The notes under the pieces were generated by a model that had not been told where the DNA came from, made no database searches, and saw nothing but the letters and a program-made list of their open reading frames with translations. Made by a program: the position numbers and the translations under genes. Shown in pieces: positions 1-44,989 of a stretch of 44,989 bases of DNA (position 1 is its first letter; every line of letters starts with the position of its first letter). This DNA comes from Klebsiella pneumoniae. Lineage in GTDB: Bacteria > Pseudomonadota > Gammaproteobacteria > Ga0077536. The stretch is taken from NCBI GenBank assembly GCA_945876945.1, contig CAMCQE010000017.1, forward strand, positions 1 to 44,989. Direction: 5' to 3'.

Positions 1-648
1 GGCGTTCAGCATTCCCTTATAAACGATGGTGCGGTGGGACAGGCTCGGCACGTAGAAGAGCTGCTTTTCTGCCAGCGAAGACTGCCAGATGGCGTGTTCA
101 ACGCGTTTGCGGACCACGTAGAGCTTGCGTTCAAAGGTGTCGCCATCCGCGATGTGGGCGGGCCGGCCGATGAACAGCTGCTTGAACGCGGGTTCGCAGG
201 CCAGCGCGGTGGGGCCGATGGCGGAATCGTCGAAAGGGAGCTCACGCCAGCCGAGGAGCGTGAGGCCTTCTTCGGCGATGACTTTTGCGAATTCGTTTTC
301 GCAGGCTGCGGCGTCGGCGGCAGCCCGCGGCAGAAAGATCATGCCGGCGGCGTAATGGCCGGCGGGCGGGAGTTCGAAACCCAGCTTGCTACATTCGCGG
401 CGGAGAAACCGGTCGGGGATCTGGATGAGAATCCCGGCGCCATCTCCGGTATTGATCTCGGCGCCGGAGGCCCCCCGATGTTCGAGATGGTCGAGGATGG
501 TCAGCGCGCGCTCAATGGTTTGATGCGATTTGCGCCCTTTCATGTCCACGACGAAACCAACGCCACAGGCGTCGTGTTCCGTGCTTGCGTCATAGAGGCC
601 TGCTTCAGGCCGACCCTGATGGGGAAAGGTGGTGCGCTCGATCGACAT
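1..648 (-). CDS. gltB: Glutamate synthase large subunit (GltB), N-terminal part
   Basis: Only the first 216 codons are in the window; the gene runs off the left edge. GltB makes two glutamates from glutamine and 2-oxoglutarate. The visible part is the class II glutamine amidotransferase domain. The segment HDACGVGF places the catalytic cysteine at residue 28, so a short propeptide is expected to be removed to expose it. The downstream blocks EHRGASGAE and NTGDGAGIL are typical of this domain. The ATG is at 646-648. A small hairpin (CCCCT...AGGGG, near 672-686) lies just upstream. In Pseudomonas gltB also follows the aroB/damX-like genes, so the context fits. The synthase and Fe-S domains cannot be checked here. 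Confidence 0.93.
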   Translation of the reverse strand, partial: MSIERTTFPHQGRPEAGLYDASTEHDACGVGFVVDMKGRKSHQTIERALTILDHLEHRGASGAEINTGDGAGILIQIPDRFLRRECSKLGFELPPAGHYAAGMIFLPRAAADAAACENEFAKVIAEEGLTLLGWRELPFDDSAIGPTALACEPAFKQLFIGRPAHIADGDTFERKLYVVRKRVEHAIWQSSLAEKQLFYVPSLSHRTIVYKGMLNA

Positions 649-833
649 CTAAGAGATACCTGTTCTGATAACCCCTTGGGCAGGGGATGAAAACTGAGCC
701 AAAAAGGGCGGGAAGTATAGCCGTCGTATTAGCGGAGTGTCACGGTGGAGGCAAGCATTTTTTGCGGTGCAGCTAAAAGCGCCCAAGCATTCGCCTCGCC
801 CGCCCACTTGGCCTCTGGCCGGGCGCTGTCCGC

Positions 834-2531
834 TTAGTGTTGAAGGGCGTTCACGCTCCTGACATCCCGAACCCACGGCTGCACTTCGCGGGCAATGGCC
901 GGCGGCAGGCGTGAGGCTGCATTTTGGGCTGCAGTTCGTGCGGTGTAGCGACCGTAGACGACCACGTACCACGGTTTGCCATTGCGCTTGGTATCAATGA
1001 TGCGCGCCGACCCAGCAATGCCGTGGCGGCTGATAAAACCGGATGCGGCCGTGCGTTCGCTCACGCCAAACAGCTGCAAGGTATAACCAGATTCAGGCGC
1101 GGCCTGCGGGGCGGGGGCCTTGCGTAGCGGTTTCGCCGGCGTTGAGGATTGTGACTTCGTTGCCTGAGCGGTCTTGGTGGAAGGGGAAGCCTTCGGCTTG
1201 CTCGCGGGAGTCGACTTGGTCGGCGCCGGCTTGCTCGGTGTTTTGGTGATGGCCTGCTTGGGCTTTTCCTGCCCGTTCTTCACGGGCGCGGGTTTCGGCG
1301 GGGCTTCACGCACGGGCGCCGCAACGGCGGGCGGTGTCGGTGTGCTTGCTGCGGTGGCTGACGCTACCGCCGCTGCAGATGGCGGCGTCGTTTGCGCCGC
1401 ATCTGTGCTCGCCACCGGCGGGAGCGGCACCATCTCGGCCGTCGAGGCTGGCGCCGTCGGGCCGGTGGGGTTTGGTGTACCGCCAGGATCAGGGAGGGTG
1501 ATTTCCATTCTTTGCCGGTCGCCACCCCAGGTGGTGACTTCGCTAGCGGGGCTCGCCGGGGGAGCCGCAGGTGCCTCGACGGGCGCTGGGGTTGGTGCCG
1601 GGACCTCGGTCGTTGTGCTTAACGGTGTCGGTGCGGGTTCCGGGGCGCCGCTGAAAATGAACCACAGGCCAATGCCCAAGATAGCCAGCACGCCTGCCAT
1701 CACGGGGCGCAATTTCGGATTTGCCAGTTGTTTGCGCGCAACTGTGACAGCGTTCTCCCAAGGCAGGGCTGGCCGTGACTGGCTAGGACTGGGCGCTCTG
1801 CCCATCATCGCCTGACGCGCAAGCGCAACCAGGACGCCAGGATTGCCGTTGGCCTCTTGCCCGATGTGCGCGATGGTTTCCGGCGAGAACCATTCGTCCA
1901 CCGTGGCGCCCAGTGCGCCCAGACGTTGTTCAAGAAAGGCGCGGGTCTCGGTCTCGGCCAGCGGCGGAATTTCCACCACATGAACCAGACCATGTTGGGG
2001 GCGATCCCGTTGTAACGCGGCCAGCAGGGCGGCATGTTCCGGCGCTGCCGTCATCAAAACCCGCGCCTCCGCCAAGGGTTCTTCGGTGCGCGCCAGGCCC
2101 AGCAACACGCTGACGGTTTCAACGGGTAGCTGGTCGGCGTCATCCACCATCAACACCACCGTTTTGCCATTGCGCTCCAGATGGGTGATTTTCTGGCGCA
2201 GCGACTCGATCAGCGGGTTCTCTGCCGCACTGTCTTCGGCGTCGATATCGAGTGCTGCGGCGACTTGGGTAAGCAGGCTCTGCGCGCTCAGCAGTGGGCC
2301 CGCATTCAGCGTGACGCAGCGCCAGCGCTCGGCCGAAGCGCCTGCGATGGACCGAAGGACGGTGGATTTTCCGGTTCCCTGCTCCCCCGTGAGCAAAATC
2401 AACTGCCGCCCGAACTCCAGGAGATGGGCGATAAGGTCTGTGCGTTGTTGCAGCACCGGACTGATGTAGAGCCCGCCTGAAGGCAGTTCCGAACCAAATG
2501 CTGCCGTTGGATTAGTGAGAGAGATATCCAC
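834..2531 (-). CDS. damX: DamX-like protein: ExeA-type AAA ATPase with C-terminal SPOR domain
   Basis: A 565-residue inner-membrane protein. An N-terminal AAA/ExeA-like ATPase has Walker A GEQGTGKS (residues 49-56) and a Walker B-like segment VVLMVDDAD (about 125-133). One membrane span follows at about 274-293. Then comes a long Pro/Ala/Lys/Thr-rich linker (about 295-475) and a C-terminal SPOR domain that would bind denuded peptidoglycan at division septa. This arrangement matches DamX and the Pseudomonas ExeA-like gene between aroB and gltB. It lies 10 bp after dgt and probably ends the aroK-aroB-dgt-damX unit. A cell-division role is inferred from the family. The linker is low-complexity, so alignment will only be informative at the two ends. 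Confidence 0.85.
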   Translation of the reverse strand: MDISLTNPTAAFGSELPSGGLYISPVLQQRTDLIAHLLEFGRQLILLTGEQGTGKSTVLRSIAGASAERWRCVTLNAGPLLSAQSLLTQVAAALDIDAEDSAAENPLIESLRQKITHLERNGKTVVLMVDDADQLPVETVSVLLGLARTEEPLAEARVLMTAAPEHAALLAALQRDRPQHGLVHVVEIPPLAETETRAFLEQRLGALGATVDEWFSPETIAHIGQEANGNPGVLVALARQAMMGRAPSPSQSRPALPWENAVTVARKQLANPKLRPVMAGVLAILGIGLWFIFSGAPEPAPTPLSTTTEVPAPTPAPVEAPAAPPASPASEVTTWGGDRQRMEITLPDPGGTPNPTGPTAPASTAEMVPLPPVASTDAAQTTPPSAAAVASATAASTPTPPAVAAPVREAPPKPAPVKNGQEKPKQAITKTPSKPAPTKSTPASKPKASPSTKTAQATKSQSSTPAKPLRKAPAPQAAPESGYTLQLFGVSERTAASGFISRHGIAGSARIIDTKRNGKPWYVVVYGRYTARTAAQNAASRLPPAIAREVQPWVRDVRSVNALQH

Positions 2532-2541
2532 GCGTGCCCTT

Positions 2542-3678
2542 TTAGTCAGTGCTGTCGTTACCGGAGGTTAGCTTGGCATGTTCTGCCATGGCGTAACGAT
2601 CGGTCATGCCGGCGATATGGTCTGCGACGGCTTGGGCCCGCGGAAGTAATTCGGCGGGCAGCACGCCTTTGTCCTGCGGCCAGAGTACCGGCCTTTCCAT
2701 GTATTCCTCAAACAAACGGGCCACTATTTTCTGTGACCTTTGCGCCATTGCCTGCACCTGAGGGTGTTCGTAGAGGGCCGTGCGGAGCAAGCGCTTGAGG
2801 CCCAGATGGTGTTCCCGCATCCCGGGGCTGAAATCCACCATCGTGACCGGGGCGCTACGCACCTGCTCCACGTCTACGGGTTGTCTTGCCGCAATTTGGG
2901 CCGTCGAATGCTCAATGAGGTCGATCACAGATCGGTTCAGCATTTCCCGGATGACGGTGTAGCGTTGCCGTTTCGGGTCAAGTGAGGGCCAGCGCGCGCG
3001 GATTTCGTCTTCGATTTGGCGAAAAAAATCGAGTTCGCGCAGCTGGCTGATGGTGAGCAAACCGGCGCGCAAGCCATCGTCCATGTCATGGTGGTTGTAG
3101 GCGATTTCGTCTGCGACATTTGCAAGTTGCGCCTCTAGCGAGGGCTGGCGTCGCGCCAGAAATCGCTGACCTAGCGGTCCCAGTCGTTGCGCATTTTCAT
3201 GGCTGCAATGCTTGAGAATACCTTCCCGGGTCTCGTACATCAGATTGAGGCCGGGGAATTCGGGATAGCGCTGTTCCAGCAGGTCGACTACGCGTAGGGA
3301 ATGCAGGTTGTGCTCAAAGCCGCCAAATTCCCGCATGCAGGCGTTTAGGGCATGCTGACCGGCATGGCCAAACGGGGTGTGGCCGAGGTCGTGAGCGAGC
3401 GAAATTGCCTCGACCAGATCTTCGTTGATCTGCAAGGCACGCGCGACGCTCCGCGCGATCTGCGCCACTTCCAGCGAATGTGTGAGGCGCGTGCGAAACA
3501 TGTCGCCTTCGTGATTAACGAAGACCTGTGTCTTGTATTCCAGGCGCCGAAACGCGGAACTGTGAATGACGCGGTCGCGATCGCGCTGAAACTGGCTGCG
3601 CCAGCGCGGCGGCGCCTCCTCAAACAGGCGGCCACGGGTCGCTGATTCCAGGACGGCGTAGGCGGCGAGTGCGCTCAT
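2542..3678 (-). CDS. dgt: Deoxyguanosinetriphosphate triphosphohydrolase-like HD protein
   Basis: A 378-residue HD-superfamily dNTPase of the short Dgt type. It is predicted to hydrolyse dNTPs to the deoxynucleoside and inorganic triphosphate. The metal site is visible: RLTHSLEV (H67), SLAHDLGHTPFGHAG (H96-D97) and the later YNHHDMDDG block. Its length suits the Dgt-like subfamily rather than the about 500-residue E. coli Dgt. It starts at ATG 3676-3678, 33 bp after the aroB stop, and ends 10 bp before damX, so it is probably co-transcribed with both. Finding dgt between aroB and damX differs from the Pseudomonas order. Nucleotide specificity cannot be read from the sequence. Confidence 0.88.
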   Translation of the reverse strand: MSALAAYAVLESATRGRLFEEAPPRWRSQFQRDRDRVIHSSAFRRLEYKTQVFVNHEGDMFRTRLTHSLEVAQIARSVARALQINEDLVEAISLAHDLGHTPFGHAGQHALNACMREFGGFEHNLHSLRVVDLLEQRYPEFPGLNLMYETREGILKHCSHENAQRLGPLGQRFLARRQPSLEAQLANVADEIAYNHHDMDDGLRAGLLTISQLRELDFFRQIEDEIRARWPSLDPKRQRYTVIREMLNRSVIDLIEHSTAQIAARQPVDVEQVRSAPVTMVDFSPGMREHHLGLKRLLRTALYEHPQVQAMAQRSQKIVARLFEEYMERPVLWPQDKGVLPAELLPRAQAVADHIAGMTDRYAMAEHAKLTSGNDSTD

Positions 3679-3711
3679 GGGGTTGGACGGTGTGCTCTGG
3701 GCGTTGCGACT

Positions 3712-4803
3712 TCAGCCGACCTGAAAGGTCGCTGACGGTCCTAGCACTTCGAGCAGGGCCCCCTCGTCGTAATCATCTCGTATCGACGCATGGCCGATGG
3801 CATCAAGCAAGATCAGTCGAATCCGGCCGTCCCTGTTTTTCTTGTCGATGCTCATCGCCTCTAGCAACTGGCTGCGACTGCTTGATTCCGGTGGCTCGGT
3901 GGGAAGCCCCGCTCGCGCAACCAAATTGATTATTCGATCGCGGCTGGTTGGCGCGATATTGCCCATTCGCGTCGACAGCCTCGCGGCCATGCACATGCCG
4001 GCCCCAACCGCCTCGCCATGCAGCCAGCTCCCATAGCCCTGCGCATGTTCAATCGCATGCCCGAAAGTGTGTCCAAAATTCAGTAAAGCCCGCTCGCCGC
4101 TCTCCTGTTCGTCGGCGCCAACGACTGCCGCCTTGTTCTCACAAGACCTTCTCACGGCCAGCGCGAGCGTTGCCGTGTCGCGGGCAAGAAGTTGGTCGAG
4201 GTGGGTCTCCATCCAGTCGAAAAAATCCCGGTCACGAATCAGCCCGTATTTGATGATCTCCGCAAGGCCGGCAGTGAATTCGCGAGGCGGCAAGGTGCCA
4301 AGCGTTTCCAGATCCGCAATGACGGCTGTGGGTTGGTGAAAAGCGCCGATCATGTTTTTGCCGAGCGGATGGTTAACGGCCGTCTTGCCGCCTACCGAGG
4401 AGTCCACTTGCGCCAGCAGTGTGGTTGGGAGTTGCACAAAACTGACACCGCGCTGGTAAGAGGCGGCGGCAAATCCGGCCACATCCCCCACTACCCCGCC
4501 GCCCAGCGCAACCACCGTGCAGCCTCTTTCAAACTTGGCTTCAAGCAAGGCTGTCAGAATTTGATAGTAGCTCTCGATGGTTTTCTGCGACTCGCCATCG
4601 CGGAGCGAGACTTTGCGCAGTTGTCGGTCTTGCAGGGCTTCTTCAACGAAGTGAGCGTAAAGCGGGTCGACCAATTCGTTGGTGACGAGCATGACCTGTT
4701 TGGATTTGATGGCCCGGCCCAGCAAGGCGGTATCGCGCAAGAGCCCTGACCCAATGAATATCGGATAACTGCGCGCTGCTAAATCGACCTCGATTCGAAT
4801 CAC
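3712..4803 (-). CDS. aroB: 3-dehydroquinate synthase
   Basis: A 363-residue cytosolic enzyme, the second step of the shikimate pathway (DAHP to 3-dehydroquinate; NAD+ and a divalent metal). Diagnostic segments are GGGVVGDVAGF, the QLPTTLLAQVDSSVGGKT block and the metal-ligand regions EIIKYG and NFGHTFGHAIEH. Length is normal for the family. Its ATG overlaps the aroK stop by 4 bp, so translation of the two is likely coupled. The aroK-aroB pair is a very common proteobacterial arrangement. Nothing looks missing or truncated. Confidence 0.96.
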   Translation of the reverse strand: MIRIEVDLAARSYPIFIGSGLLRDTALLGRAIKSKQVMLVTNELVDPLYAHFVEEALQDRQLRKVSLRDGESQKTIESYYQILTALLEAKFERGCTVVALGGGVVGDVAGFAAASYQRGVSFVQLPTTLLAQVDSSVGGKTAVNHPLGKNMIGAFHQPTAVIADLETLGTLPPREFTAGLAEIIKYGLIRDRDFFDWMETHLDQLLARDTATLALAVRRSCENKAAVVGADEQESGERALLNFGHTFGHAIEHAQGYGSWLHGEAVGAGMCMAARLSTRMGNIAPTSRDRIINLVARAGLPTEPPESSSRSQLLEAMSIDKKNRDGRIRLILLDAIGHASIRDDYDEGALLEVLGPSATFQVG

Positions 4804-5312
4804 GATGCGCTCGCTCTGATGGTGTTGACGATGTCGCTCATGGATTGGGCACCGGTATCGATGGTCAAGTGGGCTATCTCACGATAGAGCGGCTCGCGCT
4901 GTCGGATGATTTCTCGCATTTTCTCGCTTCGGTTGGCCACTTGGAGCAGTGGGCGATTTGCATCGTTACGTGTGCGCGCAACCAGCAGTTCTATGGGGGC
5001 GTTGAGGTAGACGACGAGTCCCCTGCTGGCCAAGGCTATTCTATTTTCCGGGTCCAATACGGCTCCCCCGCCAGTGGCGAGAACGATGCTCTCCTCCTGG
5101 GTGAGGTCATCAATGACCCGCTTTTCCCGCGACCGAAACCCGCTCTCGCCCTCGATCTCGAAAATCAACGGTATTCGTGCGCCCGTTCGGCGCTCGATCT
5201 CGTGATCGCAGTCAACGAATCGGCGCTTAAGCGCTCTAGCAAGGCGCTTGCCGATGGTGGTCTTGCCCGCGCCCATAGGTCCGATAAGGAATATTCGTGC
5301 TGGCTTTTCCAC
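4800..5312 (-). CDS. aroK: Shikimate kinase
   Basis: Phosphorylates shikimate at the 3-OH with ATP. The P-loop GPMGAGKT is at residues 11-18 with the start chosen here. DCDHEIERRTG (shikimate-binding DxD region), GFRSREKRV (substrate arginine) and ATGGGAV follow. The frame stays open to a TTG at 5346-5348, but that codon sits in the T-rich tail of the pilQ-aroK terminator and adds 12 residues not typical of the family. GTG at 5310-5312 gives 170 residues, close to the usual 170-175. No strong Shine-Dalgarno is visible for either start, so the start is the uncertain part. The 3' end overlaps aroB by 4 bp. Confidence 0.93.
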   Translation of the reverse strand: MEKPARIFLIGPMGAGKTTIGKRLARALKRRFVDCDHEIERRTGARIPLIFEIEGESGFRSREKRVIDDLTQEESIVLATGGGAVLDPENRIALASRGLVVYLNAPIELLVARTRNDANRPLLQVANRSEKMREIIRQREPLYREIAHLTIDTGAQSMSDIVNTIRASAS

Positions 5313-5345
5313 GGCAGGAATTGTTGCAGAGCCTGACCCATGGCG

Positions 5346-5374
5346 CAAAAAGAAAAGGGCCCGGAGGGCCCTTT
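5346..5374 (-). terminator. Intrinsic terminator after pilQ
   Basis: Perfect 9-bp inverted repeat AAAGGGCCC / GGGCCCTTT (5354-5374) with a 3-nt loop. On the minus strand a T-rich run (TTTTCTTTTT) follows at once. It lies 18 nt past the pilQ stop and would end the pilMNOPQ message just before aroK. The T-run abuts or overlaps the extended aroK start at 5348. Confidence 0.85.
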
Positions 5375-5392
5375 GCTGACGGATAGGCCCAA

Positions 5393-7504
5393 CTATTTCT
5401 GTGACAGAGAAAGGGACTCTTTGAGGATTTTGGGCGTCACGAAAATCAGCAGTTCGCGCTTTTTCTGTTCCACCGAGGTTCTCTTGAACAGATGCCCAAA
5501 GTAGGGCAAATCACCGAAGAACGGCACCTTGGTCTGATCCTTGTTGTTCGTCGAGGTGAAGATTCCTCCCAGAACGACGGTCTCGCCATTTTCCACCAAC
5601 ACCTGCGTCTGGACCTGTTTGGTGTCAATACTGGGTACGCCCGCGAATACCTGTCCAACCGAATCGTTATTGACCGTGAGGTCCATGATGACCCGATCGT
5701 CTGGCGTAATTTGCGGCGTGACCCTCAGACTCAACACCGCTTTTTTGAACGAGACGGCGGTTGCACCGGCAGCACTCGCTTCCTGATAAGGAATTTCCGT
5801 ACCGGATTCAATGGTGGCTTCTTTCTGGTTGGCGGTGATGACCTGCGGGCTGGCAATTACCTCACCGCGGCCTTCGGTCTGCATGGCAGAAAGCTCGAGC
5901 TGGATGAGATAGCTGCCGATTCTGCCTACCGACCATTTGAAGGCGGCCGCGGCGGGATTCACCGGCAGGTCAACGATGTAGTTTTCCAGGCCGTCACTAT
6001 TGAAGGTTGTGGTACCGCCGTAGTTGACGTCCCCATCGATACCACCGCCGATCGCATTGACCTGACCTCTCCTTCGGTCGAATCGCTTGCTGTAACCGAA
6101 ACGTACGCCGAGTTCTCTGCCGAAATCCTCGTTAGCGATGACGATGCGGGACTCGATGAGCACCTGCTTCACCGGCACATCCAATGCTTCCACCACCTTG
6201 CGGATGTCTGTCAGGTTTTCCGCCGTGTCCTGCACCAACAGCGTGTTGGTCCTTTGATCGACGGTGATGTTGCCGCGGGCAGAAAGCAGATTGTTTTCTT
6301 TTGCTTTCAGCAGGGTGGAAATGTCACTGGCCTTGGCGTAGTTAATTTGGACAAATTCAGTTTTAAGCGGGGACAGTTCCTGCAGTTGCTTTTGCGCCTC
6401 AAGCTCCAGCTTTTCCCGCGCTGCAATTTCTTCCTGAGGAGCCACCATCACCACATTGCCGGTCTGCCGTTTGGCGAGACCCTTGGTGCGGAGAATCAAA
6501 TCCATTGCCTGATCCCATGGCGTGTTTTTGAGGCGAAGGGTGACATTGCCAGAGACAGTGTCACTGGCGATCAGGTTGAAGCCGGTAAAATCGGCGATTA
6601 ACTGAAGCACAGCCCGAACCTCAATGTCCTGAAAGTTCAGCGAAAGCCGCTCGCCGGTGTAGCCAAATTTCTCTTTCTTTTGCGCCTCTTCCTGCTGCTT
6701 GGTGAGCGGTTTCAGTTCAAGCGTGAAGATGTTGTCCGACTGGTAGGCCAGATGCTCGTAGGTGCCTTTCGGCGTGACGACCATGCGCGTGCCGTTGCCC
6801 TGACGGAAGGTGTCGATTTCCAGCGCGGGTGTTGCGAAATCTCTCACATCGAGCTTGCGATCCAGCGATTCCGGCAAGTTCGTATCCATGAAATCAACCA
6901 GCAGTTTGCCGCCCTGCTCTTGAATGTTGATTCCAATTTTGGGGTTTGAAAGGTCCACCACGATTTGCGCCTCGCCGCCCGCGCCCCGTCTGAAATCGAT
7001 CGCTCTCAGACTTTCGCCGGTCGCGCTGCCTGGCATGGTGATCGGCGCGCCTGCAACCGCTGCTGGCTTGGCGGGGGTGGCGATGGTTTGAGCCTTGGGC
7101 CCCGTCGGAGGGGCCAAGTCGGCCGGCAAGCCCTCCAGAACGACCTTGATGACGTCGCCGCTGCGATTGATGGCGTAGGGCACTAACTGAACCAGATTAA
7201 CGACTACGCGGGTCCGGCCACCGGCTTCTACTGCGGTCACGCTTTCAACTTTGCCGACACCTACAGACTGTGATTTCTGTGCGACGTTGAGTTTTACCCC
7301 GGTGAAATCCAGTGCCACTCGAGCAGGGTTGTCGATGGTGAAGCTGAGAGGGTCGGTGGCGGCAGGATCGGAAAGTTTGAGTTCGAGTTGGACGCGGTCA
7401 CCCGGCAGGGCCGTATATCGAATGCCGTCGAGAGACGTCGCACAGGCATTCGCTGCCAACCATCCCATCGCCAAACCGGCCAATAACCTAAATGCATTTC
7501 GCAT
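5393..7504 (-). CDS. pilQ: Type IV pilus outer-membrane secretin PilQ
   Basis: A 703-residue precursor of the outer-membrane secretin through which the pilus leaves the cell. The start at ATG 7502-7504 is supported by a GGAG 9 nt upstream and by a good signal peptide (hydrophobic FRLLAGLAMGWLAANACA). The frame is open further upstream to 7723, but that would run into pilP. Domain order: two AMIN-like peptidoglycan-binding segments in the N-terminal third, an STN/N0 domain with the LSLNFQDIEVRAVLQLIADF motif, an N1 domain, and the C-terminal secretin pore with VPFFGDLPYFGHLF. It is the last gene of pilMNOPQ, about 95 bp after pilP, and is followed by a terminator. Confidence 0.95.
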   Translation of the reverse strand: MRNAFRLLAGLAMGWLAANACATSLDGIRYTALPGDRVQLELKLSDPAATDPLSFTIDNPARVALDFTGVKLNVAQKSQSVGVGKVESVTAVEAGGRTRVVVNLVQLVPYAINRSGDVIKVVLEGLPADLAPPTGPKAQTIATPAKPAAVAGAPITMPGSATGESLRAIDFRRGAGGEAQIVVDLSNPKIGINIQEQGGKLLVDFMDTNLPESLDRKLDVRDFATPALEIDTFRQGNGTRMVVTPKGTYEHLAYQSDNIFTLELKPLTKQQEEAQKKEKFGYTGERLSLNFQDIEVRAVLQLIADFTGFNLIASDTVSGNVTLRLKNTPWDQAMDLILRTKGLAKRQTGNVVMVAPQEEIAAREKLELEAQKQLQELSPLKTEFVQINYAKASDISTLLKAKENNLLSARGNITVDQRTNTLLVQDTAENLTDIRKVVEALDVPVKQVLIESRIVIANEDFGRELGVRFGYSKRFDRRRGQVNAIGGGIDGDVNYGGTTTFNSDGLENYIVDLPVNPAAAAFKWSVGRIGSYLIQLELSAMQTEGRGEVIASPQVITANQKEATIESGTEIPYQEASAAGATAVSFKKAVLSLRVTPQITPDDRVIMDLTVNNDSVGQVFAGVPSIDTKQVQTQVLVENGETVVLGGIFTSTNNKDQTKVPFFGDLPYFGHLFKRTSVEQKKRELLIFVTPKILKESLSLSQK

Positions 7505-7598
7505 AGCTTTGCGCTCCACCTTGCCTGTCGTCTGGCGAATATTCGCTTTAACGATGGCAGTTAACATTCTTGAATACTGCGAGATAGATGAGCCACTA

Positions 7599-8147
7599 CT
7601 ATTCTTCGGCCAAGGCCAGAGAGGCGTTGCGCTCCTCCCATCGGCCTTCGCTATCCTTGACGATTTCGCGCAATTCAAGTCGGTCTTCCTTGATGTCCAG
7701 TACCTTGCCGTAATTGCGGCCAAGGTAATTTCCCACCTGAATACGGTGAACTGTGCCTGCGTTGTCCCTGATGATGGCCCATAGCGAATTTTCGCTTTGT
7801 AAGCTGCCGACCATCCGCAGCGTGTCTAGCTCGAATGCTTCCAGTTCTTCGCTGTTATGAGTCCGAATTTCGTCGTTGAATTTCTCTTGCTGTATGTCAA
7901 CGACCTGCCCCACAGCTTCGACCTTTTTCGCTTGATCCAAGGTCTCCTGAAATGGATCTCTAAGCCCATTTTCCGCCGATGAATACAGGTATCGCTCATA
8001 GGGTTTGATGGCGGGCAACGCCGCGACTTGCCCACCTTTGCGAGCCAGCACTGACGCAATGTACTGTTCCAGATCTGACTTGTCTGACCCGGCGCAGCCA
8101 CCGAGCATGACCACTGAAATGAGACCGAAGTAGCGATAAAAACTCAT
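7599..8147 (-). CDS. pilP: Type IV pilus lipoprotein PilP
   Basis: A 182-residue lipoprotein with lipobox LGGC; the lipidated cysteine is residue 18. PilP links the inner-membrane PilMNO subcomplex to PilQ in the periplasm. Family features seen are the ENGLRDPFQ segment and the C-terminal beta domain (LRMVGSLQSENSLWAIIRD, then VHRIQVGNYLGRNYGKV), which contacts the N0 domain of secretin. The start overlaps the pilO stop by 4 bp, showing tight coupling. Confidence 0.95.
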   Translation of the reverse strand: MSFYRYFGLISVVMLGGCAGSDKSDLEQYIASVLARKGGQVAALPAIKPYERYLYSSAENGLRDPFQETLDQAKKVEAVGQVVDIQQEKFNDEIRTHNSEELEAFELDTLRMVGSLQSENSLWAIIRDNAGTVHRIQVGNYLGRNYGKVLDIKEDRLELREIVKDSEGRWEERNASLALAEE

Positions 8148-8767
8148 TTTGCCCTCGGCGCTGTGCTGGGAGCTTTTTTCGATTCTTCTTCTTCGTCCAT
8201 GTAGCGATATGTTTTGGCGGTTGTCTCTAGCGTGAGCTTCGCGCCAGATTGACGGGAAGAAATGTGGATATTGTGATTGGTGACGATTCGGGGGAGGTCG
8301 GACATTCCGCTGATGAAGCGGCCGAAGGCGTGATAGTCGCCCGATACCCTGATCTGGATCGGCAACTCAACATAGAAGTCGGTAGGAAGTTCTCCGCCAG
8401 GCTTGAAGAGTTCGAATTCCAACCCGGCGGCAAGTCCCTGCTGCGAAATATCAACCAGCAATGCTGCAACTTCGGTTTTGTTGGGCAGGCGCTTGAGGAG
8501 GTCGCCGAACGTCTGTTTGATGTCTTCGAGCTGTTCTTTCAGCGCGAGCAGGTTGGCCGCTTTTTTCTGTTTGGCCTCGAACGTCTGCTTGAGTTCGACT
8601 TCGGTATTTTGAGCCTTGGCCAGTTCCTCTTCCTGAGTGCTGATGTCTTGCCAGTAGCCAAGCCCCAGAATCAGTAAAAAAACCAGAATGGCCACCACCA
8701 CTCTGACGGGCAAAGGCCAGGAGCCGATGTTGTCGAGTGTCAGGTTATTGAGATCCGCGAGTTTCAT
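8144..8767 (-). CDS. pilO: Type IV pilus assembly protein PilO
   Basis: A 207-residue bitopic inner-membrane protein. It has a short cytosolic N-terminus, one transmembrane helix (about 24-44), a periplasmic coiled coil (about 48-90, Glu/Lys/Gln-rich), and a ferredoxin-like C-terminal domain. It pairs with PilN to form the alignment complex between PilM and PilP. The 4-bp overlaps with pilN upstream and pilP downstream fit the conserved operon. Length is normal. Confidence 0.95.
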   Translation of the reverse strand: MKLADLNNLTLDNIGSWPLPVRVVVAILVFLLILGLGYWQDISTQEEELAKAQNTEVELKQTFEAKQKKAANLLALKEQLEDIKQTFGDLLKRLPNKTEVAALLVDISQQGLAAGLEFELFKPGGELPTDFYVELPIQIRVSGDYHAFGRFISGMSDLPRIVTNHNIHISSRQSGAKLTLETTAKTYRYMDEEEESKKAPSTAPRAK

Positions 8768-9338
8768 GAGAGTTTGTCCCCCGTCTCGCTTGGCGCCTCG
8801 GGCTGATTTTGTTTCAGCTTAAGCCGGAATTTTGCAGTTCGCCGCCCTGCGGTATCAGCAGATTCGATGATCTCCAGATTGGGCTCCTTGAGCCACTGGG
8901 ATTTTTCGATGTTGCGCATCAGGTTAGAGACTCGGGCGTTTGACTCGGCAACCCCCTGGATTTCGATAGAGTCGCCTTGTTGCCGCACATCGGTCAGGTA
9001 CACGCCATCAGGCAACGTGGTCACCAGCTCATCGAAAATTCTCACTATCAACGGCCGGCTCGACTGCAATGACTCGATCGCCTTCATGCGTGCGATCAGG
9101 CGCTGCTTTTCTTTTTCGAGCTCCTGAATTTCCCTGATTTGGGAATCAAGCTTGGAGGTTTCGGCCTGCAGCAGTGTGTTGCGGTCGTTTTGATAAGCAA
9201 TGTGGTCGGCGTAGATAAGGTGAATGGCTAACCAAACCAGCAGAGCAAACGCAGCCACCGCGCCTGTGATCGCGGCAAATTCAATTTGCCGCTGCTTCTT
9301 GAGCGCAGCGCGCCAAGGCAGGAGATTGATTTTGGCCA

Positions 9339-9339
<1 letters not shown>
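8764..9339 (-). CDS. pilN: Type IV pilus assembly protein PilN
   Basis: A 191-residue partner of PilO. The N-terminal INLLPWR motif is the cytosolic peptide that docks into PilM. A membrane helix follows at about 22-43, then a periplasmic coiled coil and a small C-terminal domain (LPDGVYLTDVRQQGDSIEIQG region). The last base of the pilM stop is also the first base of this gene. Confidence 0.95.
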
Positions 9340-10595
<1,256 letters not shown>

Positions 10596-13025
10596 ATGTT
10601 GCGTCTCACCTTCTATCTCCTGCTTTCAAGCTTCGCCGCTGCGATTTTTGGAGCAGGACTTCTCGTCTGGCGTATCTCTCCTGAACTGCCGGATGTGCAG
10701 AGCCTCAAAGAGCTTCGCTTCCAGACTCCCATGCGAATCTTCACGTCCGAAGGGCGTCTCATCGCTGAATTCGGGGAAAAGCGGCGTAACCCTCTCGCTA
10801 TCGGTGAGATTCCGGAACAACTTAAGCAAGCATTCATTGCGGCAGAAGATGAACGTTTCTACGCCCACCCGGGCGTTGACTGGCAGGCGATGGTCCGCGC
10901 CTCGCTTGAATTGCTCCGGTCCCAGCAAAAGAAGCAGGGCGGTAGCACTATCACGATGCAGGTTGCGCGAAATTTTTTCCTGTCGCGTGAGAAAACCTTC
11001 GACCGCAAAATCCGCGAGGTGATGTTGGCGCTGAAAATTGAGCGCGAACTCTCCAAAGATGAAATTCTTGAGCTTTACCTGAACAAAATTTTTCTTGGTC
11101 AGCGCGCCTACGGAGTGGGTGCGGCCGCGCAGGTTTACTACGGCGTGGGGCCGGAGCAACTGTCGGTGGCGCAGTACGCCATGATCGCGGCCCTGCCTAA
11201 GGCGCCCTCCACGCTTAACCCTATTGCTGATGCAGCGGCTTCACTCGCGCGGCGCGGTTATGTGCTGAGAAGAATGCGGGAACTGAACTTTATTGACAGC
11301 GCCGCCTTTGATCGCGCCATGGCAGAACCGGAAACGGCCTCGCTCCACGGCCAACCCTCAGAAACAGAAGCCCCCTATCTTGCGGAAATGGTCAGAACGG
11401 CCATGGAACAGAAATATGGCCCCGCGGCCTACACCGCAGGCTACCGCGTGTACACAACACTAAAAGCGGCGCTTCAAGACCGGGCAGTGGCGGCCTTGCG
11501 CAAGGGGCTGGTCGATTACGACCGTCGCCACGGCTATCGAGGGCCAGAGGCCCATCTTGCGCTGACCTCCAAAGACCCTGCGACGTTGCGGCAATTGCTG
11601 CTGCCCTATCCGGGCTTGGGCGGCCTGCGAGCGGCAGTTGTCACCGCCGTTGAGCACCAGCGCGTTCTGGCAATGCTGGTTGACGGTTCGACGATTGAGA
11701 TTCCGTGGCAGGGTCTCTCGTGGGCGCGACCGCAGCGCGGTGACGGCGTTGGCGCGGCGCCCAAGCAAGCTTCCGATGTTCTCGGGATAGGGGATCTCAT
11801 ACGAGTTGAGCAAGTCCCTGCAAATATCACCACCAAGCCACCGACCGGTGACTATTGGCGGCTGGCCCAAGTGCCGGCCGTTGAGGGTGCTCTTGTGTCT
11901 CTGGCGTCCGAAGACGGGGCCATTCAGGCCTTGGTCGGCGGTTTCGACTTTGCCAAGAGCAAATTCAATCGCGTGACTCAGGCGCTCCGGCAGCCGGGCT
12001 CGAATTTCAAACCTTTCGTTTACTCCGCCGCTCTCGATCAAGGATTCACGCCCGCCAGCTTTGTTAACGACGCCCCGATTGTGTTCGATGCCCCCGGGTT
12101 GGAGTCCGTTTGGCGCCCTGAAAACTACACCGGCACCTACTACGGCCCCACGCGACTGCGGGATGCGCTCGCGAATTCTCGTAATCTGGTGTCCATCCGT
12201 TTGATGCGCGAGTTGGGGGTCGACAAGGTGGTGTCGCACGTCAGCCATTTTGGATTCGACCCCAAAGCCTTGCCGCATAACTTGTCGCTGGCTTTGGGCA
12301 CGGGCGAGCTGACGCCACTAGCAATCGTGACGGGCTATGCGGCGTTTTCGAACGGCGGATTCCTGATCAGCCCCTACTTCATCGAGCGCATAGAGACCGA
12401 GGACGGCACCCTTGTGGAGCGCTCTTACCCTGCGCTGGCTTGTGATAGCTGTGTCAGCACGGTGGCAGGCGATGGCGAGCCGGTAGATCTCGATGCGCTA
12501 AAGCAGGACAACGTTGTGCGTACAGCGCCTCGCGCCGTTGATGCACAGAACGCCTACATGATGTATTCGATGATGAAAGACGTGATTTCGCGTGGTACCG
12601 CGCGTCGCGCCATCGAACTCAAACGTAAAGATATTGCGGGCAAGACCGGCACCACGAATGACCAGAAAGACGCCTGGTTTTCGGGTTTCAACGGCAAACT
12701 GGCCACGACTGTATGGGTTGGCTTTGATGACACCCACCCGTTGGGCGGCGAAGAAACCGGCGCCCGCGCCGCCCTGCCGATCTGGATCGATTACATGCGA
12801 TCGGCCCTGAAAGATATGCCGGAGACCGAACTCAACGCTCCCCCGGGCATTGTGACGGTGCGTATCGATCCCGAGACTGGCGCGTTGGCCGGCGCCGCTA
12901 ACCGGTCGGCCATTCTCGAATCCTTCCGCGAGCAGGACGTGCCGCGGGCTGGCGCCGCCGGTGAGCCGGCCGTAACGACGCCTGCGAATGAAGCCGCTGG
13001 CGCCACCACCGACCAGTTGTTTTGA
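10596..13025 (+). CDS. mrcA: Penicillin-binding protein 1A, bifunctional transglycosylase/transpeptidase
   Basis: An 809-residue class A PBP (also called PonA). An N-terminal signal anchor (residues 1-25) precedes the GT51 glycosyltransferase domain, with catalytic EDERFYAHPGVD (E84), the GGSTITMQVARN motif and the EILELYLNKIFLGQRAYGV block. The transpeptidase domain has SNFK (active Ser469), SRN (528-530) and KTGT (683-686). An OB-like insertion lies between the two domains, as in E. coli PBP1A. It polymerises and cross-links peptidoglycan at the inner membrane. Placement next to pilM is conserved in Pseudomonas and relatives. The ATG at 10596 has no strong Shine-Dalgarno. Confidence 0.95.
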   Translation: MLRLTFYLLLSSFAAAIFGAGLLVWRISPELPDVQSLKELRFQTPMRIFTSEGRLIAEFGEKRRNPLAIGEIPEQLKQAFIAAEDERFYAHPGVDWQAMVRASLELLRSQQKKQGGSTITMQVARNFFLSREKTFDRKIREVMLALKIERELSKDEILELYLNKIFLGQRAYGVGAAAQVYYGVGPEQLSVAQYAMIAALPKAPSTLNPIADAAASLARRGYVLRRMRELNFIDSAAFDRAMAEPETASLHGQPSETEAPYLAEMVRTAMEQKYGPAAYTAGYRVYTTLKAALQDRAVAALRKGLVDYDRRHGYRGPEAHLALTSKDPATLRQLLLPYPGLGGLRAAVVTAVEHQRVLAMLVDGSTIEIPWQGLSWARPQRGDGVGAAPKQASDVLGIGDLIRVEQVPANITTKPPTGDYWRLAQVPAVEGALVSLASEDGAIQALVGGFDFAKSKFNRVTQALRQPGSNFKPFVYSAALDQGFTPASFVNDAPIVFDAPGLESVWRPENYTGTYYGPTRLRDALANSRNLVSIRLMRELGVDKVVSHVSHFGFDPKALPHNLSLALGTGELTPLAIVTGYAAFSNGGFLISPYFIERIETEDGTLVERSYPALACDSCVSTVAGDGEPVDLDALKQDNVVRTAPRAVDAQNAYMMYSMMKDVISRGTARRAIELKRKDIAGKTGTTNDQKDAWFSGFNGKLATTVWVGFDDTHPLGGEETGARAALPIWIDYMRSALKDMPETELNAPPGIVTVRIDPETGALAGAANRSAILESFREQDVPRAGAAGEPAVTTPANEAAGATTDQLF

Positions 13026-13039
13026 GCGTCTAAGCCGTC

Positions 13040-13732
13040 GTGAGCAAAGTGGACCATCGCCGCTCTCAAGGGCGCCACCATCAGGGCGGAGAGCGAGAAC
13101 GTTTGGAGCTGGAACTTGCGCAAGCCGCCGCCAGAATTCTGATTGACGGTGAGGCTGACGATTTTGGGGACGCAAAGCGTCGGGCGGCTGATTATCTGGG
13201 CGTGGCGGAAACGCGCAGTCTTCCGGATAACCGGCAGGTGATGTCTGCAATCGTGGAATATCAGCGCCTGTTTGACGCCGCCGGCACTGCGGAGCGCACG
13301 ATCAAATTGCGCCAGGTCGCATTGTCAGCCATGAAAAATCTGGCCGAATTTGAGCCGCGATTGGTAGGTCCTGTGCTCTACGGCACTGCATTTGAGCACT
13401 CGCCGATCACGCTGCATTTATTTAGCGATGAATTGGAGGCAGTGACGCGCTTTTTCATGGCACGTCGGATTCCTTACACGTTGGACGAGAGGAGCTTTCG
13501 GCTCGGCGGCCGCCAGTTTGAGAACTTCATTGTTGTTGCGGTTGAGTTTCAGCAGCAGGCGCTGGATTTGGTGGTCATGCCGCATGTCCGTCTGGCGCAT
13601 CCGCCGCTTTCGCCGCTGGATGGTGCGCCCTATCGCCGTCTGGCGATGCCGGGTCTGGCAGCACTTCTCGACTCTCCAGATGCTGCCGAAGTATTGCCGG
13701 AGATTGCACTCCTCCGCTCGTCGAAGCCCTGA
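13040..13732 (+). CDS. Conserved hypothetical protein, nucleotidyltransferase-like family
   Basis: A 230-residue soluble protein with no signal peptide or membrane span, starting at GTG 13040. The first half is a helical region (LAQAAARILIDGEADDFGDAKRRAADYL). The second has a predicted alpha/beta segment (VGPVLYGTAFEHSPITLHLFSDELEAVTRFFMARRIPY). It resembles a proteobacterial family of roughly 200 residues usually annotated as hypothetical, nucleotidyltransferase-like, or wrongly as a Mur ligase. No GS-x-D nucleotidyltransferase signature is clear, so activity is not assigned. It sits 14 bp after mrcA and 8 bp before priA, suggesting shared transcription. The exact start is uncertain because the first 20 residues are His/Arg-rich and poorly conserved in style. 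Confidence 0.7.
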   Translation: MSKVDHRRSQGRHHQGGERERLELELAQAAARILIDGEADDFGDAKRRAADYLGVAETRSLPDNRQVMSAIVEYQRLFDAAGTAERTIKLRQVALSAMKNLAEFEPRLVGPVLYGTAFEHSPITLHLFSDELEAVTRFFMARRIPYTLDERSFRLGGRQFENFIVVAVEFQQQALDLVVMPHVRLAHPPLSPLDGAPYRRLAMPGLAALLDSPDAAEVLPEIALLRSSKP

Positions 13733-13740
13733 GGGCACAG

Positions 13741-15936
13741 GTGGCGCGCTGTCTGAAAGTGGCGGTGTTGGCGCCGATGCGACAAGTCTTCGACTACCTC
13801 GCTCCCGCCGGTCTTAATCCCGATGAACTCATTGGCTGTCGCGTTCGCGTGCCTTTCGGCAAGGGCAGCCGGTTGGGGGTCATCGTTGAGGTTGATGAAG
13901 CCTCTCTTGCCGCTGAACGCATCAAGAGCGTCACCGAGTTGATTGACCAAACGCCGCTGCTGCCAGGCTCACTGTTAGCGCTGGCGTTATGGGCGGCGGA
14001 TTACTACTGCCATCCACCGGGAGAAGTGTTGGCGGCAGTATTTCCGCTTGAATTGCGGCGTGGCGAGGCGCCTCGCGAATCGCTGGAAGATGCCTGGATG
14101 GCGACCGAGGCTGGGCGGGAGATATTGAGTAACGGCACACGTCTGGGAGTCCGCCAAGCGCAGGTGCTCCGGCTTGCGGCCGGCGAAGCATTGCGGGCGT
14201 CGAGTCTGTTGGCCTTGCCCTTTGATGCGCGACGTGTGCTCCGCGAACTGACCGAGCGCCAATGGCTCTGCGCGGTGCGAGTGCCTCCGGTCGCGGTAAC
14301 CGGGACCGAGAGTCTGGAGGCCTTTCTGGACTTGAACGACGCGCAGGCTCTGGCTTGCGCAGCGGTGCTGGAGGCGGCCGATCGCTATCGAACTTATCTG
14401 CTGGAAGGCATTACCGGCAGCGGTAAGACCGAAGTGTATTTGCACCTCGCACGCGCGATGCAGGCCGACGGCCGGCAAACCTTGGTGCTGATCCCCGAGA
14501 TTGGATTGTCCGAACAGCTCGTCAGGCGCTTCCAGCGTCGATTTGGCTCTCAGGTGGCACTGCTGCATTCCGATTTAAGCGATCGGGAGCGAGCGCTCGT
14601 GTGGGAGCGATGCCGGGTTGGCGACGTCGCGATCCTGATCGGCACTCGATCGGCACTCTGGACGCCGCTGGCTAATCTGGGGTTGGTGATTGTTGACGAA
14701 GAGCATGATGCTTCTTTCAAGCAGCAAGAGGGATTTCGCTATTCAGCACGCGACATTGCGGTGATGCGCGCGCGACAGGACGGCATCCCGGTTGTGCTCG
14801 GCTCGGCGACGCCTTCGCTCGAAAGTGAGTCGAATGTCCGCCGCGGGAAGTACGCGCGATTAAGACTGCCGGAACGGACTGCCGGCGCTATCCCGCCGGT
14901 CCTCCGCGGGCTTGATGTGCGCAGCCTGCCGCTAACCGGCGGTCTGAGCGATGCGCTGTGCAAGGCCATGGACGAGGTTCTGGGCCAAGGCCAGCAGGTG
15001 CTGTTGTTCCTGAACCGCAGAGGCTATGCGCCGCTGGTGATGTGTCACGCCTGTGGCTGGATTGCTCGGTGCGAGCGTTGCGATGCGCGTTTGGTGCTGC
15101 ATCGTGAGTCGGGTCGCCTGAGTTGCCATCACTGCGGTGCTGGACGGAATCTCGCGCGCCAGCCGGTAACCTGCTGCCCCCAACCCATGCCAATGACGCT
15201 TGGGGTCGGCACTGAGCAGGTCGAAGAGGCGCTGCGACAGCGGTTTCCGGGGCGTCGCATTCTGCGGATAGATCGCGACAGCATGCGGCGAAAAGGCCAG
15301 TTCGAGGCGGCATGCGCCGCCGTGCTCGCCGGTGAAGTGGATATTCTGCTGGGCACGCAGATGCTGGCCAAGGGCCACGATTTTCCAGAGGTCACGCTGG
15401 TGGGCATTGTTGACGCCGACAGCCGCCTGTTCGCGACTGACTTTCGGGCGGCCGAGCGGTTTGCGCAACTTGTGATTCAAGTGGCCGGGCGCGCCGGGCG
15501 GGGCAGCAAACCGGGTTTGGTGCTGATTCAGACTCATCACCCCGATCACCCCGTGCTGCGGACGGTGCTGGAAAGTGACTACCCCGATTTTGTGGCCTTG
15601 GGGCTCGCCGAGCGTGAAGCGGCCGGTTTGCCGCCCTTTAGCGCGATGGCCGTCATTCGAGCGGAAGCCGGCCAGCAGGCGTTGCCCGCAGAGTTCCTGT
15701 CGGGCATCCGTCGGGCGACCAAATCTTTAGTCGCCGCAGAGGTTCGAATCGCCGGCCCCGTGCCGGCCACGATGGAGCGCCGCGCAGGGAAATTCCGGGC
15801 AGTTTTGATGGTCTCGGCAGAACGTCGCGGCGCACTGGCCGACGCGCTGCTGAAAATCCTGAAGGCGATTGGGGAATCTCCGTCGCGCCATCGCGTGAGG
15901 TGGCACATCGACGTCGATCCTGAGGAGGCCGGCTGA
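13741..15936 (+). CDS. priA: Primosomal replication restart helicase PriA
   Basis: A 731-residue superfamily 2 helicase that reloads the replisome at stalled forks; length matches E. coli PriA (732). An N-terminal DNA-binding domain binds fork 3' ends. The helicase core has Walker A GSGKT (K229), DEEH (319-322), GSATPSLES, and the C-terminal lobe motifs GTQMLAKGHDFP and QVAGRAGRG. The zinc-binding insertion has cysteine pairs 435/438, 444/447 and 462/465, but the fourth pair is abnormal: CCPQP at 478-482 instead of the usual CPxCG. Start is GTG 13741. Confidence 0.95.
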   Translation: MARCLKVAVLAPMRQVFDYLAPAGLNPDELIGCRVRVPFGKGSRLGVIVEVDEASLAAERIKSVTELIDQTPLLPGSLLALALWAADYYCHPPGEVLAAVFPLELRRGEAPRESLEDAWMATEAGREILSNGTRLGVRQAQVLRLAAGEALRASSLLALPFDARRVLRELTERQWLCAVRVPPVAVTGTESLEAFLDLNDAQALACAAVLEAADRYRTYLLEGITGSGKTEVYLHLARAMQADGRQTLVLIPEIGLSEQLVRRFQRRFGSQVALLHSDLSDRERALVWERCRVGDVAILIGTRSALWTPLANLGLVIVDEEHDASFKQQEGFRYSARDIAVMRARQDGIPVVLGSATPSLESESNVRRGKYARLRLPERTAGAIPPVLRGLDVRSLPLTGGLSDALCKAMDEVLGQGQQVLLFLNRRGYAPLVMCHACGWIARCERCDARLVLHRESGRLSCHHCGAGRNLARQPVTCCPQPMPMTLGVGTEQVEEALRQRFPGRRILRIDRDSMRRKGQFEAACAAVLAGEVDILLGTQMLAKGHDFPEVTLVGIVDADSRLFATDFRAAERFAQLVIQVAGRAGRGSKPGLVLIQTHHPDHPVLRTVLESDYPDFVALGLAEREAAGLPPFSAMAVIRAEAGQQALPAEFLSGIRRATKSLVAAEVRIAGPVPATMERRAGKFRAVLMVSAERRGALADALLKILKAIGESPSRHRVRWHIDVDPEEAG

Positions 15937-16009
15937 TCCACGCGCGGGTCAACTGCAGGATGCGGAGCGAGTCCTGCATGTGGTCTCGGCCTCTGTGTAA
16001 AATGCAGGC

Positions 16010-17773
16010 TTGCTCGAATCAGGCGATTTTCTTTTGAAAGACCAACTTCACGCTTTGCTCGCCGCGCACCTCGCGTCCATGCAGATCAAAGGGGAATTGC
16101 CCGAGGGCCCCTTGCCAGCATTTGTGATTGAGCCACCGCGCAATCCTGCCCACGGTGATTTGAGTGCCAACGTGGCGATGGTGCTGGCGAAGACCGCAAA
16201 GCGACCGCCGCTGCAATTGGCCGGCGCCATCATCGAAGGGTTTTCCCTGCCGTTATTTGTACAATCCATTGAAATTCTGCCGCCCGGATTCATTAATTTC
16301 CGGCTACAGGCAGCGGCCGTTCTGGACGTGCTGCCCCAGATCATTCATGCGGCCGACGACTATGGTCACTCGACCGCCAATGCGGGACAGCGGGTTCAGG
16401 TTGAATTCGTGTCGGCCAACCCCACGGGCCCGCTCCACGTCGGCCATGGTCGAGGCGCCGCTTACGGGAGTGCTTTGGCCAGCCTGCTCCGCGCCAGCGG
16501 GTGCGAAGTCCACACTGAGTACTATGTGAACGATGCCGGAAGGCAGATGGACATCCTCGCCTTGAGCGTGTGGCTGCGGTATCTCGAAGCCTCAGGCTCC
16601 CCGCAAACTCTGCCCGAAAATGCTTATCGCGGAGAGTACATTTGGGATATCGCCCGGGCGCTTCTGGCCGCGCGCGGCGCATTCTTCATTTCCGACCATT
16701 TGCCAGTCGTGGAAGATATCCCTGATGCCGAAGCGCGTCTGGACGCCATCATCGCCGCTTGCCGGCAGAGTCTTGGCGAGGCGCGTTACCTGGAACTCCA
16801 CGGGTTTGCATGCCACTCGATTCTCGCCGGCATCAAGGACGACCTCGCCGCGTTTGGCGTTGAATTTGATAACTGGTATTCAGAACGTAGCTTATTCGCC
16901 AGCGGGAAAATCAAGGATTCGCTGGCCACGCTAACGGCCGGCGGGTTTATCGAAGAGCGTGCCGGGGCGCAGTGGTTCACCTCCCAACGCTTCGGCGACG
17001 AGAAAGACCGCGTCGTGGTGCGTGAAAATGGCATCGCCACCTATTTCGCCTCCGATATTGCCTATCACGCAGACAAATATGCCCGTGGCTTTTCCGGTCT
17101 CATCAATATTTGGGGTGCCGATCACCATGGGTATATTCCCCGGGTCCGGGCGGCGCTTAACGCACTGGGGCTAGACGCCAATCGTCTTGAGATCCTGCTC
17201 GTCCAGTTCGCTGCTCTCTATCGGGGCGGCGAGCGAGTGCAGATGTCCACGCGTTCCGGCGAGTTTGTGACCTTGCGCGAGCTCTTTGATGAGGTCGGGC
17301 GCGATGCCGCGCGCTTCTTCTACATTTTGCGCCGGCAGGATCAGCATCTTGATTTCGATCTGGATCTGGCTAAATCGCAAAGTCAGGACAACCCGGTCTA
17401 CTACCTCCAGTACGCGCACGCCCGGATCTGTAGCGTGTTGCGACAGGCCGCACAGCAGGATGCCGCCAGCGCGACGCCTGGTGCGGTGGACTCGCGTCAC
17501 CTTTTGACGGAAAAGCGCGAGCAGTCGCTGGTGCTGTTGGCCGGGCGGTTCCCCGAGGTCGTGGCGACTGCGGCAGCCGATCGTGAACCCCATCAGGTCG
17601 CCAATTACTTGCGTGAGTTGGCCGTTGAGTTTCATGCCTACTACAACGCCCACAAGATTTTGGTGCCGGAGCAGGATCTCCGGAACGCACGGCTCCTATT
17701 GTGTCGGGCGGTTAAGCTCGTGCTGGCCAATGGCTTACGGCTACTCGGCATTTCGGCACCGGAGGAGATGTAA
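16010..17773 (+). CDS. argS: Arginyl-tRNA synthetase
   Basis: A 587-residue class Ia aminoacyl-tRNA synthetase. It has the Arg N-terminal (Add-1) domain, the HIGH-type motif HVGHGRG, a degenerate KMSKS equivalent (VQMSTRSG, normal for ArgS), and a C-terminal DALR anticodon-binding domain (NYLRELAVEFHAYYNAHKIL). The frame opens at TTG 16010. TTG 16034 is an alternative start giving a more typical N-terminus, and no ATG lies in a sensible place. priA followed by argS is also the Pseudomonas order. The stop overlaps the next gene by one base. Confidence 0.93.
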   Translation: MLESGDFLLKDQLHALLAAHLASMQIKGELPEGPLPAFVIEPPRNPAHGDLSANVAMVLAKTAKRPPLQLAGAIIEGFSLPLFVQSIEILPPGFINFRLQAAAVLDVLPQIIHAADDYGHSTANAGQRVQVEFVSANPTGPLHVGHGRGAAYGSALASLLRASGCEVHTEYYVNDAGRQMDILALSVWLRYLEASGSPQTLPENAYRGEYIWDIARALLAARGAFFISDHLPVVEDIPDAEARLDAIIAACRQSLGEARYLELHGFACHSILAGIKDDLAAFGVEFDNWYSERSLFASGKIKDSLATLTAGGFIEERAGAQWFTSQRFGDEKDRVVVRENGIATYFASDIAYHADKYARGFSGLINIWGADHHGYIPRVRAALNALGLDANRLEILLVQFAALYRGGERVQMSTRSGEFVTLRELFDEVGRDAARFFYILRRQDQHLDFDLDLAKSQSQDNPVYYLQYAHARICSVLRQAAQQDAASATPGAVDSRHLLTEKREQSLVLLAGRFPEVVATAAADREPHQVANYLRELAVEFHAYYNAHKILVPEQDLRNARLLLCRAVKLVLANGLRLLGISAPEEM

Positions 17774-18378
17774 TGGCGCGCGATGTACGGCGTGGTGCTG
17801 GCTCCCGAACGACCGCGTCTGGTCCCGGCAGCGTGATTTCGTTCATTACAGGGTTAATGGTCGGTCTCACCGTTGCAGTGGTTGTTTACTTCGTGATGGT
17901 TGGGCGCGTCCCCGAGGCGACCAAGTCTGCAAAGCTTGCTACCCCGGAGGTTCTCGCGCCGGTGGTCAAAGAAGAGCCGCAGGTGATGCCACCACCCTCT
18001 GAACCTATTTCGGCCTCGCCAAAACCCACTTTCGATTTTTACAAAATCCTGCCTGGCTCAGAGGCGAAGGTGCCCGAAGCCGAACTGTCAGGTAATTCCA
18101 GACCAACTCCGGCGACAGCGCCGGATACGGCGAATAGTAGCTACCTGCTTCAGGTCGGTTCCTACCAGAAGTTCGAAGAGGCAGACCAGGCTAAAGCCCA
18201 ACTCGCGCTGCAGGGAATTAGTTCGACCATCCAGCAACTCACCAACAAGGGACATGAAATCTGGTATCGAGTCCATGTTGGTCCCATCAAATCCATGGAA
18301 GAGGTGCAGTCGATGCGGGCTCGCCTCATCGAAGGCGGCGCCAAGGTGGTTGTTTTGAAGGTGGGCGCTCCCCAATAA
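17773..18378 (+). CDS. FtsN-like inner-membrane SPOR-domain protein
   Basis: A 201-residue bitopic protein. It has a short basic cytosolic N-terminus, one membrane span (about 23-46, FITGLMVGLTVAVVVYFVMV), a Pro-rich periplasmic linker, and a C-terminal SPOR domain (about 122-200; YLLQVGSYQKFEEADQAKAQLALQG). SPOR domains bind septal peptidoglycan. The ATG uses the last base of the argS stop (TAATG), so the two are translationally coupled. The same gene follows argS in Pseudomonas, where hslV comes next; here hslV is absent. It is annotated as FtsN-like by layout, not by proven orthology. Confidence 0.85.
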   Translation: MARDVRRGAGSRTTASGPGSVISFITGLMVGLTVAVVVYFVMVGRVPEATKSAKLATPEVLAPVVKEEPQVMPPPSEPISASPKPTFDFYKILPGSEAKVPEAELSGNSRPTPATAPDTANSSYLLQVGSYQKFEEADQAKAQLALQGISSTIQQLTNKGHEIWYRVHVGPIKSMEEVQSMRARLIEGGAKVVVLKVGAPQ

Positions 18379-18939
18379 GCCGACTGCACCGGTGGCGCTT
18401 GCTTCAGTGCGCTTTTCCGGTTCTTTAGGGGGCGCGCTCGATTTGCTTATGCACAATATGAATGCATGGTTAAAGCAGAATAACCATTTAGCGTCGATGC
18501 TTCTTTTTTTTGGCAATAATCAAACGCAAATAATTGATTTTATTGATTTATTAAAGGTTTGCTCAAGATCTGAGCATTCCGGCCAACATCCTTGTTTTAA
18601 GCCCGTGAAAGTTCGCTTGATGGGGGTTGTTCACAGACTTATCCACAGAAACTGTGAGTAAGATCAATTTTTGTGAGGGGCTTCTTTTTGCCGCGCCGCG
18701 ATAGCGGATATCCATCGCCTACCGTGCTAAAGGCTATCGAACTGGGAGTTTGCTGACCGTCGGCCAGATTCTCGGCGGCGGTAATCAGTAGCCAGCGCAA
18801 GCCGTCAGGTTTGGGGTCGCCGATGTTGCCAGCCACCCGAGGCCGGAGTCGCCCGCCATAAGACGTCGCACCGTGCCCTTATTGCTGTGCAACAGAAACC
18901 CGGACTGGCCCGGTAAATGGCGCTGGCGATAGAGGGAAA
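18379..18939. other. Non-coding stretch with AT-rich island and possible coding remnant
   Basis: 561 bp without a convincing gene. The first half contains the AT-rich, DnaA-box-rich segment listed separately. In the second half, minus-strand frames contain a 65-codon reading frame (18639-18836, GTG start) with PDGLRWLLITAAENL. This faintly recalls the C-terminal part of DUF3455-type proteins, but the upstream frame is broken by stops. It may be a decayed gene remnant or chance. No promoter for the downstream tRNA-Gly or response regulator can be fixed. Confidence 0.4.
18440..18668. promoter_or_regulatory. Cluster of DnaA-box-like 9-mers with AT-rich repeats
   Basis: Two perfect matches to the DnaA box TTATNCACA occur at 18447-18455 (TTATGCACA) and 18639-18647 (TTATCCACA), both on the plus strand. 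One-mismatch copies lie at 18627-18635 (TTGTTCACA) and, inverted, at 18653-18661 (TGTGAGTAA). Between them is an AT-rich stretch (about 18479-18560) with direct 9-bp-spaced repeats of ATTGATTT (18533-18540, 18542-18549). GATC sites occur at 18567 and 18662. This is the composition of a replication origin or a DnaA-titrating/reactivating site. No dnaA, dnaN or mnmG is nearby, so the function is open. Confidence 0.45.
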
Positions 18940-19013
18940 TGGAGCGGGTGATGGGAATCGAACCCACGCTATCAGCTTGGGAAGCTGAAGTTCTGCCATT
19001 GAACTACACCCGC
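18940..19013 (-). tRNA. glyU: tRNA-Gly (anticodon CCC)
   Basis: 74 nt with the 3' CCA encoded. On the minus strand the acceptor stem is GCGGGTG/CACCCGC, the D stem GTTC/GAAC, and the anticodon stem TCAGC/GCTGA with loop TTCCCAA (anticodon CCC). The T-loop is TTCGATT, followed by discriminator U and CCA. It closely resembles E. coli tRNA-Gly(CCC). It stands alone next to the AT-rich island. tRNA genes are common integration sites, but no integrase or att duplication is seen. Confidence 0.96.
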
Positions 19014-19165
19014 AGGGCGAGCTGCATTGTAGCCATTGCAGTGGCGCGCGGCCAACTCGGCAATCGTCGGCGACCGATTGGCTGCAGAGGGTGATGCTTC
19101 TCGCGGATGGAAGCCACATGAATGCTGATGAATAATGACAACCCTTTTCAGGAACGTACTGACGG

Positions 19166-19573
19166 ATGGAACCTGCTATGAACGCCGTCAGGCCTTTGAT
19201 CGTGTTGGTCGACGACGCGAGCTCACTGAGATCATTTTTTGAACGAATCGCGGCTGCCATGGATATTGAGCCCGTAGCGTTTGCCTCAGCCGCCGCGGCC
19301 ATTCCGCTACTCAGCGAACGCAAGCCAGCCCTGATATTTCTCGACCTCATCATGCCCGAGAAAGACGGCCTCACATTCCTCCAGGAGTTGCGGGCCATGC
19401 CACTGCATCACGACACTGCTGTAGTCATTGTCACTTCCAAGGACTATGCCCAGGACCGCGCGACGGCAAAGAGCCTTGGCGTTATGGATTATTTGATTAA
19501 ACCTCTCACCACACAGACCTTGCGCGAGGCTATCGCCAAAGCAACGGCTAGCACTGCGGTGGCACCTGAATGA
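19166..19573 (+). CDS. Receiver-only response regulator
   Basis: 135 residues made of a single CheY-like receiver domain and no output domain. The acidic pair is D16-D17, the phosphorylated aspartate D60 (FLDLIMPEKDG), the switch threonine T90 (VIVTSKDY) and the conserved lysine K112 (YLIKPL). An internal ATG at 19178 is an alternative start. Its stop overlaps the start of the metallo-beta-lactamase-fold gene by 4 bp, so the two are made together. No histidine kinase is adjacent. A signalling role upstream of the hydrolase is inference. Confidence 0.9.
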   Translation: MEPAMNAVRPLIVLVDDASSLRSFFERIAAAMDIEPVAFASAAAAIPLLSERKPALIFLDLIMPEKDGLTFLQELRAMPLHHDTAVVIVTSKDYAQDRATAKSLGVMDYLIKPLTTQTLREAIAKATASTAVAPE

Positions 19574-20478
19574 GTCGCGCAACGGTCAGGTTTTGGGGAG
19601 TGAGGGGCTCGCATGCGGCGCCCCATGCAACCCATCTTGGGGTGGGGGGGAACACTTCCTGTGTCGAAGTACGCGCGGGCGACCATCTGATCGTTTGTGA
19701 TGGCGGGACCGGTTTAATCCCGTTGGGCAACGAACTCCTTGCCCAGAGCGAAATTCGTGAACTGCTCGTGCTCTTTACCCACTACCACTGGGATCACATT
19801 TGCGGCTTGCCGTTTTTTGTCCCCGCATTTTTACCCCAATGGCAGCTGAAGTTTTTTGGTCCCGGTCAGACCGCTTCAGAAATCCAGCGGCATCTCTCTA
19901 ACCAGATGAAGGCCCCGTACTTTCCGGTGGAGACCGGCAACTGGATGGCGGCCATCGAATATCTCGAGCCCTCGGCTGCCGGTCTTGCGTATGGACCCAT
20001 GCACGTCAGCTATCAGAGCGTTCATCACCCGGGCGTGACCTACGGTTATCGGATCGCGGTTGGAGACAAGACCGTGGTTTATGTGTCGGACAACGAAGTC
20101 GATTTTATGCATGCCGCAATTGAGCAACGGGCAGGCGAGTTCAGCGCTGATGAGCGGGAACAAATGACCGCCATCGCCGAAGAAGAGCGCAACGCCGACC
20201 TTAACTTTATTCGCGGCGCCGACATCCTCATCCACGACGCCCAGTACACGCCCGAGGACTACACTAAGAAGCGCGGTTGGGGCCACTCGTGCTACATCGA
20301 CACCGTGAACTACGCGATTGATGCCGGCGTAAAAGCACTTTATCTCTTTCACCATGACCCTGCGCATGACGACGGAAAGGTGGCCGAAATGCATCAGCAC
20401 TGCCTGGAAATCATCCGACATCGTGGGGCTCAATTAATTTGTACGATTGCCCGCGAGGGCTTGGTTGTGGAGCTGTAG
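19570..20478 (+). CDS. Metallo-beta-lactamase-fold hydrolase
   Basis: A 302-residue cytosolic MBL-fold protein. The metal motif is THYHWDH (H71, H73, D75, H76), further ligands are likely in VHHPGVTYGY and VSDNEVD, and a late LFHHDP element is present. The fold is closer to RNase Z/phosphodiesterase-like MBL proteins than to lactamases. The substrate cannot be stated. The 4-bp overlap with the upstream receiver suggests the pair works as one signalling unit, perhaps with the hydrolase as output. thiS follows 6 bp later. Confidence 0.85.
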   Translation: MSRATVRFWGVRGSHAAPHATHLGVGGNTSCVEVRAGDHLIVCDGGTGLIPLGNELLAQSEIRELLVLFTHYHWDHICGLPFFVPAFLPQWQLKFFGPGQTASEIQRHLSNQMKAPYFPVETGNWMAAIEYLEPSAAGLAYGPMHVSYQSVHHPGVTYGYRIAVGDKTVVYVSDNEVDFMHAAIEQRAGEFSADEREQMTAIAEEERNADLNFIRGADILIHDAQYTPEDYTKKRGWGHSCYIDTVNYAIDAGVKALYLFHHDPAHDDGKVAEMHQHCLEIIRHRGAQLICTIAREGLVVEL

Positions 20479-20484
20479 GCGATA

Positions 20485-20682
20485 GTGGAAGTCACAGTAA
20501 ATGGTACGCAGCAAGTGGTGCCCGATAAGTGCTCGATAACGGCGCTTGTTGCGCTGCTTGAGATTAAAGGCAGAATCGCGGTCGAAATTGACGGCGAGCT
20601 GATACCCAAAAGCGAGCACGCCGAGCGTCGCCTAAACGCGGGTGAACGCGTTGAAATTGTGCACGCCATCGGCGGCGGTTAA
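20485..20682 (+). CDS. thiS: Thiamine biosynthesis sulfur carrier ThiS
   Basis: A 65-residue ubiquitin-like sulfur carrier. It ends in the required diglycine (IGGG); the C-terminal Gly is adenylated and thiocarboxylated to donate sulfur for the thiazole ring. The N-terminal VTVNG strand and the ALVALLEI helix are typical. The start is GTG 20485, 6 bp after the MBL gene. thiG follows, as usual. Confidence 0.92.
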   Translation: MEVTVNGTQQVVPDKCSITALVALLEIKGRIAVEIDGELIPKSEHAERRLNAGERVEIVHAIGGG

Positions 20683-20715
20683 TCCACCCCATTACCTAAC
20701 GTCAGGAGGCCGCGA

Positions 20716-21516
20716 ATGATGATGGTAGAACAACAAGACGATCCTTTTGTAGTCGCTGGCACGGTCTATCCGTCCCGGTTATTGGTCGGTACGGGCAAAT
20801 ATCGCGATATGGAAGAAACCCGTCTGGCGATCGAGGCCAGCGGCGCGAATATCGTGACCGTTGCGGTGCGCCGAACCAATCTCGGCCAGCACGCCGGCGA
20901 GCCCAACCTGTTGGACGTCATCGATCCCGCCAAGTACACGATCCTGCCCAATACCGCTGGCTGCTACGACGCCGATTCCGCCGTGCGAACCTGTCGTCTC
21001 GCGCGCGAACTGCTGGATGGTCATCGGCTGGTCAAACTTGAAGTACTGGCCGACCAGCGCACGCTCTACCCCAATATCCTTGAAACGCTCAAAGCGGCAG
21101 AGTCGCTGGTAGCCGACGGCTTTGACGTGATGGTCTACACCACCGACGACCCAATTCTCGCCAAGCGCCTGGAAGAGATTGGCTGTGTGGCCATCATGCC
21201 GCTGGCCGCACCGATTGGCTCCGGGCTCGGGATCCAGAACCGCTACACGCTGCGTGAAATTATCGAGCAGGCGAAGGTTCCCGTGATCGTTGACGCCGGT
21301 GTCGGGACAGCCTCAGACGCCAGTATCGCCATGGAGCTGGGCTGCGACGGCGTGCTCATGAATACCGCCATCGCCGAAGCCGGATACCCCGTCATGATGG
21401 CGAGCGCTATGAGCCATGCGATTAAGGCAGGACGTCTTGCGTATCGTGCCGGCCGCATGCCGCGGCGAGCCTATGCGTCGGCGTCGTCTCCGATTGACGG
21501 TCGTTTCCACGCTTAA
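20716..21516 (+). CDS. thiG: Thiazole synthase ThiG
   Basis: A 266-residue TIM-barrel enzyme that condenses DXP, ThiS-thiocarboxylate and dehydroglycine to thiazole phosphate. Family segments are [20 protein letters not shown] (Schiff-base lysine region), [15 protein letters not shown], and [15 protein letters not shown] full AGGAGG ribosome-binding site sits at 20704-20709, 6 nt before ATG 20716. thiS-thiG-trmB is the same order as in Pseudomonas. No TPP riboswitch is seen immediately upstream; any control would act from further up. Confidence 0.96.
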
Positions 21517-21523
21517 TGCGCAA

Positions 21524-22219
21524 GTGAGTGACGACGACATCCTCTCCGCCGGTGGCGCATTACGCACGACCCGGAGCTACGTGCGTCGCGAAGGCCGCAT
21601 AACCGAGGCGCAGCGCAGAGCACTCTACGAATTGCTGCCGGGGCGTGAGTGGCCGGCCGACGCACTGAGCGTTGCCGATGTCACTGGGCGCCACGCGCCA
21701 CTGTCGCTCGAAATCGGCGCGGGCGATGGCGAAAACATTCTGGCGCTGGCGGCACGCTTTCCTGAGGAAGATTTCATCGCTTGCGAAGTGCATGGTCCCG
21801 GTGTGGGGCATTTGCTTTTGGGCGCGGAACATCTGGGCCTGCGAAACCTCTGGATTGCCCGGCAGGATGCGCACGACCTGTTGGCCAAATTGCCGGCGCA
21901 GGCGCTCCACTGCACCTACCTTTTCTTTCCCGATCCATGGCCTAAAAAGCGGCACCTCAAACGGCGCATTTTTCAGGCGCCTTTGCTGGATGCGCTGACG
22001 CGGGCGATGAGTGCCCACGGCCGTCTGCTGGTGGCGACCGATGTGGCCGACTACGCGCAGTGGATGCTGGATCAGGCCGCCGCGGCGCCGCAGTGGCGCA
22101 ATCTCGCCGGTGCGGGAAAGTTAAGCCCCAGGCTTAAACGGCGCGTGCTGACCAAATTTGAACGCCGCGCCCTGCGGGATGGGCGGAGCATTCACGACTT
22201 TGTCTTTGCGCCTGTTTAA
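21524..22219 (+). CDS. trmB: tRNA (guanine-N7)-methyltransferase TrmB
   Basis: Methylates G46 in the tRNA variable loop using SAM. Conserved blocks are RSYVRREGRIT near the N-terminus, LEIGAGDGENI (SAM-binding), EVHGPGVGHLL, LFFPDPWPKKRHLKRRI, and the C-terminal LTKFERRALRDG. The frame is open upstream into thiG, but GTG 21524, 7 bp after the thiG stop, gives 231 residues and the expected N-terminus. The stop overlaps the convergent yrfG-like gene by 4 bp. Confidence 0.94.
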   Translation: MSDDDILSAGGALRTTRSYVRREGRITEAQRRALYELLPGREWPADALSVADVTGRHAPLSLEIGAGDGENILALAARFPEEDFIACEVHGPGVGHLLLGAEHLGLRNLWIARQDAHDLLAKLPAQALHCTYLFFPDPWPKKRHLKRRIFQAPLLDALTRAMSAHGRLLVATDVADYAQWMLDQAAAAPQWRNLAGAGKLSPRLKRRVLTKFERRALRDGRSIHDFVFAPV

Positions 22220-22890
22220 GCCCGAGCGCTGCGCGCCCAAAGGGGCTTGAGTTCATCGAGCTGGTTGACGGACGGGAAGTCCGGAAACTCGCGCAACGCG
22301 CCGCTACTGCTGGGCTTGGTGACGCCATAGAGTTCTGCAATCCCCCAGTTCCGGGCGGCCTGTAGTACGGCAAGATTGTCGTCTACGAACAAGGTTCGCG
22401 CCGGATCGAATCCAAACTCCTGCTGCAGCGAGTCCCAAAATCCGCCCTGTTCTTTCGGCAGCCCGTATTCATGTGAGCTCCGCATTGCGCTGAAGAATGG
22501 CGCCATCGCGGTGCGTTCCAATTTGAGTTGCAGACTGCGTGGATGGGCATTGGTCGCAAGAATGCAGGGAATGCCCAGTGCCGCTAGATGCGAGAGAAAA
22601 TCGGCGGTGCCCGGCCGCATCCGAATCAGTCCGGACTGTTCGTGCTCAACCTCGTGCAGCGAGATTGAAAACACCTCACTCCAGTGATCCAGACAGTACC
22701 AGCGCAAATTGCCTTGTTCTTCGGCGATCGTGTTGACGACGTGCTGCCGCGCTGCTTGCTGCGCCATGCCCGTTCGTTCAGCGACCCGCCTTGGCAATGC
22801 GTGGTTCCAGACCTGATCGTCAAAGTGGAGGTCCAACAAGGTGCCATCCATGTCGACGATGACCACTGCCGGCTCAGCAGATTCGCTCAC
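22216..22890 (-). CDS. yrfG: HAD-family GMP/IMP nucleotidase (YrfG-like)
   Basis: A 224-residue HAD hydrolase with DMDGTLLDL (nucleophile D13, acid D15), LATNAHPRSLQLKLE (motif II), the lysine in GLPKEQ, and TLFVDDNLAVLQAA (motif IV). The WYCLDHWSEVF segment and overall alignment match E. coli YrfG, a purine nucleoside monophosphate 5'-nucleotidase. It is convergent with trmB. It has no close operon partner; the Sel1-repeat gene ends upstream of its start, with about 80 bp between. Confidence 0.87.
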   Translation of the reverse strand: MSESAEPAVVIVDMDGTLLDLHFDDQVWNHALPRRVAERTGMAQQAARQHVVNTIAEEQGNLRWYCLDHWSEVFSISLHEVEHEQSGLIRMRPGTADFLSHLAALGIPCILATNAHPRSLQLKLERTAMAPFFSAMRSSHEYGLPKEQGGFWDSLQQEFGFDPARTLFVDDNLAVLQAARNWGIAELYGVTKPSSSGALREFPDFPSVNQLDELKPLWARSARA

Positions 22891-22969
22891 GTAACACCTC
22901 TTGAGTTTGATTGATGCACCGATTGTCCCTCATGAGTGAGTCCCTGGTACCGGGCTTGTGGCCGGTCAC

Positions 22970-24055
22970 TCATTCTTGCGATTCGGGTGTCGTCACTGAC
23001 GCCGCTGTTGGCCTGATGCGCGCTTTGAGCGCCCGCACCCGCGCTTCCACTCGATGTTGCTCGTCCCCGGTGAGTGCTTTCATTACCACCGAGGTTCGTT
23101 CGGTCGCGTCTTGGTCTCCCTGCAACGCGCCTAGCGAATACCACGCCGCGGACTCGACCAAATCCCGCGTCACCCCAAGGCCCGCAGCATAGAAGTCGCC
23201 CATTTGCCGCTGAGCCAGACCAAAATTCTGGAACGCGGCCTGATTCACCCAAAACCGCCCCTCTTCGGCGTCCTGCTTCAGGCCTGTACCGGTGGTGTAC
23301 ATCATCCCCAGCGCCGACTGGGCTTCCGCACGGCCGTTTTCGGCGAGTTTACGAAACAGTTTCAGCGCGCCTGCGACGTGGCTTTCATCCGGGGCGTGCT
23401 GGAGATGGACCCGCGCCAGCATGAGTTCCGCATCCGGATGGCTGTCGCCCAGCGATTCCAGCAGCGAAATCGCGCGCGGTTCGTCCGGCGCGACACCCTT
23501 GCCTTCCAGTAGCAACAGCGCAAGGTTGAATTTCGCCTCTTTCACGCCCTGCGCAGCAGCCTGTTCAAACCAATGCGCCGCCATCGCCGGATTACCGCCC
23601 CCGGCGGTGCCACGGAAATACAGCATGCCCAGATAAAATTTGGCTTCCGCATCGCCGAGCTTGGCTGATTTTTCGAGCCAGCCGGCAGCTTTCACGCGGT
23701 CGACTTCAACGCCATACCCGCGGAGATAAATCATGCCCAGGTTGTACATCGCGCCGGGCAAACCCTGAGCCGCCGCCTTATCGAACCAGCCGTGGGCCGC
23801 TTGCGGGTCGCGGGGGCGGCCTTTGCCGCGTAAAAGCAGTACCCCCAGATTATTCTGCGCCACCGCGTTGCCTGCGTTTGCCGAGATTTCAAACGCGCTC
23901 GCGGCGCCCGCAAAATCGCCGCGGGCCATCAGCGCCGCTGCTGAATCGCTCGCTTCGCTTGGCCAAATCGCCAGCCAGGAAACCGCTGCCATCAAGCTCA
24001 GTTGCAGGGCGTGGCGCATCGGGTGCGGACGGGTTCTGGGTGATTGCTTGGGCAT
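22970..24055 (-). CDS. Secreted Sel1-repeat (TPR-like) protein
   Basis: 361 residues. The second Met (residue 13) starts a signal peptide (MRHALQLSLMAAVSWLA...SEASDSA), so 24019 may be the true start. After it come about seven Sel1-like repeats of roughly 36 residues with the pattern A..LG.LY..G.GV..D...A..W...AA.QG. Such solenoids serve as protein scaffolds. No specific function can be given. It lies alone on the minus strand and is divergent from the MNIO cluster. Confidence 0.82.
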   Translation of the reverse strand: MPKQSPRTRPHPMRHALQLSLMAAVSWLAIWPSEASDSAAALMARGDFAGAASAFEISANAGNAVAQNNLGVLLLRGKGRPRDPQAAHGWFDKAAAQGLPGAMYNLGMIYLRGYGVEVDRVKAAGWLEKSAKLGDAEAKFYLGMLYFRGTAGGGNPAMAAHWFEQAAAQGVKEAKFNLALLLLEGKGVAPDEPRAISLLESLGDSHPDAELMLARVHLQHAPDESHVAGALKLFRKLAENGRAEAQSALGMMYTTGTGLKQDAEEGRFWVNQAAFQNFGLAQRQMGDFYAAGLGVTRDLVESAAWYSLGALQGDQDATERTSVVMKALTGDEQHRVEARVRALKARIRPTAASVTTPESQE

Positions 24056-24265
24056 GAAAAGTGGTTCGTGCTTGATCTCGGATATCAGGCCACCCGGGCC
24101 TCACCTGATGCTCGGATAGACTTGCTCAAGAGCCAGTAATACCATCGTTTGCGCCGGGCCCAAAGGTCTTGCTCGATGGCTTCAAGCCGCCTCTCAAGAG
24201 ACCTTGAATCAGCGCGAGGGCGCGGCCTTTTCATTCGTGCAATCGTTTCACCGGAGGAAGGTCAG

Positions 24266-24580
24266 ATGAAAAAGAACACGCTAAAGCCCGTCGCGATGGC
24301 CATTGGCTCATCAGTGGTGCTCGCACTTTCAGTGGGTGCCAGCGCGGCAGAAAATCCGTTTCAGATGATTGAGTTTGGTACCGCCGTAACGGTCGCCTCG
24401 GAAGCCGTGGATATGCAGGGTAACAAAGTCAAAATCAACGATGAAACCGGATTTAGCTACGGTGGCGATATTCAGGGCAAATACGCCAGCGGCAAGCTTG
24501 GCACTGGCACGAAAGACCCGGCCGTTTGCGGCACTTTCAGCGGCGCCAGCTGCGCCATGACGCATTTGAAGAAGGAATAA
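24266..24580 (+). CDS. Small exported precursor peptide of the MNIO cluster (HvfA/BufA-like)
   Basis: 104 residues with an excellent GGAGG ribosome-binding site just upstream (24252-24256). Residues 1-27 form a Sec-type signal peptide ending VGASA. The mature part opens with AENPFQMIEFGTA, which recalls the ENPF.M.EL start of HvfA-type precursors in DUF692 (MNIO) clusters. Unlike those, there are no repeated Cys-Gly units. Only two cysteines remain, C88 and C96, in VCGTFSGASC near the C-terminus. It is directly followed by the MNIO and DUF2063 genes, so it is most likely their substrate. The modification and any metal-binding role are inferred. Confidence 0.75.
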   Translation: MKKNTLKPVAMAIGSSVVLALSVGASAAENPFQMIEFGTAVTVASEAVDMQGNKVKINDETGFSYGGDIQGKYASGKLGTGTKDPAVCGTFSGASCAMTHLKKE

Positions 24581-24600
24581 GCCTGCTGTTGACGCAGGAC

Positions 24601-25470
24601 ATGGCCGGCGGCGGCGGTCGCGTGGACCCTCAGGTATGGGGGGCCGGTCTTGGCTTACGGCGGGCTCATCTGGGCCCGCTCCTCGAAGAAATCCCGTCCG
24701 CAATCCAGTTCATGGAAGTCGCGCCCGAAAATTGGCTGGGCGTCGGTGGCCGCCTGGGCCGCACGTTTGCCCAGCTCGCCGAGCGGGTGCCGATGGTCTG
24801 CCATGGTTTGTTGCTGAATCTGGGCGGCCCCGACCCGATCGACGTTGATTTCCTCCGTCGGCTAAAGCCATTTCTGGCGCAGCATCGCATTCGCTGCTAC
24901 AGCGACCATCTTTCCTTCTGCGGTGACCGCGGCCTGCTGTACGAACTGCTCCCGATACCGTTTACCGTCGAAGCCGTGCGCCATGTGGCGGCGCGAATTC
25001 GCTTGGTTCAGGACGTGCTGGAGCAGCACATCGCCATCGAAAATGCCTCCTACTACTGCACCTTGGCGGAGGATCTGCCCGAAATTGAATTTATCAACGC
25101 GGTATTGGCCGAGGCAGATTGCGGCCTCCTGCTGGACCTGAACAACGTCTACGTGAACAGCCAGAACCATGGCTATGACCCCGTCAGGTTTCTGGAGGCC
25201 CTGCCTGCCGAGCGCATCACTTATGCGCATATTGCGGGGCATTGGGTGGCTGACGACGGACTCATCATCGACACCCACGGCGCGCCGGTCGTGGACCCCG
25301 TATGGCAACTGCTCGGGCACGCCTTTGAGCAGTTCGGTGTGTTTCCCACCTTGCTCGAGCGCGACGAAAACATTCCGGCGTTACCGGAGGTCCTGAGTGA
25401 GATTGCGGCGCTTACGGCGCTTCAACTCGCGCACGGTCACAGCGCTGCACAAGGCCATGGACGTGGCTGA
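24601..25470 (+). CDS. bufB: Multinuclear non-heme iron oxidase (MNIO, DUF692), BufB/HvfB-like
   Basis: 289 residues, TIM-barrel DUF692 family. MNIO enzymes modify cysteines in RiPP precursors (for example MbnB, and thiooxazole formation in bufferins). The metal-ligand set looks complete: E39/N44 in FMEVAPENW, H69 in CHGLLLN, D102-H103 in YSDHLSF, E147-N148, D179/N181 in LLDLNNVY, H210 and H214 in AHIAGHW, D224/H226 in IDTHG, and E253/D255 in LERDENIP. The frame is open back to 24526, inside the precursor gene; ATG 24601 gives the normal family length. The next gene overlaps its 3' end. Sequence supports an active enzyme; the substrate follows from context. Confidence 0.9.
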   Translation: MAGGGGRVDPQVWGAGLGLRRAHLGPLLEEIPSAIQFMEVAPENWLGVGGRLGRTFAQLAERVPMVCHGLLLNLGGPDPIDVDFLRRLKPFLAQHRIRCYSDHLSFCGDRGLLYELLPIPFTVEAVRHVAARIRLVQDVLEQHIAIENASYYCTLAEDLPEIEFINAVLAEADCGLLLDLNNVYVNSQNHGYDPVRFLEALPAERITYAHIAGHWVADDGLIIDTHGAPVVDPVWQLLGHAFEQFGVFPTLLERDENIPALPEVLSEIAALTALQLAHGHSAAQGHGRG

Positions 25471-26239
25471 GCCGGGCTTTCTCAAATTACAGCGAGCGTT
25501 CACGGACCACCTCCGCAACCCTGCTCAAGTTGCGCCACCACCGCTCCCTGAAGCGCGCCTCGCGGTCTACCGCGACGCTGTGTTTCTGAATATTGAGCGC
25601 TTCATGCGAGATAACTTTCCGCGTTTGGCGGCGGTGCTACCGGCCGCAATCTGGCAGGGGCTCATGCGTGATTACATCGTTCGCCACGCCGCCCGGACGC
25701 CCCTGTTTGTGGAACTGCTCTCGGAGTTTCTCGCGTATCTGGAACGCGAACGGCAGGAGCCCTCGGACCCGCTTTGGCTACGAGAACTGGCGCATTTCGA
25801 CTGGCTCGAAAACACGCTGGCCAGCGATATGCGTGAATTTGAAAGCGGGTCCGCGACCCTGCCCCCACCGCTGATGACTCACGCGTTGGCGGTCAACCCG
25901 GTGCATCAACTCGTGCGCTACGTCTTTCCCGTTCACGCAATCAGTGTCGAGTACTTGCCCGCCGAGCCCCCGCCGATAGCCACGCTTCTGCTGGCCTTTC
26001 GGGCGCCGTCCGATGAGTTCGCAGTGCTCGACCTAAACGACGCCTCTGCCGAGTTATTTGTGGCGATCCGTGAAGGCCTCGCGCCACACGAGGCGCTTGA
26101 CGCGATTGCCGAAGCCATGGGGCATCGCGCTCCTGCGCAACTGATGGCCTTCGGTGAGAAAATGATTCAGCGCTGGTATGAACTTGGGCTCGTTCTTGGC
26201 GTCAGACCGGATGGCCAGACCCAGCCCATCGTGGACTGA
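25457..26239 (+). CDS. bufC: DUF2063 partner protein of the MNIO enzyme (BufC/HvfC-like)
   Basis: 260 residues from ATG 25457; GTG 25397 is an alternative that would overlap the MNIO gene by 74 bp. The N-terminal DUF2063 domain is recognised by LKLQRAFTDHLRNP, ARLAVYRDAVFLNIERFMRDNFPRLAAVL and FVELLSEFLAYLE. The C-terminal half holds a second small domain. Proteins of this family pair with DUF692 enzymes as RRE-like precursor-binding partners; older annotations call them DNA-binding. The overlap with the MNIO gene supports a shared complex. It is the last gene of the cluster. Confidence 0.86.
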   Translation: MDVAEPGFLKLQRAFTDHLRNPAQVAPPPLPEARLAVYRDAVFLNIERFMRDNFPRLAAVLPAAIWQGLMRDYIVRHAARTPLFVELLSEFLAYLERERQEPSDPLWLRELAHFDWLENTLASDMREFESGSATLPPPLMTHALAVNPVHQLVRYVFPVHAISVEYLPAEPPPIATLLLAFRAPSDEFAVLDLNDASAELFVAIREGLAPHEALDAIAEAMGHRAPAQLMAFGEKMIQRWYELGLVLGVRPDGQTQPIVD

Positions 26240-26386
26240 GTCAGGATCGCCCGATTCCAAAGTGCTCCACCGATGCGTGTGGCTGTGGCATGATCCGGAT
26301 CACCTCGGGCTTGGTTCTCAATCAGACGAGGGGCAGATGCCGGTCGCGGGCCGGGGCAGCTTCTTCGAATAAACCCCAAGGCACAG

Positions 26387-28213
26387 ATGTCGGAATCCAA
26401 TTTCGCCCTAAACGAGCGCCCAGCCTTCACCGTTGAAGGCTACCTGCCGCAGAAACTCCAACTGCTACGGCGGCCGGTTGTCCGCCTGATTGACAGACTG
26501 CTCGGACTCAGCGAACTCACCAGCCGGTATCGCCGTTTACCGCAGGCGAACGATGTGCCGGAATTTGTCCGACTCGCTTTGCGCGAACTCGCCATCAGCC
26601 CTGAATTTGAAGCAGAGCATCTCGAGCGGATCCCGAAGACGGGTCCTTGCGTCGTGGTTGCCAATCATCCGCACGGCGGACCCGACGGCCTGCTGTTGAT
26701 GGATTTGCTGCTGCGAGTGCGCCCCGACGTGCGCTTCGTTGCCAATCACTTCCTCGCCGGCTTCATGGAATTGCGCTCCTTGCTCTTGCAGGTCGATCCT
26801 TTCGGGGGCGGCCGGGCTGCACGCTACAACATTGCCGCCGTGCGGGCCGCCCGCAAATGGCTGGAGCAGGGCGGGATGATCGTGATGTTCCCCGGTGGGG
26901 AAGTCTCAAGCCTCAAGCTCAGCACCGGGCAGGTGACCGATCCGGAATGGACCTCAGGTGCGGCCCGCCTCTTGCGACAGACCGGCGCACCGGCGTTGCC
27001 GATCTACATCGAGGGCCGCAACAGCACGCTGTTCCAGATTGGCGGTTTGCTCAATCCCCGTTTGCGTACCGCACTACTGGTGCGCGAACTGTTGAAGCCG
27101 AGGACCGTGCGTCTGCGCATTGGCCGGCCGTTGGCCCCTTCGGTGCTGACTGAACTGGGCGATGACGAAGTCTCCGCGCAGTATCTTCAATACAAAACCT
27201 ACCTGTTGCGGGTGGCCGATCGGTCCGGCCGGAGCGCCGAGCCCGCGAAGCCCAAACCCAAAACCCGGTTACTGCCGATCGCCGAGGCCCCATCAGAAGA
27301 GTCGCTGGCGCGCGAAGTCAGCGGTCTCAGCGCCGAGCAGTTGCTACATGCGCACGGCTCGCTCGAAATCTGGTATTTCACCGGCCGCGAATGCCCCAAT
27401 TTGCTCACCGAAATAGGTCGTCTGCGTGAACTGACGTTCCGCCGGATTGGCGAAGGCACCGGCAAAGCCTGCGACCTCGACGAATACGACGACTACTACC
27501 AGCACATGTTTCTGTGGGACAAAAAGACCCTGCAGATCATCGGCGCGTACAGGATGGGACCCAGCGATCTGATTCTGCCCAGGCGCGGTCCGCACGGGCT
27601 GTATACCCATTCCTTGTTCCGCATGTCGGGCAAACTGCTGGAGAAACTGAGTTGCGGCGTCGAGATGGGCCGTTCCTTCGTGCGTATCGAACAGCAGCGC
27701 AGTTTCACTGCTCTGCTGATGCTCTGGCGCGGCATCGGCGTGTACGTGGTGCGCAATCCGCGTTACCGCTATCTGTTCGGTCCGGTGAGCATCAGTAACG
27801 ACTACCATCCGCTGTCGCAGCAAATTCTGGTCGCCATGCTCAAGCGTCATAAATTTGATGCCGAGCACGCGGGGGAAGTGCGCCCGCGCCGGCCGTTTCG
27901 GGTGCGTGAGCATGAACTCCCGGTCTTTGATTCGATGGAAGACCCCGACTCCCGGGTGCTGGCTGATTTGCTTGGCACGCTGGAGGAAGATGAGAAGGGC
28001 GTCCCCGTGTTGTTACGCCAATATCTCAAGCTCGGCGGTCGTATTCTCGGGTTCAACGTCGATCCCGCTTTCAACAACGTCATTGATGGCCTGTTGGTGG
28101 TGGATCTCCTGCAGACTGAGCCGCCGATTCTCGCCAAGTACTTCACCGACGCCGGTACCGAGGCATTCCGGGCTTTCCACGGCAAAGGAATGGCCATTGA
28201 GAGTGCAGCCTGA
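26387..28213 (+). CDS. OlsF-like bifunctional acyltransferase (O- and N-acyl transfer)
   Basis: A 608-residue fusion. Residues about 75-290 are a PlsC/OlsA-type acyltransferase with NHPHGGPDG (93-101) and FPGGEVSS. Residues about 325-600 are an OlsB-type acyl-ACP N-acyltransferase of the GNAT superfamily (LTFRRIGEGTGKACDLDEYD, SLFRMSG, CGVEMGRSFV). OlsF of Serratia has the same order and makes ornithine or glutamine lipids in one polypeptide. Product specificity here is inference. A Pro/Lys linker (about 283-305) joins the halves. It stands alone, about 150 bp after the MNIO cluster and 110 bp before pyc. Confidence 0.82.
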   Translation: MSESNFALNERPAFTVEGYLPQKLQLLRRPVVRLIDRLLGLSELTSRYRRLPQANDVPEFVRLALRELAISPEFEAEHLERIPKTGPCVVVANHPHGGPDGLLLMDLLLRVRPDVRFVANHFLAGFMELRSLLLQVDPFGGGRAARYNIAAVRAARKWLEQGGMIVMFPGGEVSSLKLSTGQVTDPEWTSGAARLLRQTGAPALPIYIEGRNSTLFQIGGLLNPRLRTALLVRELLKPRTVRLRIGRPLAPSVLTELGDDEVSAQYLQYKTYLLRVADRSGRSAEPAKPKPKTRLLPIAEAPSEESLAREVSGLSAEQLLHAHGSLEIWYFTGRECPNLLTEIGRLRELTFRRIGEGTGKACDLDEYDDYYQHMFLWDKKTLQIIGAYRMGPSDLILPRRGPHGLYTHSLFRMSGKLLEKLSCGVEMGRSFVRIEQQRSFTALLMLWRGIGVYVVRNPRYRYLFGPVSISNDYHPLSQQILVAMLKRHKFDAEHAGEVRPRRPFRVREHELPVFDSMEDPDSRVLADLLGTLEEDEKGVPVLLRQYLKLGGRILGFNVDPAFNNVIDGLLVVDLLQTEPPILAKYFTDAGTEAFRAFHGKGMAIESAA

Positions 28214-28326
28214 ACCTTAACTGCACGCTCTCCGACTCTTTGTTGCACTGCCCTTTCCTGTCTTAGACCCCTGCTGTAGAGTCGAACGCATCTCCATTTC
28301 CGGCGTGATGCGCCCCGAGATTTGCC

Positions 28327-31300
28327 ATGCGAAAAATCCGAAAGCTTCTGGTTGCCAATCGCGGTGAAATCGCGATTCGCGTGATGCGTGCCGCGGCCGA
28401 ACTCGATATCGAATCGGTCGCCATCTACTCGCAGGAAGACCGTTTCTCGCTCCATCGATTCAAGGTGGATGAGGCTTATCTGGTCGGTAAAGGCAAAACC
28501 CCGGTCCAGGCCTATCTGGATGGTGACGACATCATCCGCATCGCGCTCGAAGCCGGCGTCGACGCGATCCACCCCGGTTACGGTTTCCTCTCCGAACGTC
28601 CTGAATTCGCCGACGCCTGCGCCGAGGCCGGGATTATTTTTGTCGGTCCCCCGGCCGACGTCATGCGCACGCTGGGCAACAAGGTGGCCGCCCGCAAGCT
28701 GGCCGAGCGCTGTGGTGTGCCGGTCATGCCGGCCACCGGGCCTTTGCCCGAGGCGCCCGAGGAAATCACCCGACTCGCCGAAGGCATAGGCTATCCGCTG
28801 ATGCTCAAAGCCTCCTGGGGCGGCGGTGGTCGCGGCATGCGGGTGATTGAAGACGCGACAAGCTTGCTTGAGCTCGTGGCCCTTGGTCGTCGCGAAGCCG
28901 AGCAGGCTTTTGGCAATGGCGAGGTCTATCTCGAAAAACTGATTCGCCGTGCCCGGCACGTTGAAGTGCAGATTGTGGGCGACCTCCACGGCAACATCGT
29001 TCATTTGTTCGACCGCGACTGCACCGTGCAGCGGCGCAACCAGAAAGTGGTTGAGCGCGCGCCGTCGATGTTTCTGGACGACGACGCCCGTATGGCGGTG
29101 TGCCACTCAGCGGTGACCTTGTGCCGGGCGGCGGGCTATCAGAACGCCGGCACGGTGGAGTTTCTGCAGAATGCAGATACCGGCGACGTTTACTTCATCG
29201 AGGTGAATCCACGCATTCAGGTGGAGCATACGGTCACCGAAGAACTGACCGGCATCGACATCGTGAAAGCCCAGTTGCGCATCGCGCAGGGTGGCCATAT
29301 CGGCGAGGACGACAGCGGCGTGCCGCTGCAGGAAAACATCCAGCGCAACGGCTACAGCATGCAGTGCCGGATCACCACCGAAGATCCGGAAAACAACTTT
29401 ATTCCCGACTACGGCACCATCACTGCCTATCGCAGCCCGGCCGGTTTTGGCATTCGGCTTGATGCCGGCACCGCCTATACCGGTGCCCAGATCACCCGCT
29501 ATTACGACTCGATGCTGGTGAAAGTGACCGCCCGGGGCTCCACCCCGGACGAGACCACCGCCCGCATGCTGCGGGCCTTGCGCGAGTTCCGCGTGCGCGG
29601 CGTGGTGACCAATCTGCGCTTCCTCGAACAGTTGCTGATGCACCCGGATTTCACTTCCGCGCGCTATTGCACCACCTTCATCGATACCACGCCGGAGCTC
29701 TTCGACTTCGAGCATCGGCAGGACTACGGCACCCCGCTGCTGCGCTACCTCGGCGATGTCATCGTGAATGGTAACGAGGCGGTAAAAGGCCGACCCCGAC
29801 CGCAGGTGTTTGCCACCCCGGAGCCGCCGGAAGTCTCCCGCGCGGTTCCACCTGCCGGCACTCGCCAGTTACTGGAAGCTATCGGCCCCACCAAGTTTGC
29901 CGAATGGATGCTCTCCGAGCAGCGCGCGCTGGTGACGGATACGACCTTCCGCGACGCGCATCAGTCTTTGCTGGCCACCCGCATGCGGAGTTTCGACATG
30001 CTGGCGGTCGCCCCCGCCTATGCACGCATGCTGCCCACGCTGTTTTCTGCGGAGTGCTGGGGCGGCGCGACCTTTGATGTCGCCATGCGCTTCCTGAAGG
30101 AATGCCCGTGGCAGCGCCTGCGCGGGATGCGCCAGCGGCTGCCCAATGTGCTCCTGCAGATGCTCCTGCGGGCCTCGAACGCGGTGGGTTACACCAACTA
30201 TCCAGATAACGTCGTCGACTTCTTCGTGCGGCAGGCGGCGGCCGAAGGGGTGGATGTGTTCCGCATCTTCGACTCCCTCAACTGGGTCGAGAATATGCGG
30301 GTGGCGATTGATTCCGTGGTGGCCACCGGCAAACTCGCCGAAGCCGCCATTTGCTACACCGGCAATTTGAGTGATCCGCATTGCACGAAGTACGACTTGA
30401 AGTACTACGTCAAACTGGCCAAGGAACTCGAGCGCGCTGGCGCGCACATCATTGGCATCAAGGACATGGCCGGGTTATGCCGGCCCGCCGCCGCCCGCGA
30501 TCTGGTGCGCGCGCTAAAGCAGGAAATCGCGCTGCCCATCCATTTCCACACGCATGACACCAGCGGCATTGCCGCGGCCAGCATTCTGGCAGCGGTCGAT
30601 GCGGGAGTAGATGCGTTCGATGCCGCGATGGACTCGATGAGTGGTCTTACCTCGCAGCCCAACCTCGGCTCGATTGTCGAGGCCTTGCGCCACAGCGAGC
30701 GGGATACCGGCCTCGATCCGGACGCGATCCGCGAGCTTTCCAGCTATTGGGAGCAGGTGCGGGCGCTCTATGTGCCCTTCGAAAGTGATATCCGGGCCGG
30801 CGCCTCAGAGGTCTATGTGCATGGCATGCCCGGCGGCCAGTACACGAATTTGCGCGAGCAGGCGCTGTCGCTGGGTATTTCAGCCTCTCGTTGGCCGCAG
30901 GTGGCTCGCGCCTATGCCGATGTGAACGACATGTTTGGCGACATCGTGAAGGTCACGCCGAGTTCCAAAGTCGTTGGCGATATGGCGCTGATGATGGTGA
31001 CCAGCGGCCTGACGCGCGAAGACGTGGAAAGCCCAAGCGTCGATGTGGCATTTCCAGAATCCGTGGTGTCGTTCTTCAAAGGCGACCTGGGCCAGCCTTA
31101 TGGCGGGTTCCCACCGGCCTTGCAGGACAAGATTCTGGCGGGCCAGGCCCCCCTGGAAGGGCGCCCCGGCGCGGTGTTACCCGCGGTGGATCTTGCCGCC
31201 GAGCGCAAGCAGCTGGAGGCTCGGGTGGACCGACCGGTCAGCGACGCCGAGCTGGCTTCGTATTTGATGTATCCCAGAGTGTTCACCGATTACGCGCAAA

Positions 31301-31779
31301 CCCAGCGGGAGTACGGTGACCTCACCGGCTTACCCACCGCCGCCTTTTTCTACGGCATGCTGGCCGGGCAGGAACTTAATGTGGAACTAGGCCGGGGCAG
31401 CGGTCAGGTGGTGCGCTATCTGGGCACCAGCGATGTTCATGATGACAACCATCGCACCGTGTTCTTCGAATTAAACGGCCAGCCGCGCGCGATCAAGGTA
31501 GGCGACGGCTCAAAAGTGAAGGCCCGCGCGCCGCAACCGAAAGCCGAACGCGATAACCCGCGTCATCTCGGCGCGCCGATGCCCGGCGTGATTACGCAGA
31601 TTGCAGTGAAAGTGGGAGATCGCGTCAGCCGCGGCGACTCCCTGATGACGCTGGAAGCGATGAAGATGCAAACTGCGATCCGCGCCGAAATCGACGGCAC
31701 CATTAGCGCGCTGTCGGTGTCGATTGGTCAGCAGGTGGATGCCAAGGATTTGCTGGCGGAGGTTAATCCGGGCTCGTAA
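28327..31779 (+). CDS. pyc: Pyruvate carboxylase, single-chain
   Basis: 1150 residues in one chain. It has an N-terminal biotin carboxylase (KLLVANRGEIAIRV, ATP-grasp GWGGGGRGMRV, EVNPRIQVEH), a central carboxyltransferase TIM barrel (TDTTFRDAHQSLLATRMR, Zn-site HFHTHDTSG), a PC tetramerisation region, and a C-terminal biotinyl domain with EAMKM (biotinyl-Lys 1113). It converts pyruvate, bicarbonate and ATP to oxaloacetate (anaplerosis, gluconeogenesis). Length matches alpha4-type PC, not the split two-subunit form found in Pseudomonas. The stop abuts the stop of the convergent HDOD gene with no spacer. Confidence 0.96.
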   Translation: MRKIRKLLVANRGEIAIRVMRAAAELDIESVAIYSQEDRFSLHRFKVDEAYLVGKGKTPVQAYLDGDDIIRIALEAGVDAIHPGYGFLSERPEFADACAEAGIIFVGPPADVMRTLGNKVAARKLAERCGVPVMPATGPLPEAPEEITRLAEGIGYPLMLKASWGGGGRGMRVIEDATSLLELVALGRREAEQAFGNGEVYLEKLIRRARHVEVQIVGDLHGNIVHLFDRDCTVQRRNQKVVERAPSMFLDDDARMAVCHSAVTLCRAAGYQNAGTVEFLQNADTGDVYFIEVNPRIQVEHTVTEELTGIDIVKAQLRIAQGGHIGEDDSGVPLQENIQRNGYSMQCRITTEDPENNFIPDYGTITAYRSPAGFGIRLDAGTAYTGAQITRYYDSMLVKVTARGSTPDETTARMLRALREFRVRGVVTNLRFLEQLLMHPDFTSARYCTTFIDTTPELFDFEHRQDYGTPLLRYLGDVIVNGNEAVKGRPRPQVFATPEPPEVSRAVPPAGTRQLLEAIGPTKFAEWMLSEQRALVTDTTFRDAHQSLLATRMRSFDMLAVAPAYARMLPTLFSAECWGGATFDVAMRFLKECPWQRLRGMRQRLPNVLLQMLLRASNAVGYTNYPDNVVDFFVRQAAAEGVDVFRIFDSLNWVENMRVAIDSVVATGKLAEAAICYTGNLSDPHCTKYDLKYYVKLAKELERAGAHIIGIKDMAGLCRPAAARDLVRALKQEIALPIHFHTHDTSGIAAASILAAVDAGVDAFDAAMDSMSGLTSQPNLGSIVEALRHSERDTGLDPDAIRELSSYWEQVRALYVPFESDIRAGASEVYVHGMPGGQYTNLREQALSLGISASRWPQVARAYADVNDMFGDIVKVTPSSKVVGDMALMMVTSGLTREDVESPSVDVAFPESVVSFFKGDLGQPYGGFPPALQDKILAGQAPLEGRPGAVLPAVDLAAERKQLEARVDRPVSDAELASYLMYPRVFTDYAQTQREYGDLTGLPTAAFFYGMLAGQELNVELGRGSGQVVRYLGTSDVHDDNHRTVFFELNGQPRAIKVGDGSKVKARAPQPKAERDNPRHLGAPMPGVITQIAVKVGDRVSRGDSLMTLEAMKMQTAIRAEIDGTISALSVSIGQQVDAKDLLAEVNPGS

Positions 31780-33021
31780 TCAGGCGTGCAGAATCGCGCG
31801 TAGTTTTTCGAGTTCGTTGCCGGCTTCGCGCACGACGAGCAAACGCCCGGAGGCGGTGAAGGCGTCCAGCGGCAGGGCGCGCAGCACCGGTGCGTCATCG
31901 TCGGGCAGGGGCTCGGCCCACGGCACGTGATGCTCCGGGTCGTGCCAGTGCGCGAGCTGCAAGATTTCGGTCATGCCGTAAGGCGATTCTGCGGGTCGGA
32001 ACCACTGCTCGGCCGCGCATGAGGCGCGAACCATCTCCTCGGGCAGCCGCCATGCCCGCAAGACCATCGCGGAAACCTCGTAGCGAAGGTCGTGTAGCAC
32101 CGTGTTCAGCGTCACTTCCGAGCGGAACAGGCCGGGAAAGGCGTCTAACTGCGATACCAGCGCCATCACACCGATATCGTGCAAGAGGCCGGTCAGCAAG
32201 GCTTGTTCGGCATTCACCTTCGTCAGGCGCCGCGCCAGCACGAAGCAGAGCGAAGCGATATTGGCGCTGTGCGACCAGGCAGCGCGCATCAGCGTGGTAC
32301 AGCGCGGGTCCTTGGTTTTGAACAAATTCCGCACCACGTGGGCCATGATGAAATCGCGGGTTGGGTTGATGCCCATGCGCATGACCGCCGACCGCACGTC
32401 GCTGATCGGAGTGCTACCGCCATAGCCGGCGCTGTTCGCGACCCGGATGCAATAACTCGCAAGGGCCGGGTCGGTCAGAATGATATTGGCCACATCTTCG
32501 GCGCCCTTGCTGGGATCCGAAGCGGCGGTGCGGATGCGGAGCGCGACATCCGGCAGGGTCGGTAGCACCAGCGTTTCGTCGCGGAGTGCCTGATAGACCG
32601 CGAAGAGGAGTTCGTTATCGAGTTCGTCCTCACCCACCGCGGCCTCTTTGACCTGAATGCCCCCTTTCGGCTTGCGCTGGGATTGCAGCAAGCTGGCCGG
32701 AAAGCGGACGAAACGGACCGCGCTGACCGCCGTTGCCTGAACGCGTGCCTTCGGGTGCGGCGACAGCGGGTGGAGAGCTTCAAGCGTACCGGCGCTGATC
32801 TGAAAGCTCTCGCTCTGTGCATCGAGCACGCGGAGCTCGCCCTCCAGCAGATAGAACAGCCAGTCGTCATCCGGCCCGCAACGGAACAGTTCGCGCTCCG
32901 GATCGCGGGTTTCGATATCCGCGTGGCGGGTCAGGTTGTCAAATTCTGCATCGCCCAGATGGCGCAAGGGCAGGAGCCCGCGCAGGCGGGTGAGGTCGGA
33001 GAGTCGGCGTTCGCTGATCAT
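31780..33021 (-). CDS. HDOD signalling protein with N-terminal cyclic-nucleotide-binding-like domain
   Basis: 413 residues. The first about 130 look like a CAP_ED/cNMP-binding beta-roll (LFRCGPDDDWLFYLLEGELRVLD). The canonical phosphate-binding arginine motif is not evident, so ligand binding is doubtful. Residues about 145-350 are an HDOD domain (LPTLPDVALRIRTAASDPSKGAEDVANIILTDPALA...VANSAGYG), an HD relative that usually lacks the full catalytic residues, though LLHDIGV is present. HDOD proteins act in regulatory pathways, often in c-di-GMP-rich bacteria. It may share a message with the YcbL-like gene, which ends 10 bp upstream of it. Confidence 0.83.
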   Translation of the reverse strand: MISERRLSDLTRLRGLLPLRHLGDAEFDNLTRHADIETRDPERELFRCGPDDDWLFYLLEGELRVLDAQSESFQISAGTLEALHPLSPHPKARVQATAVSAVRFVRFPASLLQSQRKPKGGIQVKEAAVGEDELDNELLFAVYQALRDETLVLPTLPDVALRIRTAASDPSKGAEDVANIILTDPALASYCIRVANSAGYGGSTPISDVRSAVMRMGINPTRDFIMAHVVRNLFKTKDPRCTTLMRAAWSHSANIASLCFVLARRLTKVNAEQALLTGLLHDIGVMALVSQLDAFPGLFRSEVTLNTVLHDLRYEVSAMVLRAWRLPEEMVRASCAAEQWFRPAESPYGMTEILQLAHWHDPEHHVPWAEPLPDDDAPVLRALPLDAFTASGRLLVVREAGNELEKLRAILHA

Positions 33022-33030
33022 GGCGTGAGC

Positions 33031-33675
33031 TTAGCGTAAGGCGCGGTCGCCGACGTAGGGGTTGGTCTTGCGTTCTTGTCCGAAAGTTGACGTTGGGCCA
33101 TGCCCGGGGACAAACGTGACCTCATCCCCGAGCGGCCACAGGCGTTCGGTGATCGAGCGGATCAGGGTGGCGTGATCGCCGCGCGGGAAGTCGGTGCGGC
33201 CAACCGAGCCCTGAAACAAGACATCGCCGACGAAAGCGATCTGACTCTGCGATTCAAAAAAGACCACGTGGCCCGGGGTATGTCCCGGGCAATGCACGAC
33301 GTTTAAGGTGAGATTGCCAACGGTCACGGTGTCGCCGTGCTCCAACCAGCGGTCGGGGACGAACGCTTCGGCCGGCGCAAAACCATAGCGCGCGCCTTGT
33401 TCGGGCAGGAGATCGATCCAGAACTGGTCTTCCCGTTGCGGTCCTTCAATCGGCACTCCCAGCTCACGCGCCAGCTGCGCAGTCGCGCCGGCATGATCGA
33501 TGTGTGCATGGGTGATGAGTATTTTCTCTATCGTCACCCCTGCTTTTTGCGCTTGGGCGAGGACGCGTCCGGTGTCGCCGCCGGGGTCCACGATTGCGCC
33601 TTTCAGGGTCTCGTGACACCACAACAGCGAGCAGTTCTGCTGGAACATCGTGACCGGGGTAATCAGGACCTGCAT
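33031..33675 (-). CDS. ycbL: Glyoxalase II-like MBL hydrolase (YcbL type)
   Basis: 214 residues starting at ATG 33673-33675; ATG 33681 is two codons earlier and equally possible. The longer frame to 33846 is not conserved in style. It has the full MBL metal set: THAHIDHAG, CPGHTPGH, FVGDVLFQGSVGRTDFP, and FVPGHGPTSTFG. It aligns over its length with E. coli YcbL (VTMFQQNCSL, DPGGD), a type II glyoxalase active on S-lactoylglutathione. It runs into the HDOD gene 9 bp later. Confidence 0.9.
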   Translation of the reverse strand: MQVLITPVTMFQQNCSLLWCHETLKGAIVDPGGDTGRVLAQAQKAGVTIEKILITHAHIDHAGATAQLARELGVPIEGPQREDQFWIDLLPEQGARYGFAPAEAFVPDRWLEHGDTVTVGNLTLNVVHCPGHTPGHVVFFESQSQIAFVGDVLFQGSVGRTDFPRGDHATLIRSITERLWPLGDEVTFVPGHGPTSTFGQERKTNPYVGDRALR

Positions 33676-33780
33676 GGGCATGGCGACAGATTGCTGAAGT
33701 AGCCCGAGTGTAGCGGAAAACTCGCAACAGGCTCCACGCGATTGGGACGAAATGCACAGGCAAGCGGGGTGAGATGCCAC

Positions 33781-34290
33781 ATGGACGATCGGACTTTTAT
33801 TGTCAGAGCAGAGCGCTCCTTCGAATGCCGTCAGGTTATTTCCCAACCATGGAACCCGGACGCGGTCGTTACCGGCACCAGTTTTGATCAGATTGCCGGT
33901 CTGGCGCGTAGCCGAATCCGATTGGTTCGGCTGTTACCCGGCACGGTGGATTCGCTTTACCATTCCCAGCATTGCGAGGAAGAGTGGCTGTTCATCCTGC
34001 AAGGCCAAGGGGTGCTCGAAATTGCAGAAGAAGAGCATCTGTTAGGGCCGGGCGATTTTGCCGGATTTCCGGCACCTACGGCGCCGCACCAGCTGCGCAA
34101 TCCCTTCAGCCGCAGTCTGCTGTGTCTGATGGGCGGTAGCCGGGAATCCGTCGATGCCGTCGAATTCCCGCGTGAGGGGAAACGCTTGCTACGCAGAGGA
34201 CAGCAGCTGGAACTCTACGATGTTGCCGACGCCGAGGAGACCGCCCCGGCGGCACTCAACGAACAGCGAACCCGGCCGCGCGGCCGCTGA
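33781..34290 (+). CDS. Cupin-domain protein
   Basis: 169 residues starting at ATG 33781 (GGGGTGAGA lies just upstream). A single conserved beta-barrel has the first cupin motif around YHSQHCEEEWLFILQGQG and the second around GPGDFAGFPAPTAPHQLRN, with His/Glu residues placed for a metal. The substrate is unknown; such stand-alone cupins are often sugar- or small-molecule-binding. The C-terminal tail is Arg-rich. It diverges from the YcbL-like gene across about 105 bp and precedes bcp by 36 bp. Confidence 0.8.
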   Translation: MDDRTFIVRAERSFECRQVISQPWNPDAVVTGTSFDQIAGLARSRIRLVRLLPGTVDSLYHSQHCEEEWLFILQGQGVLEIAEEEHLLGPGDFAGFPAPTAPHQLRNPFSRSLLCLMGGSRESVDAVEFPREGKRLLRRGQQLELYDVADAEETAPAALNEQRTRPRGR

Positions 34291-34326
34291 TCGCATTTCA
34301 TTTACCGACACCACGGAGACCGCACG

Positions 34327-34794
34327 ATGAGTATCGAAGTAGGCAAAGCAGCCCCAGCGTTCACGCTGACCGACGCCAATGGCAAGCAAGTGTCCCTGAA
34401 GGATTTCAAGGGCAAAGATCTTGTTGTGTACTTCTACCCCAAGGACGACACCCCGGGCTGCACCAAGGAAGCCTGCGGCTTCCGCGACCATTGGGCGGCG
34501 CTCGAAGCGCGCGGGGTCGTGGTGATAGGCGTGTCACCCGACGACGCCGCGTCACACACCAGGTTCGTCACCAAATACCAGCTCCCCTTCATTTTGCTGA
34601 GCGATCCCGACCGCAGCATGATGACAACCTACGGCGCCTATGGCGAAAAGATGATGTATGGCCGCAAGACCATGGGCGTAATTCGCTCCACCGTCTGGAT
34701 CGACCCCACGGGCAAAGTGAAGAAGCATTGGGCGCGGGTGGCCAAGGCTGAGACGCATCCCGAGGCCGTACTCGCGGCGCTTTCAGCGGCCTGA
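34327..34794 (+). CDS. bcp: Thiol peroxidase of the Bcp/PrxQ family
   Basis: 155 residues. It reduces H2O2 and organic peroxides via a peroxidatic cysteine C45 and, five residues on, the resolving C50 in TPGCTKEAC, the atypical 2-Cys PrxQ pattern. The thioredoxin-fold segment VVYFYPKDDTPG and the later GVIRSTVWIDPTGKV are standard. It is convergent with the diguanylate cyclase. An imperfect stem (GCCTGAGA ... TCTCAGGC, 34789-34826) spans both stops but has no T-tract. Confidence 0.95.
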   Translation: MSIEVGKAAPAFTLTDANGKQVSLKDFKGKDLVVYFYPKDDTPGCTKEACGFRDHWAALEARGVVVIGVSPDDAASHTRFVTKYQLPFILLSDPDRSMMTTYGAYGEKMMYGRKTMGVIRSTVWIDPTGKVKKHWARVAKAETHPEAVLAALSAA

Positions 34795-34820
34795 GAACCC
34801 TCTGCCGGCCAGCATCCCTC

Positions 34821-35780
34821 TCAGGCTTCGGCGGCGGGGGATTTCGGCGAGTCGTCCTGACCGGGTTCGTATCGAACCAGTCGATTGCGCCCTTGGCGTT
34901 TCGCCAGATAAAGCGCGCGATCGGCTCGATGCATGAGGTCGCAAGGCAAGGTTTGGGAGCCGAAACTGTCCCAGCCAATGCTAACGGTCACCTGACCGAC
35001 GGACGGAAAGGGATATTCACTCACTCGCTGCCGAAACCGCTCAAGCGCGTGCAATGCGCCGGCGCTGTCGGTGTTGTTGAGGATGATCACGAATTCTTCG
35101 CCGCCATAGCGAAAGAGCAGATCCTCGGTGCGAAAACTCTCGCGCAGCAAGCGCGAGAAATGCAGCAAAACCTCGTCACCCAGCGGATGGCCGTAGCTAT
35201 CGTTGATGTGCTTGAAATGGTCGATGTCGGCGACGGCCAGCCAAGGCGAACTGTCTACCCGCGCGCGATGCGGATTGCGCTGGCAACGTTCGAGCAGTTG
35301 CTCAAAGCGGTAGTCGAAAGATTGGCGATTGAGGAGATCGGTTAGCGGGTCGCGCTCGAAGCGGTCCATCAGGTTGAGCAGATGCGCAAAGATGGTCACG
35401 ACCCGGTTAACGGCCCCCAGAAGTTCGGCGTCGAAGTCGCCTTTGGCCACCAGAAATCGGTTCATCCCTGCAAGCTCGCCAAGGCAGAACACCTGTATTC
35501 CGCTAGCGGGCATAGGGGCCGGCAAAGAAACTTCCCTGCGGGCAAACACCAGCGCTTCGGGTAACCAGTCGAAGCTTTCCAGCTCTTGCCCATTGACCAT
35601 CCGACGCAGCGACCACTTGCGGCTGTGACCCGAAAAGGGGGTCTCGGTGACCTCGAAGGCTTCGACCAGTTCGACTTCTTCACGCCCAAGCATCACGCCT
35701 ACGGCGGCGACCGTCGCTTCGCACAGGCTCTGAAAATCTGCCTGACGCGTCAGCTGAGCAATAGCGCTGAATTCGTCCAT
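34821..35780 (-). CDS. Diguanylate cyclase (GGDEF domain)
   Basis: 319 residues. The N-terminal about 130 are an uncharacterised sensory region, possibly GAF-like, without membrane spans. The C-terminal GGDEF domain has the active-site motif GGEEF (226-230), the metal aspartate in VADIDHFKHIND (D185), and an inhibitory I-site RTED (217-220) at the correct five-residue spacing. It is therefore predicted to be active, product-inhibited and cytosolic. It makes c-di-GMP from two GTP. The adjacent HDOD and pilus genes are possible output links, but this is inference. Confidence 0.92.
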   Translation of the reverse strand: MDEFSAIAQLTRQADFQSLCEATVAAVGVMLGREEVELVEAFEVTETPFSGHSRKWSLRRMVNGQELESFDWLPEALVFARREVSLPAPMPASGIQVFCLGELAGMNRFLVAKGDFDAELLGAVNRVVTIFAHLLNLMDRFERDPLTDLLNRQSFDYRFEQLLERCQRNPHRARVDSSPWLAVADIDHFKHINDSYGHPLGDEVLLHFSRLLRESFRTEDLLFRYGGEEFVIILNNTDSAGALHALERFRQRVSEYPFPSVGQVTVSIGWDSFGSQTLPCDLMHRADRALYLAKRQGRNRLVRYEPGQDDSPKSPAAEA

Positions 35781-35921
35781 CGCGACCCCGGGATTTCCCT
35801 GTGAAAACTACGGGTATTGTGACGGGTGCGGTGGCGTTTCGGCTAGCGAAAATCCGCAAAAAATAGCGGTAGGGCTTGCCAATAGGGCTATTTCAGGTGA
35901 GTTTGACGAGCTCTTCATCCC

Positions 35922-37184
35922 TTGCCTGCGACCCAATGGCTTAGCGTTGTGCACGTTGTCCTGAAATACCTTCTCCAGTTGCGACTGGTACTGCTCGCTG
36001 CCGAGTTGCTGGGTTTGCTGGCGGTCGCCCTGATCTTTGAGATTGAGGTGACCTGGCTGATGGCGCTGGGCGTGTTGGGCACCATGACGCTCTACAGCGC
36101 ATGGTCGTGGCGCCGCTGGCGGGGCATTCAGGATGTGCCAGCAGCAGAATTCGTGCGTCAGACGGTCGCCGATCTCGTGGCGCTTACTGTGCTGCTTTAC
36201 GACACCGGCGGGCCGGTGAATCCCTTCATTTCGCTCTTTATTCTGCCCATTGTGTTCGCGGCTGCGACTTTGCCCCTGCGCGCCACCACCGCCATCGCGA
36301 TATTGGCGGCGGGCAGCTACACGCTGCTGATGTTTTTCTATCGGCCCGTTGTGACGCACTCCCATCAGCTTCACGGCCACGATTTGCACCTGTGGGGCAT
36401 GTGGTACGGCTTTCTGGTGAGTGCCGCCTGTGTGGCGATGTTCGTCGCCCGCATCGCGCGTAGCCTGCGGCAGCGTGACTTTGCGCTAGCGGCCGCACGC
36501 GAGCAGATGCTGGAGGCCGAGCGCGCGATCGCGTTGGGCACTTTGGCCGCCGGCACCGCGCACGAACTGGGGACGCCGCTGGCCAGCATCGCCATTCTGG
36601 CGGCAGATCTGGAGCTCGATCTGGCGACTCATCCCGCGCAGCGCGCGGCGGTCGCCACGCTGCGCACTCAGGTCGCGCGCTGCAAGGACATCCTGACCGG
36701 GATGACGGCGGATGCCGGCGGTTTGCCAGCACAGAGCGGTGGACCGGTCGCGGTAGACAAGTTTCTGAATGACTTGTTGCAGGACTGGCAACAGGCGCGC
36801 AGCGCAATCACGGTCGAGATCCAAATGGAGGCGGCCGCCGCGCCCGTATTGATCGTCGCCGACCGAACGCTGCGTCAGGCCTTGCTGAATATTCTCAATA
36901 ACGCCGCCGACGCCTGTCAGCAGCGGGTGGCGGTGAAAAGTCGCTGGGATCGTGAGGAATTGCAGCTTGAAATCATCGATGACGGCCCGGGCGTGCTGGA
37001 GGGGCTGCGCGAGAAACTCGGTCGCGAAGTCGTGAGCAGCAAGGGCGAACAGGGTCTTGGTCTTGGGCTTTATCTTGCCCATAGCGTGCTGCGGCGCTTG
37101 GGGGGAAGCGTCGTGTTTGGGCCGCCGGGGACAGTCGGCACGGTGGTCGAAATCAGGCTGCCCCTAAGCTCATTGCTGGCCTAG
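35922..37184 (+). CDS. regB: RegB/PrrB-type redox sensor histidine kinase
   Basis: 420 residues from TTG 35922 (start uncertain; GTG 35949 is an alternative). About five to six membrane helices lie in residues 10-185. The loop GGPVNPF (96-102) is the quinone-binding heptad of RegB. The H-box AHELGTPLAS has phospho-acceptor H214. C254 in VARCKDIL corresponds in position to the redox-active cysteine of Rhodobacter RegB. The ATPase domain has NILNNAADA, DDGPG and GLGLGLYLAHS. It signals the redox state of the quinone pool to RegA, encoded 10 bp downstream. Confidence 0.9.
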   Translation: MPATQWLSVVHVVLKYLLQLRLVLLAAELLGLLAVALIFEIEVTWLMALGVLGTMTLYSAWSWRRWRGIQDVPAAEFVRQTVADLVALTVLLYDTGGPVNPFISLFILPIVFAAATLPLRATTAIAILAAGSYTLLMFFYRPVVTHSHQLHGHDLHLWGMWYGFLVSAACVAMFVARIARSLRQRDFALAAAREQMLEAERAIALGTLAAGTAHELGTPLASIAILAADLELDLATHPAQRAAVATLRTQVARCKDILTGMTADAGGLPAQSGGPVAVDKFLNDLLQDWQQARSAITVEIQMEAAAAPVLIVADRTLRQALLNILNNAADACQQRVAVKSRWDREELQLEIIDDGPGVLEGLREKLGREVVSSKGEQGLGLGLYLAHSVLRRLGGSVVFGPPGTVGTVVEIRLPLSSLLA

Positions 37185-37194
37185 CGAGGCGCGC

Positions 37195-37725
37195 ATGCCC
37201 ACCGTCTTGTTGATCGATGACGACCCCACGCTGTGCGCGGTGATGGGCAAGGCCTTCGGGCGGCGCGGCTATCGTGCGCTGCTGGCCCATGATGCGGAGG
37301 AAGCGATGGCGCTGGTTGAAGACCCCGAGGTAAGCCTTGCGGTGCTTGACCTACGCCTCGCCGAGCACAGTGGTTTGCGTTTGATTACCCCTTTGTTGAG
37401 TTGCAAACCGCTGCTTCGAATCGTGGTGCTTACCGGCTACGCCAGCATCGCGACTGCGGTAGACGCCATCAAACTGGGCGCCTGTCATTACCTCACCAAG
37501 CCGGCCGAAGTGGATGACATCATTGCTGCCTTTGGCGAGGCAATGGCGATGCCCGATGGCGACGCGCCCAGTAAACCCACCTCCCTTGAGCGCGCGGAAT
37601 GGGAATACATTCAAACCACACTGCAGGCCTGCGAGGGCAATGTCTCGGCTGCCGCCAAACGGCTGGGCCTGCATCGCCGCACCCTCCAGCGAAAATTGCA
37701 AAAGCGGCCTTCGGGCCTCGATTAA
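37195..37725 (+). CDS. regA: RegA/PrrA-type response regulator
   Basis: 176 residues. The receiver has acidic residues D8-D10, phospho-acceptor D52 (AVLDLRL), T80 and K102 (YLTKP). The C-terminus (about 132-170, NVSAAAKRLGLHRRTLQRKLQK) is the Fis-type helix-turn-helix highly conserved in RegA/PrrA/ActR. It lies right after the cognate kinase. A SenC/Sco partner often adjacent in other genomes is not present. It would control respiration, carbon or nitrogen fixation genes elsewhere. Confidence 0.92.
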   Translation: MPTVLLIDDDPTLCAVMGKAFGRRGYRALLAHDAEEAMALVEDPEVSLAVLDLRLAEHSGLRLITPLLSCKPLLRIVVLTGYASIATAVDAIKLGACHYLTKPAEVDDIIAAFGEAMAMPDGDAPSKPTSLERAEWEYIQTTLQACEGNVSAAAKRLGLHRRTLQRKLQKRPSGLD

Positions 37726-37738
37726 GGAATTTCCCGTG

Positions 37739-38395
37739 ATGTTTGAACAATGGCCCGACCAGCCAGGTGTGCACGATTTGCGCGGGAGCGATCGGGCGGG
37801 CGAAGCAGGCCTGGTGAGTGTGGGTCTTCCAGTGCACCCGACTGCGGGGGCACCTCTCGTATTGGTGCTGCATTACGGTGGCGAACCGCAGGGCTTTTAT
37901 GGTCGTGCGTTGCTGGAAATGTTGGTGGGGCCTGCCTGGGCGGAACTCGGGGCGGTGATGATCGCGCCAGTGGCGGCCGGTGGTGACTGGACCACAGCGC
38001 GCAACCGCGCGTTCGCGCTGGCCGCGATGGAAGCGTTCGAACAGCACTATCACACCGACCCCGCACAACGTGTGTTGGTCGGCTACAGCATGGGCGCGAT
38101 TGGGGTGTGGCATTTTCTGGGCGAGAGCGTCGCTGAGTTCAACGCCGCCATCGCGATCGCCGGACCGGCCCCTGAACTGGATTTGGCGACCAGCGTGCCG
38201 GTAACGGCGCTCAAATCTGGCGGCGATCGTCTCTTTCCGTTGGCCTCGACCGCGAGCGCGGTTGCCGACCTCGCGAATCGTGGCTTGCCGATCCGTTTAA
38301 GCACCATAGAGGGCGTCGATCACTTCAATGTAGCGGGCTTCAGGGTGGGCCTGGAGCGCTTGTTGCCCTGGGTGCGTGAATGCTTGTCCGGCTAG
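37739..38395 (+). CDS. Alpha/beta-hydrolase (esterase-like)
   Basis: 218 residues from ATG 37739 (GTG 37736 is the adjacent alternative), with AAGGA about 10 nt upstream. The nucleophile elbow GYSMG, an oxyanion strand LVLVLHYGGEP, a likely acid in SGGDRLFP and a histidine in EGVDHFN give a full Ser-Asp-His triad. It belongs to the phospholipase/carboxylesterase-like group; the substrate is unknown. It starts 13 bp after regA, so it may be co-transcribed, but a functional tie to redox sensing is not evident. Confidence 0.82.
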   Translation: MFEQWPDQPGVHDLRGSDRAGEAGLVSVGLPVHPTAGAPLVLVLHYGGEPQGFYGRALLEMLVGPAWAELGAVMIAPVAAGGDWTTARNRAFALAAMEAFEQHYHTDPAQRVLVGYSMGAIGVWHFLGESVAEFNAAIAIAGPAPELDLATSVPVTALKSGGDRLFPLASTASAVADLANRGLPIRLSTIEGVDHFNVAGFRVGLERLLPWVRECLSG

Positions 38396-38461
38396 CCCGG
38401 GCGCGGCGCCAGGTCCGTGAAAAGTCTGCAAAACCGCCCCTTCCTGATGGGGAGAATTTTC

Positions 38462-38489
38462 TTGCAATCGATTTTCAACCGTGTACATT
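38462..38489 (+). promoter_or_regulatory. Possible sigma70 promoter for speED
   Basis: TTGCAA (38462-38467), 16 bp, TACATT (38484-38489). Each hexamer matches 4 of 6 consensus bases. Transcription from here would give a leader of roughly 270 nt before speE. It is a visual match only. Confidence 0.35.
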
Positions 38490-38590
38490 GCCGCCTCCGC
38501 ACCAGCCTGGGGGCTTTGTGAGTTGTTCCTGTAAGGACGCATTGGTTTTGTCGAGAAGAGCCCTCAAGGTTTAGCGCCATCGTTTTTGCG

Positions 38591-38613
38591 GTGCGCCTGA
38601 CCCCGAGGCGCAC
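38591..38613 (+). promoter_or_regulatory. Hairpin in the speED leader
   Basis: Perfect 8-bp inverted repeat GTGCGCCT / AGGCGCAC around a 7-nt loop, followed by TTCTCG. There is no T-run, so it is not a normal terminator for the upstream gene. It may be part of a regulatory leader structure. Confidence 0.4.
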
Positions 38614-38662
38614 TTCTCGTAGTTGTTGTCATTAGCACTTCACTGCGAGGGTTACTGGAGAG

Positions 38663-38767
38663 ATGGATCAAATTTCGCCGAATCGGGGTATGAACCCCTT
38701 TCTGCCTGCTGCGGGAACCTCCCGCACCCCCCCTGAAAACGCGCCCGTCCGGGCCCGCACGGAGTAA
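38663..38767 (+). CDS. Short upstream ORF (34 aa) coupled to speE
   Basis: ATG 38663 to TAA 38765-38767. The peptide begins MDQISPNRGMNPFLPAAG and is Pro/Arg-rich. The last base of its stop is the A of the speE ATG (TAATG), so ribosomes finishing it could restart at speE. A GGAG lies only 2 nt before its ATG, with GAGG further upstream. The stop-start overlap and the long leader suggest a translational control element, but conservation has not been tested and it may be chance. Confidence 0.4.
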   Translation: MDQISPNRGMNPFLPAAGTSRTPPENAPVRARTE

Positions 38768-39636
38768 TGCCCGTGTCGCAACGTATTCAGGAAACCCTCT
38801 ACGGAGACGAAGTGTTCCAGGGCTTCACGGCCGAGGAGCATCTCTTTCAGGGTCAAACACCGTTTCAAAAGGTCGACATCTATAGCTCCAAGCGCTGGGG
38901 CAAGGTGCTCGTGCTGGACGGCATTTTTCAAACCACCGAACGCGATGAGTTCGTCTATCACGAGATGCTGACGCATGTGCCGATGTTCGGCTGCGCCAAT
39001 CCGCGTCGCGTCATGATCGTCGGAGGTGGTGACGGCGGCATCCTGCGCGAAGTGCTCAAGCACGATATCGAGCACGTGGACATGGTCGAAATCGACCGCA
39101 CGGTGGTGGAGTACTGCGTGGAGCAGATGCCCACGCTGAACAACGCGGGCGCCATTTACAAAGACCCGCGGGCCAGCCTCGTGATCGAAGATGCTTTCGA
39201 GTTCATGAAGCGCGAGAAGAACACCTACGACGTCGTCCTCGTCGACTCGACCGACCCCATCGGGCCGGCCGAAGTGCTGTTCTCGCACACCTTCTACGAC
39301 CTCTGCCGCAAGGCGCTGAATCCCGGGGGCGTCATCGCCCTGCAGGGTGGCGTGCCGTTTCTGCAGCCGGACGAAGCGCCGGGTGTGATGAAACTGCTGC
39401 GGGGGCTGGGGCTCAAATCCCGCGTCTATCTCGCGGCGGTCCCAACCTACTACGGCAGCAGCATGTCGCTGGGCTATGCCAGCGACGATCTCGCCGCGAT
39501 GACGCCGGATCTGGAAAACATACGCGCGCGATTTGCGCGTTCTGGGGTGGAAACCCGTCACTACACGCCGGAGCTGCATGTGGCCAGCTTCGCATTGCCA
39601 CGTTGGCTTGAAGACACTACCGGGGGGTTGGCATGA
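38767..39636 (+). CDS. speE: Spermidine synthase
   Basis: A 289-residue aminopropyltransferase that transfers aminopropyl from decarboxylated SAM to putrescine. Conserved segments are TLYGDEVFQGFTAEEHLFQG, LVLDGIFQTTERDEFVYHEMLTH, the SAM-binding IVGGGDGGILREVL, VEIDRTV, and catalytic DSTDPIGPA. The ATG overlaps the uORF stop by one base. GTG 38773 is an alternative start. The gene overlaps speD by 4 bp, which provides the decarboxylated SAM. Confidence 0.95.
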   Translation: MPVSQRIQETLYGDEVFQGFTAEEHLFQGQTPFQKVDIYSSKRWGKVLVLDGIFQTTERDEFVYHEMLTHVPMFGCANPRRVMIVGGGDGGILREVLKHDIEHVDMVEIDRTVVEYCVEQMPTLNNAGAIYKDPRASLVIEDAFEFMKREKNTYDVVLVDSTDPIGPAEVLFSHTFYDLCRKALNPGGVIALQGGVPFLQPDEAPGVMKLLRGLGLKSRVYLAAVPTYYGSSMSLGYASDDLAAMTPDLENIRARFARSGVETRHYTPELHVASFALPRWLEDTTGGLA

Positions 39637-40049
39637 ACAACGAACAGCTGGACCACTTCAAATTCGGCGACGACGGCGAGCGCTATGCGGGCGACCATCT
39701 GCTGATCGAGTTCTGGGGTGCGAAGCGTCTGCATGAGCCGGAATACATCTGTCAGGCGCTGGAAGACGGTGCCCGCCACGCGGGCGCTACGATCCTGCAC
39801 TCGCACTACCATCATTTCGGTGAGGGTTCTGGCGTGAGCGGGGTGACGGTGCTGGCCGAGAGCCACATCAGCATCCATACCTGGCCCGAGGTCGGCTACG
39901 CCGCGATCGACGTCTTCATGTGTGGTGATGCGCGCCCGATGGATTGCCTCGAACTGCTACAAGACCGCTTCAATCCGGATACGGTCTCGGCTGAGAGTTT
40001 CCGTCGCGGTCGCTTGTTGCCGCAGGTACGCGCTCACCGCGTTGCCTGA
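39633..40049 (+). CDS. speD: S-adenosylmethionine decarboxylase proenzyme
   Basis: A 138-residue, pyruvoyl-dependent class 1B enzyme (SpeH-like, short form). Self-cleavage is expected between E76 and S77 in AESHISIHTWPE; S77 becomes the pyruvoyl group. H82 and C97 (FMCGDA) are the conserved processing and proton-donor residues. It lies 4 bp inside the speE end. A GC-rich hairpin follows the stop. Confidence 0.94.
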   Translation: MNNEQLDHFKFGDDGERYAGDHLLIEFWGAKRLHEPEYICQALEDGARHAGATILHSHYHHFGEGSGVSGVTVLAESHISIHTWPEVGYAAIDVFMCGDARPMDCLELLQDRFNPDTVSAESFRRGRLLPQVRAHRVA

Positions 40050-40054
40050 TCTGC

Positions 40055-40085
40055 GCGGGGAGCGGCGCGCCGCACCGGTCCCCGC
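40055..40085 (+). terminator. Possible terminator hairpin after speD
   Basis: GCGGGGA / TCCCCGC arms at 40055-40061 and 40079-40085 enclose an inner GCGGCGCGCCGC palindrome. TTCTCT follows but no real T-run, so termination would be weak or Rho-assisted. Confidence 0.35.
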
Positions 40086-40161
40086 TTCTCTGATCCCAAT
40101 CAGAATTCCCCGCCGCCGTGCGTGGCAGGCTGTCCCCTCATGTTTGAGAAGGGGCTGACCA

Positions 40162-40431
40162 ATGATTTTGCCCAGTCATCACGACGACCGACGCTGGTTA
40201 CGCGAACTTCGCGCCGAGATTGCGCGCTTGCGCGAGTCTGGCGTGGTCATTCCGCCCACGCTGGCGTCCTTGCTGGCAGAAGTCGAATCTGCGAGCGCCA
40301 AGCCTCCCGCTGCAAAACCTGAAATGATTGAGCTGATGCAGCGCGATCTCGCGGAGTTTGAAGTCTCGCATCCTCGCCTGACCAATATCGCCAACGATAT
40401 CTTGCTAAGCCTGTCAGGCATGGGGATCTGA
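40162..40431 (+). CDS. DUF4404-family small protein
   Basis: 89 residues, soluble, charged and helical. It matches the pattern of DUF4404: an N-terminal LRELRAEI helix, a Pro/Ala linker, and the C-terminal EFEVSHPRLTNIANDILLSLSGMGI that ends the protein, as is usual in the family. Function is unknown. It follows speD by 112 bp with a hairpin between, so it may have its own message. Confidence 0.72.
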   Translation: MILPSHHDDRRWLRELRAEIARLRESGVVIPPTLASLLAEVESASAKPPAAKPEMIELMQRDLAEFEVSHPRLTNIANDILLSLSGMGI

Positions 40432-40459
40432 AAAACAAACGGGCCCCGCAGGGCCCGTT
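40432..40459 (-). terminator. Intrinsic terminator of the luciferase-like gene
   Basis: 9-bp stem AACGGGCCC / GGGCCCGTT with a 4-nt loop (40438-40459). On the minus strand it is followed by TGTTTTTC. It lies 24 nt past the stop of the minus-strand gene. On the plus strand there is no T-run, so it serves the minus strand. Confidence 0.8.
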
Positions 40460-40483
40460 GAACATCGATTTGAGCGGATTCGC

Positions 40484-41599
40484 TCAGGCTGCCGCGGAAG
40501 CCTTCTTCGGCGGCGATTCGGCGGACCAGGTGCGAAGCACCGGCGCCACTTCGGCAGCGAAGAGCTTCATGCTGCGCTCAACCACATCCATCGGAGTGCC
40601 GGCGAAGCGGAAGCAGGCCAGCACGCCATACGGGCCGAAGTAATCCCAGCGCTCTTCAAACTTCCGCAACATCTGGTCCGGTGTGCCCCAAATCTGCTGT
40701 TCCACATAGGCCTTGGCGATGTTTTCCTTGCCAGCGGCTTTCATCATGTCCACGGCGTCGCCGTAGGCTTTGTAGCCTTTGGCGTCCTTGTAGTGGTCGC
40801 CCAGCATTTCGTAGTGGTGGAGCACCGAGGCGCAGTAACCGGCCACATGTTTCTCGGCGTTCTCGCGCGCGCGCTTGGCGTCGTGATCGCAAATGGTCAT
40901 TTCGGTGAGGAGCGGCGGGCGCGGGGCGTAGCCGTGCAGCTTCTGGAACAGCGCGGCGTAGTCGTCGAGTTCCTGCTTCTGCTTGTCCGGCGCCTTGTAG
41001 TTGAAGGCCATCATCTGCACGCCCAGTTTGGCGGCCTGCTCGGCGGAGTCGGGGCTCATGGCCACCTGCGTCACGCGGGTCTTGCGCCAATCTTTAGAGA
41101 GCGGTTCCGGCCGCAACGGCGCTTCTGGTTGCTTGTAGAACTTGCCGTTGAGGGTGGGGAAGGTGCCGGTTTCCAGCGCTTCGATGATCACCGGCGAGGC
41201 TTCGTCAAAGCGATCGCGCGACTCGTCCATCGAAATGCCGAAGCGGTCGAATTCGCGGCGGGACAGCCCACGGCCGATGCCCAGGATGGCGCGGCCGCCG
41301 GAGAGCTGGTCGAGCAGCGCCGCCTTCTCGGCAATCCGCAGCGGCTGGTCGTTCCAGGGGATGATGCAAGAACCGGTGGCCAGCTTGATGCGCTGGGTCT
41401 TGCCCGCCAGGTGGGCGAGGTAGACGAAGTTATCCGGGCAGAAGGAGTAATCCTCAAAGTGATGCTCAACCACCCACAGATGGTCGAAGTTGAGTTCGTC
41501 TGCCAACACGCCGCAACGCAGTTCCTGCGCGTAAACCTCGGCATCCGACATGCCTTCAAACATCCAGCTCTGAACAACCTGAACAATACCGACTTCCAT
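40484..41599 (-). CDS. LLM-class flavin-dependent oxidoreductase (luciferase-like)
   Basis: 371 residues starting at ATG 41597-41599 with AAGGGG as ribosome-binding site; the open frame to 41761 lacks one. TIM barrel of the bacterial luciferase superfamily: FDHLWVVEHHFEDYSFCPDN, LATGSCIIPWNDQPLRIAEKAALLDQLSGGRAILGIGRG, and the C-terminal GTPDQMLRKFEE. Such proteins use FMNH2 or, in a subset, reduced F420 to oxidise or reduce small organics. Which cofactor is used here cannot be decided from sequence. It is divergent from the thioesterase-SDR-FrhB group. Confidence 0.88.
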   Translation of the reverse strand: MEVGIVQVVQSWMFEGMSDAEVYAQELRCGVLADELNFDHLWVVEHHFEDYSFCPDNFVYLAHLAGKTQRIKLATGSCIIPWNDQPLRIAEKAALLDQLSGGRAILGIGRGLSRREFDRFGISMDESRDRFDEASPVIIEALETGTFPTLNGKFYKQPEAPLRPEPLSKDWRKTRVTQVAMSPDSAEQAAKLGVQMMAFNYKAPDKQKQELDDYAALFQKLHGYAPRPPLLTEMTICDHDAKRARENAEKHVAGYCASVLHHYEMLGDHYKDAKGYKAYGDAVDMMKAAGKENIAKAYVEQQIWGTPDQMLRKFEERWDYFGPYGVLACFRFAGTPMDVVERSMKLFAAEVAPVLRTWSAESPPKKASAAA

Positions 41600-41857
41600 T
41601 GCTTTCCCCTTGGTGACGTTTAACCCGGCGCGGGCTTTATTGATTGTGTCTGTCTCGCGGCGGCGATCGCGCCGTTGGCGAAAACAGGATGCGCCGGAGT
41701 GTAGCCTCCTAATCCCCCGCCCGCGAAGAGCGTCATCGGAGGATTTTTTTAAATATTTCAATGCTGCAATGCGGTTATTCAGACCGGTTGAGCCGCATCA
41801 TCTCCAGCGGGCAGAATCCAGCTTCAACCCCAGCGCCTGCCAACAGAGAGCTCCACC
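41600..41857. promoter_or_regulatory. Divergent intergenic region, LLM gene / thioesterase gene
   Basis: 258 bp between divergent genes, so promoters for both should lie here. I see a short AT-rich run near 41740-41765 (TTTTTTTAAATATTTC) but no confident hexamers or operator palindrome. Confidence 0.35.
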
Positions 41858-42337
41858 ATGTCGAACGCCCTGCCTGCTATCCATGAGACCGAAATGACCG
41901 TGCCGCCGGAGTGGCTGGACTACAACGAACATATGAACGTGGCCTACTACACGCTGGCCTTCGATAACGCGGGCGAGGAACTGCTGAAGGTGGCCGGCAT
42001 GGGCCATGAGTACACCAAGGCCACCAATAATTCCTGGATGGTGCTGGAAGGGCACATCACCTATCAGAACGAGGCGCGGCTGGGCGACGTGTTGTTGATT
42101 AAGTCGCGCGTTCTCGATTGCTCGGCCAAAGCCGCGCATCTGTATCAGGAGATGTATCGCGGCGACCAGCTCCTTTCAACGCAAGAGCAGTTGATGCTCC
42201 ACGTCAGTCTGGAAACCCGTCGCACCTCGAATTTTGAACCCGCAGTGCTGGCCGCGCTGCAAATCATGCAGGCCGCGCAACAAGACCTGCCACGCCCCGA
42301 CTGGATCGGACGCCGTATCGGCATCCGCCGCGCCTGA
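41858..42337 (+). CDS. Hotdog-fold acyl-CoA thioesterase
   Basis: 159 residues. The 4HBT-type active-site region is WLDYNEHMNVAYY (YNEHMN, residues about 22-27), followed by the central hotdog helix and the strand EGHITYQNEARLGD. It hydrolyses an acyl- or aryl-CoA; the substrate is unknown. RBS AGAGAG precedes ATG 41858. The SDR gene starts 10 bp later and an FrhB-family gene follows, suggesting a small catabolic or detoxification unit. Confidence 0.83.
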   Translation: MSNALPAIHETEMTVPPEWLDYNEHMNVAYYTLAFDNAGEELLKVAGMGHEYTKATNNSWMVLEGHITYQNEARLGDVLLIKSRVLDCSAKAAHLYQEMYRGDQLLSTQEQLMLHVSLETRRTSNFEPAVLAALQIMQAAQQDLPRPDWIGRRIGIRRA

Positions 42338-42347
42338 GGAAAAAACC

Positions 42348-43163
42348 ATGAGTAACGCTTCTTTTCATCATGCTGTGGTGCTGATTACCGGCGGCGGCAC
42401 AGGCATCGGCGCCGCGCTCGCCAAAACCTTGAGCGCGGCCGGCGCCCGTGTGGTGGTGGCCGATATCGACGGCGCCCAGGCCGCAGCGGTGCACGCGCGC
42501 GGCGAGGCGGTGGAAGCGGTAACGCTTGATGTGACCAACGCCGAGGCGGTGCAAGCGCTCGTGAGCGATCTGGTCGCCCGCTATGGCGCGCTCGATTTCA
42601 TCTTCAACAACGCCGGGATTTCCGTCTGCGCGGACGCGCGCGATCTGGAAATTGCGCATTGGCGGCAGGTGATTGATGTGAACCTGATGGGCGTGGTCTA
42701 CGGCACCCACGCGGCTTACCAGCAGATGGTGAAACAGGGCCACGGCCATATCGTGAACATCGCCTCGCTCGCCGGCCTCGTGCCGTTTCCCACCAATGCT
42801 CCCTATGCGGCGAGCAAGCACGCGGTGGTGGGCTTATCGCTCTCCATGCGTACCGAGGGTGAGGCGCTGGGCGTCAAAGTGAGCGCGGTCTGCCCGGGAT
42901 TCATTCAGTCCAACATCTTTACCGCCACGCCGTTCATCAACGTGAAGCGTGAGGCCATTCTGGCCGCGATGCCGTTCAAGCCGGTCAGCACCGACACCGC
43001 AGCGGCAAAGATTCTGGAAGGCGTGATGCGCAACGAGGCCATCATTTCCTTCCCGTTCTATGCGCGCCTCATGTGGCGTTTGTACCGTCTGTGGCCGGGG
43101 CTGCTGAACGTGCTGGGTCGCCAGCAGATTCGCGATCTGCGCAAGGTGCGGATCGAGCCTTAA
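42348..43163 (+). CDS. Short-chain dehydrogenase/reductase
   Basis: 271 residues from ATG 42348 (GAGGAAAAAACC upstream). Classical SDR: cofactor motif TGGGTGIG at about 14-21, VVADID (acidic residue after strand 2 favours NAD+), NNAG, catalytic Ser in NIASL, and YAASK. The C-terminal about 40 residues (FPFYARLMWRLYRLWPGLLN) form an amphipathic or hydrophobic extension seen in many lipid- or steroid-active SDRs. The substrate is not assigned. Confidence 0.9.
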   Translation: MSNASFHHAVVLITGGGTGIGAALAKTLSAAGARVVVADIDGAQAAAVHARGEAVEAVTLDVTNAEAVQALVSDLVARYGALDFIFNNAGISVCADARDLEIAHWRQVIDVNLMGVVYGTHAAYQQMVKQGHGHIVNIASLAGLVPFPTNAPYAASKHAVVGLSLSMRTEGEALGVKVSAVCPGFIQSNIFTATPFINVKREAILAAMPFKPVSTDTAAAKILEGVMRNEAIISFPFYARLMWRLYRLWPGLLNVLGRQQIRDLRKVRIEP

Positions 43164-43207
43164 CGCTAATTCAGCCGCCCCGCTGACGGCGTCCGCTTCT
43201 ATCGATT

Positions 43208-43227
43208 ACCATACGGCGACGTATGGT
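43208..43227 (+). promoter_or_regulatory. Perfect inverted repeat with GCGA loop before the FrhB-family gene
   Basis: ACCATACG-GCGA-CGTATGGT: an 8-bp perfect stem with a GNRA-type tetraloop. The upstream-most in-frame ATG (43223) lies inside the right arm. It could be a dyad operator in DNA or an RNA hairpin that hides that ATG. Confidence 0.5.
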
Positions 43228-43252
43228 CTGGCCGCCGGTCAGGCTTCCCCGA

Positions 43253-44716
43253 ATGCCGCTCACCGAGGAGATGCTCTTGGACTCGCTTTACCATCACAGC
43301 TTCAAGGACATGATGAACGACGTTGTGGCCGCCGGCTCTTGCTGCGAGTGCGGCACCTGCGTCCTCGTCTGTCCGCATAACGTCATCGAGTACATCGAAG
43401 GCAAGCCCAAGCAAACCGCCAAGGAATCCGCCGCGTTCGATTACTGCGGGATTAGCGAAGGCGTGGGTTGCGATGTCTGCGCGACGGCCTGCCCGCGCCT
43501 GTGGCCGCGCGAGTCGCACCTCAAGCAAGCGGTGTTTGGCGACGAGCCGGAAGGCTACGAAGGCATCTTCGGCAACTATCGGCACATCTTTGTGGCGCGG
43601 ACCAAGCAGGAGAGCCTGCTGGACCGCGCGCAGGACGGCGGTGTGGTCACGGGTCTTCTGGTGTGGGCTCGCGAACAGGGTCTGATTGACGGCGCGGCCG
43701 TCTCCACCGTGACCGATGCTGACAAGCCCTGCTTCCCCAGCCCGCAGATGGCGACCACGGTGGAAGAGATCAAGTCCAGTTCCGCCAGCTGGTACACCTA
43801 TGTGCCCAACAACCTCGCGCTCGAACAGGCGAAGGAAAAAGATCTGAAGTCGGTCGCCTTCGTCGGCGTGCCCTGCCAGATCACCCCGCTGCGCAAGCTC
43901 GAATACGTCGACCCCAGCATTCTGATGGCGGCCAAAAAGAAGCCGCAGATCGTCAGCCGTCAGCGCGGCTTTTTGAAGGGCTACGTGGATCGCGTGAATT
44001 TCTCCATTGGTCTCTTCTGCACCGAAGTGTTCCGCCCCGAACTCATGACCGAGCGGATTGAGCAGCAGATGGGCATTCCGCTGACCGACGTCTCGAAGTT
44101 CAACGTCAAAGGCGAAGTGCTGATCTACAAAAAAGACGGCGACATCGCGCGCATTCCGCTTGAAGAAGCCATGCACGAATACCAGCGCCCCGAGTGCAAG
44201 CACTGCGGCGACTTCTCGGCGGAAATGGCCGACATCGCCTGCGGCGGTGTGGGCACCGATCGCGCCACCATCGTGGTCCTGCGCACGCAGAAAGCGGTGG
44301 ACATCTGGAAGCAATACGAAGCCAGCGGCTTGGTTGAAGTGTGGCCGATCAACCAGAACAAGAAAGCCTGGAACATCCTGCAGCGTCTGGCCCGCCGTCA
44401 GCGCGAACGCCCGCCGCAGGGCCCGCTGCGCGGCGCCTCGGCGCCGGATCTGCCGCAGTATTCCGCCACTCGCGAAGCCGAACTCTCGGCCGCTGCCATT
44501 GCGCAGACCGCGAAAGCCCCGGCCGAAATCGAAGCCTGTCTGGATGCGGCGTATCTCGAGTCGCCGCGTCCGTCCGGGATTATGGGTTACATCGCCGGCC
44601 AGCCAATTCCGGGCGAGCCGCCGGATCTGGGCGAAGGTGACAAGCGCAAGCTGCCGCCGCCGCCGACCCCGGAGCAGGGCGGTGCCTCGCCCTGCTGGCA
44701 GCCGGCTGAGGTCTGA
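43253..44716 (+). CDS. FrhB-family Fe-S flavoprotein (coenzyme F420 hydrogenase/dehydrogenase beta subunit family)
   Basis: 487 residues from ATG 43253; 43223 (inside the hairpin) and 43271 are other in-frame starts. Counting from 43223, a 4Fe-4S motif lies at Cys 41/43/46/50 (CECGTCVLVCP) and another Cys group at 83/86/90 (CDVCATACP). FrhB-type N- and C-terminal domains follow: QDGGVVTGLLVWA, VGVPCQITPLRK, NFSIGLFCTE, and CKHCGDFSAEMADIACGGVG. The last about 90 residues are Pro/Ala-rich and family-atypical. The family binds FAD and shuttles electrons; F420 use is not proven. The extreme 3' end is part of a 139-bp tandem repeat. Confidence 0.87.
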   Translation: MPLTEEMLLDSLYHHSFKDMMNDVVAAGSCCECGTCVLVCPHNVIEYIEGKPKQTAKESAAFDYCGISEGVGCDVCATACPRLWPRESHLKQAVFGDEPEGYEGIFGNYRHIFVARTKQESLLDRAQDGGVVTGLLVWAREQGLIDGAAVSTVTDADKPCFPSPQMATTVEEIKSSSASWYTYVPNNLALEQAKEKDLKSVAFVGVPCQITPLRKLEYVDPSILMAAKKKPQIVSRQRGFLKGYVDRVNFSIGLFCTEVFRPELMTERIEQQMGIPLTDVSKFNVKGEVLIYKKDGDIARIPLEEAMHEYQRPECKHCGDFSAEMADIACGGVGTDRATIVVLRTQKAVDIWKQYEASGLVEVWPINQNKKAWNILQRLARRQRERPPQGPLRGASAPDLPQYSATREAELSAAAIAQTAKAPAEIEACLDAAYLESPRPSGIMGYIAGQPIPGEPPDLGEGDKRKLPPPPTPEQGGASPCWQPAEV

Positions 44717-44756
44717 GCGAGGGTTAAATCTCGCAACACCGTTCGCGTTGAGCCAG

Positions 44757-44793
44757 CACCGTTCATGGTTCGACAGGCTCACCACGAACGGTG
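44757..44793. repeat. REP-like palindrome, copy 1
   Basis: 13-nt arms CACCGTTCATGGT and ACCACGAACGGTG with one mismatch, around an 11-nt loop TCGACAGGCTC. This GTTCGTGGTGAGC...TCGAAC type is a widespread extragenic palindrome in proteobacteria. Confidence 0.8.
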
Positions 44794-44895
44794 TTCAGGC
44801 GCCGTGCTCGAAGAGAGGCGGCGCATCTTCCTGTTCACAGCCGGCTGAGGCCTGAGCGAGGGTTAAATCTCGAGACACCGTTCGCGTTGAGCCAG

Positions 44896-44932
44896 CACCG
44901 TTCATGGTTCGACAGGCTCACCACGAACGGTG
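44896..44932. repeat. REP-like palindrome, copy 2
   Basis: Identical to copy 1 and exactly 139 bp further on, so it belongs to the same tandem unit rather than being an independent insertion. Confidence 0.8.
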
Positions 44933-44989
44933 TTTACGCGCCGTGCTCGAATATGGGCGGTGCGTCCCCCTGCTGGCAGCGGGCCGAGG

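Follow-up and report, generated by a model that had tools for sequence, protein, structure and literature searches.

A strictly conserved two-cysteine module, which appears undescribed and may sit uncategorised in the supplements of the published MNIO landscape (PMC12452194), forms the C-terminal part of a small secreted peptide encoded in one operon with an MNIO (DUF692) enzyme and a DUF2063 partner. The operon lies on the plus strand at 24266–26239 of contig CAMCQE010000017.1, whose full 44,989 nucleotides are referred to here as the window (Table 1). Judged by its sequence, the two-Cys peptide is most likely a captophorin-like precursor. The reading that we favour, with some reserve, is an hvfABC-type RiPP operon with a non-repeat precursor, in which HvfBC would oxidise C88 and perhaps C96 and the exported peptide would bind copper.

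Table 1. Features of the two-Cys operon in the window and of the split hvf operon in its genus.
Feature	Position	Strand	Remarks
Candidate promoter, TAGACT + 17-nt spacer + TACCAT	24117..24145	+	About 120 nt 5' of the precursor start; putative function
Two-Cys precursor, 104 aa	24266..24580	+	Signal peptide (~1–28), ENPFQMIEF leader-like segment, C-terminal module with C88 and C96
Conserved module, AVDMQGNKV...YGGD...KDPAVCGTFSGASCAMTHLKKE	24404..24577	+	19 invariant positions, both cysteines among them, over 18 representatives of four families
HvfB-family MNIO, 289 aa, GLRR and LERDE	ATG 24601..25470	+	NF003818, 389.8 bits (cut-off 360); PF05114, 326 bits
HvfC partner (DUF2063 + NGO1945_C), 260 aa	ATG 25457..26239	+	NF050145, 198.7 bits (cut-off 142); PF09836; PF22106
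Split hvf operon, window's genus	hvfA-hvfC at L162 (G003:C23), L163 (G007:C31), L164 (G005:C907); lone E-type hvfB at L150–L152		

The order of precursor, DUF692 enzyme and overlapping DUF2063 gene, as read in the first-pass annotation, was confirmed by the ORF calls, with an overlap of 14 nt between the last two genes. Of the 18 upstream regions of two-Cys genes, 11 contained ATACCAT between -116 and -134, mostly with T(A/G)GACTT at equal distance, against an expectation from shuffling of about 0.5 of 21 regions; the candidate promoter of the window scored under the threshold of the consensus scan. An Rfam search gave no match in the operon. Directly 3' of the cluster, an OlsF-like fused acyltransferase is encoded at 26387–28213 (418 bits, under the cut-off of 620); its position is kept in relatives of the genus and it is apparently unrelated to the RiPP.

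On their profile scores, the two enzymes can be classed as ordinary members of the HvfB and HvfC families, the nearest solved relative of the MNIO being 3BWW. Against BufB (NF050167) the MNIO scored 261.7 bits, under the cut-off of 310, and against MbnB 39.5 bits (cut-off 325); it was also far under the cut-offs of ApyH and ChrH. The trio had initially been described as of bufferin/HvfA type, of which the HvfB/HvfC (oxazolin/captophorin) part is borne out and the BufB/BufC part is not. A canonical bufferin was ruled out by the BufB score together with the absence of a DUF2282 domain from 18 of 18 members of the precursor family.

The precursor contains exactly two cysteines, C88 and C96, neither of them preceded by Lys, and carries ENPFQMIEF after its signal peptide, in line with what had been seen at first pass. 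Its N-terminus is HvfA-like, with a Sec signal containing LKP and an ENPF-type start, and matched canonical HvfAs there at 35–48% identity; repeated EGKCG or Lys-Cys motifs and a match to NF050137 (HvfA) were absent. The HMM comparison with known families that had been suggested placed the precursor outside every curated family of bufferins or HvfAs, as searches of Pfam and NCBIfam gave no significant match either singly or with 18 homologues, and a sequence search of the PDB with the precursor profile returned nothing credible. AlphaFold2 gave a pLDDT of 47 for the precursor and 45 for the module, with no confident fold; this low confidence fits a flexible peptide but would equally fit a shallow alignment.

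Strong precursor matches by E-value were found in 18 of the 36 genomes searched from this GTDB family (f1), and loci from a contig-level search lay largely on the same contigs. The 17 aligned relatives are 60–82% identical, and every one keeps both cysteines and has no other. The 18-row alignment has 38 invariant columns, among which are C88, C96 and the KDPAVCG block; together with the low dN/dS of the module given below, this shows that the reading frame did not arise by chance. In 15 of the 17 relatives the precursor gene stands directly 5' of the MNIO gene of an hvfB-hvfC pair; the exceptions, L010 and L035, are second copies, and each of their genomes has the full cluster as well. None of the 10 f1 genomes lacking any MNIO had the precursor. 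One genome with a leadered precursor and no HvfC found (G031) is 57% complete, which may explain the gap. Seven f1 cluster loci read with their flanks had a Sel1-repeat gene beside the operon and a pyruvate carboxylase gene after the operon, directly or past an acyltransferase gene; the flanking genes being constant, the locus is vertically inherited rather than a mobile cluster. Searches of plasmids, phages and viral contigs found no relatives, and a phylum-wide sample added no further member.

The region before the cysteines had at first been taken for a loose Gly/Lys/Asp-rich spacer. It belongs instead to a conserved module of about 55 residues that includes them (YGGDx4YxxGKxxTGxKDPxVCGxFx4C), with seven residues between C88 and C96 (CGxFx4C) in the window and its relatives. 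The proposed precursor subclass with a minimal two-Cys core therefore stands as a conserved subclass, its conserved unit being the whole module and extending beyond VCGTFSGASC. As to whether the cysteines are conserved in homologues, which the first-pass annotation had raised, all full-length homologues have both. Pairwise dN/dS over the module was about 0.04–0.13 (pairs with both rates estimable), so that purifying selection acts on it.

Searching the whole class with a profile revealed the module in three more families (f67, f133 and f120), and none of the genomes found with it lacks an MNIO of some type. Its settings vary. At L075 and L079 it is fused behind EGKCG repeats, before hvfBC with an F-type MNIO; at L068, L070, L071 and L072 it follows an HvfA-like NPF leader with no adjoining MNIO; L069, L076, L077 and L078 are leaderless secreted proteins, and L073 and L074 carry a lipobox. 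Leaderless and lipobox forms occur in f67, where genomes with HvfBC also have leaderless copies. Since the module occurs elsewhere without leader or adjacent enzymes, it is not solely a modification cassette. A single fixed functional context (NQR, ApbE, acyltransferase or methanol dehydrogenase) was considered and dropped, as the neighbours of orphan copies differ among families.

The leader segment and HvfC co-vary. The segment is present in f1 and f133 genomes that have HvfC, whereas in G154, G374 and G779 (f120 and one genus of f133), which have no HvfC above the cut-off, the module lacks an ENPF-type leader segment and keeps both cysteines. G154 reads FATEARDMKGNKV, against AxNPFQMVEFG..VTVAxEAVDMQGNKV in f1 members, and G374 and G779 read AFAEKGHDMAGNEVE, against AANPFSSTDLSTGYMVAEKGHDMAGNEVE in G167. 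The segment missing in G154 corresponds to about residues 29–44 of the window's precursor. The G154 gene occupies the f1 locus, where thiG and trmB flank it on one side and an inverted pyruvate carboxylase gene on the other. After its stop codon comes RPVTRYFSVRSAGLGLRRARPGP, the remnant of an hvfB start, whose local score of 70 exceeded the highest value, 59, from 300 shuffles. From this synteny and remnant it follows that the enzymes were lost there and the leader segment is gone, while the two-Cys module remains. The co-variation amounts to two phylogenetic contrasts, below the number for a statistical test, and its converse is not strict, since f67 combines HvfBC with leaderless copies.

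In a phylogenetic tree, the MNIOs adjoining two-Cys precursors formed one clade (88/86), apart from those of EGKCG and fusion precursors. GLRR (R15/R16 of FonB) and the LERD motif, which holds the catalytic Asp, were kept in nearly all enzymes of both groups. The next residue corresponds to FonB Phe250, a substrate contact according to the published model (PMC13097082). Here the members of the two-Cys clade carry Glu, apart from L026 with Leu, whereas the EGKCG and fusion enzymes carry Phe; L002, L144 and L149, with Ala, and L134, with Tyr, are exceptions. Because the Glu-bearing clade is single, the change from Phe to Glu was one event; it suggests a switch in substrate specificity but does not prove one. 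G003, G005 and G007, all from the genus of the window, retain the E-type MNIO at the syntenic locus but have neither the two-Cys precursor nor HvfC there; elsewhere they carry an hvfA-hvfC pair, its cores of GACGG/GGCG type, that has no MNIO beside it (Table 1). The MNIO probably serves this split-off precursor in trans, which suggests that E-type enzymes tolerate cores lacking Lys before Cys rather than being bound strictly to the two-Cys module.

By the features tested, the precursor falls outside the EGKCG, DUF2282, Buf2 and CxxxxC groups, although it shares the HvfA-type N-terminus. The operon resembles those of the EGKCG captophorins HvfABC/oxazolin, fontiphorin and bulbicupramide (PMC13419390, PMC13097082, PMC12538549) in gene order, in enzymes scoring above the HvfB and HvfC cut-offs and in the Sec signal with LKP and ENPF-type start. 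It differs from them in having two fixed cysteines in a non-repeat module instead of an EGKCG or Lys-Cys repeat, in the Glu of its MNIO and in the lack of a DoxX gene 3' of the operon. With Buf1 (DUF2282) and Buf2 (Buf_6/12Cys) it shares a signal-peptide precursor, an MNIO, a DUF2063 partner and a likely copper role, but it has two cysteines compared with at least four (six or twelve in Buf2), besides the differences in DUF2282 and BufB score given above. Two further groups are described in PMC12452194. Buf_EGKCG/EF-hand_5 precursors, one of which is present in G167/G279, likewise join an HvfA-type leader to an extra conserved domain; there the EGKCG Cys is the target and the EF-hand the extra, whereas here the added module holds the sole cysteines. 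The CxxxxC family also has a secreted precursor beside an MNIO and DUF2063 and is defined by one Cys pair, with a spacing of four rather than seven; by that description it is distinct, and no Lactamase_B_2 gene was found in the operon of the window.

In the hvfABC-type pathway that we propose, HvfC would recognise the region of the signal peptide and ENPFQ and bring the C-terminal module to HvfB; HvfA that lacks the signal peptide undergoes scarcely any modification (PMC13419390). HvfB, in which Glu replaces the Phe of Lys-Cys enzymes, would then oxidise C88 in PAVCGT to a 5-thiooxazole in the cytoplasm, a reaction in which, by homology to HvfBC and FonBC, Cys is oxidised together with the carbonyl of the preceding residue. 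C96, in SC(S/A), might be oxidised in the same way. FonBC needs no Lys before Cys-Gly, so an ordinary 5-thiooxazole, rather than the different modified product raised in the first-pass annotation, is the default expectation; FonBC modifies NVCGG and GKCGT variants once each and needs Gly or Ala after Cys (PMC13097082). Given these flanking requirements C88, in AVCGT, would be the likelier target and C96, followed by Ser or Ala, the less certain one. Sec would export the peptide and, after cleavage of the signal peptide, a mature form of about 76 residues would bind copper in the periplasm or outside the cell. A role in copper handling is suggested by analogy with the family, by the orphan leadered copy L035 in G035, directly 5' of a plastocyanin/azurin-family cupredoxin gene (L154, 4415–5298; PF00127, 54.7 bits), and by the Met/His-rich tail of L070. 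The module may also occur unmodified, as a secreted two-Cys unit.

This pathway has to be weighed against a reading in which the cysteines are not MNIO targets but pair as a disulfide, or bind metal as a plain site, within a small secreted module, while HvfBC mainly serves another precursor. We regard that as unlikely, at roughly one chance in four, though several observations point its way: both cysteines are kept in G154, G374 and G779 and in the leaderless and lipobox forms of f67, the genome of the window has a second hvfABC with an EGKCG precursor (on the contig labelled C88, its MNIO being L002) that could supply a canonical substrate, and G003, G005 and G007 retain an E-type MNIO without a two-Cys precursor. 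The last point, together with the Ser that may follow C96 where FonBC accepts only Gly or Ala, also counts against the favoured pathway. Conversely, in several f1 genomes (for example G004, G008, G026, G027 and G033) the sole MNIO adjoins the two-Cys precursor, the leader precedes the module where HvfBC is present and is gone where HvfC is missing, and a substrate-contact residue is changed in the MNIO clade. Conservation of the module without HvfBC and in leaderless f67 copies does indicate that both cysteines serve a role besides modification. There is nearly an even chance that the module is a free-standing secreted metal-binding unit to which MNIO modification is optional, gained through an HvfA-type leader (beside or in trans to hvfBC) and lost with leader and enzymes; a RiPP core would then be a conserved protein module that exists both modified and unmodified.

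Modification of another residue of the module, such as a conserved Asp, Asn or Tyr, to give a different product would agree with the invariance of the KDP, YGGD and GN positions and with the MNIOs acting on residues besides Cys that are listed in PMC12452194, but such enzymes form separate MNIO groups and HvfB acts on Cys, so that we consider it improbable. It is more improbable still that the peptide is a decaying HvfA, its repeats lost and its C-terminus a neutral leftover: although a decayed module copy before hvfBC does exist in G232, the purifying selection and the invariant columns described above disfavour the idea, as does the presence of the module in other families, where some copies are fused to intact EGKCG repeats.

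Pairs of MNIO and DUF2063 genes are very common, and the published landscape left hundreds of precursor-like ORFs with 1–18 Cys unclassified (PMC12452194). The present locus supplies a two-Cys substrate that is minimal, conserved and well defined, together with an enzyme clade to match, a one-residue candidate for specificity in the Glu for Phe250 and natural leaderless cases. This makes testable whether the leader or the sequence flanking Cys determines modification, and whether MNIO chemistry can be grafted onto an existing secreted module. Beyond the trio itself, the most interesting part is that one two-Cys module occurs in leadered and leaderless forms, and modification by an MNIO may be an optional extra for it.

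Several minor observations were made on related loci. L080 (G335:C87) and L081 (G101:C75) have an ENPF-like start and lie directly 5' of a gene for a PQQ methanol/ethanol-family dehydrogenase (TIGR03075, 703 bits), with a TonB receptor gene next. The dehydrogenase has a DYDG motif, as in lanthanide-type enzymes, and a metal link in methanol oxidation is possible for this context. The decayed copy in G232 (L083/L114, G232:C21) reads ELGNFSYGDDDMTKYADGKLG and stands between an EGKCG array, upstream of it, and an intact hvfB-hvfC pair. Another HvfB-associated precursor type, with VAKCGNICGG-like motifs and no EGKCG repeats, was seen at L108, L115, L135 and L136 (G035, G015, G012 and G020), and at L031/L130 (G017:C303) a 58-aa HvfA-like precursor with one EGKCCG motif precedes hvfB-hvfC.
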